DNA of 64,000 nucleotides from Fragilariopsis cylindrus CCMP1102 (taxonomy: Eukaryota > Bacillariophyta > Bacillariophyceae > Bacillariales > Bacillariaceae). A program made the translations under genes and the position numbers. Under the pieces are notes generated by a model. That model was not told where the DNA came from. It was given only the letters and a program-made list of their open reading frames with translations, and made no database searches. Shown here one piece after another: positions 1 through 64,000 of the stretch. Location of the stretch: NCBI GenBank assembly GCA_900095095.1, contig FMBT01000303.1, positions 248,001 to 312,000 on the forward strand, read 5' to 3'. Within the stretch, counting starts at the first letter, position 1, and every line of letters starts with the position of its first letter.

Positions 1-2573
1 AACCTCAGCGATACTAGTAACAGTAATAGTAGTAATAGTAGCAGCAGTGATGATGATGAGATTTCCTTCCAAAAGTCACGATTATCAGTCAATAATCAGG
101 GCGGTAAGAAGAGAATAACAGCCATCGATAGCAAGAAAAACAATTTCGATAGTGATAATGATAGTGATGATACAGCAGAACTGCTAAGAAATTTGCCTAG
201 AAATCACCTCCAGCGAAAGATGATAACATGAATATGACCAGCAGTAGTTCTCCTCCGTTGGTTAGGTGCTTCTCCCCGAAGAAACTATCAAGGAACAACA
301 ACGATATTACAATATCATCATTGCTAGCGTCGAATAATGGCCTATGTGCAGATAGCGTTGAAGCTGCCGTCGATGATGACGATGATGACAAAAGCTCAGT
401 TGACAATATGATGGAACGGACCAGGCAACTTCCTATGGAACGTGGTTGTCATAAACTCGAACGGAATAACAATGATATAGTGAACGGAATACCTTGTAGT
501 AGTAAAGATAATTATTCGCAGCAAAAACCAAAAGGTACTCTGAGTCAGTGCTCACTAAAGGATTGTCACACCTCATCTGAGGAACACACTTCCAATAAGC
601 AATCGCCCCATGACGACACTCCTATTCAATTTCTACTGCCTCCACAATCTTCGTCTTCAGAAGAATCGGGATCAGATGACGATAATGACACCGATGAAGA
701 TCGAGGAGATGAGGAGGAGGAAAAAAAGGAAGAAGAAATGGACTCGAATACGGAGTATATCTCCCAAACTAATGACCTCATTGAAGGAAGTTATCTGAAT
801 GGCGAAATACGAAATCCATATGCGAAAACTACGACAACGACTCATCATTCTCGGCGTATGACAAAGAATACTCGAGATTCATTCGGTGGTACTATGACAA
901 ATGGCAATCTTCTCTCCACGGACGATTTTACCGTCGCGAAACAAAAAAGCAACACTCAAAATCAACACCGATCTTATCAACAACATCAAGAAGGATCACT
1001 ACATACAAAATCAAACGAAGAATTGTTCCATGAATCTTTCTTAGATGGAGAAATCAATAACGATATAGTCAATACCAGAAGGAAGGACGATGTGCCTTCT
1101 CATCAATCTGGAATTAATAATAATACATCCGAGCCACAGTACAACAAATACAGAGAAAATGAACAGCCACAACAACGAATTGATCAATATAATCGAATAG
1201 AACCGTTCGAGGCGGCCTTCGTCGACCACCATGCTTCTTCTTCTACAAATGCTGCTAGTTCTGATTTTCGTCATCCACCGCCGCAGGAATCCTCCGATCA
1301 ACGATGTGACGATGCTAGAACTAATAAAAAATCATTTGGTGAAATATTCTTCGACGGACATCCTCCTCCTACTAGTCAAGATGATGTCACAAAACATACA
1401 AATGATATGCAACAACCATTACCACAAGAGTATATCGATTTAGTCAATTCCGACAGTGAAGGAGAGAACCAACACAATCGTCACAATAACCATCAGGAGC
1501 ATACATCAGCACGGGTCTTTCACGACAATACTGATGCTAGTAGTAGTGCACAATGGGGTCGACAATCGCCAGCGAGGAGCCCAAAGTTCAACATTGCTGC
1601 TAGAGGCTTTATTCACAACAAACCACGGGCTACCTTCACTGATAACCCAAATAGTACAAGGAGAAGCGATAATCATAGATCTCACGATGATGACATTTAT
1701 TTCGAAAAAAATGATCGAGCAAGTATGCTCCCCGCACCGAGGAGAGTAACACAATATCATGCTAACCAACTTCGACGGCAAGAATTCCAGCAACAGCAAC
1801 AATCGAATCCCACCCAACAACACACTGCAGCTATTGGTAGCATACCACGCCCATGGCCACCAAGCGTCGGCCGGACAACGCGAAGGTTGAGGGATGCTAC
1901 TGCAAGTAATGTTTCATTGGCTGCCAATGTTGTATCAAATAAAAATCGCAATCCTACATCCCGATTGCCCACCCCAAGCACTACTTCTGTGATTCAACCG
2001 TCATTACTCCAGCGTCGCAATAACACAATTAATACTAATACTAATAATAGTGGTGACATTCGTAATTTCGTCAGTAGACGACCCAGGCTAGTGGATGAAA
2101 CTAGAATGAGGTCAATGGAAAATGTCAGGTCAAGCCGACACGACCTACAAGGGCATACAAATGTGACAATGATGAAAAACCCGCCACCAGCTGCGAAACG
2201 AAGATCGCAACAAGAGGAAGAAGATGACGATGTTATTGAAGTATACAAGGATGAAACAGCTCCACCAGCTCCCGCTCGTAGAGCAAAAAGAACAACAACA
2301 ACAACACGGGCCAAACCGAAAGTAAAGACAAAACGGAAACGCGCGACCTCAAGGAAAGCAAAGCCTAGAAAAGGTGGCAGAAAACGAATTGCTAGTACCC
2401 GAGGGAAGGGAAGAGGAGGAAATAAATTTGGCAGACGCGGTGGTGCAGCTGGTGGAGGAGGGGATGCCACTTCCGGGGCATGGGGTCCAACCGGTGGTGG
2501 ATGGGCTTCCGCACCACCAGTCCATCGCGAAGACCCTGCATTTCAAAATGTCGGAGCGGAGATTTCATTTTAA
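1..2573 (+). CDS. Disordered basic/acidic protein, 5' end outside window
   Basis: The gene is cut by the left edge. Frame 1 is open from base 1 to a TGA at 229-231, and the main frame then runs from about 201 to a stop at 2571-2573 (at least 781 residues). Two explanations join them: a GTAAGA...CAG intron at 104-213, which fits the phase, or one missing A in the AAA at 201-203. The second is attractive because the supposed intron still reads as Ser/Asp-rich coding sequence. The protein is almost all low complexity: acidic Ser/Asp/Glu stretches, Gln/His/Asn runs, and a recurring RNNNDI / EINNDIV motif near the N-terminus. The last 120 residues carry several Lys/Arg clusters and a GR/GG-rich stretch before a conserved-looking end, DPAFQNVGAEISF. 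The basic tail suggests nucleic-acid binding or nuclear location. I do not recognise the family. Confidence 0.7.
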
Positions 2574-3388
2574 ATGACTTCAGTCAGCCTCATGATGATC
2601 TGAAATCTCGATAAGATAAGCTGTGGTATACGGATGGGCGAATATAGCCTCAACGTACCTATTTCATATATCCATCCAAATAGTATATTAGTTAGTTGCA
2701 GTCTTTTTTAGAATCGTAATACTCAATAATAGCTGCTTCGAAGTAGCCATAAGCTACAGCATTTACTTCTATCCTTACAACATTTGTTCTTTGTTATGAA
2801 ACAATAAAATTGAATTTCTCACGGCATGCCAATGCCTCTTTGCGATACATCGCAAAGATTACCCTCAAATATTAGTGCAAAGATGATACTATCTAGTGTG
2901 CGTCCCTTGTCTAACCCAAACTTGGAAAATGTACTTCGTTTCGATAGCTGGTAGTGCTGCATATAAAGGCCCTCTTGTCTAGATATCCATCAACAGTCGC
3001 GGGAAAGAAAACTACCGCCGGTCCCTTTATTACGAGGAGAAACTTGAAGATTTAATGCGGGAAAGTAAGTCGGTTTTTCGCATACAAGGTACACTGTACC
3101 AGAATGAGAAAGCGTGAACAATTTATTCCACGAATCAAAACTCATTTAATTTTGATGTTACTTTACAGCTTCTACTTTACTCAGTTGAAACGTAAGTGTA
3201 TGATATTCAATATGTGCATATCTTGGTATTCAATATCAAGTACAGTGTAGGTAAACTTTTATTTACTTGTCAACTCAAAAAGAGAGTAGCCACACACACT
3301 ATACAAACGACAAGCAACACGATGGCCAACAGCAATACAGGACCAGTCAACTCGAGCAAAGATAGTATCACACAAACGACAAACGACT
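2574..3388. other. Intergenic stretch, with one hairpin
   Basis: No supported gene. A 9-bp perfect stem with a TACA loop lies at 2837-2858, about 260 bases after the upstream stop; it could be part of an RNA 3' end or chance. The 3' part is the leader of the kinase gene. Confidence 0.5.
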
Positions 3389-3415
3389 ATGGCCAACAAT
3401 AATACAGGGCCCAGA
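3292..3415 (+). repeat. Imperfect duplication around the kinase start codon
   Basis: Two similar segments of about 45 bases lie in tandem. Each has an ACAAACGACAA tract followed by an ATG and a near-identical reading of MAN(S/N)NTGP, with ATGs at 3322 and 3389. The two ATGs are 67 bases apart, so they are in different frames. Only 3389 leads into the kinase; 3322 opens a short upstream ORF ending at 3402 that overlaps the kinase start. Confidence 0.6.
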
Positions 3416-4543
3416 CCACCTTTAGAGGAAAATTTTCATCAGAATTTATTCATCGATGATTGTATAACCAATCCACAGAATCTCGTCATTCTTCCACCTG
3501 ATTGTCACATCAATAGTATAGAAAATTCCAGTCAATTAAATAAAATTACAGTGGATGTCGTAAAAGCGAATAATCCATCGTTCTGTTATATGCGGATAAA
3601 TCATATTTCACCAATCGATCTTAGTCATCATTATCCGGGTTGGGGATGTGTATATTTTGGAGTTATTCTTCCCAAAGTACAAGATGGTGTATTCCAAATG
3701 CAAAATCCAAATAAGGCACAGAAGGTCGCGATCAAGCGATTATCAAGATCGGTCGTATGTGAATATTTAAGTAAAGGAGGTAATGAGAACCCATATAAGG
3801 AAATTCAAAGAATGCAGACTATAGGAGATAATCATCACGTATTGGGTATATATGAAGCACTTCAGGATGAACAATTTTTATACATTATTACAAAATATTG
3901 TGAGGGAGGTAATTTAGTTCCTTGGATATTCCAAAAACGTGATCATATTCATGAGAAGTTTGGTGGTTTCGCTGCGGTTTATCAGAATATATTAGAAAAC
4001 GTTGACTATTTGCATCGGAATTATATCTGTCACCGTGATCTATCTCCAGACAACTGCATGGTTCTCAACAGACGTATTGTTTTTAATGACCTCGCTATGT
4101 CATTTCGAATTCCTCAAGGTGGCATAACGTCTAGAACGGGAGGATTCTTTGGAAAAACAGCATATTTACCACCAGAAATCGTATCAGGATTTCATTACTT
4201 TAAGGCAACGAGTTGTGATTTATGGAGTTCTGTTGTTATATTATTTAACTTAGTTACGGGAGAGATTGCATGGGAAACGAGTCTACCTACTGACAGGAGA
4301 TTCCGGTATCTTGTGTTAGCGGGAGGTCTTTCTCGTATACCAGTCAACGAACGTACAGTTGAGATGCTAGCAGATGAACCTATAACGTCTGATCTTCGAT
4401 CACTAGCGGAAATATGTATGAATCTTAATCCCGCTGTTGCAGATTTATTAGAGGGCGTTCTTCAATTGGATCCCAATCAACGTTGGAAAACCGATCAAGT
4501 AAAAAATTGTCTTTGGTTGGAAGCTTCCAGACAACTGGGGTAA
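3389..4543 (+). CDS. Protein kinase, Ser/Thr-type, with divergent activation motif
   Basis: A 384-residue single-exon protein kinase. Visible motifs are a glycine loop at about residues 84-91 (GWGCVYFG), VAIK with the ATP lysine at 116, a helix-C glutamate near 138, the catalytic HRDLSPDN at 215-222, a DFG equivalent that reads DLA at 234-236, and PPE instead of APE at 261-263. The catalytic Lys, Asp and metal-binding Asp are all kept, so activity is likely despite the DLA change. The first 70 residues have no recognisable domain. There are no membrane segments, so it is probably cytosolic or nuclear. The CAMK/CDPK-like layout (insert between loop and lysine, DxWSxGVIL-like DLWSSVVIL) does not settle the subfamily. 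A start at 3389 is chosen because the frame has no usable earlier ATG. Confidence 0.88.
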   Translation: MANNNTGPRPPLEENFHQNLFIDDCITNPQNLVILPPDCHINSIENSSQLNKITVDVVKANNPSFCYMRINHISPIDLSHHYPGWGCVYFGVILPKVQDGVFQMQNPNKAQKVAIKRLSRSVVCEYLSKGGNENPYKEIQRMQTIGDNHHVLGIYEALQDEQFLYIITKYCEGGNLVPWIFQKRDHIHEKFGGFAAVYQNILENVDYLHRNYICHRDLSPDNCMVLNRRIVFNDLAMSFRIPQGGITSRTGGFFGKTAYLPPEIVSGFHYFKATSCDLWSSVVILFNLVTGEIAWETSLPTDRRFRYLVLAGGLSRIPVNERTVEMLADEPITSDLRSLAEICMNLNPAVADLLEGVLQLDPNQRWKTDQVKNCLWLEASRQLG

Positions 4544-5535
4544 ATGATAATAATAAAATCGATCGCTTCACACAAAAATAGATACAATGCAATTTGGATC
4601 TATTTCTAATGTATGATTGCATGGTTTTATCTGAGAACAACGACTGTCACGACTACGACGCAATATCAAGGAAGGGGCTGTTAATATAACTTTGCGGGTA
4701 CGACCGCGGCTAGAAAGGATTCTCCTTTAACGCTTGCAAATGCTTCTATCAATTTTAGATTGTAATAGATATAAAAAAGAATGAAATGTGGATCAGAACT
4801 AATATTGATACAGGCTATGGGGTCAATGCTGATCCTTATGGGGGATTTTACGGAAGTTGCACATCTAAGGCGAAAACTTTTCACTTTTGCTTTCCTCTAA
4901 AATGGGAAATATAAATTCCTTATATGAATAGAAGAACACAATAGTGCATTTTCACACTGCACTACTGAGTTCTTGCTGTGTTTATGGTACCATTCTAATA
5001 GTATTCATATAATCATTATTTCTCTTATCTATGAGACGAATTTTTATTTTACATGAATTAATTTGCATTCTGAAGAAAATTCGATTCGTCTCAAACCGCC
5101 ACATGCAACTAAACCCAAGTAGTAATGAAAAATTCCTTTCCTTGTGCTATTCTAAATGCTTGTGGTAGTATGAAAACAGAATGATGCCACTCAACAAATA
5201 CAAAAAGTTAATTTTTTTTTTTGGCGATCGAACTTTTTAATCACGCCCAGTCACACATACCGGTACTTTATTTTGGTAACTCATTATACTGACATCTTCA
5301 GTCAGAAGAGATATGTGGCAAATAACAACAACGAGCTTCGCATTGAAGCCTAACGCATGTTGTCATAAAATAAATGTATTAACAAAAGAACCAAAAAGTA
5401 ACAAGTGCATTTACCAAACGGGCCCTCAGCTGCATCAGATATTAGTCGAGCTTAGGTCTGGTACAGTATAGCAATAATCCCACCCAATATATTCGTTATC
5501 TTCTTATAATAAAAGAACCATAATACCGGTTTACG
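4544..5535. other. Intergenic, no gene seen
   Basis: AT-rich, with homopolymer tracts (T run near 5212-5221). Short ORFs on both strands are not conserved-looking. Nothing else recognised. Confidence 0.5.
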
Positions 5536-6728
5536 ATGACATCTGTATTCGATGACGACGATTCCGAACCATCCTGGTTGGACACAGAAAATGATAAAAC
5601 GTAAGAACGAATTAAATTCTTCTTTGATAACACCTCAGAAAGGAAAATAAAAATACGAAATGTTCTACTGTATTTCAATATCGTTCAAAACTAACATTAT
5701 TGTCTCCCGTTATAATAACCTTATTTCCAAACAAATTATATAAAAAAGGCATAGAAAAGAAATCGAACCGCTTTTGTTTGGTAGTGGAAAACTTACTTAG
5801 ATGACCCACCTGGCGAAGATGATAGTAATAATAATCCAGGGAATATAAAATTTGGTGGTGGATACCAAAATCAACATAAACAACAGCAAAATCAAAATAA
5901 TAGTAATGATGATGATGAAACGGTCGGTAGTACTAAAAGTAAATCGTCTGAAGTTTCGTGGCAACCCTGGGGAGGAGAAAAAGCGAAATCCAAACCCAAA
6001 AGTTATGGATCAACATCAACCAACAGAAGTTCATTATGGACAATACCAACCCCAGCAACCGCACCCAGCAACAATAACAACAATGATGATAAAGTAATGG
6101 CAATGGCAATGAAAACTCGGGGAACCAACAACAACAACAACCGGATCCTACTAGTATCGATGCGGGTGATTATTCAACAGTAATTACGTACAATCAGACT
6201 TCAGGTCGTCCCGATAAGCCTAAAAGAGATTGGCCCGTGAAAGTATTTTTCGTCATTCAAACATATGCACTATTAACGTGCCTAACTTTGTTGAATTCTC
6301 AGTTATTGCCAATTATATTCATTCCAATTTCCAAATTCGATAAAGCTTATCTTGCATTGAAAATATACATGTGTATATTTACTATCTTTTTTATGATCGT
6401 TGAGATTGATCGTCCTATTCCATGTATTAATAATACAATATTCCTAGTAACGTACGTAACGAGAGGATTTGTATACACATTTTTTGGATTGATTTGTTTC
6501 GAGGAGGCATTTATCGGAAGACTTCAGGAAGAGGCATCAACATCGGTATTGAATTTTTCATGGTTTGCTATTGCAAATCGTGTGTCGGCCATTGCTCTAA
6601 TTTCCTTAGGAGCATTGTACTTCCTAATGGGAATATTTTGTTTACAGAAGATACGGAATAAATATGTTTACGGTGATCGTGCAAAATTGAAAGCATATCG
6701 AACCGCTATGAAGACATTCTTAGCCTGA
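5536..6728 (+). CDS. COPI-associated / TVP15-like Golgi membrane protein
   Basis: Exon 1 begins at ATG 5536 and ends at a GTAAGA donor at 5601. The downstream part begins after an acceptor at 5784 or 5800; neither gives a clean phase with exon 1, so this junction is unresolved. The N-terminal half is hydrophilic and Asn/Gln/Gly-rich. From 6237 the protein has four hydrophobic segments; the segment YVTRGFVYTFFGLICFEEA resembles the central motif of the COPI-associated (TVP15) family, which are small four-helix Golgi/endosome proteins. Near 6091-6093 the frame changes: DDK reads in one frame and SNGNGNEN in the next, exactly as if one A were missing from AAA. The TM region is intact to the TGA at 6726. 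The family call is moderate; the membrane topology is firm. Confidence 0.65.
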
Positions 6729-6985
6729 AAGTTATATCAAAGTTACACAGTATGCGTATAGTAAAAAAAGAAAGAAGAGAGGAAGAAGAAATTGTGAATT
6801 GTCGTAAATTAAAACGTTAAATTAATTCTAGTATGAATAAAAATCGAATGAATCAACTTACGGTCAAAAAGACATGTACTGTAGGACATGGGATGCACTT
6901 CAAACAAAGATTATGATTAAAAAGATGTATGAATTTTGTTGTTGTTGTCGTGGTATAAAATTTATGATATTAAAATATTATATTG

Positions 6986-8577
6986 CTAGCAGTTATGAGG
7001 TGAACGCATTCGATCTCCGCTTGGTCGATATCGACCAGCATCGGGATTCTTTTTTTGCCACCGTCGTCGTCGATCTACTGCCATTTCTTCCATCAATCGT
7101 TCTCGATCAAAACGCGTATTTCGTTTATCATTAGCACGACGATTACCCGATTCCTTAAATCGTTTCCCTTGTGATTGCCGAGCTAATCGTTGTTGCGACT
7201 TACGTGACGATGATTGAATGATCGATCGTGCCATTTCCTCGACTAATCGTTCACCGATCTTCTTAGGTATCTTCCGACCACCCTTCGGTACAGCTAATGA
7301 TACCTGAACAAGGAGCATCCCATCATGATTTGGAATCTTATTAACATCTATATGAATTTGTCCATCAAAGTAACCCTTACCCTTCAATGTGGTTAAGGTC
7401 AATGTTGATGACGAAGAAGGAGACGTTGCCGATCGCTGTGTCGTTTGACTTGTTGCCATCCAGTAGACAAGTCCATGTCGTCCAAAATTTCCTAAGCCTG
7501 GTACTACAATCACACCCAAATTCTTGTCCGTATCAACGCTACCATCACCACAAATATTTCGAAGACGTTGTTTACTATTCAAAGATGAAAATTCGAGAAT
7601 ATTACGTTCCGATAAAATATTGACAGCATTGGTGTACAGCATATCAACGATCGTATCACGTTCTGCTATGATTTCTTCCTGGTTTCACCCAAAGGGAATT
7701 CTTCCAATAACTTATCTGGTGAAAGAACAAATTGAGCTGTGACGGCTTGACGCAATTCATTTTTACGGCTGAGCTTATGAACCTCTACCTTTCCGTTTAG
7801 TGTCATCGCGTTGTCATCGTTTTCGTCACCATCATTTTCATTCAGACCAGTCGCAATCAATTCTCGTCGCATTGGTATCAACAAATCATCCCAATCTTTC
7901 TTCAGTGTTTGGATACTAAGTCTCGGTGGAGAGCTTTTCTTCATCGAGGCGTACGCTGTCTTCCCTATCAGTTTATGTACATATCGATCTGGAGGTGCGA
8001 ACACCGTTGTGGGACCACTCGATAAAAGTAAACTTCGACCGGACGATATGTGTATTCCTGTCCGAGGAATGGCAAGCAACGAATAGAACATTAATAATCC
8101 AATCAGAGCTGTCATCGTAAAAGTTCTAGGATTTTGTTTAGCAATTTGACGGATTGCAATACCCAAACTAGCAACAATACGAAACATTATTTTAGGTAGA
8201 CTATTACCAGTCGATGATTGTGATGCGAATGATTGTAATTCTGATAATAATTGAGGATCCTGTTGTAAATCTTGTGCGTTCTTTTCGATCATTTGATATA
8301 AGTCGTTAGCAGACATACCGTTACTTTCAGCTACCTGTTCTAACGTTCCACTCGGATCAGGTGCGTTTTGAATCGCTTGTTGTAATTGGACTAATTGTTG
8401 ACGTTGGTTCATCGAAAGTGGCATAGCTGGACCATCATCTTCGTTGGGCGTCCACGTTGCTTCCATAGCTGAGACGACAATAATACCTTTATTGTCATTA
8501 TTATTACCCATCATTCCTCCGATCAGAATCATCAACACACTAAAGATCAACGACCATATTTGGGGCGAACGAATCAT
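6986..8577 (-). CDS. Signal-peptide protein with one TM segment, unknown family, split by a frame break
   Basis: Two adjacent ORFs (7666-8577 and 6986-7642) join into one protein of about 530 residues if one A is restored in the AAA run at 7672-7674. The reading then passes smoothly from GETRKK through a continuous helix-like segment into MLYTNAVNILSERN. The N-terminus has a hydrophobic signal (residues about 8-25) ending near VVSAMEA. A second hydrophobic helix (TALIGLLMFYSLLAI) lies near residue 165. The middle is charged and helical, and the C-terminus is strongly basic (RRRRWQKKNPDAGR). I recognise no domain. It probably acts in the secretory pathway or a plastid envelope, but that is inference from the signal alone. 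Confidence 0.65.
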
Positions 8578-8909
8578 AATCTTTCACCAATGCAATTATA
8601 CTATACTATTAATTCACTACACAACTCTACCTTGTCTCGTGGATAAAGTGGCAAGTGATTGACGATGTGATCTTATTCTTCTTCTGTGTGATCTATTCAC
8701 TGTGATGGTTGATGATGATTTATTTCGAGTTTCGAGATTGAACAGTGAACAAAGAAACACTACCGTGCTCAGGGGTAATAATTTCAGACGATGGAAGGAC
8801 AGACGGATAATGGGGGAGGGGCAAAAAAATAAAAAAAAAACCGTTAAATCAAATAAAATATAAATCAATATTAAGATTATGTTAAAGTTAAAACATTGAT
8901 AATCGTTTA
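8578..8909. other. Intergenic, no gene seen
   Basis: Sits between two minus-strand genes: the promoter side of the signal-peptide protein and the 3' end of the methyltransferase. Contains an A-run at 8830-8839. No RNA gene recognised. Confidence 0.45.
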
Positions 8910-11371
8910 TCAACGCTTCGTACAGATATACACATAGTAACCAAGATCGGCTCGATTACGGGCCGATTTATGATGTGAATTGCCTCGAGCATTTTGCATC
9001 ATATCCTCCATCAAAGAAATTGCACGATTTGACAGATTTCCATCATCATCATCATCATCGTGACCACCATTAGGCTTCCCAAAGCCATAGCCCAACCATT
9101 CATTATGTTCTTTAAAACTCCATGACCAGTTGCGTACCATGGTCTTTCTCCTAGTAATACACCAATCAAGGGCAAACCAGTCACTGCTGTTGCCGCTGTG
9201 GAACTTGTTGTTTCAATGGGCCAATCGCCAAACTCCAGCATCAAATCCCGTGGAGGTTGGTAGAGGCTTAAGTCCGCTGCGGCAAAACTTTGGAGCCATT
9301 CTTGATGGGTCAATAGGGAAGTTTTACCAGTAAGGTCGATTAGGCGTTGGATTTTTTTGTAGTTATCATTGTTACGAATATCGTTACCATCAGCAGCTGC
9401 TGCCCAGGGTGCAACCACATCATCAACAATAATTAAGGTTCCCTTGGGTTTGAGAGATTGTGCCAGATTAATCAAAGTTTTGGTGAGGTTATGACTGTAG
9501 GCTAATGATTCAATAGCAATAATTGCCGTGTACTCTTTTGAAGGAAGTGTGTCGTCGAAACTGGCTTGTTCAATCGTGACGTTTGTTAGTGGAAAGGTGC
9601 TATTTGTAGTGATGGTTGAGGTTGAAGTTGAATGAGAACTATCCTGATCGTCAATATGAATGTCCTTCATAGATGTTTTCAATGATAATTTTGGATATAT
9701 AAATGTTTGGATCAATTGCTTCGCCCGTCGAATTTCTGGCTGACTTATAGCGATACCATGATAAGACCAGTCCTGGAAAGGGAATTCTGGAGTGAGGAAA
9801 GAAAACATCGTCCCGCATAACCCGGACCCTACGTCCAATAGATTGAATTTGTTTTTATTGTTGTTTTTCGACGTAGACGAGTTTGGAGAATTGAAATGGA
9901 TTGCAATAATAGCCTCACGTACCAAGCGATTTACAGCAGTATCTCCCCAGTATTGAATTGCCTCCGACAAAATCCCATATGGATCTTCATCGCTATGACT
10001 TCTTCCAGTTCCATCATGTTGATGTCCATATCGTTGTTGATGTAATGGTGCCGATGTCGGCTTTTTATTCTTTCGTCGTCTCCGCCATCTCTGTCGTTGG
10101 CGCCGAGCAGGTTTATCAGCCCGATTATGGATGACGTAATCTAATGGAATATTAGATGATTCGTCATCAAGTAAAGTGTGCAAAGTGTAGATTGGTAGCT
10201 CTGTATCGTCATCACAATCGTCGTCGTATTGCATCAAATCCATAATAATATTTCTGCGGTCTTCGTCAAGAACATCATCATCCTCATCAATATCAGAATC
10301 GGTGTTCTGTTGTGGAACACGGTTCTGTTGATTTCGTTTTTCTTCTGCAGCAGCAGCTGCTGCCAATACTTTCGAATGATAATGATTGTTCGTTGATGTT
10401 AACAACTCAAATGTTTTTGCTTCGGTCATCCTACACGCTTTGACATATTCATTCAATTTACCATTGTTCTCACTTTTACTACGACACGACGATAAAGTAA
10501 GTCGCTGATTATCGTTGACGTTAATAGAAGTTGCAATACCATAAAATCCGATTAATACTCGTTTTAGATTCCCCCAAGCGTACCAATACAAGAAAACAAC
10601 GGCAGCGAATGCTAGTAAGGGCTTGGCAATCCTTTGAATACGGTCTTTTTTTATCCTTGCTCTCACCCTTGCTAAGGCGGCTCTTCTCATCCCAACACAG
10701 TAATTCACAAGTTCTGTTGATGTTGCCATTGATGTGTCGTTTAAATTAGCCAATATCCCCGACAAGATTATAGGTGTCAGCGCAATGACGTCTGGCGATT
10801 TTTGTTGCGTTGATGATTGCTGCTGCTGCTGCCGCCGCTGCTGCCGTTCGTTGGGTTCTATCGTCTCGACATTTGTATAATTGCTATTCTTACTGAGTGA
10901 TGGTTTCTGTGCAGATTCTGATGGCGAAGGTGAGGGCGGCAACGGATGCGACCAACCCCAACGTACAATTTTTGATTCTTTTTGAAGATGAGTAACTGCA
11001 CTAGTAAAGAGTTTTTCATTGTGATATAGCTTTCCCGTCTCCAAAGGTATTTGTAGAATTTCCTCACTTTGTCGTTGCGATCCATCAAGGTCAACGGCCA
11101 TAGCGATCACGTGAAAAGGATCACTAAGAAACGATAATATCAACGACGACGATAATTCTCGATTGGAACGGTCGTTGTTATTGTTATTGTTATCGTTGTA
11201 GTTGTTCAACGGTGCTGCTGCTGATGCTGATGCTGCTAATGCTGATGCTGATGCTGATGCTGATGATGGCGGTGGTGGTGGTGGCGACGAGTTCCTACCA
11301 CGTCGCCGTCTTTTACGACGTACAGTAACTTCTTCCGTCTTGCTATCATCTTCATTGGTCGACGTCATCAT
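8910..11371 (-). CDS. Membrane-anchored SAM-dependent methyltransferase, split by a frame break
   Basis: The long ORF (9011-11371) carries an N-terminal poly-Ser/Ala/Asn tail, one hydrophobic helix (LLAFAAVVFLYWYAWG) near residue 265, and a class I methyltransferase domain. That domain has motif I LLDVGSGLCGTMF, then HGIAISQPEI, an acidic IIAIESLAYS and LIIVDDVVAP. The true C-terminus is in a second frame (stop at 8910), which ends in ADLGYYVYICTKR, a typical last strand for this fold (YYxxVxxK). The frames join if one A is restored in the coding-strand AAA at 9145-9147, giving GEKTMVRNWSWSF. The substrate is unknown; the fold resembles tocopherol, sterol and cyclopropane-lipid methyltransferases. 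Poly-Ala and poly-Asn tracts come from GCT/AAC microsatellites within the gene. Confidence 0.72.
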
Positions 11372-11791
11372 ACCTTGTTAATGATCGATTTGTTTCGCTG
11401 TGGCTGTTCTCTTCTTCAATGTTCAATGTGAAATGTTGTGATCGTGATCGATTTCGAGATTGGGGGTATACGGTATTCTAATAATTATTTTAAATTTTTG
11501 CTCAAAAGTATAAAATTTCAGTCAAATCATTGGAAAGTGCTACGATATCTAATTTATCAGAGAGTCTACCAGTGAAAGAGATACCCTAGAATAAAATGTT
11601 TGGGCGTTGGTGGAATGAAGGAAAGTCTATAATATATATATATATATATATATATAACCTATATAATCATGCAATAGAGTTAATACTAATAGTACAAATA
11701 TGATTATTTTGAATGAGATGAGTGATTATATTATAGTGTTGATAGAATTGATAGGAATATACCATCAGTACAGTGTGCAATATTGAATATC
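11372..11791. other. Intergenic with an (AT)n tract
   Basis: A pure AT dinucleotide repeat covers 11632-11656. Otherwise no gene or RNA recognised. The stretch holds the 5' leader of the methyltransferase and the 3' end of the REI1 gene, both on the minus strand. Confidence 0.5.
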
Positions 11792-13305
11792 TTAACGTGG
11801 GGCATGTGCCACACTAACTCCTGTCACCATTCGATTAGCCTTCTTGTCCATTTTATTCATATTTTGAGTCTGCAAGTACTTCAGTCTGCGACCCTTTTCG
11901 TCACCCTTTCGTTGTTTCCTAATGGCTGCTCTAAAACGATACAAAGACAAGGTAGAAAATGCTCCTCCACCTCCGCTAACCAAGATTCCTTTACCGGATC
12001 CATGGGCAGCTCCCTCGTGTTTGAGTTTATGCTGATTGATGCCTATCACTCGACCATCATACAATCGTTCTCCTGCAGCAGCTTGGGCAGCCTGAACGGA
12101 AGGCTTATCTGATGTTGGCGATCGCAATCTTTGTTTGTAATATCGATTTAAAGCACGATGACCAACAACTCTTCCATCAGGGAATACTAATTCACCCAAA
12201 GCAGTTACATCCAATCCAAAACGAGCAATTTCTCTTTCGTAACCCTCGTATATTTGTTTCGATTCATCGTCATCATCATTATCACCATTTGGCACATCCT
12301 CCCATCCATCATCTTCTTCCTTCATAGCATCGTTATCAACGTCCATTTCGCTTCCTTCTTCATCCCCAGCAAATTCTTTATTGTCCTTTCGGAAGTCATA
12401 GAATGGGTCAAGTTCATCCCAGAAGCCTTCTTCATAGCGAACTTTACAATGTTCTTTATTAATCATATGCTGTTGACAACCTTGCCAGGTTGGAAATGTT
12501 CTAATACAAATATTTTTAAGGAAAGAACGAACGTACAAGAGATGAGACAACATATCAATTTTAGTCCCACAATTATAAAGTCGAACGAAAATTATAGAAT
12601 CATGCAATTGGTCTTCTCCGTCGTCCGTATAAATGAATGAACCCTAGAATCAAACAAACAAACTTACTTTTCACAATAGAGACAGTAGTGACCTAACTTG
12701 ATTTTCTCATGTGCATACCCCAATAGTCCTTCTAAATCTACCAAACAATCTTGATCGGGAAGAAAGAATCCATATGCTTTTTGCATATATTTGATATTTT
12801 CCTCCAATGTTTCTGATTGATGCTGATCGAAAAGGCATTGTTTCGGATCAATTTCCGGATTTTCTTGACTCTCCACAAGAGCAGCGGGAAGACGCGATGA
12901 TCTTGTTGCTTTCGTCGTCTCGTCATTATTAATAGTATCGTTGTTGTCACTGTTTTCCTCGGATGGTGGTATTCCTTCTTCTACTTCCATCTTGGTATCG
13001 TCTGACGATGAAATGACGGCATTATTATTAACCTTATTACTATTCGTCTTCTTATTTTGTTTCTTTTTGCTATAATCCTTTTTGTTTAAGTTTTTGATAT
13101 GGTCGGTACCATTTTTCTTTTCCTTTTCTTTTCGTAATGCTAAGGCAGCTTGCAATCGTGCCTTGAATTCCTTTTCTTCTAACAACGTTAATCCAGCCTC
13201 ACGACGTTTAAGGTTGTACTTGTGCCAATCACTCTTATAATGATCTGCCAATTCACTTCTTGATGCGAAAGTCGAACCGGGAGCTGTGGTAGATGTCAGG
13301 CTCAT
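11792..13305 (-). CDS. REI1/ZNF622-like pre-60S ribosome maturation factor
   Basis: Two exons (12668-13305 and 11792-12500) are joined across a 167-base intron with GTAAGT donor (12667) and TTAG acceptor (12501). Splicing rebuilds a C2H2 finger, HYCLYCEK plus TFPTWQGCQQHMINKEHC, followed by YDFR, the hallmark of the REI1 family. In that family the factor releases Arx1/Alb1 and helps load Reh1/Rpl24 on cytoplasmic pre-60S particles. The N-terminus has the expected HYKSDWHKYNLKRREAGL block, and the C-terminus has the conserved AHAPR end. The C2 half of the first zinc finger is missing at the annotated start: the residues before HYKSDWH contain no cysteine. Lys-rich and acidic low-complexity stretches separate the domains. 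No frame break. Confidence 0.92.
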
Positions 13306-13337
13306 GTTTTTTGTTGTTGTTGTTGGATTCCTTTATA

Positions 13338-13340
<3 letters not shown>

Positions 13341-13409
<69 letters not shown>

Positions 13410-13410
13410 C
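13341..13410. repeat. Compound microsatellite (TC)n(TCTA)n
   Basis: About 14 TC units are followed by about 10 TCTA units, ending near 13410, 36 bases upstream of the REI1 start codon on the minus strand. It lies in the likely 5' leader or promoter. Confidence 0.95.
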
Positions 13411-13941
13411 TCTCTATCGTTCTTTGTAGTCTAGTTAGTCTCGCTCCAGCGATGATTCTATCCTATCAGTCTCGTAATGATTAATAAGGAAGCAGTAACA
13501 TTGAATACACGAATTGAATTCTATTTTTCGAATGTGATCGACGAAAGATGAAACATGTGTGACATGGAAAAATCAAAATCCACAAAGCTCAGTCAAAAAG
13601 ACTGGCTAAAAATACGCTCGTTCAAAACCCGTCGAAGAACGGACATTCAAACATATACAAGTACATTGTACTGTACTGTACACTAATAATAAAGAATAAC
13701 TGTATAATGTTTAATATTAGCAACATAACTATACACACTAGTTAACAGTATAATACTACTAAGAGATGATAAGAGACAATGGTTAAAGTGTATACAATCA
13801 GTTTAGCTAATACTATTTGTTTATCCGTTGTGTATCTCCTCTAACTTACGCACCTCCCATACAAGATAGATGTGTCAGAATTTGGTTGGCTCTATGAAGT
13901 GATGGACCTTGCAGAAAAAAACAAATTAAACTCACTCAAAT

Positions 13942-13958
13942 CCCCCCCCCCCCCCCCC
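13942..13958. repeat. Poly-C tract
   Basis: Seventeen consecutive C residues in intergenic DNA; the exact length is likely to be unreliable. Confidence 0.9.
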
Positions 13959-14649
13959 ACATTCCTTTGTATTTACCGCTATGGATATGTATGTATAGCT
14001 GTTCATGGCATTTATACTAATCCTTATGGATCATGAGATATTCCCACTGCAGCACCAAAGGTTGCTTCTGTGCTTTCTTTTTCTATCTGAAGCTAATTCC
14101 TTCCAAACTCTTGACATTTTCACCCCCCAAGGATCAACCATACAACGAGATAATGCATTCTGAAGAATGCCTCACATAATTTCTTTGTCTGATTGTTCAC
14201 CGTGGATCATTTGATGTGGAGACAACCCGTCAAAGTGCGCTTCTGGGTACATTTTTAAGTTTAATTTTGGTACTGCACATGGGTTGGGTTAAAATTAGCT
14301 GAGTAACTGCATCAATCGCACGTAGAAAGTGGAAGATATAAAACTTTAATATAAACTATTGTATACATGTTGTTATTCTATGATTTATTTTGATGACAAT
14401 CTAATTGTTGTATCATAACCCGAACTCTCGTAACATTGATAGATAGACAATGTTCAGATAAATTATTCACTATTCGTGCCCATCATACAACAATTATAAT
14501 TGTCATATTTTTTGTTTCTCATACACGAATGAGCATTCTGACTGGGTTGACGTCAAAAAGTATTTTTCGATGCACATTACGCGAACAGAATAAGGAATTC
14601 GTCCGGCTTTCCCTTACAAATCTATGGAACATAACTGTTATTTTAGAAA

Positions 14650-16655
<2,006 letters not shown>

Positions 16656-17244
16656 ATTTATTCAAAGGTAATGGACAGAAAACCACCGCACACTCCGTGT
16701 CTATCAACTACAGTACCTACTGTAATGTGTGTTGATGATGAATGATTTGGTACTTGTAGACTGAGATTGTGATGAGATGAGATGGATGAAGATTGCTTCA
16801 AATTGCGAAAAGAGTGAATTCTTACAGTGATACAGCCACTGTGATACTGTTGAGACACTTCGCGAACAAGAGAGAACATACATGATACAGGCTAGGCTGT
16901 CTTGTTTACAAGCTCATCAACGTTGAATTTACGGGTTTCAATTCGACAATTTTTTTTCATTCGCGAAGCGGTAGTACCAGTACTGTATGGTATGGAATGC
17001 AGATGTAAAAGTGCGGGAATTAAAGAATTCATTATTTAGAGGGTGCGCGCAAAAATAAATATATGCGCTTTAATGGGTTGAGATAGAATACTAGAAAATT
17101 CGAATTGTATGGTTCTAAAAATGAACTAGGCTACTTTGCATACCTGTATACGATAAATGGAGCGTTCATTATGGATAATATTGCGATCGTTTTACATGTA
17201 TTTCAATTGATTGATGTGCTGATAGACCAAAATATTCACCGATC
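16656..17244. other. Intergenic, no gene seen
   Basis: Between the divergent side of the RING gene and the 3' end of the MATE gene. No RNA gene or clear regulatory element recognised. Confidence 0.45.
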
Positions 17245-20058
17245 TCACAAGGTTGTAACAGTTAGAATGGATAAATCACGCTGATCTATCTCCGTTTCGT
17301 GGTGGTGGTCGTTGTTGTCGTCATTCCATTTGATTTTATCATACCCAAGGATCGATGCTGCTTGTTGTTGTTTTGAACTTAAATCGTTCCAATTTTGATT
17401 ACTGGTCGACGTTTCACGATCATACTTCCAAAGCTCCTCGTTGTATCCTAGACTTTCTGCTGCGTTCCTTTTCTTAATCGTTAATTCTTCCCATTCGTAA
17501 TCGTGTAATAACATACCTCCTAAGCTGCTACTACTGTCACTGCCGCCTGAGGAGTCACTGCTCGAAGAGTCATTGCCATGGAGTAATATAACATCTTCGG
17601 CAATTTTTTCCCAGTCAGAACATATAAGTGCAAACATAGCCATAGCCCCAAATGCTGCACAACCAATTGTGATGGCTGTTGTTTGTCCCCTTAAGTCAAA
17701 ATTAAATACCATCGATGAGAGTGCACCTAACGGCAACGTCACAAATCCAGTTGTTAAACATCCAATACCCGTTCCCATTGCGTATCGGTTTTGGCCCCAA
17801 AGTACATGCTCTGCCATTACCGCAATACCAGCAACTAAGTTGGCTGCGCTAATCAGAGGAAGGTTATCGGAAACTATTTTTTGTAATACTGGATCATCCG
17901 TAAATAATCTTGGTATGTCTGTATCAAATGTAACAAAAATTGCTGTAACAACGGCTCCCCAAACAAAGCAAATCCACAGGGATTTGTATGCGACCAGCTT
18001 TGCGGTCCGAACATCTCCCGCTCCAAGAGAAAGCGTACAACGAACTGCACAACCTTCTGCAACAGCAGTCACTATATATTCTAGCTCCTCCCAGATAATT
18101 CCAAGTATACCCCATGCAGCTACCTCTGCGGGTCCAAGCGAGCTACATTGACATTGTCAAAAGAAAGCGGAACAAGGAAATAAGTGACACAAAGAGAAAA
18201 AGGAAAGAATCAGAAGAAAGAAGCGTGTCCATATTATTTGCATCACTCGTAACACTGTGTGTGAATGTTATTTTTCTATGATTGTTGATCAAATATACTA
18301 CATACCTTGCATAGAAAATCATAACTTGCCATTCTCCTTGCATTAGTAAATTCGACAGACTACTAATCATTGCATTATACAGCATAAATTTTATGGCTAC
18401 CATGTTTACATTTGAACTTGAATTCACACTGCTTTGACTTGTATTGCTTTCATCAGTGTTTTTCTTGCAGATAGAAAAGAATCCTTCGTAGTATTTTTCT
18501 AACCATCCATATGAATATATTGTGATCATAACGGCGGCGAAGTATATCAATTCCAAAATCAAGTATAAATACCCTAGATCTACCAGGGTCATATCGGGGA
18601 AACGACTATGCCAGCACATGCCAATGACCACTGCTAATGTTTTTCCTAGCTCTCCAAAGAATGTCAATACTGTAGACTGAACTTCATATCCAACCACATC
18701 AAGCGTGTACTGAAAGCCCGCCACGATGCCTTCAAACAGTGAAGAGGATATAAATTTGAGAGTATGAAAAGGAAAAAAATGAGAAAACAAACGCAACACC
18801 TGATATATATGCTTATTGATAGTCATTCGAATGAATCAGAATGAATCGTACCTTCTACTAGAACACTAAAAGTGTATGGTATGGCAAATTGCTGTCCGAG
18901 CTCTGCAAAAGAAGGATCGTTACCTAGATATAACAATATATCTTTTGTACAGAACGACCAAAATACAAGGAGAGGTAAAAATCCAATCACGTAAAAGACT
19001 ATTGACAGCTGTAAGTAGGTACCGATTTTGTAAGGACTTCGTCCGTGATCCGATTCGGCAATTTGAGAAATCATAGTATTTCCACTTATAATAATACTAC
19101 CAACAATATCAGTCGTTAATTTGATAAACAAGTCTATAACAATATATATGCTCAAAGTTGATGATCCGAGTTGATGACCGACAATTGCAACTTGAATCAA
19201 TTCGGATACTGCAGTGATAAATGCTTGAGTTAGGTACGGAAGAGCAAGCCCTATCATTCCCATTGTTAGGGAATCACAATTATGACAAGTTATAATCCGG
19301 AATTTTTCAGATGCGGTCGTCTTTGGATCGGAGAATTTTATAGCATTAAGATGTACCTCCTCGTCCTGCTCTCCTTCATCATTGTCGTCGTCGTTGTCGT
19401 CGTCGTTGCGGTTATATTTAGGACGACGAAAATAGTTATCTTGTTTGTTGGAACTAATCGTTGCCCTTGGATCGATATCAAAACGAACTGAACTTATTCG
19501 ATGAAAGGTGACACTTGAATGTCTTTGTGGTACAGAAAATTTAACATCCTTGCTACTAGTAGATCGTAGTGGTCTTCTCGAAGGACTCAAACTATGCCGT
19601 CTTCTCCCCCTATCACTGCTAGACTTTATTTGTTGTTGTTGTTGGTGGTGGTGTTGTTTACTACTCGTAGTATTTACCGATGATTGTAGGGATGTTCCTG
19701 TTCCGCCATATTCCAACGAAGGGTCATTATTTGAACTCCTTCTAACGGATGTCGTAACCGTTTCGTCGGGTCTAGATAGCAGCAGCGGGGTGGACTCTTG
19801 TTCTTCTTCGTCGCATACACATTTATTCGCCTTAAGTTTTTGTATTATTGATGTCTCCTCATCTTCATCAACGTCAATTTCGTTTCCATCTCCGTCGTGT
19901 TTTTTAGAAGATGGACGAATTGACAGTATGAATACCGGTAAGAAGAAAAGAAATGATGCTACAGCTACTATAACGAGCGGTATAGTCCGACCAATATCAA
20001 TCGTTTGTACTTGATAATCGGCAAAGTCAGTTTCTACTTCTTCTCCCCCCCCTTCCAT
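17245..20058 (-). CDS. MATE-family multidrug/metabolite transporter
   Basis: Three exons, 18852-20058, 18306-18729 and 17245-18142, separated by introns of 122 and 163 bases with GTACGA/GTATGT donors and AAG/TAG acceptors; all phases agree and there is no frame break. After one N-terminal helix and a long hydrophilic loop of about 190 residues (Asp, Ser and Gln/His-rich) come the two MATE repeats. Recognisable stretches are LTMGMIGLALPYL, QGEWQVMIFYA followed by SLGPAEVAAWGILG, and the helices ending at SDWEKIAED. MATE proteins export organic cations or metabolites in exchange for protons or sodium. The large N-terminal insert and charged C-terminal tail are unlike bacterial members and may be regulatory. 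The substrate cannot be read from the sequence. Confidence 0.9.
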
Positions 20059-20786
20059 CGTTGTGTTTATTTTTATTTTTTCCTCCCACTATCTTTCTTT
20101 CTTTCTTTCTTTCTCTCTTCTTGAACGCAGTGGCTGTGTGGTTTTGGTCTATTACTCAGTCAGTGGCTATCAAGGATGCAACTGCACATAAGAGAACCGA
20201 ACACATTAGAAAGTAGATCTATGATGACAAACTTACATTCAACACAAAACGAAGATTTTGTGTTGTGTTTTTATCTACAGTACAGTATTGTACATAACAG
20301 AGTACAACCTCGTTTGTATGTGGTAGGCGTGTAAAAAGTACGACCAGCGAATCTTAACTAAAAACAAACCGGAAATGTTGCCATTTTATTTTTTAACGAA
20401 AGAAAGTAGAAAAAATAGTACAAATCTACTCTAGCGCTACACGGAGGCAACTTCCTAACAACAGGATAAAATGAAATGATGATGCGAGATTATAGAGACT
20501 ATGTAATTTACAGTAGTGTGCCGTAAAGATAAATTTCGCGAAACTGCTATTACAGTAGAAGAAATCAGAAACAAAATTCGAGATTAACTAATGTGGAAAG
20601 GGCTAAAAGTAATGCAGCTGTTTCATTATTTTCTCTTTTAGGTTGATTTGGTACACAAATATTGTACAAAAATTAACAAATAGCATGAAATAAAGTACAA
20701 TATTTCACATTCAATTTCATCTTCTATAATGATTTTATTAATTATAAAAAATGAATAAATTATCCTCCTGTCATCGTTATATTAAG
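20059..20786. other. Intergenic, with a TTTC microsatellite
   Basis: A (TTTC)n run at about 20093-20114 lies just upstream of the MATE start on the minus strand. No gene or RNA recognised. Confidence 0.5.
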
Positions 20787-22406
20787 TCACAGAGTCGAAT
20801 AGTTCTGCTGTTGTTCAAATAGTAGTGGAGTAGTATTACTGTCGTCGTTGTTGTTGTTGTTCGATGATGAGGAGGATTGAGCATTTTTGGTGTCCCCGCC
20901 ACAAAGCCACCTCCTTCCCTTACTATCTTCTTTGTGAAGTGAATACAACAAGATATCTGCAATTATACACAAAACAGCATCGATGTTCCAAAGTAATGAT
21001 GAAATCAAACTGCATGTACACAAAACAACATCATTAATGATAACAATTTTGTTCGGATCGAGATCATGTCGTGCCTCAGGATCGTATAGTAGAGCGATTG
21101 TACAATCCAATAATGTACCGCATACGAATAGGAATGATCCTAGAAACAATAACGTTTTCGTTATTCTATCAGGTGATAACGATGATGATGATGAGGAGGA
21201 TGATGATAATAATGTGGACTCTATCTCAACAGATTTTGGCTTGTTGATTGGTTGTTGTTCGTCTTGACGACAGCAAATCCTACTCATATTACATCCGCTG
21301 CGGTAAGATTTTCGTTGTGCTAACAGCTCGACTATTCCACTGAGTAGATATAAATTCATACCGATAAAGCCAATTTTATAGTTCGACACATACCATGGTC
21401 GTTTCATTTCCTCTTTGATTAGATATGCGTCATCATCCCAATCATCTGCCTCTTCATAGTGATCGTCTAGGAACGTACTGTAAAGCTCAAATATGGCACC
21501 AATTCCAAAAATAAACTCAGTGAGTAATCCCCAATAAGTTGCATCTGTTGATTCAAATGATGATGTAATATTGGATTGAATCGTCGATAAACTTATGTCG
21601 TCGTCTTCGTTGTTGCTGTCAAAATTCTTGCCTACTTCTTGATATTGTTGCTGTTGCTCTTCTTCTTCCATGGTAAGGTCTCTAGTAGTATTAATATTAT
21701 TATCTGATGACGTAGTCGATTCTTCTTGGGAACGAGCAAACCGACACCGACACCAGACCCAGGACGAAACCGAAGATAACCATGACAACGGTGTTGATGT
21801 AAGATCTAACTGCCAACGGATATCGATACATGCGTTCAATATATATAGAAAAGGTCCTAACGAATTTAAGACGTAATAAATCTTATCGCTAAAAGTATTA
21901 ACATAATCATCATCACCACCACCATCATCGTCCATCAATGCGTATACTCGTGAGTCTTTCAAATCAATAATGGATGTATATGTTTGAATAGAAGCCCCCG
22001 CTAAGAACATGAAATTCGATATAAACGAATATCTCATATCGATGTATTCGTCACTACCCCAAGAAGATGACGAAGCTGAAGATGACGAAGCTGAAGATAA
22101 TGATCGTCTGGACGTACTTGGATCTTTCATTACTTCACTGATATTGTCAAATGACATACTGTTACATGGTGACATTAGATCTGTATCTTCACCAGTAGAA
22201 GAACACGATCCTGTTTCACAACGACCCTTCCAAATTGATGAATGTAATGATGTTGTTGCTGTTGTTGTTGTTGCTGCTGTTGATGTTGTTGTTGTCGAGA
22301 TGTTTGCATCTTCTTCGATTATGTCGTCGATCATCATCTGAATATTCGAATTCTTGATTTCACCACCATCATCATGAGGGGAGTTGGTACAGTGCATCTT
22401 TAACAA
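20787..22406 (-). CDS. Multi-pass membrane protein, unknown family
   Basis: A 539-residue intact ORF. Two low-complexity stretches (Thr/Ala and Ser runs) precede about eight hydrophobic helices arranged in pairs: FISNFMFLAGASIQTY, VLNSLGPFLYILNACID, GLLTEFIFGIGAIFELYSTF, IGFIGMNLYLLSGIVELL, TLLFLGSFLFVCGTLLD and two more near the C-terminus. Each pair repeats a pattern of N/F, then LG/LA, then a terminal Tyr/Asp, suggesting an internally duplicated helical unit. There is no signal peptide at the very N-terminus, and the loops are acidic. Codon use looks like its neighbours. I do not recognise the family, and function is open. Confidence 0.75.
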   Translation of the reverse strand: MLKMHCTNSPHDDGGEIKNSNIQMMIDDIIEEDANISTTTTSTAATTTTATTSLHSSIWKGRCETGSCSSTGEDTDLMSPCNSMSFDNISEVMKDPSTSRRSLSSASSSSASSSSWGSDEYIDMRYSFISNFMFLAGASIQTYTSIIDLKDSRVYALMDDDGGGDDDYVNTFSDKIYYVLNSLGPFLYILNACIDIRWQLDLTSTPLSWLSSVSSWVWCRCRFARSQEESTTSSDNNINTTRDLTMEEEEQQQQYQEVGKNFDSNNEDDDISLSTIQSNITSSFESTDATYWGLLTEFIFGIGAIFELYSTFLDDHYEEADDWDDDAYLIKEEMKRPWYVSNYKIGFIGMNLYLLSGIVELLAQRKSYRSGCNMSRICCRQDEQQPINKPKSVEIESTLLSSSSSSSSSLSPDRITKTLLFLGSFLFVCGTLLDCTIALLYDPEARHDLDPNKIVIINDVVLCTCSLISSLLWNIDAVLCIIADILLYSLHKEDSKGRRWLCGGDTKNAQSSSSSNNNNNDDSNTTPLLFEQQQNYSTL

Positions 22407-23142
22407 GTAACGTTTTGTAAATTATGGTAAGGTTGATGTCAAGCTCTTGTCTTTTACTTCACGTAACGTGATTTGTTACTGCAAATAGTATCGCGTTTTG
22501 TGATACTTACTTTACGTTGAATGAGTGAGAATGTTTCTTGTGTTGATTTTGTGACAAAATGATAAATTCTTTAATAAGACTAAATACATATCAATGCACG
22601 TGTTTGTGACAAAAATTGAACGATGTGTTGCACAACAGAAATGCAAAACCCTAAGTAAATTAATTAATACACGTGTGCTTCAACAAAATTGAATGTGAGT
22701 TTCTTACACCAAAATTCGAATTTATATATCGTGTCGAATTTCACCTTATCGTGTCAAATGTTAATCCCATAAGGAATGTTTTCAAGTTTTCGAAGTCCCA
22801 GGAAAGGGGGTCATATACATAGGTATCATAATATGTATGAAAATAGTATACAGTACTAGTATGAGGCAAAACCGACGATTGAGGGGTGTTATAAGAAAAT
22901 ATGATTCTCGCTCAATTTTTTACCGTGCGACGGATGGTCCAGAAATGTTTTTGTGTTCACAGTTTACAACACAAACCAACACAAACAACACAACAAACCG
23001 ACAAGCAACAACAACAACAACAACCAATCTGTCGATATCTGTCTCTATAAAACCCAATAGATCAGGGCCCAGAAAGCAGCTAGCTATAAGAAAAGTATAC
23101 TACCAAGAAGAAGAAAAATAATCATAATCATAATATATAAGA
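22407..23142. other. Divergent promoter region, no gene seen
   Basis: Separates the minus-strand membrane protein from the plus-strand SmD1. The CAACAACAACAA and AACACAAAC tracts at 22970-23025 are leader-like. A short ORF (22837-23121) has no recognisable content and is probably 5' untranslated sequence. Confidence 0.5.
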
Positions 23143-23735
23143 ATGAAGCTTGTTAAATTTTTGCAAAAGCTCAATCGAGAGCAAGTTACGATCGAGTTAA
23201 AGAATGGAACCGTTATTCAAGGGACAGTGGTCGGTGTGGATGCCACAATGAATTGCCATCTAAAAAAGGCTAAGGTGACTGTGTACGTGTAGTAATAATC
23301 AGAACTGTTGCTGATTGATGCTGTTCCTCTCTTTCTGTGTTTGGATTTGAAAAACGGGCGTACTTGTGTGTGTTTATGTGTGACCGTCTCTCTATTTCTT
23401 CAATTATTTTCGCTCATGCATTTTCTTGTCCGTTTCTTGTTTTCGTCACCACACGATACGCACCTTTTCTATTCATCGTGTCCGTATTGAAAACTACAAA
23501 ACAAAATACAAACCAAACAACATTAAAAACCTGACCTTGCAGGCGTGGAAAAAATCCTGTCTCATATGCAACGCTTTCGGTAAGAGGATCCACGATGAGA
23601 GCTTGGTTACTACCAGAAAGTCTGAACTTAGATGCGCTACTAGTTGATGATACTCCGAAGAAGAAGACAGCGGAACCAAAACCAATGGACACAGGAAGAG
23701 GACGGGGAAGAGGGCGAGGACGAGGCCGTCGATAA
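23143..23735 (+). CDS. Small nuclear ribonucleoprotein SmD1
   Basis: Exons 23143-23282 and 23543-23735 flank a 260-base intron with GTACGT donor and TTGCAG acceptor; the spliced protein is 110 residues. Exon 1 gives the Sm1 motif [10 protein letters not shown]...[20 protein letters not shown]. Exon 2 gives the Sm2 motif ([26 protein letters not shown]) and the characteristic C-terminal [12 protein letters not shown] tail, which in other eukaryotes carries symmetric dimethylarginine and binds SMN. SmD1 is a core subunit of the heptameric ring on U1, U2, U4 and U5 snRNAs. No frame break; phase 2 at the intron. A 5' leader of CAA-repeat sequence precedes the ATG. Confidence 0.96.
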
Positions 23736-24254
23736 AAACAGAAATTAAAACAAAAAATAATGTGTTGATGGGGATTTTGAGTGTCTATAATAAATTCGGT
23801 TGTATATATATATATAACAATGGCTAAGCGTCGATAGTTTATTTTTTACATATAATAGCAACAAAAAAGAATATTCTTCGATACGTTGAGAGAGAGGCGA
23901 GCAAGGCGCGTTTCTGTTTCATCAATGTGTATCACGATTTCGTATAATAAGAAACGGATGTAATAAGAAACGGACGAATCATCAATATTGAATATGGAAA
24001 ACATTTCGAATCTCTACTTTTGGTCCGCTTTATTTACTTTTTAGGTAGGCTCGTATCCAAGAGACTTCCGTCCTGATGCATTCATAACTTTCTCCAACTG
24101 TGTTTAATAACAACAAGTATCATTTTTATCTTTATCATCTCTACTTCCCGCTGCACGTTTATTATAAACATCATAATAACCAATATCAATACATACATAC
24201 GTTATTTGATTGTCTTCCCTGCTTTACTCGTGTATTTATTTGATTTTATACAAA
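23736..24254. other. Intergenic, no gene seen
   Basis: Holds the SmD1 3' end with a TATATATATATA tract near 23804 and the leader of the next gene. Nothing recognised. Confidence 0.45.
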
Positions 24255-25415
24255 ATGGTGAAAGTGATTATTTCTACAATGTTGGATCTATTTTCTTGTG
24301 GGCCATGTGGAAAATTGAAAACACAGCTGCAAGACGACGACGCAGACATATGGAACGATCTTACGCTCGCTTTTGCAGTTCCTAGTGCGAATCCTCCAAA
24401 TATTCCGAAGGTCGTAAAGGTAGTTTCAGATTCTGACACCGATGATGATGTTTCTACTCTTTATGAATCATCTTTTCATAGTCGTCAGCATAATTGGAAT
24501 CGAAGAGACATAGACGACGACGACGAAGAAGAAGAAAAATCCTCTCCGTCACTGACAACACCTCGAAGAACTTTCAACAACACGGAAATGAAGGCTGAAA
24601 CGACGAAGGACGACTGTTCTCCAATGTATGGCCACGATCTAGAACTTGAACAAGTATTGGAAGAGATCGATCTTAACGATGCTGACGATGACGAAAGCTT
24701 GGAAAGTATTATGGGTCCACGATCGCAAGTTGTAAGCGTTACAAGTAGTAGACACAGTCGACGCACTTCTTCGTCGTTACCTGTTACGTTTACTCCTATA
24801 TCACTTCCTCTTCCATCGACTCGTCCAATTTCATTGCTCCAGCAAGAACGAGAACAGTACCATGGGATGATGTCGGATGAGAGTTCAATATTCCTTCCTT
24901 TATCGGCCCGTCCTCCTACATTGATCCATCAAGAACGAGAACAGTATCACATGGCGATGTCGTTGTTGAGAGGAGGAGGAGGAGAAGAAGACGAGAAAGA
25001 AGAGAGTTGCTCACTTCTTCCCCTATCGGCTCGTCCTCCTTCGTTGCTCCAGCAACAACGAGAAAGATTTCCCGGCATTTTCCCGAGAGAAGATTATAGA
25101 GAGGAGGATTATCGTGATGATGAATTCTTCTGTGACGATCACGATCATGATGATGGATCTAGTTATAGCAGTGGATGCCAAAAGATATCTTTCTTTAGGA
25201 AGAAAATATATGCTTTTCCTAGCAGCAATGACAATGGCAATGGCAATGGCAATGGCAATGGCAAGAACATCATGTGGAAGATGTCATCGTCGGTGATAAC
25301 ATCCAACAATAGCGGTTGGCAGATCTTGCAAGGTGAATCAACGGATACATCTTCTACCGTTCAAACACAAAATCGTCGTCCTCATCATATCCTATCTACC
25401 TTACGCCCCCGCTAA
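24255..25415 (+). CDS. Disordered protein with three internal repeats, unknown family
   Basis: ATG 24255 (MVKVIIST) is preferred; the frame is open 15 codons further up to an ATG at 24210. The protein has about 387 residues, no membrane segment and mostly polar sequence. The middle contains three imperfect copies of a unit of the form PLSARPPxLxxQERExYHxMMS, beginning near residues 195, 220 and 260. The last copy has QQQRERFPGIF. Acidic stretches (DDDDEEEEK, EEDEKEE) lie between, and a Gly/Asn run from a GGCAAT repeat follows. I recognise no domain. Repeats with conserved Arg-Pro-Pro and Glu-Arg-Glu could be linear binding motifs. The stop is TAA at 25413. Confidence 0.65.
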   Translation: MVKVIISTMLDLFSCGPCGKLKTQLQDDDADIWNDLTLAFAVPSANPPNIPKVVKVVSDSDTDDDVSTLYESSFHSRQHNWNRRDIDDDDEEEEKSSPSLTTPRRTFNNTEMKAETTKDDCSPMYGHDLELEQVLEEIDLNDADDDESLESIMGPRSQVVSVTSSRHSRRTSSSLPVTFTPISLPLPSTRPISLLQQEREQYHGMMSDESSIFLPLSARPPTLIHQEREQYHMAMSLLRGGGGEEDEKEESCSLLPLSARPPSLLQQQRERFPGIFPREDYREEDYRDDEFFCDDHDHDDGSSYSSGCQKISFFRKKIYAFPSSNDNGNGNGNGNGKNIMWKMSSSVITSNNSGWQILQGESTDTSSTVQTQNRRPHHILSTLRPR

Positions 25416-26017
25416 ATGTAAATACTACCTGACCAAAATAAAAGTAAATAAGAGAAAGAAAGAAAGAAAGAAATAGAACACAATAGACGAGGAGCGCACA
25501 GAACTAGAGCACCTCAGAGAACTACAAAGACCCTCAAACATACAAACATCTTTATTACATCACGATGAGGCCTTCCAAACACTAACGAAATATAAGACAC
25601 ACAATAACACTGTATTGTACTTATAGAAAATATAGATAAAAGTAACTAATAATAAATAACAGCACCTCACAAAACTACAAAGACCCTCAAACATACAAAC
25701 ATACAAACATCTTTACTATAGCACGATGAGGTCTTCTAAATATTAACGAAATATAAGACACAGAATCACACTGTATGGTACTTTGATAATATATAGATAA
25801 AACTAACTAACTAATAAATACCAGAACAAAAGCAAGAAAAACAGGACGACTTTTTTTTCAGTACGAATTGTAGCATTTTCTATGATATAATACAAATTAC
25901 TCGAACTGTATTTCGTTTTCTTTTTTTTCCTTTAAGCATGCAATACAATACAATACAATACAGTAACTTGTACACAGTACTACCCGTATCATTATTAAAA
26001 AATCTCTCTTACTATGA
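25416..26017. other. Convergent intergenic region
   Basis: Between the plus-strand repeat protein and the 3' end of RsfS. Contains an AAAG microsatellite (25453-25471) and a tandem duplication described separately. Confidence 0.5.
25509..25815. repeat. Tandem duplication, about 153-bp unit, two copies
   Basis: Two imperfect copies begin at 25509 and 25662. Both share CACCTCA(G/C), ACTACAAAGACCCTCAAACA, ACGATGAGG and AACGAAATATAAGACACA in the same order. It lies between convergent genes. Confidence 0.8.
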
Positions 26018-26793
26018 TTAAGACCAAAATGGATCTTCTTCTTCTGATAAACCTTGCATGGTCCCTGATTCTCCTTCTGATTTACCTTCCTGTTGTTGCT
26101 TTTGTTGTTCGGCGGTGGGAGCATTTGGTAAAATAGCAGCGGTTATATCCATAATTTCACCACCTTGATCTTTCCATTTCCCTTCAATATTATAAAATAT
26201 CGTGATTTCGGTGTCATAACATGAACCATCACACTACCATAATCTAGTAACGTCCAACCAGAATCGGCACTACCCTCCGGCACGCCAGTCGCACCTGGTA
26301 GTAATGCAAATTCTTCATTCACATCATCTTTAATAACAGCAGCGATGGCTTGATTTTGTGGCCGACTATTACCGGTAACGATCACAACAAATGATGTGAC
26401 AGTTGATATTTTACTCACACGCATCGCAACAATATTATCAGCCTTACGTCCATCAGCACCCCGAACAATACAACGAACTAACTCAGCTAATTCATCTTGT
26501 TCCGGTGGAACTAAAATTTCATCACCGACCATTTCTTTTGAATTCATTGGTTCATCAATAAAATCAAGCATACCATTATTATTTTGGAATTTATTTCTCG
26601 TTTCTCTTCTTTGTGCGTTGGTACGACTCATCTGTAAAGCAGAAGAAGAAGAAGAAGTAGTGGTGGTGGTGCGAGTGCATGCTGGCTGCGCTGGAGTTGT
26701 TACGCTCCATGCATCGCAATGATACAATACAGAGAATAATGAAATGATCGCGAACATAACTACGGGCGAAGAAAATATCGAAACTGAGATCAT
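26018..26793 (-). CDS. rsfS: Ribosomal silencing factor RsfS (Iojap), organelle-targeted
   Basis: The protein starts with a hydrophobic leader (MISVSIFSSPVVMFAIISLF...AWS) and a Ser/Thr-rich stretch, consistent with plastid or mitochondrial import. The RsfS domain follows: RKADNIVAMRVSKISTVTSFVVIVTGNSRPQ, AIAAVIKDDV, GWTLLDYGSVMVHVM and an RYFYNIEGKW-type end that aligns with the family's R-x-F-Y-x-L-E-x-x-W. That end needs one extra T in the run at 26194-26197 (plus-strand A); the frame then runs on to a stop at 26018, adding a Gln/Glu-rich tail ending in DPFWS. Without the change the ORF would stop at 26143. RsfS binds L14 (uL14) of the large subunit and blocks subunit joining. Single exon. 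Confidence 0.85.
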
Positions 26794-27209
26794 GGTAGAA
26801 AACTCTTTCTGAATATCCTTTGAAATTTAAATTACAGTATTATTATAAAAAAATCTGATCGATTGTTGATTGTTATGGCGTTGGCTTAGGCTCCTGATTC
26901 GTTCAACTTTCAAATTCTAGGAAAAAGAGAGTCAGTTCTGTTCTGATGTAAGCTTTATTGATGGCTTTTGGAAAGTGTTTGAAAATTGAAAATAGCAGAA
27001 GCACGAATTCCGTGGTCAAACGCCAAAGAATAAGTTCGTCCCCCTTCCGTTTGTGTTATTGTTACAAGGGATTCATTCATTCACGGACGGCCCTGAGATG
27101 ACAAAGATATGATGTCATAACTTTTTAAATGTTGCTTTCAGCTTCTACATTACTTTGTTTTACTTTTCACAATAACAACAAAAAAGAGAAAGACATAATA
27201 GATATATGA
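26794..27209. other. Divergent promoter region, no gene seen
   Basis: Separates RsfS (minus) from the next plus-strand gene. No RNA or site recognised. Confidence 0.45.
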
Positions 27210-28324
27210 ATGTACATGATGATGACGGTCACTGCTAATGCTAGAAGAAAAAAGATGACGACGACGTCGACGATACTGCGACAAAGTCGAAGGGATATTA
27301 CACATAAAATTATATCCGTGGCGTTAGCTGCAGCTTTTACAACTTCAACAACGACCGAAGCTTGGTTAATAAAAAAAGATATCGGTAGTAGTAGCCATCA
27401 TCGTAGAAATGCACAGTCGCAACAACCACAACGATTCGCAACGCCGTATACTATGACACCATCGTCATTGTTGCCATCGCCATTATTATTATCGCCATTC
27501 GAAGAAGTAGTAACAAGAAAAACACCCACATCCGTGACACGATTGTATTCGTCTTCCTCTAATATACGTCAAAGCAGTCGCGGTGGTGTAGGCGGCGCTG
27601 GCAATAATAATGATAATAAGAATGATGATGATAACGAAGAAGATGAAGATGAAGATGATAAAAAAGGTCGGTTTGGATTTCGGAGAGCAGTAAAAAGGGT
27701 GGCAAGAAAGGTATTACCAACAAAATGGTTTCGTTCTAAAAAAGAAAAATTAGAAATTGAACGAAAAAAAGAAGTTAAGAGTAAAATACAAGGTGAATTG
27801 AATGATTTATTAAAGGGTGCACCTTTGCCCATCCGTACATTTGTAAAATATGCAGTTGCTCCAATGTTGGGGAAATTAGCATCGAAGGTAGCAGAAGGGG
27901 TGGAAGCACAACGTAAAACTATGGAAAAGATAGTAGATGATACACGATCGTATCTATTGAATGATGATGAAATTACAAACGTATTAGGAGTACCTCTCCA
28001 ACTTGGTACACCATTTGCACAATCATCTTCATCAGCATCTATTAATGGACGGAGACAAACTCGTATCGAGTTTTCATTAGAAGTTTCTGGTCCAAAAAAT
28101 AATGGTGTTGTTCGTGTTATAGCAACCGGAGAAGGGATTGGACAATTATTAGTTGAATCGACTGGTAAAATTTATAACATTGATATATCTAGTAAGGGTG
28201 GTGGAAGAAAAAAGAAAAGAAAAAAGTAGGACGTGGTAGTAGTAGTCCTAAAAGTAATTGGAATAACGATAAAGGACAAATTATTGATGCAGAAATAGTT
28301 GACAAAACGGAGAGCACGAAATAA
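27210..28324 (+). CDS. Predicted organelle protein with a possible Coa1-like domain
   Basis: About 370 residues if one A is restored near 28220-28225; otherwise the ORF ends at TAG 28227 after KKKRKK. The restored tail (VGRGSSSPKSNW...IDAEIVD...) has the same composition as the rest and ends at TAA 28322, so I regard the break as artificial. The N-terminus is a possible targeting peptide: a hydrophobic core IISVALAAAFTTS followed by AW and long Ser/Arg-rich sequence. A basic helix-rich middle leads to ITNVLGVPLQLGTPF...INGRRQTRIEFSLEVSGPKNNGVVRVIA, which resembles the cytochrome-oxidase assembly factor 1 (Coa1) fold, with a G-x-P and S-G-P-K-x-x-G-x-V-x-V motif. The domain call is tentative. 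Asp/Asn/Glu runs precede the basic region. Confidence 0.6.
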
Positions 28325-29476
28325 ATAACTTGCTAACGACGACGACGATATAGTGATTGTAAATATATACGAAGAACAACGATCGAACTTTCTACTACAC
28401 CTACGATAGCTTTAACGTGTGTATAATAATGTCCTACGTTGTACCAGTAATAATAACTCTCTGTTTCCTTGATTATACCGAATGAATCAATCTTTGGATG
28501 TCGTATCGATCGCATCAGTTGTGGTGTCCAGTAAATCGAAGAAGAAGGGGAAAACTTATACAATATATAAGTGCAACTATTAAATATAATGCATTTCTAA
28601 CATCTATTCTTGTGGTCTTACACAATACTTACCAAAAAAAAGTTAAATGACAAGATGAACCGAAGAATCATTAATTTACCACGACGCTGTTCCGAGTACT
28701 ACTAGACCATTTTTCTAGTTAAAGCCAGTCGACGCTCAACCACCATAAATTAATCGAAAGAAAATTCATGGGAATTATGACAATGCAATGTAATTATCTG
28801 TCATATTATATACTAGCTATACGAATATTGATATCTACTACTGATCGAAAAATCTGTGCTACATTTTAAAAATAAAAGAATAAAGAGTCATATCACATAT
28901 CATACCATCAACACCATTTTAACATACCTTTTGATACTACTAACATACCATTTTGCTTGTGTCTGTTTGCGCGCGAGTGGTTTTTTTTTCGCGTAAAAAC
29001 AGCAAGTGTCCGATAAGGTGGGAGTTAATCATAGCGTTGCTACTACTATAGCTACTTACTTGATAAAGCAAGCTATTATTGAATCAAGAAGCAAAAAGAC
29101 AAATTATTGTCCTACAAGGTGGGAGTTCGTCATAGCGATAATTTACTCGCAAAACTTAGCATTTCACAAGCGATTATGGTAGGTCCTAACGCGAAATACT
29201 CCGACCAAATAATATATTATGACTTTCACATTGAAACTACGACTTGTCATATATAGATAATAGATATGGTAGTTGTGTCTTTTGCCTTTTTTCAACTCCG
29301 TTTATGAATATCTTTTTACACATCATTTCTACAATTTTGAGTTAACGAACATACGTACTTCACATGTTTTGTTTGTTTCACATTAATTTCGTTTGTTTCA
29401 CAAAATCATACTAGAAAGTAACTCTCAACAATAACTCAACAATACTACTAGTAATATTGACAAAACCATCAACACA
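28325..29476. other. Long intergenic region
   Basis: No gene supported. A minus-strand ORF (28333-28563) is short and unconvincing. An imperfect 30-base direct repeat is described separately. Confidence 0.5.
29007..29137. repeat. Dispersed direct repeat around AAGGTGGGAGTT
   Basis: Two 30-base segments (29007-29036 and 29108-29137) both begin TGTCC, share AAGGTGGGAGTT exactly and end TCATAGCG. They are 101 bases apart. Confidence 0.7.
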
Positions 29477-29544
29477 ATGGCCCCAGAAGACTCTTTCGAT
29501 GACAATGCTTGTCTTAATGCGATCGTTGTCGCAGCAACAATTGA

Positions 29545-29577
<33 letters not shown>

Positions 29578-31834
29578 CGGCGGTGGTGGTAAAGAAGATG
29601 ATCGTCGGTACAACAATAACAACAACAACGGGTTGATTATTGCAATTACTTCTTCCACACCTCCAGGCGCATTTCAAGGCGGAGGTGGTATCGAAGATCG
29701 TATGGAAAAAGCTCAGGCAGCAAAGAAGGATCATGATAACAGCAAGAACAAGAATGACGACAACAACAACAACAACAATTCGCACAAATCGTATAACGAG
29801 GTTTACCTCGATGGTAGTAATAAGGGTGATGGTGGTGATGATGATCGTGACGACGACGACGACGACGACAACAACAGCAAGCTTTTTTCGCCGTTATCAT
29901 TGTTTCGAGGTGAAGGTGCTTGGTTTGTTTATCTGATGGTTGTAATGACTGTACTATTTTTGACTTTGATGGGATATGGATTTGGTTCAGGTCTTTTCAT
30001 TCCGAATAGTGGTAAACATCACGTCATCATCAACGGCGATGGCGGTAGTGCTCTTCCTAACAGCGGAAGTAGTGATCTATATTCGTATATAGTTGCTCGT
30101 CAAGACTACAAATATGAGATCATTACTCTTCTTGGTTTACCAAACGTTATGGAACGTACATCACCTCAAGCACAAGCCATAGAATGGTTAGCATTTGAAG
30201 ATGAACCATTGTTTGTTGTTACGAAAGAATCCACTACAACGAATGAGACAACTACGAATAACAACAATGATATTGAATTGTACATCTACGAATCACACTT
30301 AGAACGATTAGAACAACGTTATTCGTTAGTTGTTTGGTACTTCGATCAAGGTGGACCAACATTATGGACGACAATTAATCGTGAACCATCGTCGGGATGG
30401 ATTAATTTTGGTGCTGACATACATGAATGCCAATGGAAGGGTATTGATTGTGATTACAACAATAACAAATATGAAGGTGATGACAGTGATGGTGGTATCG
30501 TTGTTGGTGTACGTTTATCACCGACATTGGGTGTTGTCTTAACGGGAACGTCACTTTCAACCGAACTTGGTTTGTTAACATCAATACGTCGATTAGATTT
30601 CTCTGATCAACGATTACAGGGAACAATCCCAAAGGAATGGTCAAAAATGACTGATCTTGGTAAGTTACATGAGAGTATGAGTACTGTATGATAATGATAC
30701 ATGGTAGTACATACCAAATAAACAAAGGAAAGAATGGAGCACACTTTTCTCACTCACTCTCACTCGCCTCACTCGCCCTCTTTGCTTTTTTTCCACGTCG
30801 TCACATATTGTTTTCAAACAAAAAGAATCAGTGCTTTTATCAAATAATCAATTACAAACTACTATCCCTGAATGGGTTGGTGAAGAATGGACAAAACTTG
30901 AAACTTTAGTATTGGATGGAAATTTATGTTATGGGGATATCCCATCATCATTATCGACCCTAACAGGATTGCGTTATTTTGATGTGCAACAAAATAAACA
31001 ATTAACGGGACGGTTTGATGAAATTTTAATGATGCCATCGTCCTCTACGGCTAGTCAAGCACTTGAATATATTGATATTTCGTACACCAATCTCACTGGG
31101 AGCCTTCCAAGCTCAAACTCAAACTCAAGTACAACACCATTAACTTTACCTAATCTACGTGTCTTTCGTGCATGGAATACACGCGGACTTGATGGAGGTG
31201 TTCCGTCCGATATTTCATCATGGTCAAATTTAGAAGTACTTACTATCGATGAAAGTCCAAACTTACAGGGTACAATTCCATCCCAATTAGGTTTATTATC
31301 GAATCTTAAAACATTGGAAATCCTACGAAGTGGTACTAATTTTTATGGTACATTCCCAAGTGAACTTGGTCTATTATCTAATCTTGAGACATTCAATTTC
31401 CGGGGTAATAATCATAATGGTACTTTACCCGTTGAATATTCACAACTAACTAAATTACAAAGAATGGATGTCCAGTCCAACAAAGTATTGACAGGTACTC
31501 TTCCCGCCGAGTATGGAAATCTTATTAATTTAAGTAAGTTTGTCTTTCCTATCCTCATTGTTGTTTTGTTCTGGTTCATTGTATTGAATTGTACTGGGAA
31601 TCTTTTACTCACTCGCTTGGTCTTCTTCTTCTTCTTCTCGATTCTATTCGATTCAATTCATATCAATTCAATTCAATTCAAACAGAATACTTGGATTTAC
31701 GAGGAACAAGTATGGTTGGTGAAGTCTCTGAAGAAGTGTGTGCCATCGATTTTGAATTCATCATGGCTGATTGTAACGGTAGGACCTCGAACGAGATGAT
31801 CTGTGTCTGTTGTACACGGTGCAACAAAACCTAA
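29477..31834 (+). CDS. Single-pass leucine-rich repeat receptor-like protein
   Basis: Three exons, 29477-30659, 30826-31533 and 31686-31834, with GTAAGT donors and AAG/CAG acceptors; intron lengths are 166 and 152 and all phases agree. The N-terminal 145 residues are cytoplasmic and very low in complexity (Asp, Gly, Asn runs). One TM helix follows (WFVYLMVVMTVLFLTLMGYG). The extracellular part has an LRR N-cap-like WxxxxxxxxCxWxGIDCD, about ten plant-type LRRs (LGLLSNLxTLxxxxNxxxGTxPSEL) and a C-terminal Cys cluster (CVCCTRC). This layout, with a non-kinase cytoplasmic tail, is common in diatoms. It lacks a kinase domain, so it may be a cell-surface or frustule-associated binder. No frame break. 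Confidence 0.88.
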
Positions 31835-32194
31835 ACGTAACAACAACAAAAACATTAAGTTAAGTTTTTTTTTATTTAAAGTGAACATTGTATGGGGTAC
31901 GGTGGGGAGTACCCAAGACGTCAAATGATGACGATATCATAAGTTTAAATAGTTAAATTTAATATAGTACAACACTAGATAATATAATATAATACAATAT
32001 AATACATGAGATATTAACAACAGCTTAGGATTAATTCCGATTACGATAAATGTGCGGAGAAATAATGAGCACATTTTCGGTCATACATAGCGGTATTGAT
32101 TGTCTAACTATTGCTCCAAATAATGGTAAACTTAAATTAGCTGCCGCAATCCCATACAATCATATTTCTCAAAAAATGTCTGTCTCGTCGTCGA
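31835..32194. other. Convergent intergenic region, no gene seen
   Basis: AT-rich, with ATAATATAATAC repeats near 31980-32005. It lies between the LRR gene and thymidine phosphorylase. Confidence 0.45.
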
Positions 32195-33931
32195 TCAGAG
32201 TTCTGGCATGATAAATGGTTCTGTACCACCTTCCTTTGTCACTCGATGTGTCACTATAGGACGTCTTCTCGTATCTGTTTCTACTATTCCTAGCCGTACT
32301 TGTACAGCCTCTTGAACTCGTTGCAATGCAGCATCGGCAATTTCTTGTGAGCGATTCGTAAAAATCTTGACGATAATTTCTCCACCTTTGACGGAATCTC
32401 CCACTTGTTTGTAGAAAACTAGACCCGCTTGACCATCTACTTTCTCACCCGCCACAGTTCGACCAGCACCAACCATGACACCAACATCACCAATAGTCTT
32501 GGCGGGAATGTCGTCGATAACGTAGCATGCAACGGCAGAAGTATTGATATCAGCAGTAGTAGCAGCAGCAGAAGTGTTTGCGGTCTCTTCGTACGTCCAG
32601 CACGCCACAAAAGTTGCAAGGGGGATGTCTCCGGGAGTGTCCAACGCGCGTTGTAAGTGTATGGGTTCGGCACCCTGAGCCAATAGCATTTGACGAATTT
32701 TGTTCAGAGCACGACCTGAATCAAGAACCTTATAAGCATGTTGGATGCAGTCCTCGAGACTCATATATCTGTACTGCTCATATTGTTCTACGCCTTTATC
32801 GGTAGCTTCAGCATCATCATGATTGTGGTTGCTGTTGTCGACATCATTATTGGCAGTGGTATCGATATTGTGCCCTCGTCGGTCGCTTTGATATAACATT
32901 TGTCCAGCCTGTATTACCACTAAGGCGATCAAGTCTTGAGACAATCGTAACCGTTCATCCTTTAAGTTTCCTTTCAAAACGTCGATGCATTCTTCAACCT
33001 CAACCCAATTACCAACTGCTCGTCCTATCGGAAAGTCCATGTTTGTTAAAAATGCAGTGGTGGGTATCAAACCATTGGCCTCACCAACGTCTACCATCGA
33101 TTCAGCTAGCAACTGGGCATCTTCTACGTTAGCCTGGAAGGCACCATGCCCGTACTTAACATCTAAAACCAAAGAATCTGGCCGTTCGGCTATCTTTTTA
33201 CTCATGATGCTAGCAGTTTGCAACGGAAGGCATGATACTGTAGATGTGACGTCGCGTAAAGCATAGATCCTCCGATCAGCTGGACACAACTCGGGACCAG
33301 CCGCTACAATAGCACATCCGACGGGTTCACTGTATCTGTCTATTGTTGTTACTGTTGCGTGTTGTTGTCCCATTATTGCCTCTCCCAAAACGATTTGTTG
33401 AAAATCTTGTACGCTCGGTTCCGCTGTATACCCCGGAAAACTTGTTTCAAGCTTGTCAATTGTCCCCCCAGTGTGTCCTAGTCCTCTACCTGCCATCATC
33501 GGAACACACACACCACACGTTGCTACCAAAGGCGCCAAGATTAATGAGATCTTATCTCCAACGCCACCAGAAGAATGCTTGTCGACGAGTGGTGGTCGTT
33601 GTTGTCGTTTTTGATTATTATCGTTTCTTTGTTCTTTTTCCGGCCATGAGAGAAGCATCCCAGACTCAGCATAGCACCGTGTGAGTGTGGCAGTTTCTCG
33701 TGGAGTCAACGGATTAAAACAAATAGCCATCAACCACGCCGACATTTGATAATCAGGGATTGTTCCTTCGGCGTATTGTGTTATGAAGCAATGTAATTCA
33801 TGATCAGTGTAAATCCCATCATCATCGCTGATGTTGTGGTCGCTGCTGTTGCCGTTTCGGCGCAATCTAGCCCGAGCGATAATCTCGACTGGATTGACGA
33901 CGCTGTTCTTGATTCCCATGCTATTTATCAT
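32195..33931 (-). CDS. Thymidine/pyrimidine-nucleoside phosphorylase
   Basis: An intact 578-residue single-exon gene. It has the family's N-terminal helical domain (FITQYAEGTIPDYQMSAWLMAICF), the phosphate-binding KHSSGGVGDKISL, the APLVATCGVCVPMMAGRGLGHTGGTIDKLE block, DVKYGHGAF, and the PYNP C-terminal domain (VGVMVGAGRTVAGEKVDGQAG). The enzyme splits thymidine or uridine with phosphate to base and (deoxy)ribose-1-phosphate, a salvage step. Compared with the usual 440-residue bacterial enzyme it has two inserts, NDNNQKRQQRP and an Asp/Asn/His-rich stretch, both low complexity. No targeting signal is obvious. The strong resemblance to bacterial DeoA-type enzymes is normal for eukaryotic algae and not by itself evidence of recent transfer. 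Confidence 0.95.
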   Translation of the reverse strand: MINSMGIKNSVVNPVEIIARARLRRNGNSSDHNISDDDGIYTDHELHCFITQYAEGTIPDYQMSAWLMAICFNPLTPRETATLTRCYAESGMLLSWPEKEQRNDNNQKRQQRPPLVDKHSSGGVGDKISLILAPLVATCGVCVPMMAGRGLGHTGGTIDKLETSFPGYTAEPSVQDFQQIVLGEAIMGQQHATVTTIDRYSEPVGCAIVAAGPELCPADRRIYALRDVTSTVSCLPLQTASIMSKKIAERPDSLVLDVKYGHGAFQANVEDAQLLAESMVDVGEANGLIPTTAFLTNMDFPIGRAVGNWVEVEECIDVLKGNLKDERLRLSQDLIALVVIQAGQMLYQSDRRGHNIDTTANNDVDNSNHNHDDAEATDKGVEQYEQYRYMSLEDCIQHAYKVLDSGRALNKIRQMLLAQGAEPIHLQRALDTPGDIPLATFVACWTYEETANTSAAATTADINTSAVACYVIDDIPAKTIGDVGVMVGAGRTVAGEKVDGQAGLVFYKQVGDSVKGGEIIVKIFTNRSQEIADAALQRVQEAVQVRLGIVETDTRRRPIVTHRVTKEGGTEPFIMPEL

Positions 33932-34880
33932 TGTTGACAGTTTCTATTTGACAATATGCTGATCACAGGCGTTGTTATTTTCGAATTTGTTGTTAAGGTT
34001 TTGATTTGTACATATGATCAGTTTGTAGTAACTTACCAGGAATCAAATTTATTGTTACGTTGCCAGCAATCAGCACTGGATAGGAGCTACCTTAGTGTTT
34101 TACTTCTCAAAACAAATAACAGTACTGTAGTGTTTCCATTTTTCCATGCCGTCTTGCAAAGTTATTACTGCTAATGCTGAAGAAGCTTGAAGGCAAAAGT
34201 CAATACGTGTATAATTATAGTATTGAATGCATAATATAATTAATAGTCCACTCCAGCAGAGATTCCAATCAAAGTCTCACCCAATAATGGAACGCATCCA
34301 ATTTTGATAATTTGTGGTTTGACTGATTTTGTCTTGGCTATACACTCTAGGTTACTGGTCTCTTGCTTGACTACACTAGACAACAACACAATCACCATAT
34401 ATTGTGATGCAAGCTACTCGTGTAAAGTAGTGATCTATTAACTCATGTACTACTACTTGTTTACTAAAATTATGCGTATTAAATTTCACTATAGGGCTTC
34501 TTTTCATTTTTTGCAAGACAGTGTGTACAAATTTGTGTACAAGTAGTAAGCGAGTGACAGCAGAAACTTAAGGAGGCTCCATATGGTAGTGAAAGTGTAT
34601 GAAATCAGTTTGTTTTATTGGGTGCGAGCGCAGCGGAATCTCTTCGCCACTACTGTTTTAATATATCCCTTCTTTGAACGAGACATAGAAAAGTAAGAAA
34701 CCCAAATACTAGCTAGCGTAGAACTGGATATCAATCTTATCCATTCTAACATAGTATCATGGACACAGTATGATATACTGAATCAATCTTATACTTACTG
34801 CAGCAATAAAAATACCGGTGAAATTAGTCTAGATCTTCGTATGTTTTGGAAGCTATTCGTCTTTCGGTGTGGTAATTGTT
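33932..34880. other. Intergenic, no gene seen
   Basis: Long spacer upstream of thymidine phosphorylase and downstream of the next minus-strand gene. It holds GTGTACAAATTTGTGTACAAGTAG at 34529-34553, an imperfect palindromic tract. No RNA gene recognised. Confidence 0.5.
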
Positions 34881-35948
34881 TCAGTTAACAACCTTACTAC
34901 ATCGTCGCATGTCCCTCGTGATCACGACACCCACCGATTGGTATCCGTACGCTTTGTGCTTTTTTCTTGGATGCGGAGCGTGGTAACCAAAGTACTCGTA
35001 GTGGAGGTCAAATTTGTCCACGATTTCTAACCAGGCCTTATACTCGCCTTCCTCCCAGTTCGGAAAATTCCAAAATTCATCAAAGACCAGGATGGAACCC
35101 TTTCGGAGGAGCGTCCGAGAGCAGAGGATTTCCAGAACCGTTATTGTGGAGGTGTAAAGATCCGCATCGGCGTGGACAAAGGCCACTGGCTCGTCGCCGT
35201 GGTCGGTATCGTCCAAAAACACAGGCAAACTTTCGTGGAACCAACCCTTGTGAAATTGGACATGGAATGGTTGTGGTTGTTTATTAGTGGCAGCATTAAT
35301 GTCAGTGTCGATGTCAGTTGTATCGGCCGCTTTGATCTTTCTTCGATAATCCCGGATTGTCAAATGATTTCTGAGATTTTCTACGTTTGGTTTTTCTCCT
35401 CCTGTGTCAAACGCACCTTTTTTGTGAAAGGGTTTTTCGTCTGCGCCTATTTGACCATTGATCCAATCTTCTGGTAATCCTTCGAAGGAGTCAAAGCCGT
35501 GAAAGGTCGTGTAGGCAGATGGCTCGTTCCTATCATTACTGTTTTTGCTGCTGTTGGTGTTATCGTTATCGTTATCGTTGTTTTTGTGCGGTTGCGACCG
35601 TTTTTGGTCTTCGACGGAACGGAGGAATGTAGCCATTCGCACCAGATCTTTTCCTTCGTGTACACCAAATTCCAGAAATTGAGCATTTGGAAAGCGTTGC
35701 TTCACCGCCATTGCTTTGCCGATACCAAGACGTAAAAGGCCCAGTCGTTCTTGTTGTGGTATAGCGGGTTGTTTTGCATCATTGTTTTTTGCTGTTGCCT
35801 TGGACGACGACGAGCCTAGTCGCAGCAGCTCCTTCCTATAAAATTCTAGGCAATCCTCACGGAGCCAGGAACTTGTTGCTGCTTGACCGCCAATATTACT
35901 GAGATCTTCATTCTTCTCGTCCGTACTCCTCCCACCACTATTGTCCAT
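34881..35948 (-). CDS. TylF/MycF-type SAM-dependent methyltransferase
   Basis: An intact 355-residue protein, single exon. Characteristic parts are FLEFGVHEGKDLVRMATFL (motif I), FHGFDSFEGLPEDW, FHKGWFHESLPVFL and FVHADADLYTSTITVLE (the metal-site Asp pair), then GSILVFDEFWNFPNWEEGEYKAW. In the TylF family these proteins methylate sugar hydroxyls of macrolides; eukaryotic algal members have unknown substrates. Asn/Asp and Ser runs between residues 130 and 150 are insertions. No signal peptide is obvious. The ORF is clean, unlike many neighbours. Confidence 0.85.
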   Translation of the reverse strand: MDNSGGRSTDEKNEDLSNIGGQAATSSWLREDCLEFYRKELLRLGSSSSKATAKNNDAKQPAIPQQERLGLLRLGIGKAMAVKQRFPNAQFLEFGVHEGKDLVRMATFLRSVEDQKRSQPHKNNDNDNDNTNSSKNSNDRNEPSAYTTFHGFDSFEGLPEDWINGQIGADEKPFHKKGAFDTGGEKPNVENLRNHLTIRDYRRKIKAADTTDIDTDINAATNKQPQPFHVQFHKGWFHESLPVFLDDTDHGDEPVAFVHADADLYTSTITVLEILCSRTLLRKGSILVFDEFWNFPNWEEGEYKAWLEIVDKFDLHYEYFGYHAPHPRKKHKAYGYQSVGVVITRDMRRCSKVVN

Positions 35949-36190
35949 AATACGACTTGCTTGTTAATTGTTTCAATGGCATCAATTTTTGTAATGGTTT
36001 AAGGTTTGTGATGTTTGTTTTCTTATGAAGACTTTCCGTAACGTTTATTCTTCCACGTACTGTAGAAACTACCGTACGAGTACTGTACTGTATAAAAGGA
36101 ATGATTTAGTCCCAAATTGAGAAATATTAGCAGGGTTTCAGTATGATCTAGTTATGTCAGTATGAGAACCTAAGATTCGATTCGTTTAGA

Positions 36191-36303
36191 GGGAACAACC
36201 ATACCAACATGACAGCACCGCTTCCCGTCTACTCAGCAAAGTTAAGCATGTTTGTGCCTGGTTAGTACTATGGTGGAGACCATGTTCCCAGGTGTTGTTC
36301 TCA
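36191..36303 (+). rRNA. 5S ribosomal RNA
   Basis: The sequence has the eukaryotic 5S landmarks in order: CCATACCAACATGACAGCACC, TCCCGTCTACTCAGC, AAGTTAAGC, GTGCCTGG, TTAGTACTATGG and CCCAGGTG. The ends pair: GAACAAC at 36193-36199 with GTTGTTC at 36294-36300, extended by a G-U and a G-C. Internal stems CCTGG/CCAGG and ATGG/CCAT also form. A TTTTT terminator follows at 36307-36311. At about 112 bases it is a few bases shorter than the usual 118-120, mainly in the helix IV/V arm. It stands alone; no other rDNA is nearby. Confidence 0.9.
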
Positions 36304-37792
36304 TATATTTTTATCTTTATTGAAAAAATTCTTTATTTTGGGGGCTCTCTCTTAAAGTTTACTTACAATATAGTAACCACCCCTCAAACCACTCATATTC
36401 TATTATTCTCTGTCTAACAACTGTTTAGTTGGATTTTAACTGGAGTAATTGGAGGAGGAGCTACATCAACAACAACAACAACAACAATTAATTTTCTTAT
36501 TCTTGTTGAAGCATAATGTAAACAAAAGCATAACTACTACCATTGAATGCCATTCTCAAGTCGAACTGTGCACACAGTGAGAAATGCAAAAGAGAGAAGA
36601 AAATATGCACCCATGCATAATATTTAGTATAAAAATTACAGCTAAACTTATGATAATGTATTGTATCTAAATATGGCACTTGAAAGAATCATGTAGGTTT
36701 TATGTTATGATTTTTAGAAGTGGTTCCATCCATTATCAATGGGTATATTTCACGTGTTTTCCACATAAAAATCACATGGGGGATGGCAAGTGTGTGTGCG
36801 TAAAGAAAGTTTTACACCACCCTCTATTTGCTATTTGAACACATAATCTTAAAGATAAAAAGAACGTAAATTGTGGGTTAAAATTTGGAATAGTGTTCAT
36901 ACATTATTTGCTCCCATCTAAAATTTTGTCCTCCTACATACTGATAATCTACTGTCCATCATTGTGGGATGCAAGAAGTGCCAGTAGCGCAAATTCATTG
37001 CAGAACTGCAAAAGCTCATATATGAAACTCTATATCTGAATTTCTCAGTGTGTGTGTGTGTGGTACACAAACACATATTCAATTTGTATGATAATAACAT
37101 CCTGTCATGTAACAGGCTCTCCTTATTTTCAATGTGTATCTTTCAGTTTCACTATGCAAACAACAGAACAGAACAGCAGTCACTCATTGTTGTAATCACA
37201 ATTAGTCAATATCATTGTTGTAATCACAATTGTGTGGTGGTCTCATTTGGAGGTTGGATTATAACTAATTACAGAGGTAAAGATCTAACGGCAATGATGA
37301 ACTTTCTCTGATTATTGTGGTAGACAATGGTGTGGAATTTCCAGATCTAAGATGAGCAACAATAATGGAAATGCTATTTATAAAGTCCATTTCAAGCCAT
37401 GATATTTTTTCCAACTGAGGGATTATAAAACCAAAGAAAATCTGATGTAGAGATGAGATAATTTTCTGTGCTGAGTGTGTGTATTTATTAAGTGGTACAT
37501 ACAGGTAATTTACACCCATGTTACCATTAACTAATAATACTATAATATCCTCATCATCTGTAAAATTTAATATTAATTAGGGGAACAAAGAAGGATAATA
37601 TTTCTCTACATCTGTTGTGTCTTTGCCTAGGCTCGAACAGTTTTTACAGTGAAAATAAAAGTAAAGGTGGTGGTTTTCATATCACTTCTGCAAAAGTTAT
37701 ATGTGTGGGTGCAAAAATAAAATCATAATAGCCATTGAATGGATGGATAGTGGAGAATTTTACATTGCAAAAGGTATGTACATCAAACAAAC
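36304..37792. other. Long intergenic region downstream of 5S rRNA
   Basis: No protein gene supported. Contents include a (CAA)n tract at 36468-36484, a (GT)n tract at 37051-37062 and a direct repeat of ATTGTTGTAATCACAATT near 37186 and 37214. Several short ORFs have no conserved content. Confidence 0.5.
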
Positions 37793-37799
37793 AAAAAAA
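37793..37799 (-). terminator. RNA polymerase III terminator of tRNA-Cys
   Basis: Seven consecutive T residues on the minus strand begin four bases after the 5' half of the tRNA, as expected for a pol III transcript. Confidence 0.75.
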
Positions 37800-37802
37800 C
37801 AA

Positions 37803-37881
37803 TCTGCAATCGAACGCTCTACCACTGAGCTATAGATGCGTTTCACAGCATCCAGACGGGATTGAACCATCGACCATTCGA
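37803..37881 (-). tRNA. tRNA-Cys (GCA), circularly permuted gene
   Basis: Read on the minus strand, the 3' half (37881-37847) comes first, then a 7-base spacer GTGAAAC, then the 5' half (37839-37803). Joined in tRNA order, the parts form every arm. Acceptor GCATCTA pairs with TGGATGC (one G-U). The D arm is GCTC/GAGC with loop AGTGGTA. Anticodon stem TTCGA pairs with TCGAA around loop TTGCAGA, anticodon GCA. The T arm is GATGG/CCGTC with loop TTCAATC. The variable loop is five bases, and position 73 is U, the universal tRNA-Cys discriminator. The 7-base spacer makes the acceptor stem a hairpin in the precursor. Outside, the leader TTGTT complement (37889-37893) pairs with trailer TTGTT, and the leader GCA with loop TGC, giving a relaxed bulge-helix-bulge. 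No CCA is encoded. Confidence 0.9.
37822..37868 (-). promoter_or_regulatory. Internal A and B boxes of tRNA-Cys in reversed order
   Basis: A box TAGCTCAGTGG lies at 37832-37822 and B box GGTTCAATCC at 37868-37859 on the minus strand. Because the gene is permuted, B precedes A in the direction of transcription, opposite to normal tRNA genes. Confidence 0.8.
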
Positions 37882-38053
37882 AATATGCTTGTTGTTCAGT
37901 TGGAGAAACGCGGAAAGTTAGAGGTTATAAACTCAATATAATGATTCTGCGAGATCAATTACACGCCTAAATTCTACTCGTTGTTTTCCATAGGATTTTC
38001 TTTGTTCGTGCCAGCATTTCTAACTCGCCGATGATTACGCCGAATATCTTTGA

Positions 38054-38080
38054 AACATGGAACATCCGATGTTCCATGTT
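38054..38080. other. 12-bp perfect hairpin upstream of NMD3
   Basis: AACATGGAACAT and its exact complement flank a 3-base CCG loop. It lies about 120 bases before the NMD3 start codon, in the leader. Confidence 0.85.
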
Positions 38081-38198
38081 AAATTTGAAACCTTGCCATC
38101 AGTTTCATAATCTACAAGAACCATCAACCAACCTCTACTCGACTCTAATCAACCAACAACAAGCAACCAAGCAAGAAGAAGAAGAAGGACACAATAAA

Positions 38199-40160
38199 AT
38201 GACCACAATCAGCAACGTTGTCAATAGGATTCCATGTTGTCTCTGCGGGACAATGATTCTTCCCAACGCAGCGAATCAATGCCCTGCGTGTCTAGCTGCA
38301 AATTTTGATCTGAAGGCAATGGTCCAAGGAAATACCGAAGGTGATCCAATTATTGTACATCAATGCCGACAATGTCGTCGATATGCTCGAAGCATCCAGG
38401 GATCGCATATACATTATGAATACTGTGAACCAGAATCTCCACAGTTATTAAGTATCTGTCTGAAACACATTCCGATTCTCACGAAGAAGGGACATTCCTC
38501 AGTCACACATAACAAAGTACAGATTATGGATTCCTCATGGATCTGGACCGAGCCAAATAGTATGAGACTAAAGTTACGTGTTACCGTCCGAGCGGACGTG
38601 GAAGATGTCACACTGCAACAACGTGTTCCTGTATTATTTAAAATTAATTGGAAGATGTGTAACAAGTGTGATCGTGAATATACCAATCGGACCTGGCATG
38701 CGGTAGTTCAATTACGTCAAAAACGTGAAACTGGTGCACCGAAAAAGGGACTGGCTGCCATAGAAATGGCATTATCTTCACGTGCCAATCGTGATTTACG
38801 GAATACAGTATTAAAAATTGATTCATCTCGCCATGGACTTGATTTTTATTTCCTCTCATTATCGAAGGCACAACATTTTGCACAATTTCTTTCACGACTT
38901 GCTCCCATCAAAATCAAAACAAGTTCGAAATTAATTTCAGCCGATGTGAAATGCAATACTGCCAATATGCAATATACATTAACTTGTGACGTCGTTCCAC
39001 TTTGTAGAGATGATTTGGTATTAGTTCATAAGGAATCCCGGAGTCTGTTAGGTGGACGATTAGCTTTAGTGACCAAGGTTGCAAGCGTCGTTCATTTAAC
39101 AGATGCGTCTCCAAAACGTTCTGCAACGAATAAAATCGATCACGTAGAAATTACAGCTGAAGCATATCATAAGAATGGTGGTGGTGGTGGATCTGCCAAA
39201 GATAACGGTTGTTATACAATATTACAAACCTCTGAACGGTTAGTTCGATTCGTTGTATTAGATGTTGAATTGTGTGCTGGAGATGACAATAACAAGAACA
39301 AAAATGGTGATGGCGACGACAACAACTTACATGAGGGACCATCAAGTCGCGTAAGTAAGTACGCTCTAGCTGATGTTCAAGTCGCTCGTGAAAGCGACCT
39401 AGGTGCGAATGACGAGGTCTTGAATTGCATCACACATCTCGGTCATCTGATTAAGCCGGGTGATATTGTTTTGGGATACGATCTAGTATCGAGTTCAGGT
39501 AGCTTAAATACAACCGTCCATAAGGCATCGTCAACAAAGAAGGGTTCATCATTCATGGGAGCGTCTAGTGTAGTAGGATTGGAAGAAGTACTAAATTCGA
39601 ATGTTATTTTACAGGATGTTGTTTTGGTGAAAAAGATTTCTGGGAAAGAACAACGACAAAAAGAATTAGCAGAAGATGCAGCGACGAGAAATGACGCAGA
39701 TCATCATCCGAAAAACGACGACGACGACGACGGCAATGGCGGTGATGGTTCAGAAAACAGAACCGGTAGTGCTGGAAAATTTGCATCGAAAAAGAAATTA
39801 CGACGACAACGAAAAAGAGATAAGAAACTAAGAGAATTAGCAGAATCTGCAGAACGGATGGGTTTCATGGATGATCTCGCAGCAGCACAAGCTCCATATT
39901 ATGACGACGGCGATGAGGAAGAAGTAGTAGCAGAACATATCAACGAGGACGACAAAAATGCATCATTTTCTAAACGGATACAAAATGACCCTGAATTAGA
40001 AGAAGAATTACGTGCCGTGGAACGGGAGTTAGCTGCAGCATATCCCGATAATGACGATGACGATGACGACGATGACGACGACGACGACGAAAAAGACGGA
40101 GGCGAAGAAGTAGAAGGCAACGAGCAAGGATTGGATGAATCTAGCATGAAAGAACAATAG
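38199..40160 (+). CDS. NMD3: 60S ribosomal export adaptor NMD3
   Basis: The frame is open from 38031, but ATG 38199 is chosen because MTTISNVVNRIPCCLCG begins the conserved part. Cys pairs IPCCLCGTMI, NQCPACL, HQCRQCRRYARS and the downstream MCNKCDREYTNRTWHAVVQLRQKR define the NMD3 zinc region. SSRHGLDFYFLSLSKAQHFAQFLSRL and the IKTSSKLISADVKCN block follow. NMD3 binds the pre-60S subunit and links it to the CRM1 exporter. The C-terminal 130 residues are Lys- and Asp/Glu-rich; an LRELAESAERMGFMDDLAAA segment is a possible Leu-rich export signal. The ORF is intact across about 650 residues, apart from low-complexity Asp runs at 40050-40090 encoded by GAC repeats. Size is slightly larger than the yeast protein. 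Confidence 0.95.
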   Translation: MTTISNVVNRIPCCLCGTMILPNAANQCPACLAANFDLKAMVQGNTEGDPIIVHQCRQCRRYARSIQGSHIHYEYCEPESPQLLSICLKHIPILTKKGHSSVTHNKVQIMDSSWIWTEPNSMRLKLRVTVRADVEDVTLQQRVPVLFKINWKMCNKCDREYTNRTWHAVVQLRQKRETGAPKKGLAAIEMALSSRANRDLRNTVLKIDSSRHGLDFYFLSLSKAQHFAQFLSRLAPIKIKTSSKLISADVKCNTANMQYTLTCDVVPLCRDDLVLVHKESRSLLGGRLALVTKVASVVHLTDASPKRSATNKIDHVEITAEAYHKNGGGGGSAKDNGCYTILQTSERLVRFVVLDVELCAGDDNNKNKNGDGDDNNLHEGPSSRVSKYALADVQVARESDLGANDEVLNCITHLGHLIKPGDIVLGYDLVSSSGSLNTTVHKASSTKKGSSFMGASSVVGLEEVLNSNVILQDVVLVKKISGKEQRQKELAEDAATRNDADHHPKNDDDDDGNGGDGSENRTGSAGKFASKKKLRRQRKRDKKLRELAESAERMGFMDDLAAAQAPYYDDGDEEEVVAEHINEDDKNASFSKRIQNDPELEEELRAVERELAAAYPDNDDDDDDDDDDDDEKDGGEEVEGNEQGLDESSMKEQ

Positions 40161-40456
40161 GACGATGATGCGGAAAAAGGACCTATCGGTGTATCGGGTA
40201 ATAATCAACTACGAATAGGAAATAAGATACCATAACCGAAGTATTAATTAGTACAAATACTTGGTAGTTAATAAAGCTAAAAAAGAGGAATCCTTACTAA
40301 ATTTTTACGATTTGTTTTGTTTTCCTATATTATGTGGATAGTTTATTATCTTCCTAACAGTAAATATTGTTTGTGTACTGAATGCATTACTTTTTCTTCC
40401 TTATGTTAGTAAATATTCTAAAAATCAATATTTAAAACGAAAGATTTGTGTGTTTT
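40161..40456. other. Convergent intergenic region, no gene seen
   Basis: Between NMD3 and the nucleosidase gene; AT-rich, nothing recognised. Confidence 0.45.
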
Positions 40457-41406
40457 TTAAAGCTCTCCATTCGCCCTCTTTTCATCGCACAGGTAATCCA
40501 TGACTTTTGGTAATGCACTTTGTAAACTCTTTGCTGCACTTGCTAAGTTTTCAAAGAATTCATCCTGTGTTGGTTGACCACCATCCACGATGTCAGTAAT
40601 GACTTTCACTCCCATGTATGGTAAATTTTGCATTTTGGCTATATATGCGATCGCTGCTGCCTCCATATCTTTCACACTTGCATTGTGGTCTTTCATAATT
40701 TTATCACACGTATCAGTTTTATCTAAAGAATTAGACGTCGATGCAATACCGGTCTTAAAACCTAATTCTTTTGCCATATCGGTCGGATCGATATCCGATG
40801 TAAGTTTACCATGTCCATACTCCGTAAATCCAGGAATAGCAATACGACGATCATGATTGGCAACACCGGATGTTAAATAAACATCACCAATAGCACCACC
40901 CATTCGATTGAATCCACCGCATGTTCCAGCATTTAAAATCAAATCCACAAGATCATTACCATCATTCATAGTTTTAATTTTTTCACGCCAGATAGGTTGC
41001 CAAACTAGCAGGAACAGTTCCGACGTTGTCCACACCCGTTTCATAGACAGCATCTTTTCCCATGGTAATGACGGTAACTTTCGTCTTACCATGTGCGCCT
41101 GAAAATGCTAAAAACGGTGTATTGGACGGGAAAAAATCTTCCACGGTTTCAATTCAAGATGTTCCACAAATGGTGTAGCCTCAGCCTCCATCACGATCGG
41201 AACTAATACGCTGTAGTAGTTTTTATAAAAGTAGGAAGAACGGAAGAACGATTGAGGAGAGGTGGTGATCGTGAGAAAAATTTACTACGCCGTGTGATGA
41301 GTTTATTTGCTGCTGATGTTAACGTCAACTTCATCATCATCATCGTCATCGATACAGTTGTCTTTCTCTCTCTCTCTCTTCCTTTTTTGTTTTGCTTTTT
41401 CTTCAC
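40457..41406 (-). CDS. 5'-methylthioadenosine/SAH nucleosidase, possibly decayed
   Basis: The C-terminal 170 residues are an intact nucleosidase: LILNAGTCGGFNRMGGAIGDVYL, KDMEAAAIAYIAKMQNLPYMGVKVITDIVDGG. This is the MTA/SAH nucleosidase fold with the catalytic Asp near DIVDGG and the ligand Glu in MEAAA. The N-terminal part is spread over other frames. VLVPIVMEAEATPFVEHL is followed, after one missing A in the AAA at 41147-41149, by TVEDFFPSNTPFLAFSGAHGKTKVTVITMGKD...NVGTVPASLATYLA. A second change near 40985-41020 needs one base fewer or two more to reach the C-terminal frame. A third possible break near 41207 lies before VLVPIV. The enzyme recycles adenine and methylthioribose. Two to three breaks in 700 bases make a pseudogene possible. 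Confidence 0.75.
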
Positions 41407-42054
41407 AAGATTTGTTTTTAAAAACAGTCGATTTTTTTTCTTCTTACTGTTTGATAGTCATTTTTTCCAGGGAGAGTGATGATAAAACGGAAAGGGGTTG
41501 TAGTAAAAAATGAAGAGCGATTAGGATCAATGATTTCATTATTGATCTTGAGATGTGATTTCAATTGTCTCTTTCGTTGTCGTCGAACCTTGATTTCAAA
41601 AAATATATGACCGACTGCATGCGACAGCATTAACGATTTTCATTTTCAGATGACGGTCGAAAATAAAAAATAAAAATTTCCCAACGGATACAAGAAATCG
41701 CGCAAAATCCTCGGACCTTTTTGATCACTTTCGCGCGGATCCATCCATCACATTCAGTCGTGCATAAATCTGTGACGACGGGAAAATGCAATCACGATTT
41801 CCATTCGGAATTGAATCACAGCCATCATTCTTTCCGATCTTGCAAATTCCCATTCTTTTTCATTTCTTACCGCTTCTATTGCTTTCCAAGGAACTTCTAA
41901 TTGCATACCAGCCAAAAGATCCAGATCCACGCAAAAAAGGCTATTGGCTATTAGCTATTGGTCATTGACGACGACATAAGCTACGAAGTGCAACAAACAT
42001 AGCAAGCTAGTAGAATTGATTCAGTATTGTATAGCTAAATATAATTATTAAAAG
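41407..42054. other. Divergent promoter region, no gene seen
   Basis: Between the nucleosidase (minus) and the aspartokinase (plus). A short hydrophobic ORF (41786-41968) has no supporting context. Several pyrimidine tracts occur near 41370-41400. Confidence 0.45.
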
Positions 42055-45033
42055 ATGGACACTTGGACAGGATTCGACGTAAATCATGGCAAGTTCATAA
42101 ATTTGGAGGAACATCTGTCGCTAACGCTGATTGTTATCGAAGTGCCGCTTGTATTGTGAAGATCAATTGGGTATTAAGAATATCGATGAGGATGCTGATG
42201 CTGATGCCGATGATGGCGCTAGCGCTGATGCCGATGCCGATGCGGACGGGAACGAAGAACTTATCTTGCCGTCGTTGTATCAGCGATGGGAGGGAAACCA
42301 AAAACTACGGATCTTTTATTGGAATCAGTACAGGCTGCGGCTCAACGTGATCAAGAGGAAGTAGATCGACTTTTACAATTCATTCTAAATAAACACGCTG
42401 CGTGTTTGAAAGCTTTATTCGGTGACGATCCTAACATCAACAACAACAACAAGAATAATGATTACGAAGAATTATTTGATATTGTACGTAATGATCTCAA
42501 TGATATTAAGGATATACTAAAAACTGTTGCATTGATGAAGTGGAAAGCTGAAAGAATTTCTGAATTGGTGAGTGGATATGGTGAGCTTTGGAGTGCACGA
42601 ATATTGTCACGTCTTCTACACAATCGTTCGGTCATTCGACAACAACAACGAAAACAATATTCTACAACAAGTACTATCTTTCATGAATTTGTTTTCATCG
42701 ATGCACGGCGTGTTATCATTATCGATGAAGATGTCATTAAAGATGGCGCAGTTTGCTGGAGTACGAGCCAATCCAAACTAAAGGAAGTATACGACATAGA
42801 AGTCGCAAAACTTAGTACCACATCAGCAGACGTAACAGACAAAACTCGATTGCATTTTGTCATCACCGGTTATGTTGCTTCAAATACCGAGGGTGTTGCT
42901 ACAACACTTCAACGTGACGGATCGGATTATTCAGCTGCAATTATGGGTCGTTTATTGCAATCAACTAATATAACGATATGGACTGACGTCGATGGAGTCT
43001 TAAGTGCTGATCCACGTCGTGTACCAGGTGCACACGCGGTGTCGGAGGTTTCATACAACGAGGCAATGGAACTTGCGTACTTTGGTGCGAAAGTTATCCA
43101 TCCAAAAACAATGCAACCGGCAATTTCATCCTCTCCACAAATCCCAATTTTTATTCGGAATACCTTTAATGCAAAATTTCGTGGTACACGTATTTATACC
43201 TCCTCCTCTACCAATGCATCAGCCGATTCATGTGTATGTGGATTTGCAAGTATTGATCATATGGGATTAATCAACGTAGAAGGATCGGGTCTGATTGGTG
43301 TTCAGGGTGTTGCAAAACGATTATTCGGTACGCTTGAATCACTCGGTATCAACGTCGTTTTGATTTCACAAGCTTCATCGGAACATAGTATTACATTTGC
43401 AACACCCGAAGAAGACGTCCAAAGAGCGAAGAAGGCAATTGAAGAAGAATTTGAAAAGGAACTTGAAAAAAATCGTATATCAAGCATCGATGTCAACTAT
43501 CCATGCAGTATTATTGCCGCCATCGGTGATGGGATGCACCAAGTATCAGGTGTTTCTGGACGATTCTTTTCTGCTTTGGGTGACGCTCAAATCAATATCT
43601 TTGCTATCGCGCAGGGATGTAGTGAACGGAATATTTCCGCCGTTATAGCCACATCACAGTCGACTCGTGCATTACGAGCACTTCACGCTGCCTTCCGATT
43701 GTCAAATACAACGGTCCGAGTGGGTATTGTTGGAATGAAGAATCAATTGGGAGAATCTTTGTTACGATTATTGGAAGTTCAACGTCGTAGATTATGGGTT
43801 TCATATGAAATTGATTTACAAGTTTGTGCGGTAGCAATGGACAGTTCCGATACCAATATTATTCAATTAAAGAACCATCATGGTGACGATTCTATTAGTT
43901 TGAGTGCAATTCGAGAATTTATAAATCCATCACTGACGGACGAACAATCGCGAATATCCTTCGATGAACATGCTACAGGTGGTGATGGTGTGGATGTTGT
44001 CAGCTCTTCGCATGGAGATTTAGACCAGATGATGGACATGTTAGTTCGTGACGATTGTGCCCATCATGTCCTCTTTGATTGTACCAATGACGTTGAGGCA
44101 AGCAGATTCCATCCCAAATGGCTCTTACAAGGCGTTCATGTAGTTACGGCAAACAATACTGGGATTTCCGGTAGTAAAGAAATCCGAGATGATATTCATG
44201 TAGCCGAAACAGCTCGCGGGAAACTTTCTGCACAATATCTTCGAGAAGTTACCGTTTGTGGTGGCCTACCAATCATTAGCACAATTCGAACATTACTCAA
44301 TTCGGGTGATAAAATTCGGCGTGTTGATGGAGTGATATCAGTTGCTATGTCCTATATCATGTTCCGTGTCTCTCCTCCTCCCAACATCGTTCGAAACGGT
44401 CGATTTGACGAAGAATGTTCCAAAGGTGCATTTTCCGGAGATATTGCTGGTGCAACTATGGGCGACGAATGTTCCTTTTCTCAAGCTGTCAAGGAGGCAA
44501 TATCTATGGGTTTGATGGAGAAAGATTTGTCGTTAGATCTGGGAAATGATTATGCTTCTTGTGTGTTGATGGTTTTGGCCAAGGAACTCGGATTAGATCG
44601 CGATGTGTCTTACAAAGAAATCCAAGAACGAAGTGAAAAGATTGTCGATTTACCTGAGGGACCAATTGTAGACTATCAAATCTTTGAGGGTGTCACGGAC
44701 GATATTATACGAACCCGTGTCGAAGAGGCTGCGAAACGTGGCTGTGTCCTACGGCATGTTGGAAGTATCGATGTTGCCATGCAATCAGTCGAGATCAAAA
44801 TTATGGAAGTACCGATCACACATGTCTTTGCAATCACGCCACCGAGTTGCGAATGTGTCCGTTTCTTCACCCACAGATATCAACCGTACCCATTGGTAAT
44901 TCAGGGACCATCAGCTGGCATGGATTGCACCTCAAGCGCTTTATTGGCAGAATTACTGAGCATGATGCGTAGCAAGGTGGGTACGAGAACTGGGATACTC
45001 GCCAGATCTAACTCTAGTGCTTACCTGTCGTAA
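42055..45033 (+). CDS. Bifunctional aspartokinase / homoserine dehydrogenase
   Basis: ATG 42055 opens the gene. Conserved KFGGTSVANAD near residue 16 is reached by restoring one A in AAA at 42081-42083. A second one-base loss near 42155-42160 leads into an Asp/Ala-rich insert (IDEDADADADDGASADADADADGN). A third near 42255-42268 leads into SAMGGKPKTTDLLL, after which the ORF is intact to 45033. The kinase half has WTDVDGVLSADPRRVPGA and AYFGAKVIHPKT; two ACT domains follow (SSEHSITFA and QGCSERNISAV). The dehydrogenase half has VGIVGMKNQLGESLL, VHVVTANNTGIS, YLREVTVCGGLPIISTIRTLL and DLSLDLGNDYASCVLMVLAKELGLDRDVS. The fused enzyme catalyses the first and third steps from aspartate to threonine/methionine. 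Plastid targeting is not obvious at this start. Confidence 0.88.
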
Positions 45034-45219
45034 TCGAAATATTGAAATATTCTACTTTTCCTTCCACGTGGGAAGAATCTATTCTAAATAAAATAAACTT
45101 CTTGAACATATTCAGTACGCAAATTAAAAGTGTGGACAAAAAATTGCAGAAATATAGATTCAACGACAATGATTACTACTAAATAAAGCTAATAATACTA
45201 ACGTTACAGACTAAAATTT

Positions 45220-46914
45220 TCAACTGGGTGGTTCAAACAATCCTTCCATTGCTTTCTTCGCCGACATAGCCGGTGTTGTAACATCTCCTGCGTCTGCCAA
45301 TGTTAAATGTACCTGACCAGTTGTAATTGCATTTCTTTCTGCGTTGGATAGTATATCTTCCTTTCCACCTATTCTTCCTCCTCCTTTGGGAACAGCCTTC
45401 GGGGGTGCTGCTATGGTTACATCAAAGAGCGGTTTCACGCATGGATTAGAATCACCACCCTCTCCTGTTGTTTCTACAAATCGATACTTATGTATCAACA
45501 TCCGATGACCTGCATAAGTCGCAGTGGCCTCACGACACAAACGGTGGATGGGTTCAAGTTCGATCTCTCCCGTACTAAAACAATCAATTGGCAATCTACA
45601 AAGCGTGGTATGAATAAAACCATCACCCGAACCTAATCCAGGTGTCTTCATTTCAATTGAATGTCGTCGTTTTGCTTTCCTTTTGGCGGAAGCGGCGGTG
45701 GCGGAAGTGGAATATCATCATCATTTTTTCGTTAATCATTTCCGTAAGATCCAGGAGATCCTGAGCTGTTTCTTTTCGATGATGATGCGTCAATGGTTTG
45801 AAATTGTATTCGTTCTCTTCATTTGTGAAACAATCGACAATTTCATGTCGTAACCGTACCATCGGATCTATGGATGTAGCATGTCGATCGATGATGGTAT
45901 ATCCTCCTCAGTCGTTCGTTCTCCCACAGTTCTCCATAAAGCGACCAGAACTTTACCACCCAATAATACGATCCGTTCTAATTCGATGAAAAAAGGATGA
46001 TGAAAATCTATGACAAGGGTTTGTCGTAGACGGTTAGCAAGGTCCTGACTTAATTGCGCATCTCCCTCCCTCATCGTATGCCTATTTTAGAAGACGTCGA
46101 AAGACGAGTCGAGTGGAAAGAAAGAGAGAGAAAAGTGAACAATAATAGGCAACCAGGTTCATGCAGGAATGCATTGCATCTTCCGATTTGACATGAAGAA
46201 AATCAACTGTACTACCCTTGCTTAATATTATTTAATACAGGCAATAAATATACAAGATAAGGAAGAAAACAAACGTACGTACCACCACCAAGGACACGCA
46301 ACAGATATATGCATATCCTGTTTCGGAATGATATTGATTTCTGGTATCCAACAATTCTTGGTGTATATATCCCAAGAGTAATCAAGTGGTTGAAGAATTT
46401 TTTGTCTTGCTTCTGACAATATCTGCTGTGTAGAATTGTCTAACATAACTATAACAGTTCGTAATGATTTCTTTCCCTTACGATAATAGGATAACAAATG
46501 ATCCATTTCTTTCTGTCGTTTTTTCAATAATTTTGGATATTTTGGTATACCAAGTACCAGTGATTGTTGGGTCGCCTCACGAGATTTTTCATAATACGTT
46601 GTAGTACGTCTCCTATTTGCCTCAAGGATCGTCGTTTGGCATGATAATTCGAGTGACTTAAAATGTTCAATAATCGATGGCAATGATTGGCCTTCGGTTT
46701 CTCCATCGAAATCGTTCTTACTATCGATTTCTTCTCTCCGTTCTATCTCTTCAAGCCAACGAGAACGATTATATCTTTCTTGTTGACGGATCGCCCAATA
46801 TCCGATACAGACCGTCCCAACGGAAATTCCCGATGATATTAGTACCGGAATTAACCATGATATGGTATTATTGTTGTAATTATTGATGCTTTGCTTATCC
46901 GCAGATCCAGCCAT
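45220..46914 (-). CDS. Probable 2H phosphoesterase-like protein
   Basis: Exon 1 (46283-46914) begins with a single TM helix (WLIPVLISSGISVGTVCIGYWAI) and a basic coiled stretch; a 201-base intron (46082-46282, GTACGT...TAG) follows. Exon 2 then needs three one-base insertions (near 45880; in the T run 45724-45729; at 45651-45653) to join four frames. Two HxS/T motifs emerge: MHISVACPWWWH and, near the C-terminus, GDGFIHTTLCRLP. Their spacing and the LERIVLLGGKVLVALW strand between are typical of the 2H phosphoesterase superfamily (LigT/cyclic phosphodiesterases). A proline-rich insert (LPPPPLPPK) and acidic run lie between. The call rests on motif pattern only. All three missing bases can be A on the coding strand. 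It may be membrane-anchored. Confidence 0.6.
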
Positions 46915-47613
46915 CGTGTTGTAATACGTGCTACGGAATGCGCTTTGGCGGTTCTTATAGACGCAATAACCTTAACTGTTGAGCTGAGAGGACGTCTTTC
47001 TACGAAGTACGCAGCGGTTTCGAGACGCTGTTCTTATGATAAACGACGAGGCGAATCTTCATACAAGTAGATGCAATTAGGTTGGCTGAGCGAAGCGGTT
47101 CAAGTGTACAAGTAAATTACTTGTATTTGCATACTAGATAGACGTATGTATGTTGAAAATGAGAATTAGAACATTTGTGATGCCTTCTTACGTGATGTGT
47201 CAGTTTTGTCGGCATAAAACGGATGTTAAACGGACACAAGTCGTAATAATGGATATAGTGCTATTCCGCTGCTATTTCCGTGGATTTTACTATATTTGTT
47301 GTCGTTTTATTTTAATCGTTTTACCCTATGAATTTTAACGCCTATTAAACTGCCGTCGACTCCTTCTTTCAACATTTTATCGCCGTTCCCCCTCCCCTAT
47401 ATCTTTTACTTCCTTACTACTTTAAGACTGACCATCAAGTTACTGCTATCGACGAAGTACTCCTCTACTCTACTATCTACAGTACTCTCATAAAATCTGC
47501 TTCGTGATCTTCTTTGTTATTAGCCTATATCCACACCTCTAACTCAATACTTATATACGTTGTTGTGTAGTGTATGTATGGGTTATATATAATTATAATC
47601 AACTAACATAACG
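46915..47613. other. Spacer before the transposase; possible element end
   Basis: No gene supported. Direct inspection shows no clear terminal inverted repeat shared with the stretch after 56049. The plus-strand leader of the transposase is pyrimidine-rich near 47380-47420. Confidence 0.4.
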
Positions 47614-48305
47614 ATGACGACAGATTTAAATCAAAACAAATCCGAATTCCGGGTATGTGGTGGATGGTGTGAGGGAACGCATACATGCATGATGATTGGA
47701 GGGAGTAAACATCTCACTAGAGAATGTTATGACCCTGTTGATGCATCAAAACCGAAGCACCCGTGTACATTTAACTGTGGAAAGCATCTTCATTCATCAA
47801 TGTGTTCTGCTATTGAAGGAGCAACGGAGAACAAAGAAGAATGGCTGTGTATTACGTGTCGGGATCAAACTCGAGGCAACAACAATAACAACAATAACAA
47901 CAATAAGAAGAAGAAGAAGAAGCCACCGTTAACAGGGGAACAAAAACGAAAAGCTATCCAACAAAAACGAAAAGCTTCCCTGCAACAAAGCGAAGAATTT
48001 GCTGCTGCGTTTCCTGGTACTCGTCGTGGTCCTGTTGTTACACCAGCCTCTACCGATACCCGATCTAGTCATACTACTACGCCGCATGCGCATCGTACTC
48101 AACCAGGCCATTATGAAACAATCTTCCAAACACCCAATCAACTCAATCATCCACATAGATCATGGCTTACTCCCAATTATACAGCCCCATACTACCCACT
48201 CCATAATCAAACCCCAAGTGGCTCTTATAATTTTCCTGCTGTTTTTCCGCCACCACCCTTGGGTTATCAACATCACCAGATGCTTCAACAACACCAACAA
48301 ATAGT

Positions 48306-48336
<31 letters not shown>

Positions 48337-51300
48337 AAGTCGACAATCTCAACCGTGAGTCAGATCAACAAAAATAGGAAAGCAAATCAAAAAAAAAACC
48401 AACGTACAAAAAATAGAAAAAACCTCAGTGCCGAACACACAGCTTCCTCCACCTTTGCTTCGTCAACCTCCTCTATCGCACTTGCAGCACCTGTCATCGG
48501 TACTTCCATGGCCAACATACGTACGTCACTGCCAACCAACACTAATTCAACACCATTAAACGATACATCGGATATGTATGCAAACATTGACCAATGGTAT
48601 GGTCCCAGAACATGGGCTGCCCTTGCTGGCCGATCAATCGAGTCTGGCGAATTGTTCACAATCGCGCAATACCACGCATACATCAATTGCAAAGTTCAAA
48701 GGTTGACTACTGACCCTAATAGTACTGGTGCCCATACTAGGTCTTACAAATGCAAACAGGGCTGTGGGTGGACCGTCCTCTTCAGAAGGACCAAGGGAGT
48801 CCTTACTTGGACCTTGGACGACGACTTACCTAGCAGACCTTGTCAGTGCCGTAGAGTCACCATTGGAATACCTGGTCCCACTGTCGTCAACTTGCCTCAG
48901 TTCCACAACTTGGTTCGCAATGCAATTCCTCCTAATGAAACAATGTCACAAGCAGCTGCTATTAAAAAACTAAAAACAGAACAAATACATGTTTCGTTCA
49001 AGGGTGCCCAATATTCGAAGTGCAGAGTAGCGGCAACTAAATTTATTCTGGGGGTTATTGTTCCAAGAGAGTTCCGCGAATTACCTACATTTTTGAACCT
49101 CTTAGCACAAAAGAACAAAAACCTCACGGTAGCCTTACAATCGGATGCCATTTCCAATTCCTTTTTCCGTCTATTCGTGGGTTTTCCTATTGCGCTGGAG
49201 ATCGGAAAATTGACTATGGATGTAATGGTCACTGATTGTTTCCATCAAAAATGCAAAACCTACGATGGCGCTGTGATGCACATAGTATCCCGGACAGGTT
49301 TCGGTAGAACCGTACTTTGTGCGATTGCCATTATTCCAATCGAAGACACGAACCATATTGCATGGGTTATTCAAATGTGTTGGAGACATGGCATGGAGCT
49401 AAAATGTGGTTTGTTCACGGACCAGGGTCCATTGCTGTCCGCTGCTAAATCTCTTTTTGAGAAATTCCAAATTAAGTTGAAACTACAGCTGTGCTTGCAG
49501 CATATTATTCGTTGCATCAGGGCCATGTTTCCGACACTTTTTACAAAGAAGGAAAAAAAGACCAAAAGAAAGAAAAGAGAACAGGGGGTCTCAAACGATA
49601 CAATCCTACGTAGATCAGTTCACGTGGCTAGTTATTGTGAAAAAGTGTCCGTTTTTTTTTGTGCAATTGAAGAGATGGTGATACAATTAGTACAGCAGAA
49701 TCCAACTAATGTTGTCGATTGCATCGGTGTCGGTATATACCTCCTTGACTTACATCCGCATCTGTGGACTGTTATTGCAAACACAGAAGGCTTTTCAATG
49801 AACAACGACTACTATCCAGGTCATAGGTCCCTCTATACTAGTTTTCTGACGTGCAATCATTTCGTTGCGGGAGTATCTGCTTCTTCGAAAGGCTCAAAGC
49901 AGTTTACACCGTCGCAATTAAATGCAATTCTACGTACTACTGCTGAAAAATGCAAAACCGAATTCGAGGCCATGACCGATCCATCCACACATCTGTTTCA
50001 GTTCAAAGACATCGTCTCCGATGCCAACCCTGCGCCTAGATATAGTAATTCCAAAACAAATATAGGCGAAATGTTCGGTAATTTAATGAAACAAAATGGT
50101 GCCCGATACAAGAATCCTGTATTATTTTTACATCATGCACTTCGGTTGTACAACGCACAAGTAACACAGTTGAGAAGTGATTTGGAAATTCATAAGGATG
50201 TAGAGCTGACTACAATTGGGTATAAAATCAAATCGATGATTGGAAAGGACTCCCGCTTTTCCCAAAATAAGGTATCAATGATGGATTCACATTTCGAATG
50301 CGGAGAAGGCGATGGCGATGTTTGGGATCAATTACAAGGCGATTTTTCCTATGAGAGCGGTGGTATTGCTGAAACTCACCATGCTTTTTTGAAGTGGGAC
50401 GCTACATGTGAAGAGTTCCGTCACTCTTGTTCGGAGCATGGGGATATGTCTGACATGCTTAGGTGTCCGTGTTATTGCATTTTCTTACTTTGCGTCGAGG
50501 CAATACGAAAGGAACATTTGCCTCCCCGATTTAAGCGGTCTGATGATATTGATCATTATTTGTATGGACCATGTTTTCGTATTGATTTTTGTCTCAATTT
50601 GCTGCGGCGTAAATATACAGGTCTTCGTGGTTTGCGTGTGTCTATTCCAACAGCTTCCGATATGGTCAACAGTGGTACAGTAAATTTTAAATCATACTCT
50701 AATGGAGGAGTAGAGCTCAAGGGTGAACAAGTATGTAGTAATCTGCAGCAACCAACCAAATACAAGGATTCGTTCTCTGGCGGCCCACGATTCACAAGCA
50801 CTGGAGAATCCGGTACTGGCAATTCCATTCGCGCTCCCCGTGGATCTAATAAAAGTCGGGAGAGCAAAGGAAGATATGCCAACGAAAAAACGAGAGTAGT
50901 AAAAGTCGAAAATGTAACTTCCAAATTGCCAAAACTATTATTAGCAGCAGCAGAAAACGACAAGAAAAAATTATTAGCAGCAGAAAACGACAAGAAAAAA
51001 AATGATAACGACAGATTGAACGTATTGGTAAAAGTCAAGGTAGAAAAGGATGACGACGATTCATCGGATTCAGGTGGTTTGTCTGTTAGTGACTTTCTAT
51101 TATCCCAGGATATGGAGACAGCTTTGGATACTATTTACCGTGACAAACGTCCTAAGCATTGTTCGTTTTGCAGATTGCCCAACCACAATGTAAAAACATG
51201 CGTCCCACTACACACCAACGGTCGCGATGTATGTCCAGCCCGTGAGCTTCATGCTGGAAAGTATTATGTTTATTCTGCACCTCATAAATATGCTCACGAC

Positions 51301-51567
51301 CAAGTTGGCTTCCCATTAGAATTATATGCACAATCGGATGCTAGGACGACTAAGATTAAGAAGAATGACAAATTATTTTGTCGGGTTATAGAAGAAGATG
51401 AAGATGATGATGATGATGATGATGAAGATGAACGAACGACAACAACACCCGCGAATAATGGAATACCGTCGTGCTCCCTTGCGGTTATTGACAAAGATAA
51501 TATATCAAAGAAGCAGCTGGACGACGAGAATAAATTGGACGAAGCGAACTACAAATCACCTGATTAG
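47614..51567 (+). CDS. Mutator-like transposase (MULE)
   Basis: 1,317 codons, intact. A Cys/His-rich N-terminal finger (residues about 14-90) precedes Asn, Lys and Gln runs. A FLYWCH/WRKY-like Cys segment (YKCKQGCGW...RPCQCRR) lies near residues 370-420. The MULE DDE domain is complete: Asp541 (VTDCFHQK), Asp603 (FTDQGP), the C-x2-H signature at Cys627/His630 (LCLQHIIRC) and the likely catalytic Glu819 (NIGEMFGNLMK), which follows the family order D-D-CxxH-E. Near residue 1183 is a CCHC knuckle (CSFCRLPNHNVKTC). The protein ends with an acidic tail and a TAG at 51565-51567. All catalytic residues are kept, so it may be active. A poly-Asp run at 51390-51425 is encoded by GAT repeats. Confidence 0.93.
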
Positions 51568-54500
51568 AGGTTCACCGCTCGTCTGGATTGTTCTTTGAAC
51601 CAGGACATCTACCAACACCAAACGTCCGTCCGTCCGCAGTGGGGTCAGAAGTTGGCTGTAATTGTCTATGCGATCTATACAAACAACAGACCGTCAGATT
51701 GTACCGTGACTATTCTAGAACGAGATGATGCTCTCACCCTTAGTCAAAGCAGCCAAAAGACGGACATAGGTATACTTTTTGATGAGGAGCAATCACAAGA
51801 TTGGATGGCCTTAAGCCAACCAGAAACGACTGCATCCAACCACAGTAATCCCAACCAACCGTGTAACCTTTATACTGACGACCTGGCCTACAACTTCTTA
51901 CTGCAGAATAAGTATGAGGAGCTACCTGTTTGGTCTTACTACGACACTTTAACCAAAAAATTTGCTGACCACAACCCTCAAATTGTATTGGCTACATATA
52001 CAGGGAAGGCAACAGGTGCATGTATAGTGGACAGAAACGATCTGGATAGTCTCATTTGTGGCCATGGTAAATATGTAGAGAGTGAAATCTTGAAGTTCTT
52101 TGGTAGTCAACTGGTAGATTTAGATCCAAAACATTATGGGATGGTGTCTCCGGAGGCGTTTGAACATGTTTTTCCACTAGAAGGAGAAGGTCCTGGGCGA
52201 TTTGAGATTTTTGATTACCGAAAAAAATATTCCCACGAACAGTTACTACACGGTTTGCGGGAAATGACGTTTGAGAATGGTCCTAAGCCTAACGCTGTTG
52301 GAATTGCACCAGGAATATTTTCGATTCCAATATATTGTGTCCGTCCTAAACATTGGATTCTGTGTATTGTTTTAACGGAATCAGGCCGCGTCATTATGTT
52401 GGATACATCGCTAGATGAAAACCATCAACTGCGTCGGATTTTCTATACCAAAGCCGTTCCTGCATTTCTCAAAAAGTATATCAGCCACGAAGAACCACAC
52501 AAAGACTGGACCGTCGAATGGCCTCCTTGTCCGGTACAAACGATTAGTGATTGTGGTGTATTTGTCTGTGTTTTTATGTATATATTTGCCGTATTCTATT
52601 CAGGCGACTTGGACCAAACTCTTTCAATGATTAGGAAAATCAGTCAACATTTCGTGATGAGCGAACATATCAGACATACAGTAGCATTATGTATTTTGAA
52701 GAAGGATTTGAGTTTTATGAATGAACGATTGAAAGTATTTTCTGAATTTGAACTTGTCATCACCGGTCGTCAATACATTCGAGAGACTCTAGGATTGAAC
52801 TTACATCAATTGCGAAAAGAATTTACAGATAAAAATGCAACAATTATATTCCCCATTGTTGCTGAAGGTACCCCTGACGCCGATAAAACACTTTTCTCCA
52901 CCTGGAAGTTTGTTGGATCTATACTCTCGACGGAAGAATTACGGGGTTCTACTGGTGACAATTCTGCAGATCGTACACACAATTTCAAAGAGGTAGATTT
53001 TGATTATCAGGGCTTTACAAGAATTCAAAAAGCTATCCGTCTTTATGAACAATCATCATCAGAAGGACGATGTCAAAATGTCACTAGGCAAAGAAGCAGT
53101 TCTACCGAGGCACTTCGTGCTGCATGGGCCACCGACTCGATGATCGATATGGCATCTTACTGGATAATGCGGGACGAGGATAGTAAAAAAAGGCGATTCT
53201 TTCCGGTTAGAAGATCGGTACTAGATTTGGGGAGTACGGAATGGCCGATGCTTCAGAAACGTTTCCCGAAATATTTTCGATTATCCTCACTTTTATCGTA
53301 CGAATGTATTGCTTTTCCGATATGGCGAGGCGGTCACTACTCCGTTATGTTTGTATTCAATTTATCTTCTCTGTGGGAAGATCCACAGAGAGTTAAATCT
53401 TCTCCAGGCATATACCACTTCGACAGTGGTAGTAATTATAGACATAGCACGATAGAATGGGCTCAAAATGTGCGTGGTCTCCTTAACACCATAATTCAGA
53501 AAGACAAGAACGAAAAGATGCAAAAGCCCTCAAAGAAAGGGTTGCCCTCAAAGAAAGGGTTGCCCCCCAAGTCAAGTCCGTTCCATGATATCATATTTCA
53601 TCGTGGTAACCTACCCCATTATTCTATACCTGTTCGCAAGCAGACTAGTACATTTGAAAGTGGGTATTATCTCATCATGTATATTGCTATTGTGTACAAG
53701 AATGTGGTACATGAAAACTTCAAAGGCGAAAGCAAACTTAGCCGTCGAAGGAGTGCAAAAAATACTAAAGAAACTTTTTCAGATATTATCACGGAGTGTA
53801 GTGCTCTAGATACATGTTTGTTTATAATGAAAGATTTATTAGTACTTTTTTCCGCCATTTACAATATTTCGGTTCGAATAAAGAAGAGGAATGAATTGCC
53901 GGAGAAAAAATCCAGTGACGAAAGTGACGCAGATGATTTGGACGACAACGGGAGCTGCATGACCAACAACGACGATACCAATAACGGTAGCAACAGCGCC
54001 AATAACAAGGACATGAAGAGCCCCAACAACGACGATATCAACATGACTAAAAACAACCATGCGAACATTGGTTCGGAAGGAGGTAATGAATCAGACATTG
54101 TCGACGACGACGGCTCCTCTGTTACGTCATATATGTATATCTCTGATGGTGAGATGGAACAACATAGGAAGAATGGTGCAGTTTTGACCGAACTATCATG
54201 TGGTGATACGATTCGGTACTTCCACTACGATGCGCCACCAAAGGAATTTAAATCATCAAAAATAGTCCGTATTGATGCAGAAAAGCAACAGGTGATACTA
54301 GAGGATGGATACAGCCTTAGGAAGAGAGACATGTATTTTTCGCCTAGTTTTCGGTTCGGTGCAACTCTCGATGACCTAACACTTCGTGATGGGGGCGAAG
54401 CCAATGCTGCAACTTTTCTTATTCGTCAAGCTAAATTCTTGAAAGCGTTAAAACAAGATTGTACTGATAAACTTCAGGAGATGTTGCCGTTGGATGGTGC

Positions 54501-56049
54501 TGAACTGGACTCTTATATTAGCAACAGTAGTGGAGGTCCCACCCAAATCAAAACTCCAGCAAGTAATAAACGAAAAATTACAACACCTGATTCGCCAATG
54601 CGCAAGGCTTCGAGGTCTTCTCCTCCAGAAGATAACACCAACAATTCTAAAATCGACAGCACCGAAGAAATATCGAGATTACGACAGTATACCATCTTTA
54701 GGTATTCGATTGGCAAGCATGTTCATGAGGGTGAATTTGAAGTCACATATAACCGAAGATATAGCTATCTAAAGATCGACCACGCTCCTGGTAAAACCAG
54801 GAGGCATCCGGTGCTTAAAGTTGACGTTGAGAGCGTCACCGATACCAAATTCTTCATGAGTGATGCTTATGGCGAAGTCAACTTTGATGATTGCACTAAG
54901 CAAACGCGCATCGAAAGCTTTTGTTCCTTCAAAGTTCCTGTTGCAGATATTGAGCAGTTAGATTTCAAAACAAAAATTGACTTTCCACCTTCAGTTTCAG
55001 ATACTACGATCCTGGTGATCGAGTTTGGGTGTTCTCGAGATAGCTTCGATCTTCAACAAGATTTTGGAATTGAATTCATTCGTATTAATAAAATTGTGTC
55101 ATTCAAATGCATTGCTGCCCCGTTGTTGGATCATTTGGAGGGTTTGTATGAAAGACGAACAAAAATTGATCCGAAAAAAAGGTCAAAGTTTACAGGTAAC
55201 AAAAATAGTTCTGATGTACTCATATCTCATCCTTTTGATAGTGAAAAGATTAATCAGATAAAAGTGGCATGTGACCAGTCTGGCCTGGAAGAATTTGCTA
55301 ACTGGGTGCCAGATAAGACGGCGAGTAGTGACCGACCGATCGTTGTGAAGGTGAACGACTTTTGTGGTTTATTGGCTGGACAATGGCTAAACGATACTTT
55401 GGTTGATTTTTTTTTGATGATGGCTATATCAGATAGCAATCGTGCTGATGCTCATGTATTTTCGTCATATCTATATACCTCGTTGATGGGAGAAAGTTGG
55501 AATTCAAAATCGTCTACATTTACAAAAACAATAGATATTTTCAAGAAGCGGGCGCTCTTTATTCCTATTGTTAAAGATTTACACTGGTCACATGTAATCT
55601 TGCTTAATCTTGGGAGCATATCGCGTGAGGACAGCAGTTGTTCCTTAATGCCTATTTTGCTATACTTTGATTCGTTGGGTGGTGACGTGCGTAATGTCGA
55701 GAGTAGGATTTATTCATGGCTGAATGCAGAATGGAACCGCATTCATGGAAGAATAGGAGCGTTTTCTGCCAAAACTATGCATGTGCTCAATCCGATTAGA
55801 GCGAGACAAAAGAATGGTTATGACTGTGGCATCTTCAGCTTGAAATACGCTGTTGCTACATTCAGATCGCTAGATAATCTTATTGACTTTCCTATTCTGA
55901 AGGGAAACCCGCCATGTCTAGATGAAGAGGGATTCAAGATGCAGATTACTGACTCGGATCATTTCAAATTTGACCAGAGGTACGTTCACAAGATGCGGTC
56001 ACAGTACAAAAAGTTTATTGAGCTGGTAGCAGCGCTTTCCAGAAAATAG
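51568..56049 (+). CDS. Triple Ulp1/SENP-like (C48) protease protein, in frame after transposase stop
   Basis: The frame is open from immediately after the TAG at 51567 and the first ATG is at 51805; it may be made by stop readthrough or from that ATG. Residues are counted from 51595. Module 1 has His253 (KHWILCIVL), Asp270, Gln315 and Cys320 (QTISDCGVFVCVF). Module 2 has His581 (GGHYSVMFVFN) and Asp610 (HFDSGS), but Ser689 where the Cys is expected (FESGYYLIMYI), so it is probably inactive. Module 3 is the most canonical: WLNDTLVDFF, LHWSHV with His1330, FDSLGG with Asp1359, then Gln1405 and Cys1411 in RQKNGYDCGIFSLKY. Acidic Asn/Asp low complexity separates the modules. C48 proteases cleave SUMO or similar; here the substrate could be SUMO or the transposase fusion. 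Confidence 0.9.
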   Translation, partial: RFTARLDCSLNQDIYQHQTSVRPQWGQKLAVIVYAIYTNNRPSDCTVTILERDDALTLSQSSQKTDIGILFDEEQSQDWMALSQPETTASNHSNPNQPCNLYTDDLAYNFLLQNKYEELPVWSYYDTLTKKFADHNPQIVLATYTGKATGACIVDRNDLDSLICGHGKYVESEILKFFGSQLVDLDPKHYGMVSPEAFEHVFPLEGEGPGRFEIFDYRKKYSHEQLLHGLREMTFENGPKPNAVGIAPGIFSIPIYCVRPKHWILCIVLTESGRVIMLDTSLDENHQLRRIFYTKAVPAFLKKYISHEEPHKDWTVEWPPCPVQTISDCGVFVCVFMYIFAVFYSGDLDQTLSMIRKISQHFVMSEHIRHTVALCILKKDLSFMNERLKVFSEFELVITGRQYIRETLGLNLHQLRKEFTDKNATIIFPIVAEGTPDADKTLFSTWKFVGSILSTEELRGSTGDNSADRTHNFKEVDFDYQGFTRIQKAIRLYEQSSSEGRCQNVTRQRSSSTEALRAAWATDSMIDMASYWIMRDEDSKKRRFFPVRRSVLDLGSTEWPMLQKRFPKYFRLSSLLSYECIAFPIWRGGHYSVMFVFNLSSLWEDPQRVKSSPGIYHFDSGSNYRHSTIEWAQNVRGLLNTIIQKDKNEKMQKPSKKGLPSKKGLPPKSSPFHDIIFHRGNLPHYSIPVRKQTSTFESGYYLIMYIAIVYKNVVHENFKGESKLSRRRSAKNTKETFSDIITECSALDTCLFIMKDLLVLFSAIYNISVRIKKRNELPEKKSSDESDADDLDDNGSCMTNNDDTNNGSNSANNKDMKSPNNDDINMTKNNHANIGSEGGNESDIVDDDGSSVTSYMYISDGEMEQHRKNGAVLTELSCGDTIRYFHYDAPPKEFKSSKIVRIDAEKQQVILEDGYSLRKRDMYFSPSFRFGATLDDLTLRDGGEANAATFLIRQAKFLKALKQDCTDKLQEMLPLDGAELDSYISNSSGGPTQIKTPASNKRKITTPDSPMRKASRSSPPEDNTNNSKIDSTEEISRLRQYTIFRYSIGKHVHEGEFEVTYNRRYSYLKIDHAPGKTRRHPVLKVDVESVTDTKFFMSDAYGEVNFDDCTKQTRIESFCSFKVPVADIEQLDFKTKIDFPPSVSDTTILVIEFGCSRDSFDLQQDFGIEFIRINKIVSFKCIAAPLLDHLEGLYERRTKIDPKKRSKFTGNKNSSDVLISHPFDSEKINQIKVACDQSGLEEFANWVPDKTASSDRPIVVKVNDFCGLLAGQWLNDTLVDFFLMMAISDSNRADAHVFSSYLYTSLMGESWNSKSSTFTKTIDIFKKRALFIPIVKDLHWSHVILLNLGSISREDSSCSLMPILLYFDSLGGDVRNVESRIYSWLNAEWNRIHGRIGAFSAKTMHVLNPIRARQKNGYDCGIFSLKYAVATFRSLDNLIDFPILKGNPPCLDEEGFKMQITDSDHFKFDQRYVHKMRSQYKKFIELVAALSRK

Positions 56050-56559
56050 TGGGTAGTCATTAATATAGAAAGCACTTCGTTGTAAAATAGATAGATATAT
56101 TATACGATTATATTCCTCTATTTATTTTTTTAAACGAGTATGTGGATAGGATCGTATTAGTTCCTACGCTCTCTTGAGGTCAACTGTAGCGAATACTGGT
56201 GTATGTTCAAGACAATGATAAGAAAAGGACTAAATCTGAACCTTTATGCACGAATCACTATTCAATACGCGACCATATTCCGTTATGCTTTTGTATTTTT
56301 GTTTAAACTGACTCTACAGTATTGCGTGATGTTTTCTTCTAACAATCTTATTGCTAAAACCCTCACGTATTAAATGATTTTGTGCGCGCGATCATGTCCA
56401 GTAGCAATTTGAATTAACCGCGACCATAATCCATTATTAGGAAAGATTTCTTCAGTTCGTTTTGACCGCACTTTTGCGTGTAATTTTTTTATTTCCATAT
56501 TTCGCTTTCAAAAAGACCGTTATAAACTGGTCATAAAAATAGAAACTATATCTTAAACA
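56050..56559. other. Spacer after the protease gene
   Basis: AT-rich; no gene, RNA or terminal repeat identified. The next ORF begins at 56560. Confidence 0.45.
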
Positions 56560-57060
56560 ATGGAACCACCAACTATCACGCAAACGCAAGAGCAAGAAGT
56601 GTCAGCTCAAATTAAAGGCATGACATTGGCAGCCTCCGATACTGTTCGTGTCCAATCATACATTCGCCGTGTACCAAAATCAATAAAGGTCGGTAGCTGG
56701 AAGAAGCAGAAGCATGTTAAAAGAATCAAGAGTGGGTCGCTCATGGATCCTGGTACATTCAAGTTGATTATTGACCACCAAAAAGAAGTCATTGCGGAAG
56801 CCAAGGAACATCAGAATCACGACATGGCAACGATCGAAAGGAAAAATACCTGGAGCACCTTCTGGAATCAAGCTACCAAAAAGGCAAAGCGCCGTAAAAG
56901 GAAAAAGACCAAGTATGTGTGGGAGAAGAAGAGGGAAGCTGCACTACACGACAGGATGGATTTCCTCAACAGAATTCACGATCTCAATACCCCTATGATG
57001 TCTGATGGTGACGGTGATGCAGAGAGCGACAGCGACTCTGAAGATGCTGAATTTGAATGA
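56560..57060 (+). CDS. Small basic protein with acidic C-terminus, unknown family
   Basis: 166 codons, intact, starting MEPPTITQTQ. The centre is strongly basic (VGSWKKQKHVKRIKSG, KKAKRRKRKKTKYVWEKKRE), compatible with nuclear import and DNA or RNA binding. The last 20 residues are Asp/Glu/Ser-rich. No domain recognised. It lies 511 bases downstream of the protease gene on the same strand and may be part of the same element. The composition is more convincing than a random ORF, but the evidence for a gene is only length and shape. Confidence 0.55.
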   Translation: MEPPTITQTQEQEVSAQIKGMTLAASDTVRVQSYIRRVPKSIKVGSWKKQKHVKRIKSGSLMDPGTFKLIIDHQKEVIAEAKEHQNHDMATIERKNTWSTFWNQATKKAKRRKRKKTKYVWEKKREAALHDRMDFLNRIHDLNTPMMSDGDGDAESDSDSEDAEFE

Positions 57061-57369
57061 TCGTTCTGATGGATGCACGTCAATAAAAACACAAGAAGGC
57101 ATTAATGTAGATAATCAACTCATTCAGGAAATAATTTTAATAGTAATGTTAATAGTAATATATGTATATTTAGTATAATTGTTGTGATATTTCAAAAAGT
57201 AGAAGATGACAATGAATCCCGTTGGTCATCCGAGGATTCGACCATGATGCGTAATCAAGTATAAACTAGAGACGGAATGATAAACCTTATATATATAACT
57301 TTCCAAAATCAGCTGCAAATACGGAGCTATCTCCGGCAACTGTCAGTTAATTAGATTCCTGGACACACT
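57061..57369. other. Convergent spacer
   Basis: Between the small basic protein and the stop of the acidic repeat protein. It contains one copy of the 20-base duplicated motif described separately. Confidence 0.45.
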
Positions 57370-57435
57370 CTAGAGAGGAGTGAATGATAAATCATCTGAA
57401 CCATTGTCCTTATGAAACTTTCCAAAATCAGCTGC
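57297..57435. repeat. Exact 20-base direct repeat spanning a gene 3' end
   Basis: AACTTTCCAAAATCAGCTGC occurs at 57297-57316 and again at 57416-57435, 119 bases apart. The second copy is inside the coding end of the acidic repeat protein; the first lies beyond its stop, as if a fragment of the gene end was duplicated. Confidence 0.85.
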
Positions 57436-60404
57436 TTCTACAATGACGTTACTGCCAACAGTCTGCTTGATTGCTTCGCACACACTTTTAAATCCAAGTA
57501 CGTCCTGCTCAGATACAAGATCTTCAACGTTGACGATAGCTATTTCGTTCACCTCGTCGTCGTTGTTGACGCCGTCGACCTCATTGTCTCCATTATTATC
57601 TGGTGTAACTACTGAAGCTGTTCGTATTGCCACCGGTGTTGTATGACCCACTACGATAAGTTCTACGTCATCATCGGCGTTGAACTCTTCTTCTTCTTCT
57701 TCTTCTTCTTCTTCTTCTTCTTCTTCTTCTTCTCTGTCTACGATAACATCACCGTGCTGTTCGTCTACAGCTTCGACGTTTTGGACTGGAACATCAACGA
57801 CTGGTTGTTGATTTAACAATAAGAGGTTATGTGGTTCAATACCACCTTGTACCGCATCTCCATCACCATCACCATCACCACCACCAACGACGTTTCGATC
57901 TTGAACGACTGCAGCTTCGACGTTTTGGACTGGAACGTCGTTATCGTCGGAAAAGAAGACCTCTCTTAAAGCAACTTCAATTCTTGGCATGATATCTTCT
58001 TCCGCCATTGTAACAAAATTAGTTACACCCAAAATTTCGGCCACTGCAATAAGGAATCGCATCCCAGCCCCTTTTGTTATTTCGTATACTTGATTAGTAA
58101 ATATGACTAGTTGACGATCAGTTACAGCGATTAAAGAATTCTCCTTCTTATTCAAATAATGTTCGTTCTTGATATTATCAAGAATAGTTGTGAATACAGT
58201 GTTGCGATACACTTGAATTTCAGAAAAACGGACATCGTTTGTTGTAGTGTCAAAGTCGGTGATGTACTCTTCTTCTTCTTCTTCGTCGTCATCTTCCTGT
58301 TCGTCTACGATAACTTCTTCGTCTACGATAACATCACCCTGCTGTTCGTCTACGATAATTTCTTCGCCATCGGCGATGACTCGAGCATCAACGATAACTT
58401 CTTCGTTTACGAGAACATCACCCTGCTGTTCGTCTACGACAATTTCTTCGCCATCTACGATAATTTCTTCGCCATCGGCGATGACTCGAGGAGCAACGAC
58501 GTTTCGATCTTGAACGACGACAGCTTCGACGTTTTGGAATGGAACATCAACGATAACTCCTTCTTCGTTTCGATCTTGAACGACGACAGCTTCGACGTTT
58601 TGGAATGGAACATCAACGATAACCTCTTCGTCTACGATAACATCACCCTGCTGTTCGTCTACGATAATTTCTTCGCCATCGGCGATGACTCGAGGAGCAA
58701 CGACGTTTCGATCTTGAACGAAGACAGCTTCGACGTTTTGGAATGGAACATCAACGATAACTCCTTCTTCTTCTTCTTCTTCGTCGTCATCTTCCTGTTC
58801 GTCTACGATAACTACTTCGTCACCGGCGATGAACTCTTCTTCTTCTTCGTCTACGATAACATCACTGACTGCAGCTTCGACGTTTTGGAATGGAACATCA
58901 ACGATAACTCCTTCTTGTTCTTCTTCTTCTTCTTCGTCGTCACCTTCCTGTTCGTCTACGATAACTTCTTCGTCACCGGCGATGAACTCTTCTTCTTCTT
59001 CGTCTACGATAACTTCTTCGTCAACGGCGATGAACTCTTCCTCTTCTTCGTCTACGATAACATCACCTTCTTGTTCGTCTACGATAACTTCTTCGTCATC
59101 GGCGATGAACTCTTCTTCTTCTTCGTCTACGATAACTTCTTCGTCATCGGCGATGAACTCTTCTTCTTCTTCGTCTACGATAACATCACCGTCCTGTTCG
59201 TCTACGATAACTTCTTCGTCATCGGCGATGAACTCTTCTTCTTCTTCGTCTACGATAACATCACCGTCCTGTTCGTCTACGATAACTTCTTCGTCATCGG
59301 CGATGAACTCTTCTTCTTCTTCGTCTACGATAACATCACCGTCCTGTTCGTCTACGATAACTTCTTCGTCATCGGCGATGAACTCTTCTTCTTCTTCGTC
59401 GTCACCTTCCTGTTCGTCTACGATAACTTCTTCGTCACCGGCGATGAACGCTTCTTCTTCTTCGTCTACGATAACATCACCGTGCTGTTCGTCTACGATA
59501 ACTTCTACGTGATCGGCGTTGACTGGAGGAGCAACGAGGACTGGAGGAGCAACGACGTTTCGATCTTGAACGACTGCAGCTTCGACGTTTTGGATTGGAA
59601 CATCGACGACTGGTTGTTGATTTAACAATAAGAGGTTATGTGGTTCAATACCACCTTGTACCGCATCTCCATCACCATCACCATTACCAACGACGTTTCG
59701 ATCTTGAACGACTGCAGCTTCGTCGTTTTGGACTGGAACATCAACGACTGGTTGATTTAACAATAAGAGGTTATGTGGTTCAATACCACCTTGTACCGCA
59801 TCTCCATCACCATCACCACCACCACCACCAGCACCGACGACTACTTGAACGGGAATGCGAATATCAAATGGAACTTGAACGGGAATGTGAATTCTAAATC
59901 GATTGATAGTCTCAAGTTGATACAACAATAAGCCAGGGTTGTTTACTTGTTCAGCATTAGTAGGACCATTGACTGCGACAGCTGGACCTTCAATGACGAC
60001 TAGAGGAGCACCTTCAACGGCGTCGTGAGCAACAACATCTGGAAGAGCACCAAGCGCAACATCTGGAAGAGGTTCCCAGACGACCAGAGTACCTCTAGCT
60101 CTTTTTTCTTCTTCTCTTTTTTCTTCTTCTCTAACTCTTTTATCTTTTCTACGGCATGCCCCAGATTTTCTTTTTCTTTTTCTAACTAAAACGTACCCAT
60201 TGGCAGCGGCAGCTTCTACTGCCAATTGCATCAACATAGGTTGCGGCTGTTACAGAATTACGATATGTTAAATATATGTGAGACGAATATATTATATGTG
60301 AGACAAACATTTTTTTACTTTACAATGAATGGAATGCGTATTTGAGATGATGGTAACTGATAAGAATAACTTACATTGTTCGATGCATCAGCGTCGGTAG
60401 GCAT
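57370..60404 (-). CDS. Acidic tandem-repeat protein, unknown family
   Basis: A 10-codon first exon (60375-60404, MPTDADASNN) is spliced across a 127-base intron (GTAAGT...ACAG) to exon 2 (57370-60246), giving about 969 residues. After a basic stretch (RKRKRKSGACRRKDKR, a likely nuclear signal) come tandem repeats. One type is EPHNLLLLNQ(Q)PVVDVPVQN(V/D)EAAVVQDRNVV; the other is many copies of VIVDEQ(E/D)GDVIVDEEEEEFIADDEE. A folded-looking segment near 57960-58240 (EIQVYRNTVFTTILDNIK...TNQVYEITKGAGMRFLIAVAEILG) and a C-terminal segment (VLGFKSVCEAIKQTVGSNVIVE) interrupt them. No family recognised. The repetitive codons leave a long stop-free frame on the other strand, which I treat as a shadow. 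Confidence 0.75.
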
Positions 60405-61083
60405 GGTGTATGTTTTTCGGAAAAGTAATAGAATGTGATTTGAAACAAAGTTGCAAATCGTTTGTGTTTGTTTTGTCTTCGATTTTTTTTTGTGAGAAAT
60501 ATAGGAACTTAATTTTTCCAGTTACAATTTTGTCTTTTGTCTAATGTAGTGGTAAGGTTGCTACTTATTCGTTCTATGGAAAAGAAAACGTCCATTTCAG
60601 TGTCAATGAAAACGTGGAAAAACCAACTATTGATGGAATTATCAATCGTACGAAAAACACATAGCTACAACGGACGCATTGGAGTAGAAGCCAGTCTGTG
60701 ATATGTTGGAATAACCAGTGATTGTCGTACTGAAAACCTGATTGACAATGATTTTATGATTTTTTGGAACAGTTTTACATTGTACTCCGTAATTAGTTGT
60801 TGTGTGTGAGCGTGTGGGTTGTTGTGGTAAGCAACGGAAGTAATGAGTTCAAAAACGGATTTCAACACGGTATGGTTGAGTACTACTATACACTACAGTA
60901 TGGGATAAACAAAATTCGTGCTGGGACTCGAGTAACTGGGACTGTTATTCGAAAGAGGGAGTAAGTGTTCCTGTCGTGATTGATATTTCTTAACTAATCA
61001 CTCATCGGGACGTGATTGATTTTCAAAAAAATTCTCGATACAGTAGTGTAGAAGAAATGAAAATCTTAGTGTTTTTTCAGACA
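60405..61083. other. Spacer upstream of the acidic repeat protein
   Basis: Holds the minus-strand promoter and leader of the acidic repeat protein. No other gene recognised. Confidence 0.45.
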
Positions 61084-61540
61084 GTTTAATTAAGGGTATT
61101 TTCATTTCTGTTTGAAATTTAACTAGGTCGGAATTTCGTTCAAAAAAACGAAATCCTGACCGTCTTAATTGCCACACAAAGCTGCAAAACACGACAGGCC
61201 TGTCGTGTTTTTACTAGTGATTCATTTTACTAGTGATTCAAAAAAAAAGTTTAATTAAGGGCATTTTCATTCCCTTTTGAAATTTAACTAGGTCGGGATT
61301 TCGTTCAAAAAAACGAAATTCTGACCGTCTTAATTGCCACACAAAGCTGCAAAACACGACAGGCCTGTCGTGTTTTTACTAGTGATTCATTTTACTAGTG
61401 ATTCAAAAAAAAAGTTTAATTAAGGGCATTTTCATTCCCTTTTGAAATTTAACTAGGTCGGGATTTCGTTCAAAAAAACGAAATTCTGACCGTCTTAATT
61501 GCCACACAAAGCTGCAAAACACGACAGGCCTGTCGTGTCT
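61084..61540. repeat. 165-bp tandem repeat array with hairpins and palindromes
   Basis: Three copies start at 61084, 61249 and 61414, period exactly 165; copies 2 and 3 are nearly identical, copy 1 is diverged and the third is short. Each holds an inverted repeat with a 15-bp stem and CAAAAAA-type loop (61291-61326 in copy 2) and a perfect palindrome with core ACACGACAGGCCTGTCGTGT (26 bp in copy 1, 61186-61211). It ends 54 bases from the 3' end of the next minus-strand gene. Confidence 0.93.
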
Positions 61541-61593
61541 TATTTGCTGACACAAAATACTGATAAGTGTGGTATTGGCAGTTATGATTTAAT

Positions 61594-64000
61594 TTATATT
61601 ATTTTTCTCTTCGCTCTTCTGGAAGATTGCTTAATACATTTTTCTTGATAACAAGTGGGACAGTAAAGAAGAACTTGTACTCGATCATCGTAGGAATACG
61701 CCACTGCACCATTGTGATCTTTTTGAAAATTCTGATAGGTATCATTACAACCAAAACAGTATTGAATGCCAAACCCGCTTAGTGCATTTCTTTTTCTGTC
61801 TTTCATCCAATGAGTTGTGACCACGGGTGATTTAATCTCAATTTTTTCAGTGGATCGTTCTACTACTGATTCGTTTCCATTCCTACGATAAGTCTGTACC
61901 GAGTGTATCAATGATTCGCATTCTTTAATTCTTTTATTACCAATACGTTTGACTAAGACTTTACTAGTATCCTTCGTTTGTTCCTGCTCATTATCGTCAC
62001 CATCTGGAAATGAAATATACCTTTTCCACTTGTCAGCTTCGTCTCGAAACATAAACCTTATGTTAATATCCATTTCTCGGAAGGAATCGCTTTGCGAAAA
62101 TGTATCTGTGGCCTTTCTGGCTATATCCTCTAGAAAAGGTGTTATTGCTAACTGAATTCGCTTTGGCCATTCATATATCTGATATATCTTTGGATTAGTT
62201 GATACAAGTCTTGATCCGTTCGTACGTTCGTCTGTAGCCCACAGTTTACACGCAATCGACTCTACGTCTATCAACCCAACAGGTCTCTGGTTGATCTTCA
62301 CCACTACCAAATCATCGCTTACTCTCTCAAGGCCCCAAACATCCAGTATATCGTTGCCGACCGTTTGAACCATACTAAGTACTAGTTTTGCGTAGGCTTT
62401 CCATCTGTCCTCAGGATTTTTAGCTTCTTTACTATGGTTTATCATATTTGGCCCCATAGCACCATTGTATCCGAGTTCGATATCTTTTATTTCGGTCGAT
62501 TCGTCAATAAAAAGCTCATCGAGGTGGCAGAGAACAATATGCGATATAAAATACGGTCTACCATTACTTGTTGTTCCATTGGAACCGACAGTAGCCAAAA
62601 TATTACCAAGTAAAGGTTTGTAGTAGTTGTAGGAATGATCAGAAGTTACCCAATTTTCAAATTCCTCGTCATCAAACAGTTGAGTAAGCTTTTGATAGCA
62701 GTCACGCACAAACTGTATGTAGTCTCCAACAGTATTGGTACACTTTTTCATCAAAGACTTACGATACAAAACACCAATGTATTCACTCATCCTGCCATCG
62801 GGGCCCGATTCGCTAAGCATCATATTTATGAATTGATCCAGTTTTGTTTTCGTGTCTGGGACGTCCACCGATTGATTATCGTTATTCAACAACTTAGCAT
62901 AATGGTTATAAACGTTAAGACGTCCTGTCGTCGTTACAACAATAATGGCCGTTAACATATCCACCAATTTCTCTTTATTTATAATTCCTCTTCTATCGCG
63001 TATAGGATAACGATTGCCTACTCTGATTCCCATTGTAGATATTAGCAGTGATGTTATGACATTGTACGATCGAATAGGGTTGGGTATCCCGTACATTCCA
63101 TGAACCCAACCGATGCGCTCATCTTTTACGTAACCAACTTTGTTTTTCCCGTAAACATTATTTTGTAATAGACGATGCCATGAAGAAGCTGCCAGTCTGC
63201 TGATCTCGTTGATTATCTGCAGCTTGGAGCATTTGTTGCGCCGTGTTGTTCTACCAACTTGGTTGGCTTTTTCGTATTCTAGATGACGGTTTGCCAATCG
63301 TTCTCTGACCATCTCTTTTAGGACTTGTCGACAAGTTACTTTGTTTGACTTGGGTGTCGTGAAAGCGCCTCTGTCGATGTCCATGCTAACTACATCGGTT
63401 ACTTCATTAAAAACCATTGGTTTGAAACCTTCCTCCATCTGTTTGGTCAGTTTAAAATAATGCAGTGGCATGGGATTGTCCTTGCTGTATAAAGGCCGTA
63501 AAACATATATCGGATTTGGTTCAAAAGTCCATGTACCCTCATCTCCGTAATATTCGGCGAAGGATTGCCCCATGTCATTTGCCTGCAAACTCTCGTGAAT
63601 TTCAATCGAGCATCGATGGAAATAAAAAGGTCCCAATTGATTACATTATCCGAACGGCACTTGGTTCTTATGTCATCCTTCCATCTGGCTGGGACATGAA
63701 CCGCAACGACCGCACGGTACTGAACTGCGCTTAAAAAACGACGCTCAGAATTACTCAAATTCATGCATGTAGGTGTTTTCGCAATTGCGTCGGTATCTGT
63801 ATTGTCGTTGGCACCTAATGGAGTAGATCCTGCCTTGACAAGAGAACCACCTGAGGGTCCTACCCATATTTCCAGGTCGGATTCCTGGTTGTTGTTGTAA
63901 AAACTTCGTACTTCCCTCTGGGATTTACCGCTAATGGCACGCAAGATTTTCTGAATCTCCTTTCCGCTGTTTTTGTATGCTTGTTCTGGAATTAGATCTC
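61594..64000 (-). CDS. Large zinc-ribbon protein of unknown family, 5' end outside window
   Basis: The 680-codon ORF (61594-63636) continues upstream in another frame to the right edge if one base is restored near 63640-63655; there SDNVIN reads into LGPFYFHRCSIEIHE. At least 790 residues are then visible. The protein has no long low-complexity tract. The body contains helical segments with conserved-looking aromatic and charged residues (RVGNRYPIRDRRGIINKEKL, IELGYNGAMGPNMINHSKEA). The C-terminus has a four-cysteine ribbon: CFGC (near residue 640) and CPTC (near 667), followed by a basic end (KQSSRRAKRKII). I do not recognise the family. Its place beside the MULE, the repeat array and the acidic protein suggests it belongs to the accessory island. 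Confidence 0.7.

Follow-up and report, generated by a model that had tools for sequence, protein, structure and literature searches.

The window, the whole stretch of 64,000 nucleotides analysed here, carries on its minus strand a putative tRNA-Cys(GCA) gene whose two halves stand in permuted order. Reading from 37881 to 37803, the sequence gives the 3' half (35 nt), the spacer GTGAAAC and then the 5' half (37 nt), and it thus bears out an earlier note on this DNA, which had placed the 3' half before the 5' half with a 7-base spacer between them. The features of the locus are listed below; C83 and C595 are the contig labels of the window copy and of a second copy, respectively.

37793..37799, minus strand: run of seven T after the 5' half, likely RNA polymerase III terminator (from the sequence)
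37798..37802, minus strand: trailer UUGUU, outer helix of the bulge-helix-bulge (from the pair table and the fold)
37803..37839, minus strand: 5' half of the tRNA-Cys, positions 1-37, plus the A at 37803 (A38, or else the first base of the trailer)
37805..37807, minus strand: anticodon GCA (from the sequence, and from ARAGORN on the joined halves)
37822..37832, minus strand: A box TAGCTCAGTGG, downstream of the B box (genome pattern match C83:285822-285868)
37840..37846, minus strand: intervening sequence GTGAAAC, 7 nt, between U73 and G1 (from the sequence)
37847..37881, minus strand: 3' half of the tRNA-Cys, positions 39-73, the upstream part in the transcript; U38 would be 37882 if the cut is canonical
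37858..37868, minus strand: B box GGTTCAATCCC, upstream of the A box (same genome pattern match)
37882..37888, minus strand: leader GCATATT, in which GCA pairs with U33G34C35 (central helix) and the last bases form the 3' bulge; the same in C595
37889..37893, minus strand: leader AACAA, outer helix with trailer UUGUU (from the pair table)
37910..37923, minus strand: CTCTAACTTTCCGC, at the position that the upstream element TAAAATT takes in ordinary tRNA genes; degenerate in this copy and intact in C595, with motif runs in conflict

Joined, the halves form a 72-nt cloverleaf in which the acceptor stem (7/7, one G.U), the D stem (4/4), the anticodon stem (5/5) and the T stem (5/5, one G.U) are all paired and which has U33, the anticodon GCA and U73; the four paired stems, GCA and U73 agree with the earlier note. 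The body reads GCAUCUA...UGGAUGCU, and its acceptor stem, GCAUCUA/UGGAUGC, closes with a G1-C72 pair. ARAGORN calls the joined 72-mer tRNA-Cys(gca); in the unjoined DNA of the window it finds neither a tRNA gene nor flanking halves. The Rfam tRNA model scores 27.5 bits (cut-off 29) on 37779-37839, that is, on the 5' half, the trailer and sequence further downstream. A T stretch lies downstream of the permuted gene and none lies in the spacer, in agreement with the claim that a pol III terminator follows. A descriptor of the permuted cloverleaf, which requires fully paired acceptor (7/7), T (5/5) and anticodon (5/5) stems, no fewer than 3/4 pairs in the D stem, TTCRA in the T loop and GG in the D loop, matches the window once, at the permuted gene, and matches nowhere in 150 dinucleotide-preserving shuffles (19.2 Mb, both strands). 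It is not tRNA-specific as such, since six sites in 1.0 Mb of viral loci preselected for a comparable order of boxes match it too, and YrlA-like matches overlap at least two of these six (L117). Elsewhere in the window, a 5S rRNA gene (36191-36303, plus strand, 63.6 bits) is the only Rfam match at gathering level; a distance of 1.5 kb separates it from the permuted gene, which is on the other strand. At 57370-60237 the minus strand holds a long reading frame of acidic repeats, mirrored by long frames on the plus strand, which is either a tandemly repeated protein or low-complexity DNA.

The genome had been described as stramenopile-like, and its silicon transporters agree with this. The family PF03842 gives 27 exon-level matches, the best at 756.9 bits. 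Among the best 120 of 1070 matches to one of these proteins, the top two are 98% and 92% identical, the named ones (Pseudo-nitzschia, Nitzschia inconspicua, another Nitzschia, 'Bacillariaceae sp.' and Cylindrotheca) fall at 59-73% identity, one 'Cosc...' stands at 45% and one record is labelled as bacterial. From these sequences, we take the host to be a raphid pennate diatom close to Bacillariaceae. The contig pairs C331/C90, C581/C268 and C401/C648 carry silicon transporter genes with near-equal scores and exon layout, which suggests diverged haplotypes that were assembled separately.

When the 72-nt tRNA was used as a DNA query against the whole genome, four pieces were found at two loci, the window and C595:12947-13024. 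The second gene is also permuted, with a 6-nt spacer divergent from that of the window. Its body, CCAACUA...UGGUUGGU, departs from the window body only by two double changes within the acceptor stem, G1-C72 to C1-G72 and U4-A69 to A4-U69, both of which keep the pairing. Overall, five base pairs differ between the copies and four of them are still paired, two of two in the acceptor stem and two of three in the leader/trailer helix. The leader motif GCATATT is shared, the remaining leader and the spacer diverge, and a T run lies downstream of the C595 copy as well. When the window was compared with C595, of whose 70 kb the first 40 kb were used, one match of 98 nt was obtained at the gene (90.8% identity); the other matches, six rows of 36-41 nt, fall at three places in C595. 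The flanks of the two copies are thus unrelated, and the copies are therefore not alleles. Judged from sequence, the conservation of structure between two diverged copies supports a function for the permuted tRNA-Cys, and compensatory changes between two diverged paralogues amount to natural evidence for selection on the permuted form. The same comparison bears on the idea that the arrangement is an assembly artefact or a contaminant. The assembly is fragmented, with 818 contigs, but the layout recurs at two independent loci with unrelated flanks, the G+C content is alike (0.368 in 40 kb of C595 and 0.395 in the window), the host contig is 575 kb long and the eukaryotic gene NMD3 adjoins the tRNA gene; we regard an artefact or a contaminant as scarcely credible.

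The pairing of leader and trailer that the earlier note described (AACAA with TTGTT and GCA with TGC, a relaxed bulge-helix-bulge) is also what the pair table gives. In the window precursor each strand has a 3-nt bulge, A36 G37 A on one and A U U on the other; the central helix consists of three pairs and a U.U mismatch, and the outer helix of five pairs in the window and four of five in C595, two of those four being kept through compensatory change. U-rich trailers do, however, pair easily with A-rich leaders. The motif, at 37/38 in the anticodon loop, is relaxed rather than strict. Of the boundaries that had been proposed, 37803 and 37881, the halves stand, whereas the cut sites appear to be one base off, after G37 (37804) and before the leader U38 (37882). 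By analogy, cleavage would fall after G37 and before a leader-derived U38; with a cut one base later, A38 is possible. The minimum-energy fold of the window precursor contains the GCA/UGC helix, with the outer helix in an overlapping register of the same leader, while that of C595 pairs the leader otherwise, and neither precursor folds unusually stably (z -1.31 and -0.50). Only one of 56 tRNAs examined by ARAGORN carries an intron, a tRNA-Ser(GCT) gene (L049, G000:C62:187470-187573) whose 22-nt intron can be read by eye with the same layout, a UUGC/GCAA central helix and two 3-nt bulges; its fold does pair UUGC with GCAA, but the 3' bulge is paired away. A candidate enzyme is encoded on C665 by a Sen2-like endonuclease gene, the single genome-wide Pfam match (E 1e-6). 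With its exons joined by hand, the gene matches tRNA_int_endo at E 1.1e-10, and the best two of its weak PDB matches are Sen2 (E 0.027-0.028).

The 67.9 Mb assembly was also searched for an ordinary gene. A pattern for the 5' half of tRNA-Cys, AGCTCAGTGGTAGAGC-N7-TGCARATC with up to three mismatches, gave two matches, both in the permuted genes, and its reversed control gave none; human, plant and yeast tRNA-Cys differ from this pattern by 0, 0 and 3 mismatches, inside the tolerance. A genome-wide pattern in permuted order returned the same two loci. The earlier note had asked whether a second, ordinary copy might fully explain the tRNA-Cys; none was found in the assembly with the 72-nt DNA query, the exact pattern or the 5'-half pattern. 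The two matches of the exact ordinary pattern are nearly identical to each other; ARAGORN calls no tRNA in them, and they were rejected. A separate Rfam tRNA search yielded 63 matches, of which seven belong to the organellar contig C419 and 56 to the remaining contigs. In those 56 ARAGORN recognizes 11 isotypes, none of them Cys, with Asp, Glu, Gln, His, Leu, Met, Pro and Tyr also absent; missing eight other isotypes, this list is therefore incomplete and no evidence for the absence of Cys. Exact patterns for other permuted isotypes, of the TAGCTCAGTTGG type and of the Ser/Leu type, had no match in the genome. Thus, as far as this fragmented and possibly incomplete assembly shows, the two permuted genes appear to be the genome's source of cytosolic tRNA-Cys. 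The organellar contig (G000:C419; L015, L016), 17.7 kb long, carries a large rRNA followed by a small rRNA and nine tRNAs (ARAGORN). Its reading frames, which we take by eye to resemble nad2, nad5, cox2 and nad7, go with its being probably part of a mitochondrial genome. Plastid rbcL has no match in the assembly and seems to be absent from it.

This apparent lack of an ordinary gene weighs against the locus being a dead remnant of a rearranged or tandem tRNA-Cys, in which the 3' half of one copy would lie beside the 5' half of another and neither would be expressed, because no ordinary tRNA-Cys was found that could supply the cell. Tandem tRNA arrays do give an identical box order, as in viral loci, and the upstream element of the window copy looks degenerate. 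On the other hand, ARAGORN finds no flanking halves, and the complete structure is retained, through compensatory changes, in two copies that are not alleles, so that a dead remnant seems to us highly improbable.

The degenerate element deserves a closer look. A motif built from 37 non-redundant upstream stretches of ordinary tRNA genes (of 40 loci), TAAAATTTG, lies near -39 of those genes, and at width 14 it exceeds the 95% level of random stretches in 27 of the 37. C595 carries it at -41, where none of 3000 random stretches scores as high (widths 12, 14 and 16; 0.0003 at width 10). The window copy has CTCTAACTTTC in its place, and a fraction of 0.41-0.55 of random stretches scores as high (widths 12-16; 0.16 at width 10). 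At width 14, an earlier run on 70 nt ranked the window copy within the top 0.4% and C595 within the top 2.1%; at width 10 the run supported neither copy (0.88 for the window, 0.50 for C595). From this sequence element, C595 may be the stronger gene of the two. Possibly, the tRNA-Cys comes from C595, with the window copy as its silent or weak paralogue; this would be a form of the explanation we favour rather than an exclusive rival. The later motif run, with a strong element at C595 and nothing above background at the window copy, speaks for it; the earlier width-14 run, with the window site in its top 0.4%, speaks against it, as does the retention in the window copy of all stems, the bulge-helix-bulge, the T run and the G1-C72 pair. 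On balance, we hold this variant to be rather unlikely.

A further reading comes from outside the tRNA genes proper. The YrlA type of non-coding Y RNA-like RNA (Rfam RF02553) has a tRNA-like module in which T arm, acceptor stem and D arm follow each other in the same permuted order; an RNA of this type would be kept for a function other than translation. YrlA is the best Rfam match at the site (29.2 bits; E 0.00015 for 301 bases searched, E 0.0028 for 5.5 kb) and scores 24.9 bits on the C595 copy, and its topology accounts for look-alikes in phage contigs. The B-box/A-box pattern occurs in at least 120 stretches of viral contigs; a script found 123 sites again, 11 of them with a perfect 7-bp acceptor stem. 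A reading as phage permuted tRNAs was dropped for L089, L116, L117, L125 and L133, five loci taken from the set of 11 with perfect pairing plus L133, since Rfam YrlA matches overlie the sites below the cut-off (24.7-44.7 bits against 69, at a loose Rfam threshold). Some other viral sites were dropped as they sit in ordinary tRNA arrays. At L089, L116, L125 and L133 a tRNA-like hairpin is found upstream of the permuted tRNA-like RNA. From their sequences, the permuted tRNA-like RNAs of the phage contigs are probably divergent Y RNA-like RNAs. The Cys-specific permuted pattern and the exact 22-mer are both absent from the viral contigs, and a similar permuted Cys pattern had no match in the genome-contig collection; diatoms would not be expected in these two collections, from which records of the host genome were perhaps left out. 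The diatom gene differs from YrlA in having a full anticodon arm with GCA and in scoring 40 bits under the gathering score of 69. Neither U73 nor an anticodon loop for Cys is known to be required in a Y RNA, and we count this against the YrlA reading. Moreover, the TROVE/Ro60 domain has no match in the genome at E <= 0.001 (two candidates scored), a search in which one of 14 control genomes matched, and a Y RNA at this place would leave the diatom with no tRNA-Cys gene found at all. We judge a YrlA-type RNA very improbable here.

We therefore return to the tRNA. In all likelihood, as judged from sequence features, the locus is a functional nuclear gene for tRNA-Cys(GCA), circularly permuted at 37/38 (type II). 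With the C595 copy, the only other one found, it would form the diatom's apparent cytosolic source of this tRNA. By analogy with known permuted genes, RNA polymerase III would read from the leader through the 3' half, the spacer and the 5' half into the trailer and terminate at the T run; the two ends of the precursor, leader and trailer, would then fold into a relaxed bulge-helix-bulge around the anticodon arm, a Sen endonuclease would cut both bulges and a tRNA ligase would join the cut ends into a circle. The circle would be opened by RNase P and tRNase Z, which take out the spacer, and CCA would then be added. For this locus we infer transcription, bulge-helix-bulge cleavage, a circular intermediate, ligation, end processing and charging. 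The mechanism is already known; it is the lineage that is new.

In a review of 2014, the permuted tRNA genes listed come from one red alga, four prasinophytes, one chlorarachniophyte nucleomorph, itself a green-algal remnant, and one archaeon, with intervening sequences of 1-74 nt; the review never mentions diatoms or stramenopiles (PMC3978253). More recent work extends the list to the green alga Auxenochlorella (PMC12633428) and to a second chlorarachniophyte nucleomorph, that of Amorphochlora (PMC4494063). The open-licence papers searched yielded no permuted tRNA from the nucleus of a stramenopile, and the claim of the earlier note to this effect holds to that extent. With the diatom, the permuted order would reach the stramenopile nucleus, and also an essential isotype for which no ordinary copy was found. 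We lean, if only slightly, towards the permuted layout being the sole cytosolic encoding of tRNA-Cys here, and perhaps in diatoms more widely. An essential tRNA would then depend wholly on a circular-intermediate pathway in a secondary-plastid lineage, through an event shared with, or convergent on, that of the prasinophyte tRNA-Cys. Several origins of permuted tRNA-Cys, as against inheritance or transfer between algae, become testable, and so does the reading by pol III of a gene with its A and B boxes reversed. In addition, ARAGORN as run misses permuted genes, and diatom annotations may therefore be short of tRNA-Cys.

Among known systems, Cyanidioschyzon merolae has 11 permuted genes of four junction types, none for Cys, with a TATA-like sequence upstream, a T stretch downstream, an unencoded CCA and a model circular-RNA pathway (PMC3978253). 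The diatom genes share with these the order of leader, 3' half, spacer, 5' half and trailer, the downstream T stretch and the unencoded CCA; in place of the TATA-like sequence there is an AT-rich element, clear at C595, and pattern searches over some box sequences give a single junction type, for Cys only. Closer parallels are found in Ostreococcus lucimarinus, O. tauri and Micromonas pusilla (PMC3978253, Table 1), with type II permuted genes for tRNA-Cys(GCA) whose intervening sequences are 26, 38 and 12 nt, respectively. The isotype, the 37/38 junction, the bulge-helix motif reported there and a short spacer (7 and 6 nt here) are alike, but those genes belong to green algae and these to a diatom, in which two diverged permuted copies, and no ordinary one, have been found.
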